A stretch of DNA of 64,000 nt, from the NCBI GenBank assembly GCA_026770575.1, contig MU657213.1, positions 572-64,571 on the forward strand, in the 5' to 3' direction. A program made the translations under genes and the position numbers. Shown one piece after another: positions 1 to 64,000 of this stretch (its first letter is position 1; the number at the start of each line of letters is the position of its first letter). Below the pieces are notes generated by a model. It made no database searches and was not told where the DNA came from. It saw only the letters and a list, made by a program, of their open reading frames with translations. Origin of the DNA: Pelagophyceae sp. CCMP2097. Taxonomy: Eukaryota; Sar; Pelagophyceae.

Positions 1-838
1 CAAGCTCCTTGTCTCCTCCCGAAAGTAAAAATTGTTCTGAGTGGGAATTCAAAAGATTTAAATCAGTCCCTATATTCATGACCGCTGTTTGAGCCTAGAG
101 GCGGAGCCCAGAGGCGGAGCTGGTTGGGTAGAACGGGGGCGGTTCCTTAGAACCCTAAGGGCTTCATCGCTTTGGGAGGCGAGGCCCATCCGATAGAAAC
201 CTTAGGGTTTCAAGGAACCGGCGTCGTTCGCGCGGTGTGGTGCCTCAAAAATAGACGTCTGTTCTCAAAAAGGGTATGTAAAAAAACTGGCCGAACCGCC
301 GGCGCGCGATGTGTTTCGCGACGGTCCCGTGCGCGCCGAGTCGGATCACGACAAGCGGCGCGAAGGCGAGATGCTTGCGACTCAAACCTTATCTTGCTCA
401 CAGCTCTCCTTGTCTCAATAAGAACGATTTGATTCAGACTCAGGCTGTGCAGTAAACACACACCGGATGTCATATGACGGGCATGCGGAGGCATGAAAGT
501 TCAAGTTTTACAATGAGTTTTCGATAGCGATCTAAGCTGGTAGAGGATTTGAAGCAGTAGATCGGGGGCCGGACGCAGGTTGTTGTTCGCCATTTAAACC
601 GACCGTCGAGGACGCCGCTCCGTCATGGTAGTGCTCAACATGGCCATCCGCAAGAAGCGTCCGCTGCGGCGTCCGCGCAAATGCCCACCAGACTGGCGCC
701 GAAGCGCTAAAGGGAAACGCCCGATGCGGGCCTCGCCAGCCCGCCCGGAGCCCGCAGCCAGACCCGCCCTTCCTATTCGGCGCGCCCCGGTCGCTCGGGG
801 CGCCCGGACTGCGTGGGCGGCGTGCCGCCAGCACTCGA
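1..838. other. Upstream region without a recognisable gene
   Basis: No reading frame here resembles a known protein. Short open frames exist on both strands, but they are GC-driven and lack conserved motifs. The region holds an imperfect inverted repeat (listed separately) and a short direct repeat of AGAGGCGGAGC near 100-121. It probably contains the promoter and possibly the first exon of the downstream SR-protein kinase gene, whose 5' end I could not fix. Confidence 0.4.
140..220. repeat. Imperfect inverted repeat, 21-bp arms
   Basis: The arm at 140-160 (core CCTTAGAACCCTAAGG) is repeated in inverse orientation at 200-220 (core CCTTAGGGTTTCAAGG) with 19 of 21 positions matching, leaving a 39-bp loop. 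It could form a hairpin. The AACCCTAAGG core only superficially resembles telomere repeats and is not tandem. Confidence 0.55.
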
Positions 839-3800
839 ATGCCACCGGCGCCGGTCTGCGCGGGGGATGGGGCGGTCGTTTGTGCCGGTGGGGTCGTGCC
901 TACAGTTGGATGCGTTTTTTCGTTCCCCCGCGCGCGCGCGGCGCTTGGCGGCGCCGGAGGTTTAAGATTAGGAGGCGGCAAGGTGAAGAAGAAGCCGCCG
1001 CAGGTCGTGCGCCGCAGCTCGTCGGACGGTACGTTTCTTCCGTTGCAAGCGCGGCCAGAGGTCATCCGGGCCGTCCCGATGCCTTGATGCAGGCGGCTCG
1101 GGTTCGGAGGACTCGTTCCGGTCTTCCGGCGGCGCTTCGGGCACGGGCGGTTCTTCCTCTTCGTCGAGCGGCGACGACTCTACTGGGTCCGGGGCCTCGA
1201 GCCACGATGCCGCCGCAGACGACGTCTCCGACCTCGACGGCGAAGGGCAAGACGGCTACCGCCCGGGCGGCTACCACGCCGTGCGTCTAGGCGTTTCAGG
1301 GGACGCGGGGGGCAAGGAGAAGGACGAGAGGAAAGCCGTTGCGGGGACGGCAGTCGCAGAGGCTCTCTCGATGACGAAGCACGATGGATTTCGATGCAAA
1401 TTCACGGTAGGTGTCCATCGGCGACGTGTTCGCTTCGCGGTACCAGGTGGTGGAGAAATTGGGTTGGGGGCATTTTTCCACCGTCTGGATGGTCCGCGAC
1501 CTTGGCGTGGTCGCCGGGGGGGAAATGCAGTACGTCGCTTTAAAAGTGCAAAAGTCGGCGTCGCACTACACGGACGCTGCGCTGGATGAGATCGAATTGC
1601 TCCAGCTGATCCGGTCGAAGATGCGCGACGACGTGTCGGCCAAGACAGCGTCGGCCAAAGACGAAGGCAAGCAGCGCGATGCTTCCACGGGCAGCGCGGA
1701 CTACGACAACCCGCGGCTCGTCAAGCTTCTGGACCACTTTGAGCACGTGGGGCCGCACGGCCGTCACGTCTGCATGATCTTCGAGATGCTGGGCGCAAAC
1801 TTGTTGAGCGTCATCCGAGAGTCCGAGTACCGCGGTCTGCCCATCGACGCTGTTCGCAACGTGTGCAGGCAGATTTGCATCGCGCTCGACTTCCTCCACC
1901 GCAAATGCGGCATCATCCACACCGACTTGAAACCCGAAAACGTCTTGCTCCAGCAGCCCAGGCTCTCCAGAGCGCAGCAGCAGGCCCTGGGGGACCACGT
2001 CGCCGACGGCTCCGCCGCGCCGCCGAAGAAGAACGCGTCGCCGAACAAGGCCAAGAACGACGCGGTCAAGGGGGCGGAGCCTGTCGAGGCCGACTTGGAA
2101 ACGAGGATGGCCGAGCTGTCTTCCGCGCTCGCTGCCGGCGATTTGAATGGGAATCTGACTGCCGAAGAACGGAAGCGCCTGAAGAACCGGCTGAAGAAGA
2201 ATAAGCAAAAAGCGAGGAAGAAGCAACTCGAAGCCGGCGAAGACGACGACGGCGACGACGCGGCGCCGGACGACACGCCGGAGGAGACGCCGACGGCGCC
2301 GGCCGCGTGGGAGGAGCGAGGGGACGCTTTGAGCGACGACGTCACGGCCGTCTGCGCAGACGCTTCGCAGCCAGACGAGGTTTTGGCCATGTCGCCGGCG
2401 TCGCCGCTGCCGGCGTTTGCTTACGAAGCGGCTGACTTTGACGACTTTGACGCGCCAGACTCGCCGGGCTTCCTCTCGGCGACGATGGTCGACGCCGCAG
2501 AGTCGTTCTTGGGCGACGCTCGCAAAATTTCCGGCGACGCTCGCAAAATTTCGCGCGGCGGCGCAGACGCTTCCGGCGGCGCTTCCGGCGACGCGGGCGC
2601 CGACGCGCTGGCGCAGTGGTCGGCCAATGGGGCGCCGCAACTGCCCTGGATGGCCACCGCCGACGACGAAGGCTGGATCGACGTCTCGCTGCCGCAAACG
2701 GCGGCGACCATCGACGGCAACGCGACGCTTTCGGGCGGCGAGGTGTACGCCGTGCGCCTGCGGCCGGGTTTGTTTGACAACTTTGAAGGCGGCAACTTTG
2801 AAGGCGGGGAGGACGCGCGGCGAAGGGTCCCACCGGCGCCGTTTGCGGCGGCGGCGCTCAGCGACGGCGACATTGCGGCGGAGGGCTTCGCGCGCGTCGC
2901 CTTTGCGGCGCCGTGGCAACGCGTCCATGCGGCGTTTGGACCGGACCACCGATTATCACCGCCGAAAAGACCCCGAGCGCTCGATGAGGCCAAGTGGTGC
3001 TTCGACGTCGGCGGCGCGGTGAAGTGCCTCGTCGCCGTGCGCGGCGCCGGCGCGGACGCGGCGTTCCGGCGCGCGCTCGAGGACGTGGTCCCGTCTGCTG
3101 CGGCGGTGACAGTCTGGGTCGCGTCGTTCGACGCCGCCCAAGCGCCCCAAGCGCTCGGCTTCCTCGAGGCGGCGCTGAACGGCCTCGTCTTCCTGGCGCT
3201 GCCGCTGCCGACCGAAGACGCCGGGGCCGCGGGGCTGGAGCGCTTGGTCGGTGTCGACCTCTGCGCAATCGCCGACGCGCCAAAGCAAAGCGAAGCGCCG
3301 CCATTGAACAACGTGCTGGGCCCGCGAAGACAGGGCGCGCGGCCGGCGTTCGTCGTCAAGCCGCTGGAGGACCGCCTGTCGCTGGCGCGGAGCGAGGACC
3401 GGCCGCGGCACCTAGGGGTGCACCTGTCGGCGCTGCGCGCGGCGGCGGCGCCCGAGGCGGCGCTCTCAGAGGCGCCGCCGCCGCCGCCGCCGCCGCGCGC
3501 CGACGCGCGGCCGGCGCGGTCCGACGAGGCTAAAGCTGGCTCGCCGGCGCCGGCGCCCGACGAAGCAGCCGAGGGCACGCCGGGCAAGAAGCGGCACGTG
3601 GCCAAGCGCGGCGGTTTGCTCGAGGGTTTGGCGCGGGCGGAGATTGCGGTGGTGGATCTGGGGAATGCGTGTTGGCGCAAGAAGCATTTCACCGAGGATA
3701 TCCAGACGCGGCAGTACCGGTGCCCCGAAGTCATCGTCGGCGCGTCGTACGACACTTCCGCCGACATCTGGAGCCTCGCCTGCATCATCTTCGAGCTCCT

Positions 3801-4214
3801 GACGGGCGACTTGCTTTTTGACCCGCGCACTGGGCCCGACTGGGACCGGGACGAGGACCACCTCGCCCAGATGCAAGAGCTTCTGGGCCGCTTCCCGAAG
3901 AAGCTCTCGCAGCACGCCAAGGCGCGCAACTTCTTCACCAAGCGCGGCGACTTGAAGCACATCCAGCACCTCCGGTTCTGGGACCTGGAAAACGTCTTGG
4001 TGCAAAAGTGCGTGGAACAAACGGCATAAGGATACAACCCCGCAAAAGAAAAACACGCTCGACGCCACGCTGAAACTCTAGGTACCACCACTCGGACGCC
4101 GACGCCAAGGTGATCGCGTCGTTCCTGACTCCCATGCTGGACTTCTTTCCGGCGAGGCGCGCCACGGCGCACGAGTGCCTGCAGCATCCGTGGCTCCAGG
4201 AGCGACCGCACTAG
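839..4214 (+). CDS. SRPK-family serine/arginine-rich protein kinase with very long spacer insert
   Basis: SRPK kinases phosphorylate RS domains of splicing factors. The kinase core is split as in that family. The N-lobe has LGWGHFSTVW and VALKVQKS, then the catalytic loop HTDLKPENVLL. The C-lobe has VVDLGNACW (DLG instead of DFG, typical of SRPKs), TRQYRCPEV and DIWSLACIIFELLTGDLLF. Between the lobes lies an insert of roughly 580 residues, rich in A, D, E, P and K, unusually long for the family. Exons: one ending at 1028, then 1093-1280, 1411-4007 and 4082-4214, with introns 1029-1092 (GTACGT), 1281-1410 and 4008-4081 (both GTGCGT); the phases agree. The splices restore GGYHAV-SIGDVF and VLVQK-YHHSDADAK, both matching SRPK order, and the last exon ends ECLQHPWLQ. 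The start is uncertain; 839 is the first ATG in the most upstream matching frame. The antisense open frames are shadows. Confidence 0.88.
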
Positions 4215-4369
4215 AAGGCCGGCGGACCGGCGGCCGCCGGCGAAACACGGGCGCGGCCCGGCCCGGCCGCCAGGGCGCCCGACGGTGATCCGAGTAAATC
4301 GCCCTTTACCGACGGTGTTTCGAGTCACCGCACCCAGTTCGAAGTCATGGAGGATGCTGGGTCGAATTG

Positions 4370-6585
4370 TTAAAAGCCGGGCGCAAGTGCGCGGTGTGTG
4401 GGTGCCAAAGGCTGTATGTGGTCGGACCGCCGCCTCGCTGGCGGGCGTGCGGTCGAAAGAACGGGCGAAAGAAGGGTTGCAACTTGTCCGCCGGAGGATG
4501 TCCGCACGGTCGCCAGCGCCGGGGCGTCAGACGCGGACGATGCCCATCTCCGATGGGCGCGGGCCCTCGGGGGAGTCTTCCTCAAACGAACCGTCGGAAG
4601 ACCTAACGCGCCGGTCACGACCCGGTCAGTTCCGTCTCGGGTTTGCCGATTGGAACCACGCGGCGTCGCACGACCGCGCGGGCGGCGGCGGCAACACAAA
4701 CTCCTGGGACGGCCGCACCTACGACGCACGCCGTGAGGATCAGTGGGCATTCTTGCAAAGGCCGCGCTCGCGGCAATCAATGAAAGTGTGGCTCCTATCG
4801 GACGCCGTTCTACGACGTCTCGCGGTTCCGGCGGCGGCCCCGGCGCGGGCGGCGGCGCGTAGTGCGGCGTCGCGATGCGCCGCGCGGGCGTGCGCGCAGA
4901 AGTGCTCCTCGTCATGCGCAAGAAAGCGCCAATCAACGGCCCGCGCTTCCTCGGCGACTTGGCCGCCTGCCTTCTCGCCACTTCGGAAGTCGCGCGCGCC
5001 GCCGCCGCCGCGAGGTCGCGGAGGCGCGCGTTGTGATTCGAAGCAGTGCTCGACGTCGAACCGCCCGAAGTCGGCCTCGTGCCGGTGCCGCGCGGAGGCA
5101 CCGGCTCGTCCAAGAGCCGCGCCGCGTCGGCCGGCTCGGTCGACTTCTCCTCGCCCGCGCCCTTGGCGTAGTCTGCGCCGTCGTCGGCGGCGCCGGTGCA
5201 GCGCGCGTAGACCTCTGATCGGATGTGCCTCCCAATTGCTTGCGCCGCCTGCCGTAACTCGGGCCGCGCCTCGCCCTGCGGCACCACCGTCGCGCGTTGG
5301 GCGACGCCGCGCCACCACGCGTCACGGAATGTTTTGGAAGCTGTAGAAAGCTCGTCGCCGTCCAACAGAGCCCTGGCGCATGCCGCCGCGGACCGCGCCG
5401 CCCTTTGCGCGCGGTCGGAATCGTTCGGAGATGAAGCGTCAAAGGCGCACGCCGTCAGCGTCGCGTTGGCCGCCTCCTCCACGAGGCTCCACGCCGTGTT
5501 CTCCGCGCTTTCAAAAGAGAACAAAGGTGATGCTTCGGCGTCAAACTCGTCGACGGGTGCCACAATCGCTGAAGCGTGCTCCAGTATCCAGTCCACGTGC
5601 GCCTCTGCGCTCGCCGCCTGCAGCGCCGATAAGGAAGCGTCGATCTGCGAACCTTCAAAGCCCATGGCTTGCAGCTCCAAACGCATCGACGCCGACGCCT
5701 CGAGGTGCGCCGCAGTCTCTTCTGCAACCGCTGCGGCGTCGTCCGAGACAGCCGCGCGGCGAGGCGGCGAAGGAGGAGCAGGCGCCGGAGTCGCCGGCGA
5801 CGCAGGCGCCGGCGAGTGCGCCGCCGGCGCGAGCACGGGCACGGGCGTCGGCAGGATCACGCGCAAAGAGGGCGTTGGCGACGGTTGCACCGTGGCGATG
5901 GCGTGGGCGGACGCGTCGGAAGTGGAGTCGTTCTCCGACGGCCGCTCGCCGGCGTGCATGCGCAGGCAAGCGTCCTTGAGCGACGCCTGGAAAGAGAGCG
6001 CGGCGTCCACCGTGGCAAAGCGTAAACCATAAACCGCAATCTCGTCGCCGTCCACCGTGCCGCAGGAAAGCTCGCCTCAAACGGAGAGTACGGCCGCGGG
6101 CGGAAGAATCAAAGGGCGCACCGAAGGTTGGGTCGTCGACGTCGTCCAGTACGAGAGCGCCGTCGGCCATCATCGCCGAAGCCACGGCGAGTTCCTGCTG
6201 GCCTAATGCGCATGCTGGGCGACGGGTTTCCACAGCGAGGCCGCGCACCGTCCTGGCTCGTCTGGTCCAAAGCGGCGACGCGGAGGGACAAGGAGCATCG
6301 CCGCCGCTCCTCGACGAGATAAAGCGTCGTCCATTCACCTCCACCGAGGTCCGCCCACGTCTCGCCTACGTTCAAAATCAGATGGTGGATTGCCCCGGGC
6401 CACGCGCCTTCGAGCTCGTAGGCGCAGACGGCGGCAGCCACCACCACGGCCTCGTCCCCTTGTTCATCTTCATCTTCTTCGCCCTCCGTGGCGTCGTCGT
6501 CTTCGTTCCACTCCAACGCCGCCGTCTCGGCGAGCCACGCGCGGTCTTGGGCCACCGTGGAGAGCCACGAAACGCAGTCGGCCAT
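4370..6585 (-). CDS. Protein with PH/EVH1-like N-terminal domain and UBA domain
   Basis: The start is placed at 6585 (MADCVSWLSTVAQD). Exon 1 runs 6585-6249, then a GTGCGC...TTAG intron (6248-6203), then an exon from 6202 encoding QQELAVASAMMADG. About 6080 the frame shifts by one base before continuing as DGDEIAVYGLRFATVDAALS. The N-terminal part, ending in the pattern GLRFATVDAALSFQASL, looks like the last strand and helix of a PH/EVH1/RanBD-type fold. A UBA-like domain follows (around LELQAMGFEGSQIDASLSAL and HVDWILEHA), suggesting ubiquitin binding. The C-terminal third is low complexity, and its true end is unknown because the frame stays open to 4370. The family was not identified and the annotation rests on fold-like patterns only. 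Confidence 0.45.
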
Positions 6586-7195
6586 GCTTAAGATCCACCC
6601 TGGGTGGGGCACGTCTTTCGCTAAAGACAACAATCAAATCCAATTGATCAAATCCATCGTCGACGATTTTCGTCGATTTCGATCGACGCGATTTACGCGC
6701 CGCGGACGCACTCGCGGACACGCACTCGCGGACGCGGTCGACGCCGCCATGCTCCGGCGGTGCCGCCCGCTGCTGCAGCGCAAGACATCAAGCCGCGCCG
6801 TGGGCTTCAAGCAGTCGAAGTCGAAGCACAAGGGCGCATCGTCCACGGCGCTGCACCGTGTCGACGCAGAAGCCGCGGCGGCGGCGGATTATAGGACAAC
6901 ACCAGACGACGGCGGCCTTGTCGCCGACGGCAATGCGCCAAAGGCGCCCGCGCGGTGGACGTACTCGGCCGCCGCCGGCGGTGGCGGTGCGGGAGGTGAA
7001 GAGGGCAGTTCCATGTGGCGAGTGGCGGCGCAGGGCCTCACGATCCATCCAGTCAGACGCCGCGTCCACACCCACAGACGCCCACACCGCCACAGACGGC
7101 GCAGACGGTGGGATCCGACGCCGTGGCCGGCCGAGACGACGCCATCGTCACGGAGCGCCCTCGGAGCACAGCAGTCAGTTTAAACGTCGAATTAG
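6586..7195. other. Divergent promoter region and possible first exon of the methyltransferase gene
   Basis: This stretch lies between two divergently transcribed genes. On the + strand a frame starting at 6751 (MLRRCRPLLQRK) would give an Arg-rich, mitochondrial-presequence-like leader, but I could not find a phase-consistent splice that joins it to the methyltransferase exon at 7196. It also contains GC-rich low-complexity sequence with a CGCGGAC-type direct repeat near 6708-6735. The assignment is tentative. Confidence 0.3.
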
Positions 7196-8002
7196 GTCGC
7201 GGCCGGTGGCTTCAACGTCGACGCGGAGCTGTACGAGCGCACACGCCCTTCCTACGCCGACGACGCCGTCTCGTTGCTCCTCGGCCCCGCGCCGCACCGG
7301 CTGCAGGTTCTGGACCTGGCAGCGGGCACGGGAAAGCTCTCCCGCAAATTGTTGGACCACGGCGTCAACGACCTCGTCTGCGTCGAGCCCGTGGAGAAGA
7401 TGCTCTTGGAGCTGAAGAAGAAGATGCCCAATTACATCGACTGCGTCGCGGGCCTCGCCGACGACTTGCGAGCGTTCGACGACGAGAGCTTCGACTTGGT
7501 CACTGTCGGGCAGGCCTTCCACTGGTTCGCCAACGACTCTACGTTGGCGGAAGTCCGCCGCGTGTTGAGACCCGGCGGCCGCCTCGGCTTGATTTGGAAC
7601 TCGGAGGACGCAGAAGAACCCTGGGTCGCCCAACTACGAAAGGCGTACGAGGTCTACGACACCGGTCAGAGGGGCGACGTGCCGCAGTACCGAAAGGGCC
7701 TCTGGAAGAACGCTTTTACCACGCCTCAAGCTTTGCGAAAGTTTCACAGCGGCGAGTCGAAATTCTTTACGCAAATGCTTTCAACCACCGCCGAGGAAAT
7801 CGTCGGCCGAGTCAAGTCGAAATCGTACATCGCCACTCTGGCCGCTTCCCAACTCGCCGACCTCGAGGAGGAGCTGCACGGCATCCTCGACGCGGCCGTG
7901 CAGCGCGACGAGCTCTCCTTTGACACGACTCGGCCGTCGGACAAAGAACAGTGCGGGGAGATGCCCATGAAGACGGAAGTCTTCATCGCCACCGCCATAT
8001 AA
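7196..8002 (+). CDS. Class I SAM-dependent methyltransferase (Methyltransf_11-like)
   Basis: The exon begins after a TTAG acceptor at 7191-7195 and encodes GGFNVDAELYERTRPSY, a leader common in this family. Motif I, VLDLAAGTGKLS, binds SAM; the acidic residue at the end of strand 2 is in VCVEPVEKM; motif III is FDLVTVGQAFHWF, and FHWF is typical of the trans-aconitate/UbiE-like methyltransferase group; then VLRPGGRLGLIWN. The C-terminal 100 residues (KFHSGESKFF to the end) form a substrate cap that I cannot match to a substrate. The start codon must lie in an upstream exon that I could not fix. It is convergent with MYND-RING-Sel1 gene 1; the two stops lie 337 bp apart, with a foldback sequence between them. 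Confidence 0.8.
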   Translation, partial: VAAGGFNVDAELYERTRPSYADDAVSLLLGPAPHRLQVLDLAAGTGKLSRKLLDHGVNDLVCVEPVEKMLLELKKKMPNYIDCVAGLADDLRAFDDESFDLVTVGQAFHWFANDSTLAEVRRVLRPGGRLGLIWNSEDAEEPWVAQLRKAYEVYDTGQRGDVPQYRKGLWKNAFTTPQALRKFHSGESKFFTQMLSTTAEEIVGRVKSKSYIATLAASQLADLEEELHGILDAAVQRDELSFDTTRPSDKEQCGEMPMKTEVFIATAI

Positions 8003-8095
8003 CCATTTCTCGGGACACACCGCCTGTGTTGTGCCCCGGTCTGGGCCCTATCACCGGGCCTTGGAGCCGCAGACGAGGCTCGCCAGGGAAAAGGA

Positions 8096-8213
8096 CACTC
8101 GCCTGCGAGTCCTACGAATTTTTCAATTGAAATTGAAAAGCGTAGCAGTTTAATTGAAAAGTCAGTTAAATTTGATTTCATCAAATCTGACTTATTGGGC
8201 TCGCAGGCGAGTG
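8096..8213. repeat. Foldback sequence between convergent genes
   Basis: The 14-bp sequence CACTCGCCTGCGAG at 8096-8109 recurs perfectly inverted at 8200-8213. The enclosed 90 bp is strikingly AT-rich for this genome. It contains the palindrome TTTCAATTGAAA (about 8120) and a second hairpin whose arms are AGTCAG/CTGACT and ATTTGAT/ATCAAAT (about 8160-8192). It lies between the stop codons of two convergent genes, so it may be a bidirectional 3'-end signal or the remnant of a small foldback transposon. Confidence 0.6.
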
Positions 8214-8339
8214 GGGAAAAGGATTGCATCTCGACCAAGACGCGCCCCGCTGCTCTCGAACGACCCTCGCATCCGTATATCATTCCCAGAACCGGTGCAA
8301 CGCGGTCGAGTCGCTCTGTCACCAGCATAGGCGATGTTG

Positions 8340-9392
8340 TTACTTTGGGACGTCGAACCACCTCGCCTGCGCGAGAGCCTGCTCGAGGTTGCCCACCGCC
8401 GCCTTCGCCTCGGCGCAGCCCTTTGCCGCGGCGAGCTTGTAGAGTCTCAGGGCCTCGTGGCCGTCGCCCGGCACGCCCTGTCCGTTTGCGTAACAGGCGC
8501 CGAGGTTATAAAGCGCCACCGGGTGGCCCTGCGCCGCCGCGAGCCTGTACCACTCGACGGCCTCGACGTCGGACTGTGGCACGCCCTGGCCTTGGTCAAA
8601 GGCCGCCCCCAAATTAAACTGCGCCGCATAAAATCCTTGATCCGCGGCAAGCCTATACCACTGCGCTGCCGTCTTGTAGTTGACCTTGACGCCTTCCCCC
8701 CTTTTATAACATAAACCCAGCTCCACCTGCGCCAGCGCGTGCCCTTGCACGGCCGCGAGCTCGAACAGCGCGCGGGCTTTTTTGAAGCTCTTCTTCAAGC
8801 CCATGGTGCCGTCCCGGTAAGCGTTGCCCAGCACCGACTGGGCGTCGGCGTTGCCCGCGTCGGCGTGCTTCTGCACGCGGCGCAGCCATTCGGAATGCGA
8901 CTTTGTGTGAGGCGTGCGGCAGAGCGGGCACCGGACGTCGTACTCGCGGCACTTGCCCGAGCACGCCGTGCACATGCCCCGGCAGCAGCACTCGTAAAAC
9001 GTGCTCCCTGTGCCGAGCGGGAGCCGGTCCAGGCAGATGGCGCAATTGCCGCTCCAGGCCGGCCGGTCGCTCAGCGAGCTGGCCTGGACGTCCTCCGCCT
9101 TGTCCGATCCAACAGCCGGCGCCCGCGGCGCCGCATCTGCACGCACGTCCTCGGCGGCGGCGGTGCTTCCTGCCTTCTTCAGGCCCGGCTTCTCCGGGAA
9201 GAGCGAGTCGAGGAGCCGGTCCTGGAAGTCGGCAGCCAGCTGCTTGCACTGCGCCTTGTGCCCGCGCTCCTTCCAGTCGACGAGCTGGCACGCCTTGGAG
9301 CAGTAGTGCCGCGACTTGCAGAGCGTGCAATGCTTGCCGCCCTCCTCCTCACAAACGCAGCACGGCTTTCGAGTGACCGGCGGGCCCTCCAT
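8340..9392 (-). CDS. MYND-RING-Sel1 protein, paralogue 1 (350 aa)
   Basis: The domain order is fixed in this family. A MYND zinc finger comes first (residues about 11-50, CCVCEEEGGKHC...CKSRHYC..AC...H...C). A RING-like cysteine cluster follows (about 118-160, CAICLDRLP...CCCRGMC..C...RCPLC). Then come at least four Sel1/TPR-like repeats of 36 residues (GVPQSDVEAVEWYRLAAAQG, LGACYANGQGVPGDG). MYND fingers bind Pro-rich peptides, RING domains recruit E2 enzymes and Sel1 repeats scaffold complexes; a role as an E3-type adaptor is inference. There is no signal peptide and there are no introns in the CDS. The start codon at 9392 matches the conserved M-E-x-P-P-x-T opening of the paralogues. Its 5' leader has a conserved UTR intron (listed separately). 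Confidence 0.88.
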   Translation of the reverse strand: MEGPPVTRKPCCVCEEEGGKHCTLCKSRHYCSKACQLVDWKERGHKAQCKQLAADFQDRLLDSLFPEKPGLKKAGSTAAAEDVRADAAPRAPAVGSDKAEDVQASSLSDRPAWSGNCAICLDRLPLGTGSTFYECCCRGMCTACSGKCREYDVRCPLCRTPHTKSHSEWLRRVQKHADAGNADAQSVLGNAYRDGTMGLKKSFKKARALFELAAVQGHALAQVELGLCYKRGEGVKVNYKTAAQWYRLAADQGFYAAQFNLGAAFDQGQGVPQSDVEAVEWYRLAAAQGHPVALYNLGACYANGQGVPGDGHEALRLYKLAAAKGCAEAKAAVGNLEQALAQARWFDVPK

Positions 9393-9600
9393 CGTGCCGT
9401 GGCCGTTCGCCGAGTGCTCTGCGCGCTTGTTCGATACTTATAGCGTATTGGATGGCCGGCCCTCCGAGGGAGTGCTCTGCGCGCTGGTCGTTTGATACCT
9501 ACAGACGAATAGGGTATAAGAGCAGTTGTCTATGGGGGCAAGGAATAAGGTCTTACCGGGCTGGTGGCTCCCGAGTCGCCGCCGACCGCGAAGCCCTGCT
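9393..9600 (-). promoter_or_regulatory. Conserved 5' leader of MYND-RING-Sel1 gene 1 with UTR intron and duplicated box
   Basis: Reading on the minus strand, an exon ending CGGGAGCCACCAGCCCG is followed by an intron at 9556-9499 (GTAAGA...TGTAG). The next exon opens GTATCAAACGACCAGCG and carries the box GCGCGCAGAGCACTC. That box occurs twice here (about 9412-9437 and 9470-9498), the second copy lying just before the start codon. The same exon ends, intron position and box recur upstream of paralogues 3, 4 and 5. There is no upstream ATG in frame, so this is called as 5' UTR. Confidence 0.6.
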
Positions 9601-9740
9601 GCGCTAACTCAGGTGCCGCTCTGATTCAGTCGGGAAACGAATCGCCGAGTTTTCACTTTTCATTTTAACAAATTTTCCCGGAACGTGTCGCATTGCCCTT
9701 CCGGTCCGCGGCGCCGAAGGGGCCTCCTGCGCCGCGGGCG

Positions 9741-11032
9741 ATGAGCGAGTTCGGGCGGCCGGTGTACGCGGCGGCGCACGACGAGCAAGGCGGCAAGCTG
9801 CGTATCTTCGGCGATTTGTTGAAAAAGGGCGGCTCGCGAGGCGGCCGACGCAACTGGCAGAAGAGGTGCGCGGTGGCGGAGCGGGGACCGAGGCCCCGAG
9901 GAGAGCCGCGTTGCGCAGGTACTTTGTTCTGGACCTGCACAATGGCGTCTTGCGTTACTACTCGGACGCCAAGCTCAAAACAGAGGCCGGCGCCGTCGAG
10001 TTGGGTGCCAAGTCGAGGCTCGTCATCCCCGATGAGGTTCAGCTCCGCGGCAGCCACGCGCCCGTTTCAGAGGACGAGGACCCGTTTTATTTCGAACTCC
10101 ACGACGTTTGCGACGACCGAGGTCCGTCCCGGTTCACTCCTCGTGCGATGCCGGGGTTCCTCGCGCACGCGCTTATATTTCGACGCCCCTTTGCAGGTCG
10201 GCGGCGACCGTCGCCGTTTGCGCTGCGCGCGCCGGGCGGCGAGGAGTTTGACGAGTGGGTTGTGTCGATCAACTTCGCGGTGCGCCAGCTGAAGAAGCGG
10301 CAGTCCGAGCCGGCCGCATTGCTTGCGATGAAGCGCCAAGTCTTCGACGCGACGCGCTTTGCGGCGCCGCCGGCCGCTAAAGCGGAGGACCTCGTCGTCG
10401 TGACGTTTGACCAACCCGCGCTCGGCCTCTCGCTCGTGCTCTCAAGAGAGCGTTTGGGAGCCGCGCCCTGGGACGCGGCGGCCGAGGACGCGTGCGCTTC
10501 CGTGGCGAGGTCCGTCGTCGTCGTCGCGGAGACGTTTGGGGACCGCGGTGGCGGCTGCGCGCACTCCAACCTGCTCCCCGACGACGAGCTCGTGGCCGTG
10601 CTGCCCGAGGGCCGCGCGGACGGCGGCGAGCTGCCGCAGGACCTGCGCGTCGACGACTTTCACGCGCTGCTGCAGAGACTCAAGGCCGCGCAGAGGCCGC
10701 TGAGCCTCGTCTTCCGCCGCGTCCGACGCCGCGACGAGCGGCGCGGCGACGCGGCGGCGCACACGGACCCTCCGCGGGCGCCTTCCTTGCTGGACGACTG
10801 CGCGCAGCTGCGCGACGCGGTCGAGGCGTTTGGCGACGAGAGGTGCGACGCTTCGACGTTTGAATATTTCGTCTACGACGCGGAAGCCGCCGCATCCGCC
10901 GCGCCTCTCTCATTCGAGGAGCTCCGGGCCAAGTGGCTCGTCGGCGACGTCGACGCCGCGGCCAAGATCTTCGTCTGCGATGCGTGGGTGGACATTGGAG
11001 CACTCCCAAAGCTCGTGGCCGCGCTGCAATGA
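9741..11032 (+). CDS. PH-domain protein with C-terminal PDZ-like domain (387 aa)
   Basis: Exons are 9741-9865, 9919-10121 and 10197-11032, which sum to 388 codons. The introns are GTGCGC...GCAG (53 bp) and GTCCGT...GCAG (75 bp, a multiple of three and open, so retention would add 25 residues). Splicing restores a PH domain: GDLLKKGG...RRNWQKR-YFVLDLHNGVLRYY, then EFDEWVVSINFAVRQL as the C-terminal helix. A PDZ-like module follows: carboxylate loop GLSLVL, then VVVVAETFGDRGGG, LLPDDELVAVL and RPLSLVFRR. The C-terminal part is unassigned. A membrane-recruited scaffold binding phosphoinositides and a peptide ligand is the likely role, by family knowledge; ligand specificity cannot be read from the sequence. 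Confidence 0.8.
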
Positions 11033-11353
11033 CCGCCCCCGCCACGTTCAAAGTCTGACGCCCACGCACCAGTGAACCCCCGCGCGCTCGCCGGCGATCT
11101 CGACGCGTTCGGGCCCCGCGCCGTAATCAGTATTCGGACCCCTCCCACGTCGCTCGACTCCACCCAGGAAGGGTCCATCTTCTTGGAGAAGCAACGTGTA
11201 CGACCGACGAGGCCGGGGGCGTACGACCGAGGCCGGGGGCGTCGAATTCGAGTTCACATCGTTTAGTATCAATCACATAATCGGGGGTTTTCAGAACGAC
11301 CCGCGTCACAGTGCACGTCGGCTTCCCGGGCGGCGCTCGAGGCCGGCCTCGCG
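11033..11353. other. Intergenic stretch between convergent genes
   Basis: No gene is seen. It includes a short tandem duplication of GTACGACCGAGGCCGGGGGC (11198-11240, the first copy with a 3-bp insertion). It separates the stop codons of the PH/PDZ-like gene and the HMG/PARP-finger gene. Confidence 0.5.
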
Positions 11354-14300
11354 CTACGCGCAGGGGACGCGCGCGTCCAGCGGCGGCGCGGCGGTGCCCG
11401 ACGCGATGAGGCGCGCGCAGTCCGCTTCAATCTCCAGCGCCTGCGCGATGAGGACTCGGATGAAGCACAGCCGCGTCGCGTACTGCAGGCAGCCCCGGTC
11501 GAGGCGCTCCGCGGCGAGCGCCGTCTCCACGTCGCCGCGCAGGTCCTCCGGCGCGTCCTGGAAGAGGGACACCGCGACGGACGGCGCCTCCCGCATGGCC
11601 TCGAGCAGCGCCGCGCGGCGGCCGGCGAGCGTGAGCGCCGCGACGTCGGCGGGCGCGGCGCCCCGCGGAGCGTCCTCGTCCCCGTCGGCGGGCGCGGCGC
11701 CCCGCGGAGCGTCCTCGTCCCCGTCGACGCGCTCAGCGGCGAGCTCCAAAGGTTCGAGCGCCGCGCCGGCGGCGGCCTCCGGCTCGACAGTCGCCTCGAC
11801 GGCCTGCTCCGCTGGCTCGAGCGCCGCTGCGGCGGCGGGCTCGAGCGCCGCGTCGGCGACAGCCTCCGAAGACGCGAACGACGAGGCGGGCGACGTCTCG
11901 GCGGGCTCCGGCGGCTCGAGGGCGCCGTCCTCGGTGCTCGACGTGCTTTGGGGAGACCGCTCGCGCGCGTCGGCCGCTAACCGCGCCATCAAGAGACGAT
12001 CGCCCATGCACTCGTCCGCGCACTCGGCCGCGCGCCGCGCGATGCAGTTGCGGACGCGTGCCTGGTCGGCCTCAGCAAATCTTTCAAAGTTTTCGACGTC
12101 TGCGGTGTCGGTGATGATCTTCGTGCCGGCGCGGACGCGGTCAAAGCTCTCGAAGAGGCACTCGATGTGGAACCAGGTGGCCACAGGCTTTGCACGTGTG
12201 TAAGTCAGCTTGCCGAGCGCCGCGCCGAACGCAATGATGCTCTGGTAGCATCTCAATTTGCAGCAAAATATGTTCCTCCTCGAGTATCGCGCCAAGTAAC
12301 GATTCTCCCCGCGGTTCGAGCCCCGCGGAACCGCGGGCGAGCCCGCGGCGGCGCCGTGCAACGGCGGTCGCGCCTCGGNNNNNNNNNNNNNNNNNNNNNN
12401 NNNNNNNNNNNNNNNNNNNNNNNNNNNNNNNNNNNNNNNNNNNNNNNNNNNNNNNNNNNNNNNNNNNNNNNNNNNNNNNNNNNNNNNNNNNNNNNNNNNN
12501 NNNNNNNNNNNNNNNNNNNNNNNNNNNNNNNNNNNNNNNNNNNNNNNNNNNNNNNNNNNNNNNNNNNNNNNNNNNNNNNNNNNNNNNNNNNNNNNNNNNN
12601 NNNGTATCGCGCCAAGTAACGATTCTCCCCGCGGTTCGAGCCCCGCGGAACCGCGGGCGAGCCCGCGGCGGCGCCGTGCAACGGCGGTCGCGCCTCGGCC
12701 GCGACGACGCCGTCGACGGCGCCCTCGGCAAACTGGGGCTCCGACGAGCCGCCACCGCCGTCGGCCTCCTCTGCATTCGCCTCGTCGCGCCGAACAAGAT
12801 GCGACTCGGCGCGCCGCAGCTCTGCGCGCGCCTCGTCTCGGGCCGCCTCATCGACGGCAGCAGCCTCTTGGTTGTGCCTGTCGACCCCCGCGTTGGCGGC
12901 GGGCTCCGCCGGCTCCAAAGTCGCCTCGTCGTTCGGCGCCACGGACTCCGGCGGCTCGAGGGCCGCCGCGTCCACGGCAGGCTCGCCGTCGCCGCCTTGC
13001 CCGCCGAGCGCCGCTGCGGCGACGCGCTCGACGGCGGGATCCAGCGTCGCCTCGGCGGCGGATTCCACAGCGTCGACGGTTGCGGTGCCTCCGTCCGGAG
13101 CGGCGCCGTCCTCGGTGCGCGACGTGCTTCCGTGAGGCCGCTCGCGCGCGGCGCCGCCTCGCTCGTCGAGCAGCGCGCGCTCGGCCTCGGACGCCTCGGA
13201 CGCTGCGGGCGCCGCGGAGCTCGGCAGCCTGTCGTGTGGCTCCGGCGGCTCGAGGGCGCCGCCCTCGGTGCTCGACGTGCTTTGGTGAGGCCGCTGGCGC
13301 GCCTCACGGAACGCCGCACACCGCGCCATCAAGATCAAGAGGCGCTCGGCCGTGCGCTCGGTCATTTGCCGCGCGATGCAGTCGCGGACGCGCGCCTGGT
13401 CGGCATCGGAGAGGCGGTACAAGTCCTCGACGTCGGCGGTGACTGTGATGGTCTTGGTGTCGGATTTCACGCGGTCAAAGCTCTCGAAGATACACTCGAC
13501 GTGGTACCAATAGGTCGGACGAGTCTGTTTTGATTTGTTCCCGGGCCTTCTTCCGAGCGCCGCCTCGCCCATGGCGATGGGCCGGGTGCACGATGTATTC
13601 CAGCATTTAATGCAGCTGCCCGAAGACCGCTTCGGTGAATAACGCGCAAAGAACTCGTCCTCGCCGCGCGCCGGCGTAGCGTCCTCGCGAGGCGCCAGCG
13701 CAAGCGGGCCCGCGACGGCGCCGTCCGGCCGCAAACGCTCGACCCCGCGCTCTGCTGTCGCAAGCGCCGCCGCAGCGGCGGACTCGAGCGCCGCCGCAGC
13801 AGCGGGCTCCGGCGGCTCGAGCGTCGATCCGCTTTCCTCGCCCGGAGCGGCGCCGTCTTCGGCTGATGTGTCGTAACGAGGCCGCTCCCGCGCTGCGCGG
13901 CCGTCGTCGACCCGGCCCGGTCTGAGCGCGCCCTCGGCCCCGTGGGCGCCACCGCAGGCGCCAGAGGCGCTGTCAGCAGAGGCCTCGCCGTCGTCGCCGT
14001 CGTCGTTCGACTGTGCCTCCGGCGTCTCTGCATTCGCCTCGGCACGCCGAATAAGATGCGCCTCGGCGCTCCGCATCGCCTCGCCTCGGGCCGCCTCGTC
14101 CACGGCGGCGGCCTCGCCTTCGCCGCGCCCGTCGAGCGCCGCGTCGGCGGCGGGCTCCGGCGGCTCGACGGTCGCCTCGCGGTCGTGCTCCGCAGGCTCC
14201 GCCGTCGCGCCAGCGGCGGGCTCGAGCGTCGCGTCGGCTGCGGGCTCGAGCATCGCGTCGGCAGCAGGCTCCGGCGGCTCGGTCGTCGCTCCACCGCCGT

Positions 14301-16611
14301 CGTCGAGAGGGGCGCCGTCTTCGGTGCGAGGCGTCTTTTGGCGCGGCCGCTCGCGCGCGACGTCGGCGTCTTCGGCGCGCCGCGTCCTCGAGAGCGCGCG
14401 CTCGGCCGCGCGCCGCGCGATGCAGACGCGGACGTGCTCCTGGTCTGCCTCTGAGAATGATTTAAAGCCCTGCAAGCTTGTAGCGTCGGTGAGGGTCTTT
14501 GAAGCGACGTAACAGGCGGCAAAGCTCGCGAAAAGGCAGTCGACGTGGTACACCTTCGTCTTCTCGCCCGTCTTCTTGCATAGGGCAGCCTCGCCCGAAT
14601 CGATGAGCCGGCGACATTGAGCGCGCCGGCAACCCGTGGCTTGGTCCAAGTACCTGGCAAAGAACAAACGCCCGAGCGCCGCGGGTTGCGCCGCGGGCGC
14701 CCCGGCGGCGCCGCGCGCAGAGGCGCCGACGTCAGAGGCCTCGTCGTCGCTCGCCGGCGCCCCCACAGCCCTCTGCGACGGCGCGGCCTCACGAAGCGCG
14801 TCGGCGCGCAGCTGCGCCGCGTGCGCCGCGCCGCGGGCTTCGTCCACGAAAACGTCGTCGTCGTCGTCGAGCGCCGCGCCAGCGGCGGGCTCGGCGGGCT
14901 CGAGCGTCGCCTCACGCAGGCGGTGCTGGCGGCGCCGCGTGCGCCGCAAGTCGCGAGCCGCGTCCGCAGCCGCGTCCGCGGCGGGCTCCGAAGGCTTGGG
15001 CGCCGCGTCAGTGACGGGCTCCGGCAGCTCGGCGGCGGCGGCCGCCGCGGACTCGCCATCGTCGGCGGACTCGCCATCGTCGGCGGACTCGCCTTGGTCG
15101 ACCGTCGCCGCGGCGGGCTCGACGGCTGTCGCGACTGCGGCCTTGACGGGAGGCTCGCACGCCGCCTCGTCGGCGGCCCCGGCGGCGGCGGCGTCGTCGA
15201 GGATCCGGGCTTCGCGGAGGCGTTGCTTCTTTGCTTTCTTTGCTAAGCGCTTTCTTGTCCGTGCCGCTGACCGTCTCGCACGTTTCGCCTCGGCGGCTTC
15301 GAGCGCCGCCGCAGCGGCGGGCTCCAAAGGCTCGAGCGTCCCCGCCGCCTCGTCGGCCTCGGCGGCGGGCTCGAGCGTCGCATCGGCGGCGGAATCCGTC
15401 GCCGTCGATCCGCCTTCGTCCAGAGCGCCGCCGTCGTCGGTGCGCAACGTGTCTTGGCGAGGCCGCTTGCGCGCGACGTCGCCGTCGTCGGCCGCGCGCC
15501 GCGCCTTCGAGAGCGCTTGCTCGGCCTCTGGACGAGCCTCGCCGGTGCGACGCGAATGCGCCTTGGCGCGCCGCCGCTTGGCGTGAGCCTTGCCGCGGGC
15601 CTCGTCCACGACGAGGGTGTCGTCTTCCCCATCGAGCGCCGCGCCGGTGGCGGGCTCGACGGCGGGCTCCGCTTCGCGCAATCGCCGCAGGCGCCGCCAT
15701 AAGTCGCGAGCCGCGTCGGGCTCGAGCGTCGCGGCGGCGCCGGGCTCCGGAGGCTCGAGCGTCGATGCGCCTTGTTCCGGAGGGCCGTCGTCGTCGGTCG
15801 TTCTGCGAGGCCGCTTGCGCGCGCGGTCGCCGTCGTCGGCAGCGCGCTTCGCGGGCGCCTCGGCCTGTGGCGCCCCGGAGCCCGGCCGGTATTCGACAAT
15901 GTCGGCCTTCTTCCCCGTCTTCGCCTTCTTCTCCTTTGGCACGAGATCCGGCGCATCGTCTTTGAAGGCCTGCTGTTCTTCGACGGATAAAGCCTTCCAA
16001 TCGGCCGCCAGCGTGATGGTGACGAGTTTGAACTTGTCGCTTTTATTCATCTCCGCGTTGGCCGCGTCGCCCTCGACGGCCGCCTTGGCCGCTGCTCGGT
16101 GCTGCGCGCAAAAGTGCCAGTAACCACCGACCTTCTTCTTCGGCTCTTCATCGCCGTCGGGCGGCCGTTCGCGCGCGTCGGCGCCGCTCGACGCCGGCCG
16201 CCCTCTGCGTTTCGGCGGCGCTCGGGTTTCGTCGGCGGCCGGCGAAGGCCGCGCCTCGCGCCACTTTTTGTCGGTGGAAAGCCGCGAGTCGGTCCAATTC
16301 GAGTCGCCACCCAGAGTCCAGCACGGATCAAACTTCGGCGGCGGGGACGACGCGCTCCGGCGCGGCCGCGCGGGCGCGCCCGCCGAAGCCGGAGCCGTCG
16401 CCGGCGGCCGAGACGCGCGGGCGCGGTGGGGCGTGGCGCCCGCAGACGCCCGGGCGCCCGCAAACGCCGGCGTCGCGCCGCGCCGCGCCGCCGACATGGA
16501 TGGCACAAAGCGTCGGCCAGAGACTGCCGGAGTCCGCGCGGGATGCGCCAAACGCGCCAAGGACGCCGCCGAGGGGCGCCTCGACGCGCGACGGGGGTCC
16601 AGAGAAAGCAA
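11354..16611 (-). CDS. HMG-box protein with three PARP-type zinc fingers (about 1,645 aa after gap repair)
   Basis: An N-terminal basic AT-hook-like region (PPKRRGRPASS) precedes an HMG-box-like domain (residues about 163-221, GGYWHFCAQHRAA...DWKALSVEEQQAFKDD), which would bend or bind DNA. Three PARP-type fingers follow, each with paired cysteines, a [WV][FY]H-x2-C second half and a conserved downstream helix (EADQARVRNCIARR): near 14400-14670, 13360-13650 and 12050-12300. PARP fingers recognise DNA breaks. The linkers are hundreds of residues of A, E, P, D low complexity. No ADP-ribosyltransferase domain is present, so it is a finger-only DNA-binding protein. The frame is split on paper by a 225-N gap, but removing the duplicated overlap gives one continuous frame (4,938 bp, 1,646 codons). 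Alternative start: 16497 (MSAARRG). Confidence 0.75.
11645..11722. repeat. 39-bp perfect tandem duplication in coding sequence
   Basis: Two adjacent copies of a 39-bp unit (11645-11683 and 11684-11722, core GGCGCGGCGCCCCGCGGAGC) lie within the HMG/PARP-finger gene and duplicate 13 residues (GDEDAPRGAAPAD) in frame. Confidence 0.9.
12284..12698. other. Assembly gap flanked by identical 95-bp sequence (probable false gap)
   Basis: A run of 225 N occupies 12379-12603. The 95 bp immediately left (12284-12378) and right (12604-12698) are identical. That is the signature of two contig ends that overlap but were scaffolded apart. Collapsing them removes 320 bp and joins the two halves of the minus-strand gene in frame, restoring the third PARP-type finger (RYLARY followed by SRRNIFCCKLRC). 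Confidence 0.85.
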
Positions 16612-17168
16612 ATCCCGGGAAATTTTAAAAATTTAATGCTCTGAGGATTTGATCTAATGTAGTGAGAATTGCTGAAAAGGGTTTGTCTTCCACTCTGTTG
16701 CAGTTCTCGTGCAGACTCAACTCTCGAGTTATTGTGTGGGATCTGGCGCGCCGGCCCGCCTGTTGGTTTTAGCAACCTCGTTGGAGTGCATAATTGAAGA
16801 AGAAGAGTTAGGAATTTCCTATCGATATATCCTCAGGCTGGCCCGCAATTGCGCAATCCCCTGACCAGCTGCGACTCGAGGCACACCCGCGTCTGCTGGG
16901 CATGTAATTAGTTGCAGCATGACTGCGAGGCCGTCAGCGCGGCGGCGGCCGTGGGTGCCTGCGCGACCGAGGCCAAAGTAGGCCTCTTCCGCGGGGCTCG
17001 CTGCGCCTCCGGCTAGGCGCGCCGGTAGAGGAGGTCGCGCGTCTCTTCTTCTCTAGAATTCTTGGAGAGGATTGTCGTTGGTTCCGATTGCGGCGCAGAG
17101 GCTTCGTCGCCGGCGTCGCCGGCCAACGACGCGGCCGGCTGCTCCACGTCGTCGCCGTCGCCGTCGCC
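16612..17168. other. Intergenic, promoter side of the HMG/PARP-finger gene
   Basis: No gene is seen. It lies between the start of the HMG/PARP-finger gene and the stop of the palmitoyltransferase gene, both on the minus strand. The part nearest the HMG gene (16620-16860) is AT-richer than average, as expected of a promoter. Confidence 0.4.
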
Positions 17169-18423
17169 CTAAGTGGGGAGGCGTCGGGGGACGGGATCGG
17201 GATCGTCCTGCGGGCCTTTGAGGCCCGTATCGGGACTCGCCTCATCGTCGCTGCGCGGGAGGCGGAAACCCATCACGTCGTCGTGAACCGATTGTGGAAA
17301 GAACACGTCCGTCGGCAGAAGCCAGTGCAGGGCGAAACCGCGCGACCGGCCGCCGAAGACCTCGTTGACCTCGTTTGAAACACTGAGTTCGTCTCCTTTG
17401 AGGCGGTCGATCTTGGCGACGTGCGTTTGCACCACGCTCCACTGGTCGCACAACATGCAAGACGTGAACAGGCCGAAGAGGACGGAAGAAGCGCCGACGA
17501 CGAACGCCGCGGCGGAGAGGTCGGCTTCGGCGTCGCGCGCGGCTTTGGCGAACGCGGCGTTTTGAGCAACTGCCAGCAAATCGGAAGAGTTCGAGGACCC
17601 TCGCGGGAGGCGCTTCACCGACGCCTAAGAAAGCAATGGATCGCAAGAGCTTCTAGACGGCCGCCCTCTGGCGACGGACGAACGGACGCGGGTCTTTCGT
17701 GCGAACGAAAACGCGATGAGGATGGCCAGCGCGTAGACGCAGAGGACAAAGGTGTACCAGATGAAGAGGAGGAAGAACTTGTGGTTCCGCACGCCGATGG
17801 CGTTGTTGGCCCACGGGCAATAATGGTCCAGCTTGACTATGCACCTATTCAGAACAATTTCGGTCAAACGTGCCTGGAAAAAGGCACCTCAAGTACGTTT
17901 TCGAGAAAAACAGGGAAAACCCCCGCTTATGTACGCACCGCCCGGTGACCGAGTCGTGGTGGGCCCTCGGCGGCTTGTACGCCGAGCAGCGGTGGCACCA
18001 GCCCTTTGCCCTCTTCCTTTGGGACGCGCCGGCGGCGACGGCCTCTGTGAGTCTGGCCGCGTCGCCGGGGAGAGGCTCGGCGTGCTTTGGGACGGCGCCC
18101 GGGTCGCTGAGCATGACCTTCAAGTGCGCGGCCAGGGCGAGGCCCGCGACCGCGTTGAAAAGGAGTAAATGGAGCACTCTGGGCAAACCTTGCGCCCGCT
18201 CGAAGAGGAGCCGGGTCACCGTCGACTGCGAGAAGAGGATGATGGCGTACGTAAACGCCGCGCAGCAGAGGCCGCAAGAGTCGGTACAGAGCCAACACCT
18301 GCGAGGTTCGTCACGTTCGCTCCACGGGCCACGCGGGGCCGGCGGCGCGGGGCCGGCGCCGCGCCGCGTGCGAGAGGGGCCCGCCGGCGGGGCACTGACC
18401 TCGCGTTGTGCGACGTGCCGCAC
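17169..18423 (-). CDS. DHHC-type protein S-acyltransferase (DHYC variant, 365 aa)
   Basis: Exons are 18423-17939, 17844-17688 and 17624-17169, giving 366 codons with consistent phases; the introns start GTGCGT and GTCCGT. Two N-terminal membrane segments are visible (CCAAFTYAIILFSQ and LLLFNAVAGLALA). The cysteine-rich domain reads CHRCSAYKPPRAHHDSVTGR-C, then KLDHYCPWANNAIGVRNHK. The catalytic tetrad is DHYC rather than DHHC, a variant known in active family members. The third and fourth membrane segments (FFLLFIWYTFVLCVYALAIL and FVVGASSVLFGLFTSCMLC) are followed by a D-x-L region, DQWSVVQTHVAKIDRLKG. It transfers palmitate to cysteines of membrane proteins, probably at Golgi or plasma membrane (family knowledge). 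Confidence 0.88.
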
Positions 18424-18828
18424 ATGGGCGACCTGCGAGGACGCACGATTCGTTATACGAAGAGCGCGACGGCAGGCGACGGAGGCTTACATGGATGCGC
18501 GCTGCGTCTCGGACGTCGCCTGGGACATTGGAGAGTCAAGGGTCCGCGGCCGGCGGCTCGCGAGGCCGCGCCAACGCGGCCTCGGTCTCGGTATCGCATT
18601 TGCCACTCTCTCGCAACGGCGCGCAGGAAATTTTCTGCTCACGCCGTCGTCCTCGGTGGCCCGTCGGCGCCGCCGCGCCTCGGACGCGACGCGCTGCTCA
18701 ATGGTGCGACTGGGGCGAGGCCGAGGCCTCCCGACCGCCGGCTCCTGAGGATGAGGATTTTCAGCGATCGGAGGAACAGGGTTTTCGGCGATTCCTAAAG
18801 TCATACAACATTGTACAATTGTAGTATC
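18424..18828. other. Divergent intergenic region
   Basis: This lies between the divergent palmitoyltransferase (-) and glycosyltransferase-like (+) genes. No conserved protein is seen. The last 100 bp before 18829 is AT-richer, with TACAACATTGTACAATTGTA, a short palindrome (TACAATTGTA) ending 12 bp before the start codon. Confidence 0.4.
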
Positions 18829-20897
18829 ATGCGGCGGCGGCCGTGCGCCGCGCGGTTGGTCGCGCTCGCGCTCTGCTGCGCCGCCTGCCGGGCCTTTGAG
18901 CTCACGATGAACGTCGCGGGCACCGTCGCACGCTGCGTCGATCTCAGCCTTTTGCCTCGTCCCAACGTCGCCCCTCCCGCAGGAGCGCGCGCTGCGCTGG
19001 GCGGACGGCGACGACGTGGCCGCGGTCGCGCGCGCGTTCATCGTGGAGCACACGTTGAGCGGCGGCGAGGGCTGCGACACGGTTGACTGCGTGGTGTTCC
19101 TGGTGACGACGGCCATGCGCCAGCAGTGCGTTCGCGCGGCGCTTGGCGCCCGCGACGGAGCAACTAGGGTCGGCGACTGCGTCGGCGCCATCTCGTCGAA
19201 GGGTACGACTTTGAGCCGTCGAGCCGGCGGACCGCCGTCGACGGCGGACCTTTGGACGGCGGCGTCCGGGGTCTTCCCGCGAGGAGCTGCGCTCGTAGGC
19301 GGAAGCTGCGCGAACCGCGTCTCCGTTTCTGGGGAGCGCTACCGCGCACAAGGGCGGGTTGAGGTCGAGAAACAGTGCGTTTCGGAACTTTGTCCTCTCC
19401 ATTGTGTCCTCTCCGTTGCCCCATCGCGCTCGCGCATGCCAGAGGGCGCAGGCTCCTCGTCTTCAACTCCAGCGAGGCGGAGACGCCGGCGGCGGTGCTC
19501 GCGCGCCGCGGCGGGCACGTGACGCGATTCGTTCGAGCTCCGTGAGTGGACTCACCTCGAAGCGATTACAAAGTCGAGGCGCGCAGGTGCCCGTGCGCCG
19601 TGCCGTACTGCGACGTGGAGTGCGCGACGAGGGACGCGGCCGCCGAGACGGTGCGGCTCCTCGTCGTCCGTGAAGAGGGCCGGCGACGCGGCCGTTCGTC
19701 CGTGCGAGAGCGACGAGGGGCATCGCTCGAGGGCGTAGGCGGCGGCGGCGGATTTCATCGCCGACGACCCCGAGCTCTCGGTCAAGATGGCTGTGTCGAT
19801 GTGTTTATAGGCCCGTACACGAAAGCGAACGAACCGACCGCCTTGCGACACGGGCCCATTAGGTCTTACTCTCGTCTTGGCCGCCGTCGCGTCTGTGCGG
19901 CCGGCGGTCTCTCCATCCGATTTTCATCGGCATCCCTTTTTCAGAGTTTATCAGCTGCCTGCCTCGAAAACGCGTCGCCGCCCAGGGCGGCATCCGCGAC
20001 ATGGGCACAGAGTACACCTTTGGGGCGTCGGACGAGGCCGAGTACAAACGAGCGTACAGGGGCGCCTACTTTGGCCTGACCAAGAAAAAGTCTGGGTGGG
20101 ATTGCCTCCGACATTACGAAATCGTCGCCTCGGGATCCGTGCCGCTCTTCTACGAGCAGGACCTCGACGAATGCCCATCGGGGACGCTCGCCTTCTGGCC
20201 GAAGAAGCTTTTAGCCAGGCTCGCTGTCTCAAGCGGCGTCGGGAGGAAAGGCGACGTCTCAGAAGTCGACCCGTCGAGCCTCGACACGTCAAGCTACGCT
20301 TCTGCGGCGGCGGGCCTGCTTTACTACGCACGGAAACGGCTCTCGACGGCGGCGCTGGCGGACTACGTCCTTGAGAGGTCGGGGCACGCTGCAGCAAAGT
20401 CGGTACTGCTCCTGTCGGCGCACCCGGACCCAGACTACGTCCGCGACATGCTCATCCACGGCCTCCGCGGCAAGCTCGGTGTTGGTGCAATCGACTTCGT
20501 CAGGCCAGCCCATCTCTACGCTGACGCGGGAGACGACGCGCAATTGTACGGCAACGGATTTTCCTACGCGCACCGCCTCGCAGACGACTCGGGCGTAGAC
20601 CGGTCCAACGTCGAGGCGAGGATCCGCGACAAGGCCTTTGACGTGATCATTTACGCTTCGGTGCAGCGCGGGATGCCGTTTTGGACTTTGGTATTGGAAA
20701 ATTACGATGCTTCAGACATTGCCTTTATCGACGGCGAGGACGAGCACGGCTTCTCCGTATTCTCGTCCGTCCTGCCGGACTTGGGCCACTACTTTATGCG
20801 CGAGCTCCCCGACGGCTGCCCGCCTGACTTGGCGGGAGAGAACCCGCCGCTTGACGTCGACCCAAAGTCGCCAGACTTCAAACGCCTGTACACGTAG
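18829..20897 (+). CDS. Putative secreted/Golgi glycosyltransferase-like protein
   Basis: The start at 18829 gives a clear signal peptide or signal anchor (MRRRPCAARLVALALCCAAC). Internal exons encode WADGDDVAAVARAFIVEHTL (acceptor at about 18980), LLVFNSSEAETPAAVLARRG (about 19450-19540) and ADFIADDPELSVKMAVS (about 19750); a long last exon ends at 20897. The last exon has YRGAYFGLTKKKSGWDCLRHYEIVAS in pieces, with the core WDCLRHYEI followed by GSVPLFY and LDECPSGTL. That pattern belongs to exostosin-like/uncharacterised algal glycosyltransferases. The second half (HPDPDYVRDMLIHGL, DVIIYASVQRG, FIDGEDEHG) looks like a separate alpha/beta domain. Substrate is unknown, the exon borders in the first half are approximate, and it could be two genes. 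Confidence 0.5.
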
Positions 20898-21130
20898 TAA
20901 CTTCAAACGCCTGGACACAGAGCAACGCTGCCCCCCTCTTCTGTGACGCATTCGACTGTCTCCTCCGACGGTGCGATTCACAAGCGGCCTCCGCTTCACA
21001 GTTTGAGCCCTGTTTGGGGAACATGTTTTAAACACCGTTTTGAGGGATTTGATTAAAACACGTGTTTATGTTTTTACCCACCAAGGTCCAGAGGAATTAT
21101 TTAAGCAGGGGCATTTTTCAACCAAATTGC

Positions 21131-21487
21131 CTCCATGCAACAGTAGGGATTTTCTCAGCGCGCGCGGGGTCCGCCGAGGTCGGGAGTGGCGCGTTCGACG
21201 CGCGGCGTCGCGGTGCACATCCTGTACCAAAACTTTACAGCCATCGTGCGCGTGCGCCGCGCGCACTGTGCGAAAAAGGTGGGCAGAGGGCCGCGGGGCG
21301 CTCGCGGCGCGCTTTGTGGGCCGCGCAGGGCTACCTGCTTCTCAGGGCGGCGACCCCAGGGTACCATGCGGCCCTCCTGAGCCGGCGGAGGCGCCGGGAG
21401 GCCGGCGGGCGACACTATGGGTTGGGCCGCGAGGCCCGCGCGGCGGACGTGGGGCCAAACGGCGCGGCCTTTCGGTCGCGGGCCTCG
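21131..21487. repeat. Left inverted arm
   Basis: Near-perfect inverse copy of 22443-22800; begins CTCCATGCAACAGTAGGG and ends TTTCGGTCGCGGGCCTCG. Both arms keep the same open frame on opposite strands, which follows from their identity and is not evidence of coding. Confidence 0.9.
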
Positions 21488-22442
21488 TCGGCTCGGAGCA
21501 TGAGCCACATGTCCCGCACTCTGGTTGGACTGTCGAGGACGTACCGCATAGGGCGGCCATTTTCAAAGTGGCGCCGGGAGAGACGGGGTTACGTAACGCG
21601 GCGGTGGCCTTTGAAGGCTTATTCCTCGTCAGGGTCCGCGCTTTCGTCGACGTCAATGTTGACGGCGTCTGGTGGGTCGAGGACGAGCCGCACGCGCCGG
21701 GACGGGTTGGCGTCGATGGTTTCGAGCTGTGAGAAGCCCTCGCCCTCGCCCTCTTCGTCTTCGTCTTCGTCGGCGCACGTGCCACCTTCCGGGCCGTCGT
21801 CGCGCCCCGAGCATGGGCACGGCGGTTGGCGTGCGGACGTGTTCGGGACGGTGGTGGGCGTCTTCGCCGTGTTGAAGGCTTTGAGCTGCGCGTCGGTCGG
21901 CGTGAGGTCGTCGACCTATGAGGGCAATCGCGTCTTGTGGTTTCCAGCCACGACCAGGGGGGGGCGGGTGCTCTCTCGCCTCTGAAGCCCCTTGGCTCTG
22001 TTTCCGCAGTCCTTTGGGGTTTTCCAACGGTGATGCTTGGCGCAGTCATCGACGTTTGCGAGCGGCATTGCGTCGATTAACCCGACGCCGGCGAGGCGGA
22101 TGAGCTCGTACCGCGCGAGGACGTCGACGAGGCCGTGGACCGTCCGCTTCCGGGGGAAGGCGCCTCGGTCAACAAATTTGTAGGCTTTGTTGCTGGCCAA
22201 CACTGTGACTTTGCGATTCGCCTCAAAGGCGGCGCCCCAACGCCCGACTGCCGCACAACGCGCCACACGAGAACATCGGCTCGACGCAAAGCGCCACGAG
22301 CCATCGAGAAGACCCCAAGAAGCCCGTATCCTGATAACGTCAAAACATACTTTGCGTCGCCACTGTTCGAGCCGCGGCAGTGTCTCTTCCTGATGGCACG
22401 GCCGAGGTCGCGGTGTCACTGCAGCGATGCCATACCGCGGCG

Positions 22443-22800
22443 CGAGGCCCGCGACCGAAAGGCCGCGCCGTTTGGCCCCACGTCCGCCGCGCGGGCCTCG
22501 CGGCCCAACCCATAGTGTCGCCCGCCGGCCTCCCGGCGCCTCCGCCGGCTCAGGAGGGCCGCAGGGTACCCTGGGGTCGCCGCCCTGAGAAGCAGGTAGC
22601 CCTGCGCGGCCCACAAAGCGCGCCGCGAGCGCCCCGCGGCCCTCTGCCCACCTTTTTTCGCACAGTGCGCGCGGCGCACGCGCGCGACGCCCGTAAAGTT
22701 TTGGTACAGGATGTGCACCGCGACGCCGCGCGTCGAACGCGCCACTCCCGACCTCGGCGGACCCCGCGCGCGCTGAGAAAATCCCTACTGTTGCATGGAG
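22443..22800. repeat. Right inverted arm
   Basis: Inverse copy of 21131-21487 with one extra A in an A-run. The high identity implies recent duplication, gene conversion or hairpin-mediated homogenisation, in contrast to the diverged flanks. Confidence 0.9.
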
Positions 22801-22877
22801 CAAATCTGCCACTCTACTGCCCTCGCTTAGAAAATCCGTCTGGGTCTTGGCTTCACAGATACGTGTTTAAGTTACAG

Positions 22878-25800
22878 TTACATGGGAGCCACGTGGAGCA
22901 AATCGACGAGGCTCAGGCCGTCCTCGTCCGCGATGACGAGGATCGAGGCGCCCGCGGCCGCGTCGTCCAAAGCCTGAATCGCGGGAGCCTTGGACGACTG
23001 TGCAACAAAGAACCACCGAGAGAAAGAACCACCGATAAATTGAGCACGCACCTTGAGTACGACCTTTGTGTTTCGCCGCAGGAACGGGAATACGAGCGTG
23101 CGGAGGCGGCCGGCGTGTTGTGGATGGAGCGCGTAGACGTGGACGACCTTTTGAACTCGGAGGTAAACGCAAAAACCGGTGGCCGCGCACGCGCAAGCGT
23201 CGACGGGAGTGTCCTCGCGCACGACGATTGCCGCCACGTCGCGGCCCGCCGCCGCAAATCGCGACATGGAGACGACGGTGAGCAGGCCGGAACCCGCTTG
23301 GAGTACGTTCGCGTTGCGGTTCCTGCCGACGGGTCCAGTCACGCACGCGACCACGTCGGCGCCCGGCCCGCGGCGCGGCACGGCGGCCGAGTCGACGAGC
23401 CTCGACCACGCCGCCACAGCGGGGCGCTGCGAGGCGAGCGTCTCCACGTGACCCGCGGCGTTCCTGCTCACGACGAGCGTCACTCCAGGCTGGCTCAGCG
23501 AAGCGTACCGCTGGACCGGCTGCGAGACACTTCCTTGCAGCGCGTCGAGCTGCGAGACGAGGCGGTCGAAGAGCGGGCCCATGGCTGGGGTCTCCAGTCG
23601 GTCGTAGACCACTTGGTAATCCGCCCAGTCGACGCCCGGCCGCAGCCGCACCGCCGACGTCGAAAAAGGGCGCCTCCGGATCCAGTGCGGCCTGCTCGAG
23701 GGCCGCAGCGAGTCGGTGGTGGTCCACCACGCAATGTTTCCGGATTCGTCGACGGAGACGCGTTCTTCCTTGCATGCGAAGCATAATGCAGCTTCCGCGT
23801 GGAAGTGCAGCAGCTCGTGCGCCTTGTCCGCCGCGCGCGGCTGGGAAACGGAGCGCGGCGCGGATTCCGCCTCGGGCTCGGTCTCGTCCCTTTGCCGGAA
23901 AGCGGCAAAAATGGATTTTTGTTTCTTCTTCTTCTTCCGCGGCGGCGGCATCGGCGGCGGCGCAAAGTCGCAGCCCCACCGCAGCACCGCGCCCGACGCC
24001 GTCGACAGGAGGAGCACCGTCGGTTGGCCCTTTGAAACATCGGCTGAGAACGCGTCAAAACATGCGCGGACCACCTATTGCGACCTTTGCCGGGCCAACG
24101 TGCATCCTTTGGACGCGACGGACCTTGAGGTTTGTTGAGAGCGCGGCGAGGGGTCGGTCGGCGCCGCAGGAAATGAGGACGTGGGCGTTTATGGCTTCTG
24201 CATCCACCATGGCCTCGAGCAAACAGCTCAAAGGTTCGACAATCCGCCAGACGCGGACGCAGCCGTCGGCGTCGACGGCGACGAGGCCTTTGCCTTGGTC
24301 GCTGAAACTCAAAGAGACGACGGCAGCGCCGAGGACCTCCGTTGCCGTCGAGGCGAACAAATCATCATCGCCCTTTTTTACCGTGTACTCGTCCTTTTTT
24401 ACCGTGTACTCGCCTTTCGACTCGCCCTTGGACTCGGAGTCCTCACCTTTGGACTCGCCACCGCCCTCCTCAGATGCCTGTGACACATTGTCGAGATGAC
24501 ACAATGTAGACGTGCTTCTTACCGCGGGCGTTGGGCGCGCGCCGGCGTAGACCCAGAGTCCGATGACACCTAGACGTCCCGATGCCAGCACTCTGCGATG
24601 CTTTCAACGGCTTTGGCCAGACGGACCTGCGACGTTGCCCGCGGCGACAAGAACAGTCGCGTCGCCCGCGGCGCTCGACCGCGCGGAAACGTCGACGGCC
24701 GTCACCTTGTCGAAAACGGCGCCGTTGAAGACGAGCGACCGGGCGCTGGGGCGGGCGCCGAGCCTGCGAGTCAGCGTCGCTTTATCATCCGCCTCGGGAC
24801 ACCCACGCCCACGGAACAACGCCGGCCATGAAACGCACTGGGGACGACACCAGAGGGCAACGCACCATTGTTGCCGGAGTCGGTCTGCGTCCTTTGCGTC
24901 GTCGACGGGCCCGCGCAAAGCAGGCGCCTCTTCGACCTCGAGGCCGAGCGCGCCTCGGACGGCCGAACGCGCGGACCGCCAGGCGTCCAGCTGCTGCGCC
25001 GCAAGAGCCTAGGGCAGCATCGATTCCACGCAGCGATTCCACGCAGCGTCGATGAAGCGCAAGGGTCTCACGGCGAGCTCGGCCTCTACGGTTTCATTGA
25101 CCACCGCCCAAAGTGCCTCGAGTTCTGCCGCCACAGACTCTTCCAGCGCGTCTCGGAACGCCGCCGCGGAAACGAGGCGCTCGAGGTGCTTGACGCGCGC
25201 GTCTGCCTTTGCGCGCTCTTCTGCGACTGCGGCGACGTCGATTGATGCGATTCTGTCAGCGTCCTCCGGTAAGAGCGACCCCCAGGGCCCCTCTGAAGAC
25301 CACTTCGCGTCCGTCGCCGCCTTGGAAACGGCCTCTTCCGCCTCGCGGACGCGCTCTCTTGCCAAGGCGCCTTCACCTTCGCCGGCGAGGAGTTCCTTGG
25401 CCTGTATAAACATTTGCTCCGCCGATAGCGCCGCCGGCGCCGCCCACGCCGCTTCCGCCGCCGCGGGCGCCGACGCCACGGGCGCGTCGTCGAACATGGC
25501 GTCCTCGACGTAGCCTTGAGTGCCCGACCGCGGCGAGATTTGGTCCGCGATCGGCCTCGCCAAGAGCATGACTCGAAGGGAAGCCTCCTCCTCCGTCTCC
25601 TCGGCGTCCAAGTTTGAAGAGGCGCCGAAGAAGGCGAGCTCGCTGCGCCGCGGCGTCGACGCCGCCGCGAGGCGCTGGTAGTCGGTGCCCTTTGCCTGTA
25701 GAGCAGTCACTTCAAAAGAGAGGCGTTCCTGCTCCGCCTCAAGCCCTTTCCGCCCTTGTGCAATCACGTCGAGCCTGCCCCGCCGCTCCGCCTCGCGCAG

Positions 25801-26532
25801 CTCGTCGCGCCTCAGGCGCTTCGCCGCGACGGCGTGCGGCGCCGCGAGCTCGTCTGGCTTGGACAGCTCTTCCGCGAACAGCGCCACCGCCCGCCTTTCC
25901 TCGGCAACGGCCGCCGCGCGCTTTTGGATGCGCTCGAGCTCCAAAGACCGCGCCGCGACTTCTGCGCAGCGAAAGTCTCGCTGGATCAGACGGTCGCGCG
26001 CCGCCTTGGCCTTTTGCTGGTCCCGGATCAAACGCAGCGACCGCTCGACGTCGCGGCCCGTGGCGCGCCTACGAGGCCGCCGTCGATGTCTGCTTCCAAC
26101 TCCGCGCGCTGTCGTGGGATGCGTTTGCGAGGAGCGGGGACCCTTTGAGCTCAAAGGGACGGTAGAACAAGCGCCTCACTCGGTGCGGAGCATGTCGTCC
26201 AGCGACCGCAGCTCGGCCTCTAACTTCAGCCGCCGCGCCTCGACGGTGCTCGGCGACGGCGCCGCCAACGCCAACGCCTGAGCGAATCGGCTGAGGCGAC
26301 CGTCGCGAGCGCGCCTCCGTCGACGAGGTATCGACGAGCGCACGTCGGCGGCAGAGCCACTGACCGGCGCCGCGGCGGTGAAGAGGCCGTGGTCCAAGGC
26401 GAGTAGGAGCGCGTCGGAACTCCGGGACGGGGCCGGCGCCGTCGCCGGTGGCTCAGGCAGTGCGGTACCGTCCACGCTCCGGATCCGCCGCCCGCGCACC
26501 TCCGCGGCGGCGGGCGGCACCGCCTCCATCAC
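22878..26532 (-). CDS. Coiled-coil/WD40 protein (about 1,099 aa), possibly axonemal
   Basis: Six exons have consistent phases: 26532-26180, 26068-25072, 25008-24839, 24763-24627, 24569-24124 and 24074-22878, for 1,100 codons. Donors are GTGAGG, GTGAGA, GTGCGT, GTCCGT and GTCCGT. Residues about 100-500 are a long charged helix (RLIRDQQKAKAARDRLIQRD, RIQKRAAAVAEERRAVALF), predicted coiled coil. The second half has WD40-like blades: VAAGNVAGVIGLWVY, VSLSFSDQGKGLVAVDADG-CVRVWRI, LLSTASGAVLRW and VSVDESGNIAWWTT. A basic low-complexity insert (KKKKKQKS) interrupts the propeller. The coiled-coil plus WD40 architecture and the PG-rich repeat neighbour suggest a cilium or scaffold role, but no specific family was recognised. 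It shares a 180-bp divergent promoter region with the PG-rich gene. Confidence 0.65.
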
Positions 26533-26711
26533 CCCCCTCTTCTTCGCCCCGCCGCCTACTCGGGAGGGCCCCGGCCCCGGGCCCGAACCCGACGCTCGCT
26601 TAAACTCTAGCGCCGCGTGGTTGACACTCAGGCTGGCACGGTCACCAGGTTTGAGCGACTGCAGGTCTGTTGGTGCCGCACGGGGCTCGCCGCCGCCGGG
26701 TCGCGCCCGTC

Positions 26712-27640
26712 ATGGCGGACCAGACCGTCGACGTTGGCTCGACGGCTCGGTCGACGAAGCGAATCCTGGATTCCACAACCATCTCCAGAGACCGGAGCCG
26801 AGACCAGGACACTCGTGCGTCCCTTTGGCGTCCACGTTTATCGCGCGGCGTCAAAGACGTGTGTGTAGGCGCGCCGAAGCACCAGGGCAACCGCGCTTTC
26901 ATGGACATTGGCGAGCAGCGCTTCCAGTGGCAAAAGCCCGTCTCGGACTTTGACGCGTTTTATACGTTGCCGAACACCATGGGTGCGCCTCCGCCGGCCC
27001 GCGCGGGCGCGCGCCGGCCCGCCGCGGTCACGACTCATAGCTCCGCTTCTTGTAGGCAAGATCTCGCCGCCCTTTGGTTCGTCTACGCGGGCGGACTGGG
27101 AGGGCACGTACAAAAATAAAAGAGACGGTGCCAACCCTTACGCCGGCCCCGGCAACTACAACACGAACAACTTCTCCGTGCTCTCCACCAACCCAAACGC
27201 GGCCAAAGTCAAGTTCGGCAGCGGATCTCGTTCGGCGTCTTCTTTGACCGACTCGCCGGGGCCGTGCTACCAAATCGACGGCATCTGGAAGCGGGTTTTC
27301 CCGCGTCCCTGTGCAAGGCCGTGCGACGCACAGCGCGTGATTGTCATTTCGACGACGAGCGCGTAGGTACGGTCGGGATCGGAGCGTGGGTCCTGGATTT
27401 AATAAGGACTTTAGAAAGCCAATGTTCATCTCCAGCACCGACGCCACTTACTACCCGAAACTCCCGCCCGCGACTTCGGTCAAGGTCGGCCAGAAGCTGG
27501 TGAAAGGCTCGCTTTTCGACCTGAGCACCAACCGCTCGCCGGGGCCAATCTACCATACGGAAAAGTACGACTTCAAGACGGGGCCGAAATTCACCTTTGG
27601 AGCCAACAAGCAGGACCGGTTCAAGCACGGCATCTTCTAA
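26712..27640 (+). CDS. Sperm-tail PG-rich repeat (STPGR/SHIPPO-like) protein (269 aa)
   Basis: Exons are 26712-26982, 27056-27320 and 27367-27640, giving 270 codons; the introns are GTGCGC...GTAG (73 bp) and GTGCGA...GTAG (46 bp). Repeated Pro-Gly-Pro units typical of axonemal microtubule-associated proteins are visible: NPYAGPGNYN, TDSPGPCYQID, SVGPGFNKDF, NRSPGPIYHTE and KTGPKFTFG. This family coats or fills ciliary doublet microtubules (family knowledge). A short acidic/basic N-terminus precedes the repeats. The start codon at 26712 is the first ATG of the frame with good following codon use; an earlier exon is possible. Confidence 0.75.
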
Positions 27641-27822
27641 TCTTGTTGCCATGTCGACAAGAGCTTCCGCAGGCCCTAGGAGTGAGAAAGGGTGAAACTC
27701 CACGCGTCGCAACGAGGCCCGCGTCGTGAGAAGAGACCGAGCTGGATTACGTTGGGTTAAACAATCCCCGCGCCGCAAAACATCGCGGCGGACTCGAGCC
27801 CGCCCGCATCCCATTTACCACG

Positions 27823-28545
27823 TCAGAGTGCGACGTTCCAGAGCCGCGCCGTCTTGTCGTAGCTCGCCGTGACGACGCGCGTGCCGTCGGGCGAGAACGC
27901 GCAGCTCAAGACGCTATGGGTGTGGCCCTTAAGCGTTTTCTGCAGCGCGCCCGTCTCGGCGTCCCAGAGCTTCGCCGTCTCGTCCTGGCTCGCCGTCACG
28001 ACGCGCTTGCCGTCGGGTGAAAAAGCGCAGTCGTTGACCTGGCCGACGTGCCCCTCGAGCGTCGTCAGCAGCGCGCCCGTCTTAGCGTCCAACACCCACG
28101 CGATTTCCTCGCTCGCCGTGGCGACGCTCTTGCCGTCGGGCGAGAACCCGCAGTTATCGCAATCGAGGCTTTCCGTCTGGCCAGCGAGCGTCGTCTCCAG
28201 CGCGCCCGTCTCAGCCTCCCAGTGCCGCGCCGTCCCGTCGCGGCTTTCCGTCACGATGCGCTTGCCGTCGGGCGAGAACGCGCAGCTCCAGACGAGACTG
28301 GTGTGGCCCTTGAGGATTGCGGTGCCCTTCAAAACCCGGTCCTGCCAGACGAGTCTGCGCACGGCCAGCGCCACCGCCGGCGCATCCCGAGCGACTCGTT
28401 TCGTCACAAGAGTCGCGTTGGGTGACGCCGCCAGCCGCAGGATGTGCGTGAGCAGGTCGCTCTGCTCAAAGACGTCGAGGGCCGGGGCGGCTGCGGGCGC
28501 GGCTGCGGGGCGAACTTTCGAGGCTCGCGAGGTGCTGGCCTCCAT
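27823..28545 (-). CDS. Small WD40-repeat protein (240 aa)
   Basis: Single exon. After an N-terminal helical segment (DVFEQSDLLTHILRLAASP...AVALAVRRLVWQDRVLKGTA) come four or five near-identical WD40 units with the core GHTxxVxSCAFSPDGxRVVTAS, each ending in TAKLWDAETGAL or similar. Five units make less than a full seven-bladed propeller, so it may oligomerise or be a truncated member. The start at 28545 (MEASTSRASK) is the closest ATG upstream of the conserved helix; the frame stays open far upstream, antisense to IFT43, and that extension is rejected. It shares a 148-bp divergent promoter with IFT43. Confidence 0.8.
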   Translation of the reverse strand: MEASTSRASKVRPAAAPAAAPALDVFEQSDLLTHILRLAASPNATLVTKRVARDAPAVALAVRRLVWQDRVLKGTAILKGHTSLVWSCAFSPDGKRIVTESRDGTARHWEAETGALETTLAGQTESLDCDNCGFSPDGKSVATASEEIAWVLDAKTGALLTTLEGHVGQVNDCAFSPDGKRVVTASQDETAKLWDAETGALQKTLKGHTHSVLSCAFSPDGTRVVTASYDKTARLWNVAL

Positions 28546-28693
28546 CTGCTCGTGCCTCTCGACGCGTGGCGGCCCTGGAATTGCCCTGGGACTCGGACCG
28601 GCCTTCCGGATGCGCAACGCGTGCAAATGCAACGGCCTGCCCAACTTCGAACCAACCGCTGAACGGCACCGCCGCGCCGCGCGCGCCGGCGCC

Positions 28694-30067
28694 ATGTCCA
28701 AGGAGGAGTCGGGTTGGATGTCGGGCGCCAAGGAGGATACCAAGGAGGTCGACGGCGCCGAGCCGAAGCAGGAGCCGCGCAAGAGCCGGCGACCACGCCG
28801 CGCGTGCGTCTCCTCTCGCCGCCGGCCGCCGTCGCGGGCCCGATCAGCGGGCGTCCTCGGTCGCGATGGCGGCGGCGAGCCCGCGACGCCGACGTATAAC
28901 GTCTTCGGAAGTGGGGAAAAAAAGATTGCGGTGACGTTTGCATCGCAGGAACGACGAGGAGGACGAGCCCGCGGAGCGCAAGGACGATGGCGGCGGCAAA
29001 GGCGGCGGCGCCAAGGACGCCCCCGACAGCCGGTGCGACTGCAAAGCCCTCTTTTGTGTAAACGCGCGTGGCGCAAACGTGCGGCGCGCGCGAACCCGTT
29101 GAAGAGTCCGTATACGAGTGCGAGCCCGTACACGAGTGCTCTCCGCTGCGCAGGCAGAAGCGCATGGCCTTTGGCGTGGAAGACGGCGAGGACGACACCG
29201 GCGCCGCGGCGCGGCAGGCGGCGCCGCGCCGCCTCGCCGAAGACGAAGACGACGGCGAAGGGCGGCGGGGCGGCGGCGGTGGAGGCGACGAGACGGAAAT
29301 CTGCGCCGCGCCGCGTCGCACGCAAGGCACACGCCGGAAACGCGCCAGGGGATGAATCCGAGGCTCGACGCCGGGAAAGGCCCGAAAGTGGCCTTGATGG
29401 GATGCCAACATCAGGTGGCCTTGATTCCGAATTAGGTATCATCCCTGACCTCGACGAGCAGCGCGAGGAGGATATCACCATGGAGGTCGCCGTGGCGCCG
29501 CGGAACCGCGCGCGCAAGCCGCCTCCGCTGCGGGAGTTGGACGCTGACCTTGTGGGCGTCACTCCCTCGGCTTCAAACCCGCACCGCTCCGCGCGCGGCG
29601 CCGACGCGGGCAAGCGCCTCGACCTCACGCCCCTCGCCTGTCGCCTCGTGCCGCCGGCGCTGGTGGCGGAGGACGACTCTGCGTGGTCGTTTGAAGCTTT
29701 GCTGCAGAGCGTGACGCAGGAGTTCATAGCGGACGCAGAAGTCGACGCTTTGCTCAAGGCCGCCGCCGCCGCGACGGGCGACGTCGTCGCCGACGAAAAG
29801 GCCGCTTCCGAGGCCCGCCGCCGCGGGCTGGCCGAGCGCCGCCGCGAGGCGTCGCGGCCCGTCGCCGAAACCGCCGAGCCGCGCGCAACGCGCGCGCCGG
29901 CGCGCGAGCCGTCGACGCGCCGCCGCGCCGCGCCCGCCGCCGACGCGGCCCCCAATGCGGCCGGCGCCGAGCCCAAGGTCGCCGAACCTGAGGTGAAGAA
30001 TCCGACGCAGGTCAAGAACTCGTTCGACGACGACGACGACGACGACGACATCGGCCCGGCCAAGTAA
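28694..30067 (+). CDS. IFT43: Intraflagellar transport protein 43 (IFT-A subunit)
   Basis: Exons are 28694-28893, 28949-29032, 29154-29314 and 29436-30067, giving 359 codons with consistent phases (donors GTATAA, GTGCGA and GTCGCA). The N-terminal half is low complexity and acidic. The C-terminal half contains the IFT43 signature: IIPDLDEQREEDITMEVA, then PLRELDADLVG, LDLTPLACRLVPPALVAEDD and WSFEALLQSV, in the same order as animal and green-algal IFT43. IFT43 is a small subunit of the IFT-A complex for retrograde ciliary transport. The tail (DDDDDDDDIGPAK) is an unusual acidic run. It implies that the organism builds a flagellum at some stage or has kept the machinery. Confidence 0.82.
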   Translation: MSKEESGWMSGAKEDTKEVDGAEPKQEPRKSRRPRRACVSSRRRPPSRARSAGVLGRDGGGEPATPTYNVFGSGEKKIAVTFASQERRGGRARGAQGRWRRQRRRRQGRPRQPVRLQSPLLCKRAWRKRAARANPLKSPYTSASPYTSALRCAGRSAWPLAWKTARTTPAPRRGRRRRAASPKTKTTAKGGGAAAVEATRRKSAPRRVARKAHAGNAPGDESEARRRERPESGLDGMPTSGGLDSELGIIPDLDEQREEDITMEVAVAPRNRARKPPPLRELDADLVGVTPSASNPHRSARGADAGKRLDLTPLACRLVPPALVAEDDSAWSFEALLQSVTQEFIADAEVDALLKAAAAATGDVVADEKAASEARRRGLAERRREASRPVAETAEPRATRAPAREPSTRRRAAPAADAAPNAAGAEPKVAEPEVKNPTQVKNSFDDDDDDDDIGPAK

Positions 30068-30427
30068 GCGGCCCCCGCGCAGCAGCAGAAGCGGCCAAGT
30101 CCACCTCGAAACGTCGCAGTGGGGGGAGATGCATGCCCGCGTCGCGACACCAGTAACGATGCGGACTCCAAGACTCAAGCCTCTGCTGCTTCGAGCCGAC
30201 CCCCGTCGGGACCGCCCGTTGGGAACCCCAGAGACACTTTGAGGATGCAACACAGGGATCCGGAAGGCGGCCCGACGGTCGAGCGCACCCACGGGGCTCC
30301 AGGCGCGGCGTCGGCGTCGTGGGCAGCGGTTCGAGTCCCATAGTGAAGCGTTGACCCGGACCCCCGCAGCCTCCAGAGGACGCGCGCCTCGCAAAGTGCC
30401 TTAGTTGCGCTCGCGGGGGCGCTGGCC
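30068..30427. other. Intergenic between convergent genes
   Basis: Nothing recognisable is seen between the stop of IFT43 and the stop of the PanD-like gene. Short antisense frames here are GC-driven. Confidence 0.4.
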
Positions 30428-31207
30428 TCAAAGGTCGCGGCCCGCTTGTTTCGGCGGTGCGGCGTGGGCGTCAGGCAGCGGGAGCCGCCGGTAGCTCGGG
30501 AGGCGCCCCGGCTTGTAGACGATGATTGAGTTTTCGCGCACCATGCTCTCCGCCGGCGGGTCTTCAAATGCGAGGATACCGGGCGTGAAGGTTGCGTATT
30601 GTGTGCGCGTCATGTAGCCAAAAGCGACAATTGTCAAAGCGTGTCCCGCGACAACAAGCTTGGCAGCAGCGCCGGAAACTTTTACGCTTCCGCTCGCTTT
30701 CGCGCCGCGAAGGACGGTCGTGTAGAGCCGCGCGCCGTTGTCCTCGTCGAGTAGTTGCACCTCTTGGCCCTCGAAGAGACCCGCGGCGTCGAGCCAGTCT
30801 GCGTCGATTGCAACAGAGTCCATGCCCTTGACAGAGTCCGCCTCGGTGCACCGCACGCGGCGCAGCGACGAGACGACGACGGCCACGGGCGCCTCGAACG
30901 CCAATGCCGACGACCGCGGCCGCGCGGGGACGACGTCGCCGCCGGCGTACGACCTACCACGGCGTCCGGCAGGCCAAAACGCGCAATATACCGCGGCCGC
31001 TCGGGACGGTTGAAGGGCACCGACGGTGGATGGCCCAGGGCCGTCTCCACAGTCTCGTCGACTTGTATAGGGATCCCTATAGGAAGTCCTAGGAAGCTCA
31101 CTTTGGATGGTCCAAAGCCGTCTCCGGCTCCGCCGCGCGGGCGCAATGGAGCAGGCAAGAGAGCACCAACGAGGCACGAAACGCCATCGCACGCGCCGAG
31201 CGCACAA
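30428..31207 (-). CDS. Aspartate 1-decarboxylase (PanD)-like protein
   Basis: PanD makes beta-alanine for pantothenate and is a pyruvoyl enzyme that self-cleaves at a Gly-Ser bond. The core here aligns over its full length: LRRVRCTEAD, SVAIDADWLDAAGLFEGQEV, DEDNGARLYTTVL, SGAAAKLVVAGH and LTIVAFGYM. Actinobacterial PanD is the closest pattern I know (IDADLMDAADLLEGEQV). The residue before the would-be pyruvoyl Ser is Asp (KGMDSVAID), not Gly. The usual N-G-A-A-A segment is S-G-A-A-A, and the Lys and His of the first strand are Ser and Arg. The catalytic Arg-x-x-Thr (RLYTT) is kept, the Tyr after it is Thr. The N-terminus is extended by about 110 residues with a basic leader (MCARRVRWRFVPRWCSLACS) and SSALAFEAP, which loosely resembles a heterokont plastid-targeting motif. 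Activity is doubtful; horizontal origin from bacteria is likely. Confidence 0.7.
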   Translation of the reverse strand: MCARRVRWRFVPRWCSLACSIAPARRSRRRLWTIQSELPRTSYRDPYTSRRDCGDGPGPSTVGALQPSRAAAVYCAFWPAGRRGRSYAGGDVVPARPRSSALAFEAPVAVVVSSLRRVRCTEADSVKGMDSVAIDADWLDAAGLFEGQEVQLLDEDNGARLYTTVLRGAKASGSVKVSGAAAKLVVAGHALTIVAFGYMTRTQYATFTPGILAFEDPPAESMVRENSIIVYKPGRLPSYRRLPLPDAHAAPPKQAGRDL

Positions 31208-31354
31208 ACGCGGAGCGAGGGGCCTGGACGCCTTCTCGCGAACGATGTTCCGACTGGAGTTCCGAGAAGTTCCGAGAGACCGCAGAACCCATCGGAAACC
31301 CGTCGAGGCCCTCTTGAAAATTTAATCCCTCGCGGCGACGGTGTTTGAGGCACG

Positions 31355-32422
31355 ATGCTCGCTCCGCCGGCGGCAGCCGCCGCCCGAAAGCCGTGCTGCG
31401 TCTGCGCTGAGCCGGGCGGCACGCACTGCACCAAGTGCAAATCGCGCCACTACTGCGGCAAGGCGTGCCAGCTCGTAGACTGGCGCGAGCGCGGGCACAA
31501 GGGGCAGTGCAAGCAGCTCGCAGCCGAGTTCCAGGACCGGCTCCTCGACTCGATAAAGCCGGAGAAATTGAAGATCAAGGAGGAGCCGGCCATCGTCGAG
31601 GACTTGATGCCGGCAGACGGTTCCAAGTCGGCGCCGCGCTCACCAGTCGTTCGACCGACGGCGACGGACGCGGCCAAGGCCAGCGCGCTGAACGACGATA
31701 CGCCGGACTGGCGCGGCACGTGCGCCATCTGCCTGGACCTGCTCCCAGAAGGAGGAGGCGTAACATTATACGCCTGCTGCTGCAAGAAGATTTGCACAGG
31801 ATGCTCCGTCAAGTGCCGGCAACACGACGACCGATGCCCGCTCTGCCGAGCACCACCCATCAAGTCGGATGCCGAGACGCTGCTCCAGCTGCAGAAGCAC
31901 GCGGACGAGGGCAACGCCGACGCGCAGGTGCAGTTTGGAGACCAATACCGTGACGGTGAAATGGGCCTCAAGAAGAGCTTGAAGCGGGCGTTTCAGTTAT
32001 TCGAGCGCGCTGCGACGCAAGGAAATTTTCGAGGTCAGGTACAACTGGGAGAGTGTTATCGTCTTGGAAACGGCGTGAAGATCAACAACAAGACCGCCGC
32101 GGGGTGGTATCAACGCGCGGCCGAGCAGGGCTATCCCCTCGCGCAATCACACCTCGGCTGGATGCACTACGAGGGCAAGGGCGTGGCGCAGTCGCACGAC
32201 GACGCCGTGAAGTGGTACCGGCTCGCCGCGGCGCAGGGCGCCGCAGACGCATTCTTCAGCCTCGGCGCGTGTTCAACACAAGGCCACGGCGTACCGCAGG
32301 ACTACGACGAGGCGCTGCGCTTCTACAAGCGCGCCGCGGCCAAGGGGCACGTCCAGGCGGCGGCGGCGGCCGAAGAGCTCGCGGCGCACCTCGCAGCGAC
32401 ACGCTCCCGGGGGCTGCCCTGA
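31355..32422 (+). CDS. MYND-RING-Sel1 protein, paralogue 2 (355 aa)
   Basis: Same architecture as the other paralogues. MYND is at about residues 14-53 (KPCCVCAEPGGTHC, CKSRHYCGKACQLVDW), the RING-like cluster at about 125-168 (CAICLDLLPEGGG, YACCCKKICTGC, RCPLC), then Sel1 repeats (GVKINNKTAAGWYQRAAEQG, GVAQSHDDAVKWYRLAAAQG, GVPQDYDEALRFYKRAAAKG). Single exon. It opens M-L-A-P-P and lacks the conserved 5' leader box seen in paralogues 1, 3, 4 and 5, so its promoter history differs. It is divergent from the PanD-like gene, 147 bp between starts. Confidence 0.88.
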   Translation: MLAPPAAAAARKPCCVCAEPGGTHCTKCKSRHYCGKACQLVDWRERGHKGQCKQLAAEFQDRLLDSIKPEKLKIKEEPAIVEDLMPADGSKSAPRSPVVRPTATDAAKASALNDDTPDWRGTCAICLDLLPEGGGVTLYACCCKKICTGCSVKCRQHDDRCPLCRAPPIKSDAETLLQLQKHADEGNADAQVQFGDQYRDGEMGLKKSLKRAFQLFERAATQGNFRGQVQLGECYRLGNGVKINNKTAAGWYQRAAEQGYPLAQSHLGWMHYEGKGVAQSHDDAVKWYRLAAAQGAADAFFSLGACSTQGHGVPQDYDEALRFYKRAAAKGHVQAAAAAEELAAHLAATRSRGLP

Positions 32423-32748
32423 GCGTCGATTCCCAAATAAGGACATTCACAGATGCCAGCTTGCGGCGCCCGTGCACGCGTGCTTGTGGCGCAGCGTTGC
32501 CGAGGTGGAAGAGATCCGCGTGCGGCTTGCTACTCGTGTGCTACCGGGATATAAGTAATCAACCCTCACGCCTCACCAATCTGCTCCCGAGGTCCGAGTT
32601 CACTCGGCTTTCGACAGCTCCCAGAGTCATCCCGCCGCGTCGCCGACGGCGGCGCGGGCCGCCGCGCCGACGTCGTCGACACACCCGGGCTGACGCAGAT
32701 CTCCGGGATAGCGTTTGGTGATAACCCCGACGGGGGTGGCGCCATTCC
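32423..32748. other. Intergenic, upstream of the OPR/RAP gene
   Basis: No gene is seen. It separates the stop of MYND-RING-Sel1 gene 2 from the start of the OPR/RAP gene on the same strand. A run of CGCCGCGTCGCCGACGGCGGCG near 32635 is low complexity. Confidence 0.4.
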
Positions 32749-35700
32749 ATGCGGCGCTGCTGCGCGGCCCTTTTCGGCCTCGTCTGCGCGGCGCTGCTGC
32801 GAGACGCAGATAACCTGCACCTCTCGCCGCAGCGCAAAACGCAAAGGCCGCGGATAGCGTCGCACGAACGATTCCTGCATGATCGACCGCATCGAGCTTC
32901 GCACCATCGAGCATCGCACTGCCGCATCGTCTGCCGCGCGAAGCGCGCCGCGAACGCCGACGCCGCGACGGGGCACCTCTTCATCGTGCGATCCTTTCGT
33001 TGTGTGCGCCCTTTGACGAGAACCGTAGGCGAATCTCGCGTACGACGTTTCCGCGGACGGCCTCCGCACCAGAGTCCTCACCGCCGCAAACGCGGCGCAG
33101 ATTTTCGAGGTTCGAGTGCCCGTGCACCAGCACACTGGGCGCGGGCGCGGCTTTGGCTTTGTCGCGCTGGAGAACGAAGAAGGTGAGCGCCACGCCTTTG
33201 CAACGGAGAACGAAGAAGGTGAACGCCTTTGCAACAACCGCCTTTGCGACGCCACCCATTAGCGGCGGAGCGGGTGCTGCTGGCGCTGAACGGGACCTTC
33301 TTCCGCGGGCGGCGCATCAGTGTAAGGCACAACGTCAAGGAGGACGTCCGGACGGCCGGCCCCGCGGCCGCGGACGTCAGGACGGCCGGCCCCGTCGCGG
33401 ACGAGGCGCCGCGCAAGGTCGTCGACGCGACTCCGGCGCCGGCGCCGTCTCCTGCGCCGGCGTCTTCTGCGCAGCCGCCGTTTGTGCAGAGCCGCGCCGG
33501 GGCCGTGGCGCTGAACAAGCTCTTGGTCACGGCCTCTACTGAAGACGTGTACAAGCTCTTTGCGGCGCAATCTTCAGTCTTCAACGAGGTCAACCTCGCC
33601 ACCGCCGTCTACCGCCTCGGCCAGAACCTGGCCAAGCCCGACGACCCCCGGCTGCAGCGGATCGTGGCCGCGACGACTACGCGAATCGCCAAAAACGGCG
33701 CAAAGTGGCAACCCAGAGCTTTGGCAAACGTCGCCTGGGCCTTGGCGAAGATCAAGCTCAGGCCGAACCACGTGCGTCCCTCGCGACGTGTGATGTCTCC
33801 GACATTTCCCCTCACGCAGGCGGTGTTCCGGGCCGTCGCCTCTGAAGCGTCGGGGCGCGCGGCCGAGTTCTCTGCCCAAGAGCTGGCGAACACGGCGTGG
33901 GCCTTTGCGACGGCGGACTGTTTGCATATCGAGAGGAAGCTTTCCGCATCTCTGGCCAGGGAGGCGGCGCTTCGCATCGCCGATTTTTCCGAGCAAGGCT
34001 TGGCAAACACGGCATGGGCCTTTGCGACGGCGGCAAGGAGGCAGGCCGACGACGCCGTCCGCGACGTCTTCGTGAGTCGTGGACCATATCGTGCAAGGCA
34101 CGATTGAGTACGAGACCACCAAAATCAGGCGCACCGCGACCTCTTCGACGCCATCGCGCGCGAGTCGACGCAGCGAATCACGTCGAGCAAGGCGCGGTCG
34201 CTGGCGAACACGGCCAGAGCCTTTGCGACGACTTTTTCTGGGACGGATAGAAAGACTCGGCTCGAGTATATCGCCTGCTTGGAAGATGACCCGCGCTTCG
34301 AGTCCGAGTCGGAGATCGCGGCGGCCCTCGGCGGCGACCCTCTTCGGGGGGGCGGCGCCTCGAGAGAGAGGGCCTTGGCCTCTGATCGAGAGCCTCTACC
34401 GAGGGACCAAAGAAGGGACCCAGAGCTCTTTGGCGCTCTAGCCAGAGCGGTGGCGGAAAAAATCGACTCATACGCCGAAGACGAAGACACGACCATCCCC
34501 TTCGACGAGGACCTGGTCGAGGACTACGGCCTCCAAGTCCGAAAAGGCCCCCTGCTCTTTGAAGTCTTATCGCGAGCGGCTTTCGCTACGGCCCAGCAGC
34601 CCGGCGACCCCTTTTCCAACTGCGAAGCTTTCTCCACCGCCGCGACGAACTCGTCGCCGAGCAGTGCGGCCTGGGCCTTTGCGACGCTGGCGCAGCGCGA
34701 CCCGGCCATGGCGCGCACGGCGCGGCGTCCCAAGCTGTGCGCGCCTCGCCTTGATCGATTCGGCTAGGCGCCATCGCGGCTTCCATCACGGAGCCTCGGA
34801 GCCTCAAGGGCTTCAAGGCGCAGGAGCTGGCGAACTCTGCGTGGGCCTTTGCGACTGTCGGGCTGAGCGCGCCGCCTCTCTTTGAAGCCATCGCCGCCGA
34901 CGTTTCTTCGCGCATCTCCGAATTTTCCGCCCAGGGACTCTCGAACATGGCCTGGGCCTTTGCGACCAACGGATGCTTCGACGACAGCAACGCCGCGCTG
35001 CGCGGGGCCATCGCGACGGCGACGCCGCGGATCGTGCGAGACTTCGAACCGCAGCACCTCGCAAACACGGCCTGGGCCTTTGCCACCGCGGGCGTCGTCG
35101 ACAAGAAACTCTTCGAGGTCAGTCTCCTTCTGTTGCGCTCCCTCGGGACAGACGCGCCTTTGGGAGATGCCTCGGGACACACTGATTAGGCTCTCGCGGC
35201 GGAAATCTTCCGCCGCCTCGGCGACTTCGACCAGCCAGAGGCGCTGGCCCAGCTGCACCAGCTCGAGCTCTTCCTCCGCGTCGAGGCGCCCTCGTTGTCG
35301 CCGCTCCTGCCGGGGTGCGTTGGGGGCGTTTGCGCGCGGCAGAAAAGACAGAAAATCAAATCTTCTCGTCCTAGGCTGGAGCCGCGGCTGCGCTCGGCGT
35401 TTATTGCGACCAAGGCGCAGCCGTCGCGGACGCAGGTCGAAGTGAGCGCGGCTCTCCATCGCGTCGGCTGGACGCACGACTTTGAGCACGTCACCGCCGA
35501 CGGCCTCTCGTTGGACATGGCCCAGTCGGCGACGAAGCACGCAGTCGAGTTCGACGGGCCGAACCACTATCTTTTTGAGCTGCCTTGCGACGCGCCGTTG
35601 AAGCCTTCGGAATTCGACGGCGGCGACGCGGATACAAAGCAGCAACTGCTCAACGGCAACTCGCGCTTCAAGCGCCGCATGCTTCGGCGCCTCGGCTGGA

Positions 35701-35819
35701 AAGTCGTGCACGTGCCGTACTTCGAATGGTCCAATCTCCGAACGGATACGCAGCAGGAAGAGTACCTCCTCCGACGATTGTCAGAACTCCGAGACCGAAA
35801 TAACTACTACGCTTTGTGA
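32749..35819 (+). CDS. RRM/octotricopeptide/RAP-domain RNA-binding protein with signal peptide (889 aa)
   Basis: Eight exons have consistent phases: 32749-32985, 33029-33182, 33263-33771, 33820-34071, 34129-34726, 34768-35117, 35190-35314 and 35375-35819, giving 890 codons. The N-terminus (MRRCCAALFGLVCAALL) is a signal peptide, as expected for a protein routed to a secondary plastid. Splicing rebuilds an RRM: RNP2 LFIANL-AYDV, RNP1 GRGFGFVALENEE, then AAERVLLALNGTFFRGRRI. Several 36-38-residue helical repeats with the core LANTAWAFA follow (ALANVAWALAK, ELANTAWAFATAD, LANSAWAFATVG, LANTAWAFATAG). The C-terminus is a RAP domain (DMAQSATKHAVEFDGPNHY, NGNSRFKRRMLRRLGWKVV, VPYFEW). OPR/RAP proteins mature or stabilise organellar transcripts. 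The splice donor of exon 2 is duplicated in tandem (see findings). Confidence 0.88.
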
Positions 35820-36658
35820 CACACAAGACCCCGCGGCGCCGTGGGAGCCAGAGGGGCCGTCGTCGGGGGCGCGCTGCCTGCGCATCGCCTGCGTCAGGCA
35901 TCGGTCACGTCGACAACGGGCGCACTCTCCGCCGCGCTGTCGTCCATTTGCCGATGAGCGCGGGCAGGCTGGCGTGCCCGCAGCCCATCGAGGAAGAGGG
36001 CCATCTCGGCCTGTCCGAGTCGGGCGGCGCCGAGATCGACGGCGTCGCGCTGATTAATGTCGACGGCGGCTCCTCGGCCCCAGTCGTCGCGCGGCCGGTC
36101 GTCGCGCGAATGGTCCTCGCGCCACCGGTCCTCGCGCGAACGGTCCTCGCGCGGCGCCGGCGCCGACCGATCGCGCAGACTCCGAGCACTCTGCTAAGGC
36201 CCCTCGTGTCATCGCCTCCGTCGGGCGCTCCCCCGTCGGCGAAGAGGCGACCAGTTTCGGCGGTGTGTCGAGTGCGGGCTCCCGTCCGCGCGACGCCGCG
36301 GCCGCTCGGGGGACCGGGACCGGCTTGAACCGGCAGCGGGACCGAGGCATGATGACCTGCCCCCCGCAAGCTGCCGTGGACCGCAGTCGCCACCTCATGT
36401 GGGGCGCGCAGATTTAAAGGCGGGGCGCACGTCCCAAGCCCTACGCACGCCCACGCTCCCGGTGCCGCTCTCCCCTCACTTCGTTCGGCCGGCCTAGACA
36501 CCCCACAGTCCCCACTGCCCTGCCAGTGGTGGCAGTAAACTTCTCGCCAAAATCAAGATAGTATTTTTAGCGAAAACAAAACGCCACCTTTCGCGCGTCG
36601 AGGGCGGGACCAACGGCCCGGTAAGCGCGGTCTCCGTCCATCCTATGCCCCTGCATTG
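35820..36658. other. Intergenic with short tandem repeat
   Basis: No conserved protein was recognised. Positions about 36080-36160 hold a degenerate 18-bp tandem repeat (core GTCGTCGCGCG / GTCCTCGCGCG) that reads as V-V-A-R or V-L-A-R units in one frame. The remainder is promoter-side sequence of the HRI1-like gene. Confidence 0.45.
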
Positions 36659-37222
36659 ATGGACGCCTTCGCCGGCCTGTGGCTGCGTGAGCTGCTGTAC
36701 GAGCCCCGCTCCACGCTCGCCGACTCGGCGGCCGCGCACGGGAGCCGCGTGCTCTGGGCGCAGGCGCCGTGCGGCCTCTACGTCGACGTCCGCCACGCCG
36801 CCAACGAGGCCTTTGTCGTCCGCGGCTTCGCGGGCCGCTGCACCGCGACGGCATGCGCCGGCCCCGGCGCGGCGGCGACGCTCCTGTGGCAGCGCCACGT
36901 GGATACGCAGCCGAGCTCCTGCCCCGGCGGCGTCGACAGCGCGCCGTGCCGCGTCGTCGCCGCCGACCCCCGCGCGGTCGGCGCGGTGCTCCTCGAGGAC
37001 GGCGACGGCTACCTCGAGGTGTGGCGGCGGCTTGCCGCGTGGGACGCCGCGCGCGGCGACTGCGCCGCGGCGGGCGACGCGGGGGTCGACCGGCCGGTCA
37101 ACATCCGGATCGTCGTCGACGGCGTCACCTTCGTCTCGTCGGCGGCGGCCGTATCGTGCTATTCCAGCGACTTCCACCACCAGTCACGGACCGCGGCCGA
37201 ACTCGCGGGCGGCGGTATTTGA
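36659..37222 (+). CDS. HRI1-like beta-barrel family protein (187 aa)
   Basis: Single exon with start ATG at 36659. The order of motifs fits the HRI1/lipocalin-like family known from fungi and bacteria: WLRELL, VLWAQAPCGLYVDVRH (the W-x-Q...Y-V-D-x-R core), FAGRC, LLWQRHVDTQP, then a late GAVLLEDGDGYLEVWRRL (E-x-G-D...Y-x-E-x-W-R-R). The biochemical function of that family is not established. The C-terminal part (IRIVVDGVTFVSSAAAV) is probably the last strands. It is followed almost directly by a Sel1 pseudogene. Confidence 0.5.
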   Translation: MDAFAGLWLRELLYEPRSTLADSAAAHGSRVLWAQAPCGLYVDVRHAANEAFVVRGFAGRCTATACAGPGAAATLLWQRHVDTQPSSCPGGVDSAPCRVVAADPRAVGAVLLEDGDGYLEVWRRLAAWDAARGDCAAAGDAGVDRPVNIRIVVDGVTFVSSAAAVSCYSSDFHHQSRTAAELAGGGI

Positions 37223-37815
37223 ACACGCCCCTACACTTCCGTCGCCGAGTGGCTGCGCCGGGTGGCTGCGCACGTGGCCAAGGGGTCGACGAGGCGGAGT
37301 ATCAGCTCGCCAACGTCTACCAAGGCGGCTACGTGGGCCCCGGGGAGAATCCCGAGCGCGCGTTCAAGTTTTGCGAGCTCGCCGCGAAGCAAGGCCACGC
37401 ACGAGCGCAGGTCCAGCTGGCGTCGTGCCTCGAGCACGGAAGCGACGTCCCCGTTGACTCCGCGGCCGCCGCGCGCTGGTATCGAATCGCGGCCGAGCAG
37501 GGCCATCCCGGCGCGCAGTTCAACCTCGGCCTCTTTTATACCGACGGCAATGGCGTTTTGCAGTCGTTTTGCGAGGCGGTGCGGTGGTACCACGCCGCCG
37601 CGGCGCAAAACGACGCCGACGTGATGAACAATTTGGGGATGCTCTACGGCAACGGGTTCGGTGTCGACTAGGACTTTCGTGCAGCGGAGCAATTCTTCAA
37701 GCGCGCCGCGGCGCTGGGGCGCGCCGACGCCGCCGTGGCGGTCTCGCAGCTCGCCGAGCTTCGGCTGCGCTCCTCCATGCGCCAGATTACTAACGTCCTC
37801 CTCTCGGCGACGTGA
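37217..37815 (+). pseudogene. Sel1-repeat pseudogene related to the MYND-RING-Sel1 family
   Basis: The translated sequence starts SVAEWLRRVAAHVAKG, matching the linker before the Sel1 repeats of paralogue 3 (NAEWVRRVKKHVDEG). It then shifts frame and continues as DEAEYQLANVYQGG through three Sel1 units (KFCELAAKQGHARAQVQLAS, DSAAAARWYRIAAEQG, FCEAVRWYHAAAAQ). An in-frame TAG at 37669-37671 interrupts the last repeat, after which DFRAAEQFFKRAAALGRADA completes it, ending at about 37815. The MYND and RING parts are missing. Frameshift, stop and truncation together indicate a dead copy. Confidence 0.75.
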
Positions 37816-38379
37816 TTGCCCCCGGGGGACCCGCAGGTGCTCGAGTCGAGACGCCCAGTGCCTCGCATCACCTTGATGTCTCCGGGGCTCGCGCACTCTC
37901 CGACTTCTTCGCCTGCAGAAGTCTATAACTCCGAGACGGTCGGACTCGGACGCGTTCTCCGTTCGCCAAAACTAAGACACCTCGGTTCCGCACCCAGACC
38001 GAGACTTCAGGAGCAGTAAGGATTTCCCGTAGGATTAGATATATTTTTTCGACATTTGAAGTGTTTCCAAGAGGGGGATCTTTCCGACGACAATTGAAGT
38101 GAATATGACGATAGACGGCCGACATGGGCCGCTCTGGAGCCTCAAACCAAGGCATCAGAATTTTAACTCGGGGGTTAATCCGTCATCAGGGGACTTTAAG
38201 GGAGATTCCGACGACATTTGCGGCTTTTGCGGCTTTTGCGGCCGGCTTTTCCGACGACTTTTGTGGTGAAATTTTCGACATCGCGACGACATTGGCAAAC
38301 GACATTTGAGAGGATTTGAAACGATACTACGGGAAATCCTTAAGGAGCAGTGAGCTCGAGCGCGCGCTCGGCACCGTCG
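37816..38379. other. AT-richer intergenic region with short repeats
   Basis: No gene is seen. Positions 38050-38310 carry dispersed copies of GACGACATTTG / GACATTTGA and a triple GCGGCTTTT, unlike the GC-rich surroundings. It precedes the leader of MYND-RING-Sel1 gene 3 and could hold its promoter. Confidence 0.4.
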
Positions 38380-38551
38380 GACTCGCTCGAGCGCTTCGAG
38401 GCTTCCCAGCGGCGCATCCGGGAGCCCGGCAAGTTCCCCAAGATTGCTCGTACGACAGGATTTCTTCCGAGTCGGACGGACTCGCCTGTAGGTATCCAAG
38501 GAGGAGCTGAACGAGCGGCGCGCAGAGTACTCGGCGAAGGACCACGGCGCG
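38380..38551 (+). promoter_or_regulatory. Conserved 5' leader of MYND-RING-Sel1 gene 3 with GC-AG UTR intron
   Basis: An exon ending CGCATCCGGGAGCCCG (38428) is followed by a 63-bp intron at 38429-38491 that begins GCAAGT and ends CTGTAG. The next exon begins GTATCCAAGG and has the box GCGCGCAGAGTACTCGGCGA 14 bp before the ATG. Upstream, CTCGAGCGCTTCGAGGCTTC matches the leader of paralogue 5 (TTCGAGCGCCTCGAGGCTTC). Confidence 0.6.
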
Positions 38552-39659
38552 ATGGAGAACCCGCCGGTCACTTGCAAGCCATGCTGCGTCTGCGACGAGG
38601 CGGGCGGCCAGCACTGCACCAAGTGCAAATCGCGGCATTATTGCGGCAAAAAATGCCAGCTCATCGACTGGTACGAGCGCGGGCACAAGGCGCAGTGCCC
38701 GCAGCTGTCGCTCGAGTGGCAGCGCCGCCGGCTTGGCGCTCTTTATCTGAAGAAGCGACGCCTGGAGAACCCAATAGCGGCCTTTTTCGGCGCGCCGGGT
38801 GCGTTGGGCCCCCGTACCGTGTTGCCGCCGAAACGCGGTCCCTGTTTCGACCAAACCCGTAGGCCTCTACTTTTGGGAGACGGACGACCGGGACGAGGAA
38901 GACACCGTGTTTCTTGCAAAAAAGGAGGCGGCGCTCAACTTGTGGCCAAAGGCCAGCGCGCTGAAGGACGCCACGCTGGCCTGGCGGGGCACGTGCCCGA
39001 TCTGCCTCGATCAACTTCCAAATGATTATAGCAGACGAACATTCTACGAGTGCTGCTGCGGGAGTATTTGCGTGGACTGCTCCGGTAAGTGCCGGGAGTT
39101 CGACAACCGGTGCCCACTCTGCCGAATTCCAGCCCACACGACGAACGCCGAGTGGGTGCGCCGGGTGAAGAAGCACGTGGACGAGGGCAATGCTGAGGCA
39201 CAGCTGCAGCTCGGATTCGCATACATTAAAGGTCTATCAGGTCTCGAGAAGAACATAGTGCGGGGGTACAAGCTGTTCGCGCCCGCGGCGGTGGAAGGGC
39301 ATGCAGTGGCTCAGACTGGATTGGCAATATTTTTTGAGACCGGGGCAGAAGTGACGGTCGACTACAAGGCCGCAGCGCTGTGGTACCGGCGCGCGGCCGA
39401 GCAAGGATACCATGTCGCTGAATACAACCTCGGCCGCATGCTCCACGACGGCAAAGGCGTGGCGCAGTCGCACGAGGAAGCCGTGAAGTGGTTCCGGCTC
39501 GCCGCGGAGAAGGGCATCATTAACGCGTTCCACGATCTTGGCGTGTGTTACGCAAACGGCCAAGGCGTGCCGCGGGACCTCGACGAGGCGCTGCGCTGGT
39601 TTAGGCGCGCCGCGGCGCAGGGCCACGCCGAAGCTGCGGCGGCGGTCGAGAGGTTCTAG
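38552..39659 (+). CDS. MYND-RING-Sel1 protein, paralogue 3 (347 aa)
   Basis: Exons are 38552-38798 and 38863-39659, giving 348 codons; the 64-bp intron is GTGCGT...CGTAG. This is the only paralogue here with an intron inside the CDS. MYND is at residues 10-49 (KPCCVCDEAGGQHC, CKSRHYCGKKCQLIDW). A variable linker (LENPIAAFFGAPG-LYFWETDDRD) contains the intron. The RING-like cluster (CPICLDQLP, YECCCGSICVDC, RCPLC) is followed by Sel1 repeats (DYKAAALWYRRAAEQG, GVAQSHEEAVKWFRLAAEKG, GVPRDLDEALRWFRRAAAQG). It sits next to the Sel1 pseudogene on the same strand, consistent with local duplication. Confidence 0.88.
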
Positions 39660-39894
39660 GTCGCTGCCCGCCAGCTCGGCGCCGCATCGCCGACCGGGGC
39701 CCCGGCCGGCGCCCCCAAAGCACGTGGCCACGGCGACCGCGCCCATCCACCAATAAGCCATTTCGCAGGCAAAGAGGCTCTTCGGAACCCCGGTCGACCC
39801 CCCAACCCCCCACGGCCGAGTCGCCCCGCGTCTGCAGTTGCGCGTCTGCGGGCCGCACGTCGGTGGGTCACAACGCTTAACGGGGTGCGCGGCC

Positions 39895-41651
39895 CTAGCG
39901 CAGCTCCTCGTCTGCGAGTTCGAGGGCGCCAAGGGCCTCGAGGTAGCTCGCGACGGCGGCGTTGCCGTACTTCTTCGCGATCCAAAGCGCCGAACCTAGA
40001 GTCGACGGCCGTAAGGACTTGCAATCGTGCGTCTCAAGGAATTTGTGTCACTGACTCACCGCCGCCGACGGTGCGCGCGCCAAGGTTCGCGCCGTGCCTG
40101 TAACAAAAGGTCGGCCCACGCCGCGGTCGTTTCAGAAACGCACTCGACCAGGGCTTTTGCGACCGCGTCGGACCCGGAGCGCGCGGCTTCATGCAGCGGC
40201 GTCCACAGATTCTCGTCCGGGTCGTTGACGTCGTGGTCCCGCATTTGGCGCAGCACGCCGACGAGGTCACCCGCGGCGGCGGCTTCGTGTAGGGACTGGC
40301 TGGACCCGGTGGTGAACGAGTCTTCGCCAAAGTCTTCGCCACCGTGCATCTGGTGCCCAACCTCGCCTTGCGAATCGGCGCGCGAGGCTCGGCGCGATGC
40401 TCGGCGAGAAGACGGGGTGTCGATGTCGTTTGGCGGGAGCACTTGTGGTTTGCCGCGGCCGCCGCGCGCCAAATCGTGGCTTTCCGCCGCGTGCATGGCG
40501 TCGCGCGTCGACTCGGCCGCAGGGACGGGCAGCGGGAACGCGTGCCTCTTCGCCTCGTTTGCTGCTTTGAAGGCTCTCGATTTCGCTTCGTTGGCCGCCG
40601 TTTTCTGCCAATCGAAATCCACGTCCGGGTGGTTCGCCTCTTCGTCCTGAGGGTCGACTGGGATAAAGTGGACGAAGATGTTTGCAAAGGCACGGCCCTT
40701 CAAAGGGTTCGGGCGGCCGTGGAGCACCGTGTGCGACTCGTACAGCGCCATATCGCCTTCTTCCAAAGTCACGTTAAATGCTTTGCCGTCGTGGCCTACG
40801 ACTTCGACGGGCCAGGGCTCGTCGACGTCCTGCGCCACCTGGATAATAGCGCTCGTTACCAAAGGCAGCCGGTCGACGTGCGATGCCAAGATTGCGCCTT
40901 GCCCATAAACGCGGATGCCGTACAACGAAGTCGGCTTCAGCTTCTGGCCCGTCCAAGCTTCTAAGATGGGCTGCGCCCCGTCCCAGATCTGCTGTTTGGC
41001 GCGCATGCCCAGAGGCTGGAAGCGCCGGTCTTCCAACGAGAGCATTTGCGTCGGGACGACCCAGTGGTTGACGTACGTATTCCCCGCAGGCCAAGACTCG
41101 GCCTGCTTCGGCTCGTCTTTATACGCGTCCCAAAACGCGCGCGCCGGGCCGTAGACCGATTCAGGGGCGCGCAGCTTTGTGAAGCCTACGAGGCGAGGTT
41201 CTATTCACGACGTTTCGACATTCCGCCCCGCAGACACGCACCGTTCTCCGTAAAGTTGCGCTGCCGGGCCGGCTGCAGCCGGTTCATCTCGATGCGCACG
41301 TCCTCCGTGGCCTTGCATCCCCGCCTAAAGGCAGAGCGTTTCGGCGGTTTGCCGTTTTCGGCGGAAGACTCGCATGCCGAATTTCGCGGCGCAGCCGGCC
41401 AGGAAGTCGTCGTAGCGCTGCGCGCCGGGCAGGTTGGGCGGGATGGGGCCGTGCATCGGGAAGGAGACGTCGACGCCGTAGCCGGTGTACCTATAAATCC
41501 GTTTATCGTCGTCCATCCTATCCCATATACGTCTCATCCATCTACGTCTGCGAATCGACGCGGCGGGTGGCTGATAGCCGGCGTCGGCGGCGACGGATTG
41601 CTCGACTCCCGCGACGGCGAGCACCGCCAGGAGGGCCCGCCACTCGACCAT
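39895..41651 (-). CDS. Secreted prolyl 4-hydroxylase-like 2OG-Fe(II) oxygenase with C-terminal ankyrin repeats (513 aa)
   Basis: Five exons have consistent phases: 41651-41374, 41324-41242, 41185-40144, 40097-40060 and 39995-39895, giving 514 codons. The first intron must be GC-AG (GCGAGT...TTTAG) to stay in phase. The N-terminus is a signal peptide (MVEWRALLAVLAVAGVEQS). The middle matches the algal P4H-like family: EDVRIEMNRLQPARQRNFTENGF in pieces, then the metal site HVD, the distal His in ESHTVLHGRP and the 2-oxoglutarate Arg in KGRAFANIFVHF. The C-terminus holds two to three ankyrin repeats (SLHEAAAAGDLVGVL, TPLHEAARSG, KALVE-HGANLGARTVGGG-SALWIAKKYGN). The likely reaction is proline hydroxylation in the secretory pathway. 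It is divergent from dapF, 108 bp between starts. Confidence 0.82.
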
Positions 41652-41759
41652 CTGCGTTAACTGCGTGCAGTTAGTGCAGCTCCTCGAAAGCTGCCAATTT
41701 TCACGCCCGTCGAATGTCGCTAAAAAGAGAGTGAGAGCTTTCGTCGATTGCCTGCGACG

Positions 41760-43384
41760 ATGGCTTTCCTCTTGGTCCTCCTCTTCGCCGGCGGCGCGTG
41801 CGTTCACAGCGTTCGTCGGTGCGCGGGCCATCGCAACGCGTCCGTAGGGCCTTTGCGCCGACGCGGCCGCTCGCTGCGAAGCGTGCGGCATCCGTGTCCA
41901 AGTGGTCCTCTTGGAAGACCCCCCGAGCCGCCGGTGGACCCTATACCCGGCGCACGGGCCCGCTGCGTGCGCGGGTAGTGAACAGTCGCTTTCAGAGTTG
42001 GCAGCGTGTCGCCTGTGGAAGTTGAAGTCCGAGTGGCCTTTCTTGGACGCTCCGCGCAGGCGTCTCGGCGCAGTCGCTCGTGGCGCAGGCCGAGGCTTTG
42101 GCGTTCTCAAAGTACCACGGCCTCGGCAACGACTTCCTCCTCGTCGACAACCGCGAGTCGTCGGAGCCGAAAGTCTCGCCGGACGAGGCGGTGCGTCGTC
42201 TCGCCATTCCCGCGTCTTTTGCTGCGCGCGTTCACCCACCACCGCAGGCGAAGATGTGCGACCGCAACTTTGGCATCGGTGCTGACGGCGTCATCTTCGT
42301 GCTGCCTGGCAAGGACGGGGCCGACTTTACCATGCGGATCTACAACTCGGACTCCACCGAGTGCGTCCTCCGTCACACTGCGATAACGCAAGCTAGACCG
42401 GTCTCAAATTTAGGCCGGAGATGTGCGGCAACGGCATCCGGTGCATGGCGCGCTACCTCGACGCCGAGCTCAAAGTCAAGGGCCGCGAGATTGATGGCGG
42501 CAACGAGTATTTGATCTCCACGGGCGCCGGCCCCATCGTGCCCGTCGTCCGCGGCGACGGCCAGATCACCGTCGACATGGGCCCGCCGGAGCTGCGCGCC
42601 GAGAAGGTGCCGACGAAGTTGGCCGCAACGACGGCCGACGGCACGGCGCTTGCGTCTTCGTGTGTCGTGGCAGGCGAGACGTTTGAGACGACGTGCGTCA
42701 GCATGGGCAACCCGCACGCAATCACCTTTGTCGAAGACGTCGACGCCTTTGACCTGGCCAAGTTTGGCCGGCAAATGTCCGCGGGTGCGTCTGAGCCTCG
42801 ATTCGACAGAGGGTCTCGAGACGGTTCTGCGTAGGCCACCCCATGTTCCCGAAGAACGTCAACGCCGAGTTCGTCGAGTGCATCTCGCGCACGCACTTTA
42901 AGATGCGCGTCTGGGAGCGCGGTGCCGGGCCCACGCTCGCATGTGAGTCCGACGAGGGCGGGTCGCGCCAACGTCAGAGATGGCCGTCGACGCCCGTCGA
43001 AAGTATACGATAGGCGGCACGGGCGCGTGCGCCGTCGCCGTCGCCGCGATGCTGACCGGCCGCGCGGATCGCTCTTCCGCCGTGACAGTGTCGTGAGCCG
43101 CCCTTTCCCTTTTCACTGTGTCGTTTCGCGGCCCTTTCGCATCGGCGCCCACCCTCTGCGATCCAGGCTGCCCGGCGGCCCGCTCATCATCGAGTGGCGC
43201 GAGGCCGACGGCAAGATTTACATGACCGGCCCGGTAAGCTTTTGTGGAAGCTTGTGTGGAAACTTGTGTGGAAGCTTGTGTGGAAACTTGTGTGGAAGCT
43301 TTTGTGGCAACGTCTCGGACGCCGTGCCTGCAAACCCGCTCCGCCTAGGCCGAATTCGTCTTCAGCGGCGAGCTCCCTCGGTGA
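41760..43384 (+). CDS. dapF: Diaminopimelate epimerase, nuclear-encoded with leader peptide
   Basis: DapF converts LL- to meso-diaminopimelate in lysine synthesis. Exons for the enzyme: 42089-42190, 42248-42360, 42414-42784, 42835-42942, 43014-43092, 43167-43233 and 43349-43384 (292 codons, all phases consistent). A tentative first exon 41760-41810 gives a signal peptide ([17 protein letters not shown]) joined in phase to [16 protein letters not shown], as expected for targeting to a secondary plastid. Both active-site cysteines are present: MCGNGIR and LACGTGACA. Other family motifs: [41 protein letters not shown] and [12 protein letters not shown]. The length without leader is about 290 residues, normal for DapF. 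The last intron contains a 12-bp tandem repeat. Confidence 0.92.
43238..43308. repeat. 12-bp tandem repeat inside the last dapF intron
   Basis: About six copies of GTGTGGAARCTT alternate AAGCTT and AAACTT within the intron at 43234-43348. The repeat array starts 4-5 bp after the splice donor. Confidence 0.85.
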
Positions 43385-43639
43385 TCTTCTCCGGCGCCCT
43401 CGGTGACCGCGCCGGGCGACGGGCGCGCGGCGAGCCGCCGCCGAATTTAATTTTGAAGTCGCGACGACAAAGGACACTTTCCCAGCCCGTCGACGCCCCT
43501 CAGTCGCGGAAACGATGCAATCAGAAGCGCTGCCAATTGCCGGGCTGCCTCGCCTCGAGCGGCCAGTGCGTCGGAATATGCAATCATCATGGCAGTGGCA
43601 GAAGCAGCGCTCTTTTACGAATCTGGGGAATCTCAGTGG

Positions 43640-43935
43640 AACGGGCCGTCTCGAAACTGTCACGAGGACCGCCTCGAAGATATCGTTTCGGGACCGTATC
43701 GAGGCCGTCTCGAGGGCCGCCTCGAGGCCGTCTTCAGGACCGTCTCGACGGAACCGTCTCGAGGACGTCTCATGACCGCCTTGAGGCCGTCTTGAGTCGG
43801 CCTCGAGGCCGTCTCGGGGGCTGTCCCCTCTCGAGGACTGAGGCCATCTCGAGGTCGTCACGAGACCGTCTCGAGGCGGTCTTGGGGCCGTCCAGAGGCC
43901 GTCTCGAAAACCGTCTCGAGGGCCGTCGTGCCACG
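43640..43935. repeat. Degenerate GC-rich minisatellite
   Basis: Roughly 25 units of 10-13 bp with the core GAGGCCGTCTC / GACCGTCTCGAG lie between dapF and the channel gene. Many units pair into palindromes such as TCGAGGCCGTCTCGAG. No protein frame across it is convincing. The rest of 43385-44109 shows no gene. Confidence 0.75.
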
Positions 43936-44109
43936 ACTGAGGTGGAATGCACGTCGAGTCTGCAAAACCGCCGGCGCCTTCGACCATGCCCATCCCGACT
44001 TCGAACTTCCGGAAACTTGAATCGATGCGCCGGAATGAACGACGTGAATGAGCCTTCAAGTTTAGGAATTCCTACTCAGTGAAAGGATTTGATTGAGCTC
44101 TTACTTTAG

Positions 44110-47100
44110 CGACAGGGTCGGGGGTCGGACCGCCGTCCGTAACGCCCGGGCCGGGTGGGCTCGCGATGTGGGGGTCGCCAAAGTGGCGCAGCGAGCCGAG
44201 GAGGAGCGCGTCTCCGCGCCGCCGCCGCGGGCGCCGACGTGGCGCAAGCTGCCCAAGGGGCAGGACGTAGCCTCGCACGAGTTGAGCAGCCCGGGGCCGG
44301 GCGGCGCGGTGAGCATCGTCGCGCAGCCGGGCGGCTTTCAGTTCGAGGTGCACGCGCGCGTCGACGTGCACGTCGTCGCGCTCCTCGATGTCAAGGAGTC
44401 GGACAACACGTTCGAGGCGCAGCTGCGCGTGTCGCTCGAGTGGGAGGTGTCCGAGGCGCAGTGGGCCGACTTCGTCGACTTTTGGACGCGCGAGTACGTG
44501 CCCCGGCTCCGCCTCGTCTTCATAAACGGCGTGAATCGCGCCAACGTCCTCGACGCCGACCATGCCGACGGGCCGGACGAGCTAGGCACCGAGCTCGTCG
44601 ACGAGGATGGCGAGACGCTCCGCTTCTTCCGCCTGCAAAGGCGCGTCACCGAGACGTTCCGCCAGACGTTCGACCTGCGCGCCTTTCCGTTCGACATGCA
44701 GCACCTCGCCATCGAGCTGGAGACGGAACCCATCGTCGTCCTGGGCCGCACGTATAATCTTGTCCTCGAGCACCCGGGCGGCCAGGCGGGGTCCGAGGGC
44801 TGCCACGTCATCTGCGAGAACGCGGACCGCGTCGACGACGCCGCCTTCGAGACGCTCTACGCGCTCGACGGCGCCGAACTTGCCGGGCCGGGCGAGTTGC
44901 GGCGCAATGAGTACGTCGTCCTCCTCTTCGTCTCGCGCAACTTCCGGTCGACGCTCTGGAACATCATCGTCCCGACGTTGTTCATCGAGTTGCTGTCGTT
45001 CCTGACGTACTGGGTCAATCCGTGCTCGCTCGCGGACCGCGCGGCCGTGACGGTGACGCTCTTCCTCACCGCGGTGAGCTTCAAGACGTACACGGCGGAC
45101 AAGCTTTCGGCGGTGCCGTACCTCACGTCCGTGGAGAGCTACCTCATGGTCTGCTTCTTCATCCTCGCACTGCAGGGCGCTGCTCCTCATCCTCGCCGCC
45201 AAGTTCTGCAACCCCGACGGCATCGAGGGCCAGGTGATGCCCGGCCGCTACCGGCGCCACGACGAAGTCCCCGAGCCGTACGTCTCGGGCGAGCCGTACG
45301 TCTCGCCCGAGCCGTACTGGTCCGAGGAGGAGCGCACGCGGCTGCAACACGTCGTCGACTCGGCGGCGCTCATCGTGACCCTGGCCTTGATCGTCGGCTC
45401 TTTCCTCGTCTACATCCTCGGCGACTACGTGCGCCTCCAGCGCCGCTGCGCCGAGGTGCACCGCATGAAGGCGGCCGCCGAGTCGCGCGGCGAGGCGCAG
45501 CTCAGCAACTTTGCCTTTACGGCGTCGCGCCCCCCACTCACTGACGATGTAGAAAACCAGAATAGCGTTGCAACCACGGAGGCGGACCTTTACGAAGGCC
45601 CGCGTGCGGCGGCCGCCGCGCAGGCACGATACCGTGAGGCCATCGAATACTTCCGGCTGCAGCAGAGGACGCCGACGGTGGGCTACGAGAACAAGCGCAT
45701 CGACGCGCGCTTTACGGGCGCCGTCAGCGCGCACCACAGGCTGATTCCGGAGGATCGCGCGGAGCGCGCAGCGCGCCCGGCGGCGCACGCGGGCGCCGCG
45801 GACCGCGCGGCCATCATCGACGCCGGCACGGGCTATACGAAGCTGCTGATCGCGTCGTACATCGACAACGGCCCGGACGAGCCGCCCGACGTGGTCGTCA
45901 AAGACCACAGCACGTTCCAGCTCCCCGGCGAGGAAAATTCGCCGCTCCTCGGCCTCTGCCGCGACGGAGACACGGCGCACTTTGAGACGTGGCTCCTCGG
46001 CACGCTGCGGCCGGTACTCTGCGTCGACGTCCAGGCGCTCCTCGCGCAGCAGTCGGGCAAAGAGCTCCTCCGCCTCCTCGCCCGCCAGGATGCGGCCGAG
46101 GATGCGGATCTCGCCCTCGAGCACCGCCGCCTCGCGCTGGATGCGGCCCTCGGTTTCAAGATCCGCTTCGCGCCGGCGTCGAAGCGCCTCTTCGCGCCGG
46201 TGTCGAAGCGCCTCTTTTACGTCCACGACAAGGTCAAAGGTGTGCGCGACGCCGAGAACGCCGCGCTAAAAAAGGACATGGCCTGCCGCAGCCTCAACGG
46301 CAAGGGCTTCTCCGAAAAGCTCCTCTGCGCGCAGCTCCAGCGCTGCGCGGCCATCCTTGACCATGGCTGCGCGCACGTTTCGCTCGAAGTCGGCGACCGC
46401 GTCGCCGTCGCCGCCGCGCGGCCGCTGCGCTACGCCGTCGCCCGGGGCGGCGAGCCCATGCTCGTGTCGCGCGACACCGCCGCGACGTTTGCCGTCTGGC
46501 CCGGGGCCAAGGGCACCGTGTCCGCCGTGCTGGGCGTGGACCTCGTCGAGGTGGCCTGGGACGAGCCGCAGGGCGGCGTGGCGGCGACGGTGGTGCACCG
46601 CTACGACCGGTCCGATGCGGGCCTCTTCGGTTCGCTTTGCGCGCTGGCCGAGTGTCAGCTCACGTTTGCGCTCTTTGCCGACGCCGAGAACGACGAGTGG
46701 CGCGAGCTCAAGCTCGTGCTCGGCACGGGCGCCTGGTTCCGCCACGCGGACGCGGCGACGCGCGCGCCGTTCCTCGAAATGGTCTCGCGCCTGGAGAAGC
46801 ACTTCCAGCACTGCGAGATGATCTCCCTCACGGTGCTGGACGAGGCGCGCTTCGAGGACTTGAGCATCCAGTATGCGCACCAGTGCTGCGGCTACGAAGT
46901 GCCCGAAGCCAGCCTTGCCGTGGGCCTAGGCTCGACGCAGCTTGTGACCATCGAGGCGCCCGGCGTGGGCGCCGACGTCGTCTTTCGCGACGTGGGAGGC
47001 GAGCAACGCGCGACGGTCCTCGCGCGTGAGCAGAAGAAGTTTGTCACCGCGCGGGGCTACCAGCGCTTCACGTATCTATACTCGCTCCGCCTCTGCACCG

Positions 47101-47795
47101 CCTCCGGCGCCGACAGCGCCGACTCCAAAGGCGCCATCGTCCACAACGTCGAACTCTGCCGCATCCCCCTCTCGACGGCGGTGCGCGGCTTCGGCAGAAG
47201 GACGTCGCACATAATCGCGTCGGGCAACAAGCGCGGCATCGATACTTTCCGCGACTGCACCCGCACCGTCGACGAGCTGCAGGCGGTCTGGCGCGCCGAT
47301 GCCACGACGCGCGTGGCGCAGGCCATCCGCGACCAGGAGATCCCCGCGGGCGCGTTTCACTCCGTCTGCGCCATCTCCGCCTGCTTCTACGCCGCGACGG
47401 CGGCGGGCCTCGAGGTGTCGAAGGAGGGGCCGACGATGTTGACCGTCCGCGACGCGCGCCGCAAGTTCGAGGACGAGCTCGAAGAAATGCTTCGCCTCTG
47501 CCGCGAGGCCAAGAAGAAAAACCCGAAGCTGACGCCCTGGGAGATCCTGGGGCTGAAGGAGCACAAGGGCTTTCCTATGAACCTCTCGAACATCACGTAC
47601 CAGTTGGTGCTCTGCGACCTCCTCTTCGACGACGACACGGAGATGCACTTTTGCCACAACTGGATTATCCAGGGCAAGGAGTTCCGTACCACGTGGTCCT
47701 CGGGCTGGTTCCTCGAGTCCCTCATGCGGTCCAAGGCCGAGCTCCGCAACGCTCGGCCCAATACGATCTACAAAGGGTTTTGCGGCCTCGTCTAG
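44110..47795 (+). CDS. Pro-loop pentameric ligand-gated ion channel fused in frame to a CD39/apyrase-like NTPase domain
   Basis: The first part is a pentameric channel. The beta-sandwich ligand domain (about 44330-44930) carries FDLRAFPFDMQHLAIELE: the Pro-loop is there, but both cysteines of the Cys-loop are absent. Membrane segments: M1 NIIVPTLFIELLSFLTYW, M2 RAAVTVTLFLTAVSF, M3 SYLMVCFFILALQ-ALLLILAAKF, M4 ALIVTLALIVGSFLVYIL. Inside M3 the frame shifts by one base (about 45175), probably a sequencing error or a lesion. From M4 the frame stays open into a domain with GDA1/CD39 landmarks: IDAGTGYTKLLI, LVLGTGAWFR, AVGLGSTQL and a terminal YQLVLCDLLF...FRTTWSSGWFLES. A 200-residue insert contains a GAKGTVSAVLGVDLVEVAWD segment. 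No start codon was found; an upstream exon is needed before the acceptor at 44109. The C-terminus of such channels is extracellular, so an ectonucleotidase there is topologically sensible. Confidence 0.6.
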
Positions 47796-49072
47796 TACGT
47801 CTTCACCCCCGAGGACTGCGCCTCGACCTTTTTCCACCACCGCCGGCTCCGCGCTCCTCTGAAGTAAGCAGCAGGGCCGTGCGCGCCCCTTTAAAAGGCC
47901 CGAGAGCATCGCAGTCTGGAACGTGTATGATCGCCGCGAATCGCGGGGTTGTGGGTTAAGCCGCTGCGGAGCGCGCGCCACGCTACAGTATTACCCCCGA
48001 GCGACGCGCTGCCGCAATCGCAGACTTTGATGTGGCAAGTCGTGTAATGTGGTATGAATCCCAGCAACTCAGACTCACGAGGGTGCATTTCCAAGCCCCA
48101 TCGACGCGATGGCGATTCGGAACGACGCGGGTCTGCATACAGCAAGGCAGTGGGACCACCGCGTCGCCCGTGGGAGACTCGGGCCGAGTCGAAACGCACG
48201 CCCGGTTTGCGCTCGAGCTCAACAAGTCTCTACAGCCTGCCAGAGTCCGGTTTGGGCCAGCTCCGTCGGCGGCGGTTGGGGTCCATGGGCGTCGGAGGCC
48301 CGGACTCTATTTTTGAATTTTTCGACCCTCGCTAGTAAGGACGGGCAGAACCAGTGAGACGCGATGCACTCTCGACGAAATGCCAGTGACCGACTCGATG
48401 CAGCGTGCGACTGAATGTGCGCTTTAACTCGCAGTCGCCAAGCCGGCGTCTCCTGCGTCGTCCCACTAACCGATTTGGCCCACGCGCGTGCCAGGATGGC
48501 CCTCGCGCACCCAGGGAGTCTGAAGCACCCCACCTTTTCAAGCGTATCCTGATTAACCGACCCGACCCTGATCCTCCCGCGCCCTACTAGTGCTCCCTCC
48601 GCAATGTTCTTTTTATGACCGCTGGATCGGCGGTGATGGATGTTCAGCTGTTGTGCACCTCGGCCCCTAGTCGTTGCACCTCGGCCGCCAGTCCCGCGTG
48701 CGCGTGCGCCGCGCAAGGCGTACTCGTCCGCGATGGTGAGGAAAAGGAGCACGCTGAGCGCCCACGGCAGGCGCGCCCCGCTGTCGGGCTTCGATGGCGC
48801 CGCCTGCGCCACGGCGGCTTCGGCCCGGTCGTTTGGCTGCGCGACGGACGCCGCGCGCGAGAGTCGCCTCGCTCCCGCTTCGGGCGCGTTTTTCGGCGGT
48901 GTCAACGGGTCGATCCGTCACCCAAGCCGCGGCTTTGGGTGACGTTTGCGAAAGTGCCGCGGGGCCCGCCAAACGGCCCTCGTCGTCGCCTCTGCATGCC
49001 TCGCGGTCCTTGCTCCCCCTTGCCGAGCCATGATACTCGCGCCCTCTATAATCTCCGCGGCGCGCCGCTCGC
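47796..49072. other. Intergenic, no supported gene
   Basis: The 3' part (48219-48905, minus strand) has an open frame with one hydrophobic segment (LPWALSVLLFLTIADEYAL) but no family match or start context, so it is not called. The first 70 bp after the TAG at 47795 stay open in frame (YVFTPEDCASTFFHHRRL), which could be chance or a real 3' extension lost to a stop. Confidence 0.4.
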
Positions 49073-49855
49073 CTAGCACCCGTCGAGAATGATGCGCGCC
49101 TGTACCAAGCCCTGCGCCGCAGCGAGGCGCAACCAACGCAGGCCTTCCGCGTTCGACTTGGCCACCCCGGAGCCGTCTATAAACGCCAAGCCAAGAATCA
49201 ATTGCGCTTCAGGGAATCCTTGGTCGGCCGCGCGTCTGAACCACAGCACGGCAGTCTCTAAATTCTTTATCACACCGTCGCCGGCTTCGTATAAAAGACC
49301 CAGTTTCAGCTGACATCGTACGTGGCCCTGCGCGGCGGCGAGCTCGTACATCTGGGCCGCTCGCTGCAGACTCGGCTGGCGGGTCGCGTGGCTCACGTCG
49401 CCAAGCTCCTCCTGCGCGTCGGCGTTGCCTGCGTCGACGTGTTTCTGGATGCGGCGGCGCCACTCGGCGTCCGACTTGTGGGCCGGCGTCATGCAGAGCG
49501 GGCATCTCGTGTCGTACTGCCGGCACTTGACGAAGCATGGCGAGCACAAGGTCGTGCAGCAGCACGCGTTGAACGACGTCTTTCCACCTCCAAAGGTAAG
49601 CAAATCGAAACAAATGGCGCACGTCCCACCCCAGGCCGGCGCCACCTTGATCTTCTTCGAAGTAAGCGAGTCGAGGATGCGGTCCTGGAACTCTGCCGCG
49701 AGCTGCTTGCACTGCGCCTTGTGCCCGCGGTCGTACCAGTCGACGAGCTGGCACTTTTTGGAACAATAATGCCGGCATTTGCACTTGGTGCAGTGCTTGC
49801 CGCCCGCCTCGCCGCAGACGCAGCACGGCTTTCGAGTGATCGGCGGGTCCTCCAT
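49073..49855 (-). CDS. MYND-RING-Sel1 protein, paralogue 4 (260 aa)
   Basis: The shortest paralogue. MYND (KPCCVCGEAGGKHC, CKCRHYCSKKCQLVDW), RING-like cluster (CAICFDLLTFGGG, NACCCTTLCSPC, RCPLC), then about three Sel1 repeats (SLQRAAQMYELAAAQG, NLETAVLWFRRAADQG, SNAEGLRWLRLAAAQG). The linker between MYND and RING is about 60 residues shorter than in paralogue 1. The start at 49855 (MEDPPITRKPCC) is set by the conserved opening; the open frame continues upstream through the leader and its intron, which is not coding. It shares a promoter region with the LOG-family gene on the other strand. Confidence 0.87.
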   Translation of the reverse strand: MEDPPITRKPCCVCGEAGGKHCTKCKCRHYCSKKCQLVDWYDRGHKAQCKQLAAEFQDRILDSLTSKKIKVAPAWGGTCAICFDLLTFGGGKTSFNACCCTTLCSPCFVKCRQYDTRCPLCMTPAHKSDAEWRRRIQKHVDAGNADAQEELGDVSHATRQPSLQRAAQMYELAAAQGHVRCQLKLGLLYEAGDGVIKNLETAVLWFRRAADQGFPEAQLILGLAFIDGSGVAKSNAEGLRWLRLAAAQGLVQARIILDGC

Positions 49856-50000
49856 CGCGTCGCGGACGGCCGTCCGTCGATTTGCCTTTGCGCTGCTCGT
49901 TTGGTACCTGCAGACGAGCCCCTCGAGGCGAAGTCGGTACAGTTGTGTTTTGGAACAACGTACCGGGCTGGGTGCTCCCGAGCGCGCGAGGACGCGGCGG
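49856..50000 (-). promoter_or_regulatory. Conserved 5' leader of MYND-RING-Sel1 gene 4 with UTR intron
   Basis: On the minus strand an exon ending CTCGGGAGCACCCAGCCCG is followed by an intron at 49963-49908 (GTACGT...TGCAG), then an exon opening GTACCAAACGAGCAGCGC. The AGAGCACTC box is replaced here by AAAGGCAAATCG, so the box has decayed while the exon ends and intron position remain. Confidence 0.55.
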
Positions 50001-50100
50001 CGCGGCGCGGCGATAAAGGCGAGGTTTCGCCAAACGAATGTGCAAGGCAAGGGTCACTTTTCGGCGACGTCTACCCTCAAAACACCGTGCCGGCGGCACG

Positions 50101-51069
50101 ATGAAGGTCGCGGTGTACGCGTCGTCTTCGTCGAGGACGTCGCCGGCGTTCCTTGATGCGGCGCGCGCCATCGGCGGCGGTCTCGCGGCGCTGGGGTACA
50201 CGGTGGTCAACGGCGGCGGTTCTGCCGGCGGCAAAAGGCAGCGTCAGTCGGACCGCCGCGGTCGGACTACAAACGCGGAGAACCCGGAGGTGCACACAGG
50301 AGTACGACGGAGTGCGAGGCGGCGGGGTGGACGGGCACGACTGTGATCGGCGAACACTGCCGGCGGGTGAGACCCTCGGAGCCAGGCATGGGCGGCTTGA
50401 ACGAGGCGGCGCGCGCCGGCGGCGGCCGCATCGTCTCCGTGATCCACGAGTGCTTCATCGTCGATGGTCAGGAATTTGAAAATGTGGATGAAATGTGAGC
50501 CTCCAGTCCCGCATTGCGCGCCTCGTTTCGCGTTGCCGCGCGCCGCCGCCTTTCCGCGCGCCGACGCTGCGCGCAGGATCGTGGCGCAGGGCGACGATCT
50601 CGGGGAGCGGAAGAGGTTGCTGCTGGCGCACGCGGACGTCGTCGTTTGCTTGCCTGGCGGGGTGAGCCGAGGGCGCTTCGGCGGGGCCGCGGCGGCAGCG
50701 TAGACTAGGTGGGCACGCTCGACGAGCTGTGGGACGCGGCTTCTTCGCGGCAGCTGGGATTCAAGGTCGCAAAACCCATATGCATCCTCAACCTCGACGG
50801 CTACTTTGCCGGGACACTGATGCAGCCAGAAACCGCGTCCGCAAACCGCCTCGGCGAGGACGCGAGCGAGTGGTCTTCGCACCGTTTTGGCTAGGCTCGA
50901 CCGCGCGGCAAGCGAAGGTTTGCTTTCCAAAGCGCCTTGGGAGATTTTCCACGTTGTCTCATCGGCCGAGGAGGCTTTAGCATGGTGCGTGGCGCACGAC
51001 CCCGCGACACACGCCGCCGCGACGACCGACGCGACGCTCCTCCGCAAGCGCGCCAAGAGCGACGCGTGA
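50101..51069 (+). CDS. LOG-family cytokinin riboside 5'-phosphate phosphoribohydrolase-like protein (208 aa)
   Basis: Five exons have consistent phases: 50101-50230, 50386-50494, 50577-50661, 50709-50836 and 50895-51069, giving 209 codons. LOG enzymes cleave the ribose phosphate from N6-modified AMP to release cytokinin bases, or from AMP in bacterial relatives. Family landmarks: VAVYASSSSRTSPAFLDAA, VVNGGGSAG-GMGGLNEAARAGG, the E-R-K helix GERKRLLLAHADVVVCLPGG, and the signature PGG-VGTLDELWDA restored by splicing, then PICILNLDGYF. The first intron has a GC donor (GCAAAA), the only choice that keeps both phase and the GGGSAG loop; a GT donor 11 bp upstream (GTTCTG) is also in phase but deletes that loop. 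The length is normal. The product and real substrate in this organism are unknown. Confidence 0.82.
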
Positions 51070-51147
51070 TTTTCTAACACCGCGCCTGTCGATGGACCCC
51101 CTGCCTTGAGTGGGTCGGATTCGACATGGTCTAGTATGTCGCCGGCT

Positions 51148-52577
51148 TCAGGCTTGGGCGCGCCAGGCGGGGAGGTGGCGGATGATTTTCTTTTTGGTGC
51201 CGAGCTTGATCCCAATCTCCTTCATGTCCTCGTCCGAGAGGAAGGCCAGCCTAATTTTCTGGTGATTCCAAAGCCTCGCGACTCGTTTCGCCCCCTGCGG
51301 GAGCCGCGCGACTCGTTTCGCCCCCTGCGGGCGGTCCGGGTTTGCATTCTGTCCGGCGCGGGCGCGAACGTTTGAGAATCAAAGATTTCGTTCTCGACGA
51401 GCGAGAGCCGCAAACCCGCAAGGCTCTCCTGCTCGAGGTCCAGCGTCCCAAGAAACTGCTCCAGCTCTGAGGCCAGCGGCGACGCCTGCCGCGGCGCGGC
51501 GGCCGGCCGCGGCGCCGCCGATGGCGCTCTTTGCGGCGGCGGCCGCGCGGGCGCGGGCGCGGCGGCGCGTGGTCGCGGCGCGGGCGTCGGCTGCCATTGC
51601 TGCGGCCACGGTTGGCGCACTTCCTGCTGCCGCTCGCGCCGCCGCTGGTCCTCGTGCCGCGCGAGGCGTTGCTGCGCTTCCGCCGCTTGCTGCCTCTCTT
51701 CAGTCTGCTGCTGCCACTGCCAAAGCTGCGCGTCGCGGCCCGGCGGCGGCTGCGCGTTTCGCGGCGGCTGCGCCCGGCGTCGAGCGGCGTCGGCCTTGCG
51801 TTGAAGAGCCGGGTTCGGAGTAAGCCTCTCGCCACCCGGGGGTAGGCGCGCCCCAGAGTACGGCGACGTTCGGTGCGCCAGGAGCCACTTCTCGATGGCC
51901 TCGCGCTCGTACGCCTGGCCGTCTCCTTGGAGCACGACGGGGTCGAGGAAGAGGGTGCGCCGAATTGGGCACGTGATGTCGTATTCGTCTTCCGGTGCGT
52001 CGGCATTCTCGCCGTCGTCGGTGAGACGAAAGTGCCGCGAGGGGTCCATCTGCTCCTCCATCAGCTCGAGCTGGTGCAGCTCCCTTGCTAAAGCCTCGTC
52101 TTTGAGCATCATCTCGCCTCGCCTTGCCGCAGCTTGCGCAGTCTCGTAAAACGCCGGCGCCGCAGCTAAAGCCGCCGCGTCGGGCACCGCCAGACGCAGA
52201 GCTTCCGCGATTCGCAGCTTCTCCGCCTCGGCCTCGCGCGCTTTCGCTGCGGCGACGGCCAAGGCGTCGCAAGTCTTGCGCCTCGCCGTTTCCTCAGCCT
52301 GCCAGTCCCGAGCCGTAAAATTCGCCAAAAGAGCAGCCTGCCGCTTCGACTCGCGCGCCGCTTTCTCAGCCTCCTTGTCCAGCAAAGTCTGCGCCAAATC
52401 GGCGAGGTCTCTCAGTTTCTTCAGGTTGCGGTGCGAAAAGAGGTCATTCCTGGCAGCAGCCGCCGCAAGCACCCTTGCGGGCCACTTGTCTTCGCAAAGG
52501 CACTGAAACAACCTGTTCGCGTCGCCGGCCAGCGCGGCGAGGTCGGCGTCCTTGACCTTTTGGACCCACTTCTCCAT
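51148..52577 (-). CDS. U-box E3 ubiquitin ligase with C-terminal SAM-like domain (436 aa)
   Basis: Exons are 52577-51370 and 51250-51148, giving 437 codons; the intron is GTTCGC...TTAG (119 bp). An N-terminal helical region (EKWVQKVKDADLAALAGDAN, ETARRKTCDALAVAAAKARE) resembles HEAT/armadillo-type and coiled-coil segments. The U-box is at residues about 197-260: DITCPIRRTLFLDPVVL, QAYEREAIEKWLLAHRTSPYSG. A Q/R/P-rich linker follows, then a SAM-like domain split by the intron: LASELEQFLGTLDL...SQT-LAFLSDEDMKEIGIKLG-TKKKIIRHL. U-boxes recruit E2 enzymes without zinc. Within the intron a 30-bp unit (core GCGACTCGTTTCGCCCCCTG) is tandemly duplicated. Confidence 0.82.
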
Positions 52578-52646
52578 GGTGCCCGCGTCGCGCCTAGGGT
52601 GAAAAAGGTCAAGCAGGAATCATGTTTGTTTCCACCCTCACGCTTT

Positions 52647-54678
52647 TCAACCACGGCGCATGCCCCTGAGGCCGCCTCTGTCTTTGCGACTGTTCCCGGG
52701 CGCCGCTTCTGGCTTGTGCGCGAGGACGGCGAGGAACGAGGCCCTCTGCTGCCTTGATTTCTCCGCCGCGTCGCGCTTCTCCAGCGCTTCCAGCGCCGGC
52801 GCCGCCGACGAGACGGCCTTGCGCGCCGTCGATACGGCCTTCGCCGCCGCGGCGGCCACGTCGGCGGCGGCGCCGTCGAGTTTGTGGGCTTGCAGCTTTT
52901 CCGCCGATTTTCGGCAAAATTGAAGAGCGTGCATCAGTTCCTTCTTCTCGACGCGCATCCCGAGGCGCGTTGCGGCGCGGACGACGCGCGAGAGAGCCGC
53001 CGCCCCGGCGTCGCACTCTGCTCGGAGCTGCTCGCGCAGGCGGTCTCGCCCTTCCACTGCGCGGTCGACGACTTGCACGTCCGCGGGCGTCGACCACGAC
53101 GACCATAAAGCATGCTGCGACGCCTCCCTTGCGACAGAGACGCGCCACTTGACGGCCCAGGTGCCTTCGCTAAAGGCGTCGCCCGATGCGGAGCCGCCGT
53201 CGTGCGCGACTCGCACGGCGAAACAGCCTCGGTCGTAATCCATCTCCGCCCTCCCAAACGACTTTGAGATTGCGCCCCCCTTCAACATGTCCCCCACCGC
53301 CGACTTTCGCGCGACGGCGACGCAGTCGCAGGACACCTCGACGGCGATGATGTCGGAGTCCTCGGCGATGCGAAGCTGGACCGGTATGGTATGGCAGGGC
53401 GCCGCGAGAGACGGCACTTTTTCATCCGACAAGGTCGCAAAGAACAAGACCTGCGCCGGCGTCGACAAAGAGGCGTCCGCCTTGATCATAAAGGCTTCCG
53501 CTCGTTTTTCGGCTCGCTGCTTTCGCCTCGCAAACTCTAAAAGCTTCTTCTCTTCTTCCCCGGCGTCCGTGAACAGACCGACGTTGTCGTTGTTGTGGAT
53601 CCACGCCTCGTGGAACGAGTGCATGTTCGCCTGCGAGGCCGCGACGCCGAAGTTGTGCTGCATGACTCCCATGGCTTGGGAAAGTTCCTTCAAGTACCGT
53701 GCGCGGTGCGAGTCGGCCTTTAAAATCGTAGAGGCTTGGATGAATAAATTGTAAGCCTCGCGGTGGCCGCCGCGGTCCGGGTGCACCTAAGAAATGCACG
53801 GCACGCTTTGCGCCCCACGACGAAGAGATGGCATCTGCTGCGGCAAAGGTCCGGAAGGTCCCGTCTTTGCCCCGGTCCAAAGTTCACCCAAGAGCGCGCA
53901 CCTCGAGCGCGCGGCGGCGGTGGTGCTTGCGGATGGCGTTGCCCGCCTGCTCACGGATGGCACCGAGCCGCTCCAAAGCGTCCTTTGCGGCCTCGTGCGC
54001 CGAGCGCGTCTCCGCCTGCGCGTCGACGGCCATGTTCTGCCGGATGATGGACGTGGCCTGGTCTCGTAATGCAGCGGCAGCCTTCTCCTTCGCCTTGGCC
54101 TCTGCTTCGGCAGCCTTGGCCCATACTTGAGCAGCCTTCTTGGCAGCCTCCGCCGCCGCCGCAACCGTCTTGGCCTTGGCCTTGTCCTCCGCCGTCAATG
54201 GCTTGGCCGCCTCCGTTGCCGTCGTCGAATCGGGGGCGAGCGCGAGCGGTTTGCCTTTTTTCCGGTCTTTGGCGTCGCGCTTTTCAGCGTCGCGTTTCTC
54301 CACTCGGCCCTTTTTCTCCAGCGCAGCCGCGTCCTTGGCAGCCTTCTTCGCAGCCGCTTTTCTCGCCTTGAGTTGCTTCTCGAACCGTTCCGAGGCTTGT
54401 TTCCAAAACACTTTAACGAACCGGAGCATGCTGCCGCGCGCCTCGCACTCTCGCTCCGCGTCGCACTCCTGGTGAAGCAGAGCGAGGACGTCGGGAGACG
54501 GGCCGAAGTGGCGCACAGCCGTGATGGAGGCCACATCCAGCCGGGTCGTTTCCGAAAGCCTTTGGGCGTACCGCTGCTGTTGCGCCTGCTGCGCCTGGGC
54601 CGCGCGCTCCGGCGCCTCGGCTTCGCCCGGCGGCGCGTCCAAGTCGTAGACACCGTCGAGGGCGCTGAACACGTCCAT
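52647..54678 (-). CDS. DnaJ (J-domain) co-chaperone-like protein (638 aa)
   Basis: Exons are 54678-53902 and 53786-52647, giving 639 codons; the intron is 53901-53787 (GTGCGC...TTAG). The splice joins IRKHHRRRALE to VHPDRGGHREAYNLF, rebuilding helix II, the HPD motif and helix III of a J domain, followed by ASTILKADSHRARYL. The J domain is internal, unlike typical DnaJ proteins. The N-terminal 250 residues are Ala/Lys/Glu-rich coiled coil (EAAKKAAQVWAKAAEAEAKA). After the J domain come a beta-rich region (FAVRVAHDGG, AVKWRVSVAREAS, SSWSTPADVQV, FnIII-like) and a helical C-terminus. The start at 54678 (MDVFSALDGVYDL) is the first convincing codon; the frame stays open upstream. J domains stimulate Hsp70 ATPase. 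Confidence 0.8.
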
Positions 54679-55022
54679 CCCACGAAGACCGCCTCGAGTG
54701 CGGCCTCGCCTCGCCTCCGCGGCCTCGCCTCCGCGGCCTCGCCTCAATAAACTTTGCCGAGTCCCGCACGGACAAAGCCGAAAGAGGACCCTTCCCTGCG
54801 GGCCTGCGCATCTGGCCTGCGCATCGAAGGCGGCGACGCGCCGACAGGGAGGCGCCGAGGACCGACGCAATGGGACGTCATGTTTGAGAGACACGCCTTG
54901 CAAACTCCGGCCGCGCTCCGCGATGCCGGCACCGCCCTCGTACTCTGCATGCTGCCGGCACCGGGCGGCGCACTTTCCGGCCCCAAAGTCCGCCGGGGCG
55001 CGAGGGAATGGCTTCAGAGACT
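54679..55022. other. Intergenic on the minus strand
   Basis: No gene is seen between the start of the DnaJ-like gene and the stop of MYND-RING-Sel1 gene 5. A short direct repeat of CTCCGCGGCCTCGCCTC lies near 54716-54745. Confidence 0.4.
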
Positions 55023-56048
55023 TTAGAAGCCCGAAACCCATGCGAGTCCCTTCTCGAGGTTGGCCACCCTGTCTGGAGCGCCGGCGTGCCCTTTTGCGGC
55101 GGCGCGCTTGTACAAGCGCAGCGCCTCGTGGAAGTCGCGCGGCACGCCTCGGTTGTATTCATAACAATAGCCGAGGCTGAAGAGCCCTAGCGGATGGCCC
55201 TGCTCCGCGGCGAGGCGGAACCACTTCACGGCTTGGGCGTCCGACTGGGCCAATCCCTGGCCGTTGAGCAGCATGCCGCCGTAGTTGACTTGGCTCGTCG
55301 GATGCCCTTGATCGGCCGCGCGCCGGTACCAATAAACGGCGGTCTCGTAGTTCAGATCGATGCCGTCCCCATTGCTATAACAAAACCCCAATTTGAACTG
55401 CGCTCGCGCGTGTCCCTGCGCGGCGGCGAGATGGTACAACGGAATCGCCCGAAAGGAATCCTTCTGGAGGCCCAGGCCACCCTCGCGGTGTTTGTCCCCG
55501 ACGGTGGTCTGCGCCTCTGCGTTGCCCGCGTTTGCGTGCTTCATCATCCGACGCAAGTTCTCGGCGTCCGAACTCGGCGCCGCGCTTCGGCAGAGCGGGC
55601 AGCGCGCGTCGTACTCGCGGCACTTTTCGGCGCAGTCCGTACAGAGCATCTTGCAACAGCATGTCAAGAAGCAAGTGAGATGGCCGCCTTCGACGGGCAG
55701 CAGGTACATGCAGATGGCGCACGTACCGCGCGACGGGCCCGGCGCGCCGGCCGCCGCCGCCTTGCCTGCGATAAGAGCCCTCGCCTTGAAACCAGCCGCC
55801 GGCGCGGCGTCCTCGACGATGGCCGGCGCCTCCTTGATCTTCTTCGGCACGAGCGAGTCGACGAGGCGGTCTGGGAACTCGGCGGCGAGCTGCTTGCACT
55901 GCGCCTTGTGCCCGCGCTCGTACCAATCGACGAGCTGGCACGCCTTGCCGCAATAATGCCGCGATTTGCACTTGGTGCAGTGCTTGCCGCTCGGCGCGGC
56001 GCAGACGCAGCACGGCTTAAGAGCCACGGCGGCCGGCGGAGCGTCCAT
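55023..56048 (-). CDS. MYND-RING-Sel1 protein, paralogue 5 (341 aa)
   Basis: MYND (KPCCVCAAPSGKHC, CKSRHYCGKACQLVDW), linker, RING-like cluster (CAICMYLLPVEGG, LTCCCKMLCTDC, RCPLC), then Sel1 repeats (LNYETAVYWYRRAADQG, GLAQSDAQAVKWFRLAAEQG, GVPRDFHEALRLYKRAAAKG). Single coding exon. The start at 56048 (MDAPP) is set by alignment with the other paralogues; the frame stays open through the leader. The neighbouring DnaJ-like and U-box genes are on the same strand. Confidence 0.88.
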   Translation of the reverse strand: MDAPPAAVALKPCCVCAAPSGKHCTKCKSRHYCGKACQLVDWYERGHKAQCKQLAAEFPDRLVDSLVPKKIKEAPAIVEDAAPAAGFKARALIAGKAAAAGAPGPSRGTCAICMYLLPVEGGHLTCFLTCCCKMLCTDCAEKCREYDARCPLCRSAAPSSDAENLRRMMKHANAGNAEAQTTVGDKHREGGLGLQKDSFRAIPLYHLAAAQGHARAQFKLGFCYSNGDGIDLNYETAVYWYRRAADQGHPTSQVNYGGMLLNGQGLAQSDAQAVKWFRLAAEQGHPLGLFSLGYCYEYNRGVPRDFHEALRLYKRAAAKGHAGAPDRVANLEKGLAWVSGF

Positions 56049-56260
56049 CGTGGCGTCGATGACCGTCCGTCGAGTGCTCTGCGCGCTGGTCGCTCCAGAC
56101 CTACGAAAATACTTTGAGAGTAGTATAGTCGAAGATGAGTAGAGGGATCCCTGAGAGCAGTTGCCTCTTTTGAAAGGACGGAGCACTTACCGGGTATCTG
56201 GGTGCTCCCGGATACCGACGGCGAAGCCTCGAGGCGCTCGAACGGTCGTCGGCCGCACAA
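56049..56260 (-). promoter_or_regulatory. Conserved 5' leader of MYND-RING-Sel1 gene 5 with UTR intron
   Basis: On the minus strand, TTCGAGCGCCTCGAGGCTTC leads into GTATCCGGGAGCACCC, with an exon end at ACCCG before a 90-bp intron (56190-56101, GTAAGT...CGTAG). The following exon contains GACCAGCGCGCAGAGCACTC, identical over the box to paralogue 1. Confidence 0.6.
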
Positions 56261-56310
56261 CTTGCAGCGTCGACGCGTCGGTGCAGCGACGTGGCCAACT
56301 GCGTGCTAGC

Positions 56311-56430
56311 GAAGTATAGGAATTCTATACTTCTATCCTAGGAATTCTTCTATACTTCTTCTATTCTTCTATCCTAGGAATTCTATTCTTCTATACTTCT
56401 ATCCTAATTCTATCCTAGGAATTCCTACAA
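56311..56430. repeat. AT-rich tandem repeat
   Basis: Imperfect tandem copies of CTATCCTAGGAATTCTATAC and shorter TTCTATACTT units form a 120-bp block of low GC in a GC-rich genome, just upstream of MYND-RING-Sel1 gene 5 and the small inverted-repeat element. Confidence 0.85.
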
Positions 56431-56523
56431 TTTTAGTTCTTCAAGTGAACAAAAGTTCTTTTTCAAACAATATGAAATCCCGCGATCGCTAAATCTTTCG
56501 GACGTCACTGCTCAGCCTCAGCC

Positions 56524-56955
56524 GCCATTTAACGACCCCCTCTCTCGCAAACCGGAGGACACCGGTCCGTCCGTGCAGTTTTAAAGGCCCTAAGGAGCAG
56601 TTCGAGGCGTTGCGGCGGCCTGTGATGCTCGGCGTTGGCTGGGTTAGATCGGGGAAGGACGTGGCTTCAATCCAGCGCGCTGTGCCCGTCGGAACGCTCG
56701 TAGCCACCGTAAATGACCTCGAGGAGAGGACTAGATTTAGTCCCCGTCGGCTTCTCGTTAAGACCCTGCCTTCTAGGAGGAGCCGCATGCCCAGAGCAGC
56801 TCACGGGACACTCAGGACCCCCCCTAAGGCGACTCACGCCAGCCCAAACCCGTCTGGCTGGCCGGAAACCGGCCATTATGAGGCCTCATAAGGTCAATTT
56901 TTCGTCTCGGACGGACCGGTGTCCTCCGGTTTACGAGAGAGGGATCGAAAATGGC
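56524..56955. mobile_element. MITE-like element, about 430 bp with 50-bp terminal inverted repeats
   Basis: The left end (56524-56573, GCCATTT...CTCTCTCGCAAACCGGAG) and the inverted right end (56908-56955) match at about 90 percent, including the core ACCGGAGGACACCGGTCCGT. The 330-bp interior has no coding capacity. Size, terminal repeats and intergenic location fit a non-autonomous DNA transposon. I saw no clear target-site duplication. Confidence 0.55.
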
Positions 56956-57072
56956 ACGGTCCACGGTCGCGGCGTTGGGCCGGGCGCGGTCCTGGCGGGG
57001 GCTCTCAGCACGGAGCTGAGGCCAGAAGTGCATTCGAATCCGTCGACGCAGGGCGCCCGGGCCTCTTGAGCC

Positions 57073-58170
57073 ATGGACGAAACCGGCGCCGTGCGTTGGC
57101 GCGGCGGCTGGCGCGGCGCCCCCGGCGACCGGTCGCACGCGCCGTCGGACGCGGCCGCTCTCGGCGGCGTCTCGGCGACGGCGCGCGCGTTTGTCGTTTG
57201 TTCGCCGCCGCGCTCGATGCTCGGCGTGCCCGTAGACGAGTGGTGCAAGGCCGCGTCTCAAAAGGTGGATATCGAGCGTCGTCGTCGCCTATGTGGCCGC
57301 CCGCTGACTCTTGCTGCGCCGCCCCTCTCGAGGAGACCACCGCTAGGACTCCGCAGCTCGGCTACAACTTTGAGCCGGCGCCGCTGCGGTCGTCGACGTT
57401 CCGCAGCGGGCCGCGCAGCTGGCCCGACGCCGCGGCTTACACGACCGGGTACCGCAGCGAAGCCTCGCGCACCGACGGCGCGGGCTACCAGACGGGCGCG
57501 CCGGCGTCGTTTGTGCGCGAGACGACTGCGTTCGACTCGACTTTCACGCCGTCAATGACGCTCATGGCGACGAGTAAGACGCAGCGGCGGTCCGAGGCCG
57601 AGCTGCGCGCTGCGGGCCGCAACGCCATGCGCGCGCTCGAGGAGAAGAAGCACCAAGTCGCCAAACACGCAGACTGGTGAGGCCATCCGTCGGAGCCCGC
57701 GGCCCCTTTGGGAGCCTCAAGGCGCCTCCCGCGGATCGACGGTGCACGCGCGCTAGGCTCGCGGAGGACGCGCGGTCCGCGCAGCAGGCGCGGTGGCGCG
57801 CCGAGGCGTTTGAGGACGGCGTGATGGAGCGCGCCGCGGCCTTGGGACACGCTCCTGAAGCCCCGACCGCGTACCGTTCGGCGATGCGGCGCGCCGGCGC
57901 GGGCGTGGCGCCGGCGCGCAACGCGCCGCGGCGCGTCGGGACGTTTGCCGTCCTCACGCAGCCCTCGTTTGACGAAGCGTGAGAAGGCTTTTTCGTTCTT
58001 CCCGACCTTGTATCGCTCTTCTGGACCGCGAGAGGCCTCCTTCCGAAGCCGGTGTCGCAAGGCAGCGACGTGCGGTGGGGAGCGCCTCGCTGGGAGCCTC
58101 GCAGTGCATCCCTGCAGTGGTCCTTGCAAGAAGTGAATGCGCGCCAGGCACGCGCTGCCTTTGCGCGGCG
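57073..58170 (+). CDS. Unidentified multi-exon gene, 5' part
   Basis: Phase-consistent exons: 57073-57242, 57347-57676, 57757-57978 and one starting 58066; donors GTGCAA, GTGAGG and GTGAGA. The joins give VPVDEW-TPQLGYNFEP, KHADW-LAEDARSAQQARW and QPSFDEA-DVRWGAPRWEP. The protein is rich in Y/G/T/S patches (AAYTTGYRSEASRTDG, GYQTGAPASF) and then Arg/Ala helices with repeated A-R-x-A-F. I could not match a family. The Pro/Gly/Tyr patches are faintly like microtubule-associated ciliary proteins, but this is weak. The 3' exons between 58170 and 59050 are unresolved; frames around 58210 (ALVDCGARELARYARKSAAV) and 58440 (LGRILELCAMLRAT) may belong to it. Confidence 0.4.
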
Positions 58171-58799
58171 CCGCAACGTCACGCGCGGCGGTGGTGGCGC
58201 TCGTGGACTGCGGCGCGCGCGAGCTGGCGCGGTACGCGCGCAAGAGCGCCGCGGTTGGGGCCCTCTGCATTTGCTTAGAAACAGAAGCCAAAAACCAAAG
58301 GCCAGGCCACGGCGCCGCGCCGCGCCGGCCATCGGAAAACGTCACCGTCACGACGGCGAGCGGCATCAGAGGCGCCGAGGCGGCCTTTCGAAAACGGCGT
58401 GTTCAGCGCTTGCCGTCGACCGCCTTTCGGGAATCGCCGGTGCTAGGCCGCATCCTGGAGCTGTGCGCCATGCTCCGCGCGACCGCGGGCGAGAACCCCG
58501 ACCCGGCGGTGGTGTCGAGGACGCAGTTTCTCATTGTTGCAAGGGTGCGTGGCGCGAGCCGCGATCGCAGAGGGCGGGAGAGCGCAGAGACCGAGCGTGG
58601 GATGCGGGAGCACCTTGGAGCACCGGTCCGAGGACGGTCCGAGGACGGTCCGAGGACGGTCCTCGACGTAGGGCACGCTTCACGGCCTGTCGGACCGCGA
58701 CGCGAATTTACTTTTCTCCGCGTTGGAGCAACCTCGGGGCATCGACCGAGTGCGTGCACGCCGTCTTCCCAGGGGCATCGGCCGACGGGCACATTTGAT

Positions 58800-59395
58800 T
58801 GGATAGGTGCGCGTGGGCGCCGTGGCTGCGGCGTTGCTGGCTGCGCACCGCCCGGGTGCCAACGCAAACGCCCTCACCGTCGCGGACCGCGCCGCCGCGC
58901 GCGGCAACGCATCACTCCTCGACGTCCTCCCCGTCCTCCGGAGCTGCGAGCCGCCGCGTCTGGCGAAACGGGGATCCAATATCGAGCGGCAGAGGCTACG
59001 CCGGGGGACAGACGCACTTCGTGCGAAAGCGACTTGAATGACCATCCTTGCCAGGCGCGCTGATCTACGACCCCGAGGCGGACGGCATCCAGCCAGACGA
59101 GGTGCGCGAGCTGCTCTCGTGCGCGGCTACGGCGCGGGGCGACAACGACAAAATGGACGCTCTACTGGCGACGCAGCCGCTCTTCCACCGACTCCTCACC
59201 GGCGACGATCTCGTAAAGGCGCTGCTGCGGTGCCCGGAGATTTTTGGGGAGTTTGATAGGCAACTGTCAGTCTACCGCTCGCAAGTGCGCCGCTCAAAAG
59301 AGGCAGAGATGCAACGGCGCGTCCGGGCAAAGGCCGAGAGCAAGCAGCACGACGCGCAGATTCACGCGCACTTTGCGAAAAAGCGGCCGTCGTAA
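58800..59395 (+). CDS. Unidentified gene, 3' part (possibly the same gene)
   Basis: Frames here look coding but span at least one intron: VGAVAAALLAAHRPGANANA...VADRAAARGNASLLDVLPVL (58807-58970), then, after an acceptor near 59059, LIYDPEADGIQPDEVRELLS, LLTGDDLVKALLRCPEIFGE and a charged tail ending KKRPS at 59395. Helical, with an EF-hand-like or armadillo-like feel, but not recognised. It is convergent with the 16-repeat OPR gene. Confidence 0.35.
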
Positions 59396-59474
59396 AAGAC
59401 AAACATTTTGTTACACACAATACTCATGCGGGGGTTCACACAGTGTGCGCGTCGCTTTTTCAAACGACTGCGCT

Positions 59475-62372
59475 TCATCGTCGTCTCGCGCGGTCCCATC
59501 GCCGCCAGGACGCGAGGGCCTTGCGGCGCCAGGCCTTTGAGGATTTGGAGGGGTCGTCTAAATAACGGTGCCTCTCCGCGTAGCCGAAAGCTCCGCGGAG
59601 ATACGTTTCGCGTTCGCCTTCCGAAGTCAGAGCGTCCCATTCGTAGTGCGGCACTCGCAGCAGCGTCCATCCGAGCTTGCGCAGCAGCCATTCTTTAAAC
59701 CTGGATTTGCCGTCTAAGTAGCGCGTCTCCGACCCGTCCTCGGCCGCGCCGACAACATAGTGCCACGGCCCGTCGAACTCGACTGCGAACTTGGACGACG
59801 GCCGCGCCATGTCGAGGAAGAGGCCTTGGGGAGTGACGTGCTCCAACTCGTGCGCCCAGCCGAGTCGGGACAAAGTCTCGGAGACGTGTCTCTGCGACTC
59901 GGACGGCCGCGCGTCGCAACGCACGTACGCCTGGCGCAGGTCCGGCGCGATCGGGCGCAGCACCGCGGCCAGTGCGCGCTGCGGCGCTGCGACGTCGAGA
60001 GAGAGCCAGACTTGATGGAGCTGCGAGAGTTCTTTTTCGTTAAAGGCGCCGGCCCTGGCTGCCACCGCGCCCGCGAGAGACCCGTCGATGAAGGACGCGT
60101 CGGCGCCCGACACGGTGTAGGCCCACGCCGTGTTCGCCAGCGCCTGCGCGCTAAACGTGGGCATCTTCTTCGGCGCTGCTGCGGCGACGGCCTTGAACAG
60201 CAAGGGCGCGTCGGCGCCCGCATTCGCAAAGGCCCACACCGTGTTTGCAAAATCCTGCGCGTTGAACGACGCCATCTTCCCCTGCGCCTCTCCAGCGATT
60301 GCCTCGAACAAGAGCGGCGCGTCGACGCCCGCGGTCGAAAAGGCCCAGGCGGTGTTCGCTAAAGCCTGCGCGTTAAACGTCGGAATCTGCTTCGCGGCTC
60401 GGGCGGCCATCGCTTGGAACAGAGCCGGCGCTTTCGTGCCCGCCTTTGCAAAGGCCCAGGCTGTGTTGGCCAGAGCCTGCGAGCCGAACATGGCCATCTT
60501 CGCATGCGCTTCGGCCGCCGCCGCCTCGAATAAAGCCGGCGCTTCGAAGCCAGCCGTCGCATAGGCCCACACAGTGTTCGCGAGCGCGCGCGGGTAGAAC
60601 ATGGCGATTTGCGCCTCTGCGCGCGCCGCGGCGGCCTCGAATAAATATGGCGCTTCGACGCCCGCCGTGGCAAAGGCCCAGACGGTGTTTGCGAGCTCCT
60701 GCGCGTTGAACGTCTCGACGAGCTTCTCGGCTTGCACGGCGATAGCTTGGAAGAGTTTCCGGTCCGTTTCGAAGACACCCGCCTTTGCAAAAGCCCATGC
60801 CGTGTTCGAAAGCGCCTGCGAAGTGAAGGCCTCAATCTTCGTAAACGCCTCCAAAGCGACGGCCTCGAAGAGAGCCGGCGCCGAGACGCCCGCCCTCGAA
60901 AAGGCCCAGACGGTGTTCGCGAGCTCTTGCGGCTTGAAGTGCGCAATCTTCGAGGCCGCCCTTGCTGCGACGGCCTCGAACAAGGCGAGGTTCGCATCAG
61001 CTTGCCCGGCCCTCGCAAAAGCCCAGACGGTGTTTGAAAGGTGCTGGGGCCCAAACGAGGCAATCTTCGCAGTCGCCTCGACGGCCAACGCCTCGAAGAG
61101 AGCCGGCGCGGCGAAACCCGCCGTCGAAAAGGCCCACACGGTGCTGGAAATGTCGTGCGCGTTCAACAGCGAAACGTGCTTCGGCGAAGCCGCGGAGATG
61201 GCCTGGAATAAAGCGTCGGCTTCGACCCCCGCCTTTGCAAAAGCCCACGCCGTGTTGGCCAGCTCCTGCGCGTTGAACGCCGCCATCTTCTCGATGGACT
61301 CGGCCGCGAACGCCTCAAACAAAGCCGGCGCCTCAACTCCCGCATTCGAAAATGCCCAGACGGTGTTGGCCAGCGTCTGCGAGTTGGCCAGGTGCCTCTT
61401 GTTCATGGACTCTGCTGCCACAGCTTCAAACAGATACGGTGCGTACACGCCCGCCCTCGCAAAGGCCCAGACGGTGTTGGCCAGCGCCTGCGGCGTGAAG
61501 AGCCCCACCCTCGGTGCCGCCTCGGCGGCGACGGCGTCGAAGAGCTCCGGCGCTTCAAAGCCCGCCGTGGCATAAGCCCAGACGGTGTTGGACAGGCCCT
61601 GCGCGTTGAACTGGTCGACGTTTTTGCGAGACGCGTCTGCCACCGCTTCGAATAGAGCGGGCGCTTCAAAGCCAGCCGTCGCATAAGCCCAGACGGTGTT
61701 CGCTAAGGCCTGCGCGTTGAACGAGGCCAGTTTCCTTGGGGCCTCGACGGCGACAGCAGCAAGGAGGTCCGCGACGGCGCCGCCGCCGCCGCCGCCGATG
61801 GCGGCGCCCCACGCCACGTTCGCCAGCGCCTGCGCCTGCCACTCGCGCCCGTGGCCCGACACGCTCGCCGCGACGATGCGCAGCAGCCGCTCCAGCAGCG
61901 CGCGCTGCCGCGGACGGCGCGCGGCTTCGCCGCCGTTGAGCGCACCGAGGCGGTGCAAGCACGTGCTCAGATTGATGGCATCAAAGTCGCCACCGCTTTT
62001 CTCGAAGATGCCGAAGACTTGCGATGCGCTCGCGGCCGAGACGAGGGCCTTGTTCAGCGTTCGGTTGGCATCGTCGGCGGCACCGTCCCGCGTGCTGCTC
62101 GAAAGCTCCACTGAGACCATCGAGCCTCCAACCAACGAGCCGTTGAGCTTCTTCTGCACCGCCGAATGGTCCGTTTCTTCCACCGTGACAAAGGCGAAGC
62201 CCTTTGGCCGCTTCGTGGCGCCGTCTAGGGGGAGTCGCACTGCTGTGACCGTGCACTTGCCTTTAAACGCTCTTCGGATCAAATCTTCCGTCGCGCCCTG
62301 CGGCAGCCTTCGGACGAAGAGCGTGCATCCGCGCGCCGCCGCCAGGAGAGGCTGCGCCTCCCTTAAGACCAT
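59475..62372 (-). CDS. RRM/octotricopeptide-repeat/RAP-domain RNA-binding protein (965 aa)
   Basis: Single exon. The N-terminal RRM (residues about 15-95) has RNP2 TLFVRRL and RNP1 KGFAFVTV. Sixteen tandem repeats of about 37 residues with the core ALANTVWAFATAGVEAP follow, each spaced about 111 bp, from about residue 190 to 800. The C-terminus is a RAP domain: SSKFAVEFDGPWHYV, SRFKEWLLRKLGWTLLRV, HYEWDAL. The domain order equals the spliced gene at 32749, with no introns here, so one may derive from the other by retroposition or intron loss. OPR/RAP proteins act in organellar mRNA and rRNA maturation. No obvious targeting peptide starts the frame, so an upstream leader exon may be missing. 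Confidence 0.88.
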   Translation of the reverse strand: MVLREAQPLLAAARGCTLFVRRLPQGATEDLIRRAFKGKCTVTAVRLPLDGATKRPKGFAFVTVEETDHSAVQKKLNGSLVGGSMVSVELSSSTRDGAADDANRTLNKALVSAASASQVFGIFEKSGGDFDAINLSTCLHRLGALNGGEAARRPRQRALLERLLRIVAASVSGHGREWQAQALANVAWGAAIGGGGGGAVADLLAAVAVEAPRKLASFNAQALANTVWAYATAGFEAPALFEAVADASRKNVDQFNAQGLSNTVWAYATAGFEAPELFDAVAAEAAPRVGLFTPQALANTVWAFARAGVYAPYLFEAVAAESMNKRHLANSQTLANTVWAFSNAGVEAPALFEAFAAESIEKMAAFNAQELANTAWAFAKAGVEADALFQAISAASPKHVSLLNAHDISSTVWAFSTAGFAAPALFEALAVEATAKIASFGPQHLSNTVWAFARAGQADANLALFEAVAARAASKIAHFKPQELANTVWAFSRAGVSAPALFEAVALEAFTKIEAFTSQALSNTAWAFAKAGVFETDRKLFQAIAVQAEKLVETFNAQELANTVWAFATAGVEAPYLFEAAAARAEAQIAMFYPRALANTVWAYATAGFEAPALFEAAAAEAHAKMAMFGSQALANTAWAFAKAGTKAPALFQAMAARAAKQIPTFNAQALANTAWAFSTAGVDAPLLFEAIAGEAQGKMASFNAQDFANTVWAFANAGADAPLLFKAVAAAAPKKMPTFSAQALANTAWAYTVSGADASFIDGSLAGAVAARAGAFNEKELSQLHQVWLSLDVAAPQRALAAVLRPIAPDLRQAYVRCDARPSESQRHVSETLSRLGWAHELEHVTPQGLFLDMARPSSKFAVEFDGPWHYVVGAAEDGSETRYLDGKSRFKEWLLRKLGWTLLRVPHYEWDALTSEGERETYLRGAFGYAERHRYLDDPSKSSKAWRRKALASWRRWDRARRR

Positions 62373-62451
62373 CTCATCGTCGCGGCCGGATCATGTCGCC
62401 GCTGTATTTGCAAAGGGGGCTTCTTTCGGAGAAGGTCACCGTGAGGGGTCG

Positions 62452-62799
62452 TGGTTGCTGGAGGGCTTGTGATGGTGTTTGGCGGTGGAGCGGCTGAAGA
62501 AACGACAGAAGTGCTCGACACGCAAACGATGGCCTTTGCGGCTGGACCGGAGATGCTCACAGGAAGATGGGGCTGTGCAGCCGTCCAGATAGATTGAGAT
62601 TCTACGGACCAAACCAATCGACGGAGATTGGGTGCTTGTGGTGGGTAGATCAGATGTCGATAATGAAGAATTAAACACGACGGAGATCTTCCAATTCTCG
62701 ACGCGCACGTTCACGCCGGGGCCGGACATGCAATGGCCACGAAACATGTGCGCTGCCGTCGCACTCGACGCTCGCAGGATCATCGATTTGGCCACCTGA
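62452..62799 (+). pseudogene. Kelch-repeat gene relic
   Basis: Two kelch-like units remain: MVFGGGAAEETTEVLDTQTM with AGPEMLTGRWGCAAV, then, after a stop and a frame change near 62590-62600, GDWVLVVGRSDVDNEEL, TTEIFQFSTRTFTPGPDM and MCAAVALDARRI. The diagnostic double Gly of the second unit is lost (VVGRSD) and the frame ends at a stop (62799). No start codon or further blades are present. Confidence 0.55.
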
Positions 62800-63362
62800 G
62801 CGGCGAGCTGCGGCCGCTGACGTCGTCGCAGAGCCGCGTCTCCTTCGCCGCCGACGTCGGCGCCGCGCCCGCGCCCCACGCGCGGCGGCCGGCGACGACG
62901 CGCGCGACGCTGCCCGGCGCGCTGCCGCTCGTGCGCATGCCGGCGGTGACGTCCAAGGCGGCGCTCGAGTTCTCGCTCGCGGCGTCGGGCATATCGACGC
63001 GCGACGCCGCCGACCACCTGCGCAGGCAGGCGGCGCAGCAGGCAACGCTGCTCTCGAAGAAGTACGGCCTCTCGCCGGCGGCAGCGGCGGAGATGAGCCT
63101 CGACCCCGCGCCCGAAGCGAAGGGCCTGCGGCGGACGGCGTCGTTGCCGGGCATGGACGACGCCGACGGCGGCGCGGCGGCGGCCGAGACCAACGTCTTC
63201 GAGGAGCGCATGCGCGCGCAGCTGGCGCGGCTGCCGCCCGTGCGGCGGCCGGGCGTCAACCCGACGCTGCGCGGTCACGCGCGGTCGCGCGGCCGACGGC
63301 AGAAGCAGCGCAAGGCGCGGCTAAGGGACTGTTCTAAAAGACGGTTCAGAGGTCTTGTGTAG
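62800..63362 (+). CDS. Hypothetical protein, helical
   Basis: An open frame with a protein-like composition follows the kelch relic: SSQSRVSFAADVGAAPAPHA, ALEFSLAASGISTRDAADHL, LLSKKYGLSPAAAAEM, ETNVFEERMRAQLARL and a basic C-terminus. The start is not clear: an ATG at 62733 lies in frame but inside the kelch relic, so an upstream exon may be needed. No family was recognised. It is convergent with the RAP gene at the window end. Confidence 0.35.
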
Positions 63363-63507
63363 CCACTATGCATCTATAGGCGTCTATAGGCTCCGTGTGT
63401 TCGACGCGGTCGTCTGCCCCAGCGTCGCAGGGCGCTCCTTGTGCATTGCGGTCCACCCGGGTCTTTGGAGGTGCCATGTTCGCTCGGTAGACTTATTTTA
63501 ATGGACT

Positions 63508-64000
63508 TCAAACCGCCTCGGGCCGGTCGACGACGAAGTTGGCCTGCTGCAGCCTCTGCTTGAGGTACGCGTCCTGCGCCTTTGTCGGCGGCAACGTGGC
63601 CCATTCGTAGAAGGGCACGCTGACCACGTCCCAGCCCAGCTTCTCCAGCACGCGCCTTTTGAACCGCGCGTTGCCATTCAAAACGCGCCGCGCGCCGTGG
63701 TACCGGCTTGGGCCCTCGAACTCGACGCAGCGCATGGTTGAAAGTTGGGCCATATCCAAAGAGACGCCCTCTCGCGTCACGTGCCGAAAGTCGTGCGTCC
63801 ACCCTAAACGCCACAGCGCGCTCGAGACGTCGCGCTGCGTCCTCGACACCCGGGCGCGCTCCTGCGACGCCACCGCGACGAGCAGCTGCGGCTCGAGCGC
63901 CTTAGAGAGGCGCGAGTGCAGCGGCGCGGGGAGGCGCGGCAGCGGCTTGCGCGCGTCGGCGTCGTCGTCTTGGAACTCGACCTGTAGGTGGAGGCAGACT
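63508..64000 (-). CDS. RAP-domain protein, 5' end outside the window
   Basis: The minus-strand frame is open from the window edge to 63508. It ends with a RAP domain closely matching the other two: SSALWRLGWTHDFRHVTREG, SLDMAQLSTMRCVEFEGPSR, NGNARFKRRVLEKLGWDVV, VPFYEWATL. The upstream part (VEFQDDDADARKPLPRL, LHSRLSKALEPQLLVAVAS) is the usual linker between OPR repeats and RAP. By analogy, OPR repeats and perhaps an RRM lie beyond position 64000. It is adjacent to the 16-repeat gene on the same strand, so a tandem pair is likely. Confidence 0.8.
   Translation of the reverse strand, partial: VCLHLQVEFQDDDADARKPLPRLPAPLHSRLSKALEPQLLVAVASQERARVSRTQRDVSSALWRLGWTHDFRHVTREGVSLDMAQLSTMRCVEFEGPSRYHGARRVLNGNARFKRRVLEKLGWDVVSVPFYEWATLPPTKAQDAYLKQRLQQANFVVDRPEAV

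Follow-up and report, generated by a model that had tools for sequence, protein, structure and literature searches.

A putative pelagophyte family joining a Cys-less pentameric channel subunit to an NTPDase-like domain, and its frame-interrupted copy in Pelagophyceae sp. CCMP2097

In the window, which is the 64,000-nucleotide stretch of Pelagophyceae sp. CCMP2097 that we analysed (contig MU657213.1), the forward strand carries an open frame of 905 codons at 45078-47795. We compared this frame to 200 dinucleotide-Markov sequences modelled on 44093-47795, each read in six frames. The longest stop-free run in these controls was 572 codons (median 308), so we rejected a chance origin for the frame. 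A second open frame on the same strand, 44093-45544, overlaps the first; it lies in another reading frame and carries the N-terminal domain of a channel up to the middle of M3.

The original prediction, made from the DNA letters, was that the frame encoding M4 of a pentameric channel stays open into an apyrase-like NTPase domain. The frame at 45078-47795 does contain M4 and all four of the apyrase-like motifs that were quoted. Channel and NTPase share this frame from the end of M3 onward, but the channel from its N-terminal domain to mid-M3 sits in the other one (44093-45544). It was also argued that no in-frame ATG lies near the NTPase domain. This argument fails because there are in-frame ATGs at 45237 and 45465, between M3 and the NTPase motifs.

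The first part of the channel gene (44240-45175 in frame 44093-45544; forward strand, like all features of this gene) encodes a putative N-terminal domain of the ligand-binding type, M1, M2, and the first half of M3. DNA similarity to a paralogue on C8 starts at 44239. Within this part are the Pro-loop region TETFRQTFDLRAFPFDMQ, without a Cys pair (44648-44701; read from the sequence and the aligned relatives); M1 (44948-45016; from PDB matches and the sequence, with bounds set by eye); and the pore helix M2 (45041-45091; from the sequence and the invariant columns of the relatives). M3 (45131-45209; by comparison with the C8 paralogue) is split by the frame change, which falls where the DNA alignment has a one-base difference from that paralogue (45175-45179). 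The second part (45180-47795) runs in a single frame to the stop and comprises the end of M3, the M3-M4 loop, M4 (45354-45419; from the sequence and the hydropathy of relatives), a linker, and the putative NTPDase-fold domain. A conserved linker segment, AIEYFRLQQRTPTVGYENKRI, lies at 45639-45701; all five intact proteins described below share its A, F, R, Y, and N. The predicted NTPDase/PPX-fold domain (45795-47792), which we will call the tail, was placed with a model of the C8 copy (87% identical to the window copy) and has 666 residues in the window copy.

The tail contains motifs that resemble ACR1 to ACR5 of NTPDases: IDAGTGYTKL (ACR1-like, 45816-45845, with Tyr where the other five sequences have Glu); LGTGAWFR (ACR2-like, 46719-46742, from the sequence and a six-sequence alignment); LDEARFEDLSIQYAH, with an invariant Glu (ACR3-like, 46836-46880); VGLGSTQL, in which Ser and Gln are kept and the Asp of DXG is absent (ACR4-like, 46920-46943); and TTWSSGWFL (ACR5-like, 47688-47714). 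The register of the last three is from hhalign. Between ACR1 and ACR2, 46392-46600 (GDRVAV...VEVAWDEPQGG) may encode a small beta-barrel insert; Foldseek weakly matched the tail model to Sm-like, tudor, and CAP-Gly domains.

Upstream of the channel gene are tandem repeats at 43694-43927 and 43236-43307, with an 11-base unit (CCGTCTCGAGG) and a 12-base unit (AAGCTTGTGTGG), and a diaminopimelate-epimerase-like gene in pieces (42026-43250, forward strand, by eye). Downstream is a MYND-finger gene with Sel1-like repeats (49073-50053, reverse strand, by eye).

The window copy and the C8 paralogue differ by one base at about 45175, inside M3, so the window copy is, as assembled, frame-interrupted. 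Their alignment has 12 gaps, and eight of these are multiples of three. The others are two neighbouring gaps in the poorly alignable linker, which sum to 102 bases; one at the first aligned base; and the difference at 45175. The frame is therefore otherwise kept, and we take the difference at 45175 to be either a lesion of recent origin or a mistake in the assembly. We do not favour a programmed frameshift or a small intron at this site, because the C8 DNA aligns collinearly through it with a difference of one base, and the intact relatives need neither. Judging from these alignments, the window copy belongs to the channel-NTPDase family as a paralogue whose frame is interrupted.

As a reference for divergence, we used the columns that are invariant in the relatives P0002, P0004, P0005, and P0006. 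The window copy departs from these at 14 of 110 tail columns and 8 of 123 channel columns, versus 8 and 4 for the C8 copy. Between the two copies, dN/dS is 0.45 for the channel (343 codons), 0.66 for M3-M4 (81 codons), 0.70 for the linker (101 codons), and 0.87 for the tail (658 codons). The high value for the tail counts against the explanation that we prefer below. The ratio is hard to use, however, because the two copies share 178 of 180 residues in the mid-tail, which points to gene conversion. Relative to the C8 copy, 45847-46836 and 47260-47709 differ by 0-6%, and the stretch between them (46837-47259) differs by 15-35%. Gene conversion or assembly chimeras are suggested by this patchwork, together with P0003, a 702-amino-acid piece with one P0002-like and one P0001-like half. 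At 45270-45317 and 46166-46216, the window copy carries short tandem duplications, with 18-base and 24-base units, at sites where it has 39 and 24 more bases than C8, inserted in frame.

In the C8 paralogue, one frame of 1288 codons runs through the channel, the linker, and the tail. The annotated protein P0001 (1234 amino acids, Pelagophyceae sp. CCMP2097) is identical to this paralogue (gene M885DRAFT_508599) from C8 residue 55, and P0002 (annotated, 1247 amino acids; gene M885DRAFT_499622) is a third paralogue. Using the channel part as the query, we scored 7993 candidates of about 708-2254 amino acids and found five proteins at E ≤ 10: P0001, P0002, P0004, P0005, and P0006. (Given these lengths, short channels that lack a tail could not appear in this search.) We will refer to these five as the intact proteins; counts out of six add the window copy. 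P0006 is from Pelagomonas calceolata. Across the full length, P0002 is 76% identical to P0001, P0004 is 38% identical, and P0005 and P0006 are each 35% identical.

A search for the same domain order in relatives had been proposed as a check. The order channel, linker, tail is found in all five intact proteins, which come from at least two named pelagophytes. Also, linker residues A525, F529, R530, Y540, and N542 (P0001 numbering) are invariant in all five, a pattern that would be difficult to account for if the junction were not translated. The proposal that a channel and an apyrase-like domain share one polypeptide is thus upheld by the uninterrupted C8 paralogue and by the order in the intact proteins, and the fusion is almost certainly real.

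Alternatively, there might be two neighbouring genes, or an artefact of annotation read-through. Taken by itself, the window copy would allow this reading, with its interrupted frame and its in-frame ATG at 45465, but the uninterrupted paralogue, the shared order in five proteins, and the invariant linker residues led us to reject this reading as extremely improbable. A weak point against two genes is that a search with the tail matched only P0001 and the 702-amino-acid P0003: the same search missed P0002, P0004, P0005, and P0006 (another protein search matched two proteins and missed P0004, P0005, and P0006). Since the tail search missed P0002, stand-alone tails could well be missed too, and their absence says little.

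Within the genome, the tail matched C50, C8, and C144 only. The match at C144 1501-1626 is a 42-residue fragment of the tail domain (69% identical) that looks like the relic of a further copy. The building blocks are also found separately in the same genome: a channel gene on C4, and ordinary NTPDase loci on C151, C53, and C18. The frame of the pentameric-channel gene (C4:381294-384737) stops shortly after M4 and has no tail; it matches Neur_chan_memb with 27.6 bits, just under the cut-off, with one TAG within the matched stretch. At least three loci on C151, C53, and C18 encode canonical GDA1_CD39 domains, with several exons on C151 and C53 and, by eye, signal-peptide-like N-termini. We also considered a viral or prokaryotic source for the tail, but no relatives were confirmed from 56 pattern matches in viral contigs and 78 in genome contigs; these scans used two short patterns each and may not include records from the genome to which the window belongs.

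We lean towards the view that pelagophytes have a conserved family of proteins, of about 1170-1250 residues, that comprise a Cys-less pentameric channel subunit, a linker, and an NTPDase/PPX-fold domain.

The channel part from the window matches GABA-A beta subunits from the PDB (phmmer; best E = 8e-11), as well as GLIC/ELIC-type chains over longer stretches. A five-row profile matched solved channels with E = 5.6e-11, and TIGR00860 (LIC) matched with E down to 2.8e-12, in hits below TIGR00860's own cut-off. Two Pfam families had been named as checks on the channel. Neur_chan_memb (PF02932; cut-off 28.1 bits) is over the cut-off in a six-frame search of the window (28.1 bits) and in P0001 (31.5 bits). 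It scores 26.4 bits in a protein scan of the window and is below the cut-off in P0002 (27.9 bits), P0004 (24.6 bits), P0005 (20.1 bits), and P0006 (14.9 bits). Neur_chan_LBD was not among the matches for the window copy or for the five intact proteins. In the N-terminal domain, the phmmer alignment to GLIC-type chains runs from residue 89-92 on, and the model there is mostly below pLDDT 50.

All five intact proteins have M1-M4 anchors in the spacing of a channel. A hydropathy scan found M1, M3, and M4 in all five, and M2 only in P0005 and P0006. The full-length AlphaFold model is of low confidence and too poor to use (46.6); it has four long helices at M1-M4. By eye, both positions of the Cys pair that would bound the loop are occupied by other residues in the window copy and in all of the intact proteins. 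The channel therefore lacks the two cysteines of a Cys-loop receptor and is, by its sequence, Cys-less. Just before M2 (ADR), the Asp that precedes a conserved Arg is invariant in all five intact proteins, as is Leu at the 9' position of M2. We take Asp at -1' and Leu at 9', in this numbering and by this rule, as the pattern of a cation channel. We infer that the channel of this family is probably cation-type.

Our model of the tail (from the C8 copy, with a six-row alignment) is of middling confidence, with a pLDDT of 60.6 and a pTM of 0.57. NTPDases are its best structural match. The Foldseek superpositions are poor (TM-scores of 0.23-0.36 and rmsd of 13.5-20.8 for the three best), and PPX/GppA exopolyphosphatases are close to NTPDases in Z. 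Among the matches listed, PPX/GppA align to fewer residues of the tail (264-293) than most of the NTPDase rows do (296-330). Also, TTWSSGWFL resembles ACR5 of NTPDases in the hhalign register, a difference from PPX/GppA. The tail very probably has an NTPDase/PPX fold, as modelled.

The proposed check with the GDA1_CD39 HMM came back empty: PF01150 had no match at E ≤ 1 in the window or the five intact proteins, nor at E ≤ 5 in a further scan. A search of the PDB with the tail profile gave no significant chain (nine distinct sequences at E of 0.56-1.8, which we take as chance), and we found no sequence similarity of the tail to real NTPDases that a profile search could detect. When we aligned the tail to a canonical NTPDase encoded in this genome, hhalign reported a probability of 0.14% and E = 0.42, with ACR2 to ACR5 in register; the register for the catalytic residues rests on this low-scoring alignment and on the motifs. 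ACR1 and ACR2 are about 285 residues apart in the tail, versus about 80 in the canonical NTPDase gene on C151.

In this register, the ACR1 Asp (of DXG), the ACR3 Glu, the ACR4 Ser and Gln, and the ACR5 Trp are kept in all six sequences. We take the ACR3 Glu to be the catalytic Glu of NTPDases. But the position that aligns with the metal-binding Asp of the ACR4 DXG is Ala in four of the six and Ser in the other two. Of three canonical NTPDases of the same genome, two have Asp at this position and the third (C151) has Glu. According to PMC12489842, every productive crystal complex of an NTPDase has its metal in contact with the Asp residues of both DXG motifs. The tail was originally described as nucleotide-degrading, and the structural match to NTPDases agrees with this, but such activity is unproven because the second metal-binding Asp is replaced in all six. 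Given the loss of this Asp and the retention of the ACR3 Glu and of the ACR4 Ser and Gln, the tail is more likely to act as a sensor whose catalysis is weak or altered than as a full apyrase.

The tail might instead be a catalytically dead domain for assembly or anchoring that senses nothing, with a channel that works without nucleotide. The lost ACR4 Asp and the lack of profile-detectable similarity to real NTPDases would fit, but 102 tail columns are invariant among the five intact proteins, many of them in ACR-like motifs (by eye), as expected if a ligand cleft is kept. We consider a dead domain quite improbable.

In canonical pentameric channels, both ends are extracellular, and the original prediction assumed the same for this C-terminus. 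The tails of P0001, P0002, and P0004 have 4, 5, and 4 N-glycosylation sequons, versus shuffled means of 1.0, 1.7, and 1.4, and those of P0005 and P0006 have 1 and 0. The N-terminal domain has no sequons in any of the five, where shuffles expect merely 0.5-1.2. In the intact proteins, 24 to 38 residues precede the first Arg that they share, and none of the five has a signal-peptide-like hydrophobic stretch at its N-terminus, versus all three canonical NTPDases from the same genome (by hydropathy only; starts are from gene models for the intact proteins and were chosen by us from open frames for the NTPDases). The sequon excess in three proteins would fit an extracellular tail, the N-termini less so.

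These data bear on another explanation, a plasma-membrane channel with an active extracellular apyrase that would degrade the channel's own nucleotide signal right at the receptor. Canonical topology, the predicted NTPDase fold, the kept ACR residues, the sequon excess, and the C151 NTPDase with Glu instead of the ACR4 Asp would all agree with this. We think it unlikely, however, given Ala or Ser at a position whose Asp contacts metal in NTPDases, the lack of signal-peptide-like stretches, and the few sequons in P0005 and P0006.

The M3-M4 loop is net acidic in four of the five intact proteins (net +1 in P0002), and the 30-residue stretch that follows M4 has a net basic charge in four (neutral in P0006). 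Against a cytosolic tail stand the sequon excess in P0001, P0002, and P0004 and the fact that canonical channels, too, carry basic residues before M1. Because of the acidic loop, the basic segment after M4, and the apparent lack of a signal peptide, the channel could conceivably be inside-out, with the N-terminal domain and the tail in the cytosol and the tail gating the pore as a sensor of nucleotide or phosphate. The role as an intracellular sensor is suggested by the loss of one metal ligand. An inside-out arrangement nevertheless seems doubtful to us.

As a whole, the explanation that we prefer, with some reserve, is a channel-NTPDase family whose ligand-sensing tail is coupled to the pore. 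Five subunits would form one channel, with the acidic, cation-type residue adjoining M2 of the proposed pentamer. A nucleotide or another phosphorylated ligand would bind in the cleft of the tail, and the two lobes would close upon it, as in NTPDases. The linker and post-M4 helix would then transmit this closing to the pore. The step of ligand-coupled gating we put forward tentatively.

In a search of the open-access literature, we found no channel of the nicotinic/GABA superfamily with a C-terminal enzyme-fold domain. The channel and the NTPDase fold are each known; as far as we have seen, their union on one chain is new in this superfamily. Such a channel may sense or destroy nucleotides by itself. 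With this family, kept in at least two named pelagophytes, one can test how such channels can be coupled to the status of nucleotides or phosphate, and whether protists keep the topology that is usual in the superfamily.

Channel-enzymes with a C-terminal enzyme-like domain include TRPM2, with its NUDT9-like tail, and TRPM6/7. The tail of TRPM2 is a nucleotide domain that can act as a sensor. Our family resembles these in having a channel and a C-terminal enzyme-like domain, but both the channel and the enzyme fold are unrelated. With GLIC and ELIC, examples of the Cys-less Pro-loop pentameric channels of protists and prokaryotes (PMC4795631), the family shares the order of M1-M4, an FPFD-type Pro-loop, and the absence of the Cys pair; the sequence match extends over M1-M3 and is weaker over the N-terminal domain. 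Unlike GLIC and ELIC, the family proteins have about 750 more residues after M4, mostly the NTPDase-fold domain, and no signal-peptide-like N-terminus by hydropathy. Unlike the GDA1/CD39 NTPDases (CD39, NTPDase2, and the legume apyrases), the tail is below Pfam detection, has another residue in place of the ACR4 DXG Asp, and is fused to a channel.
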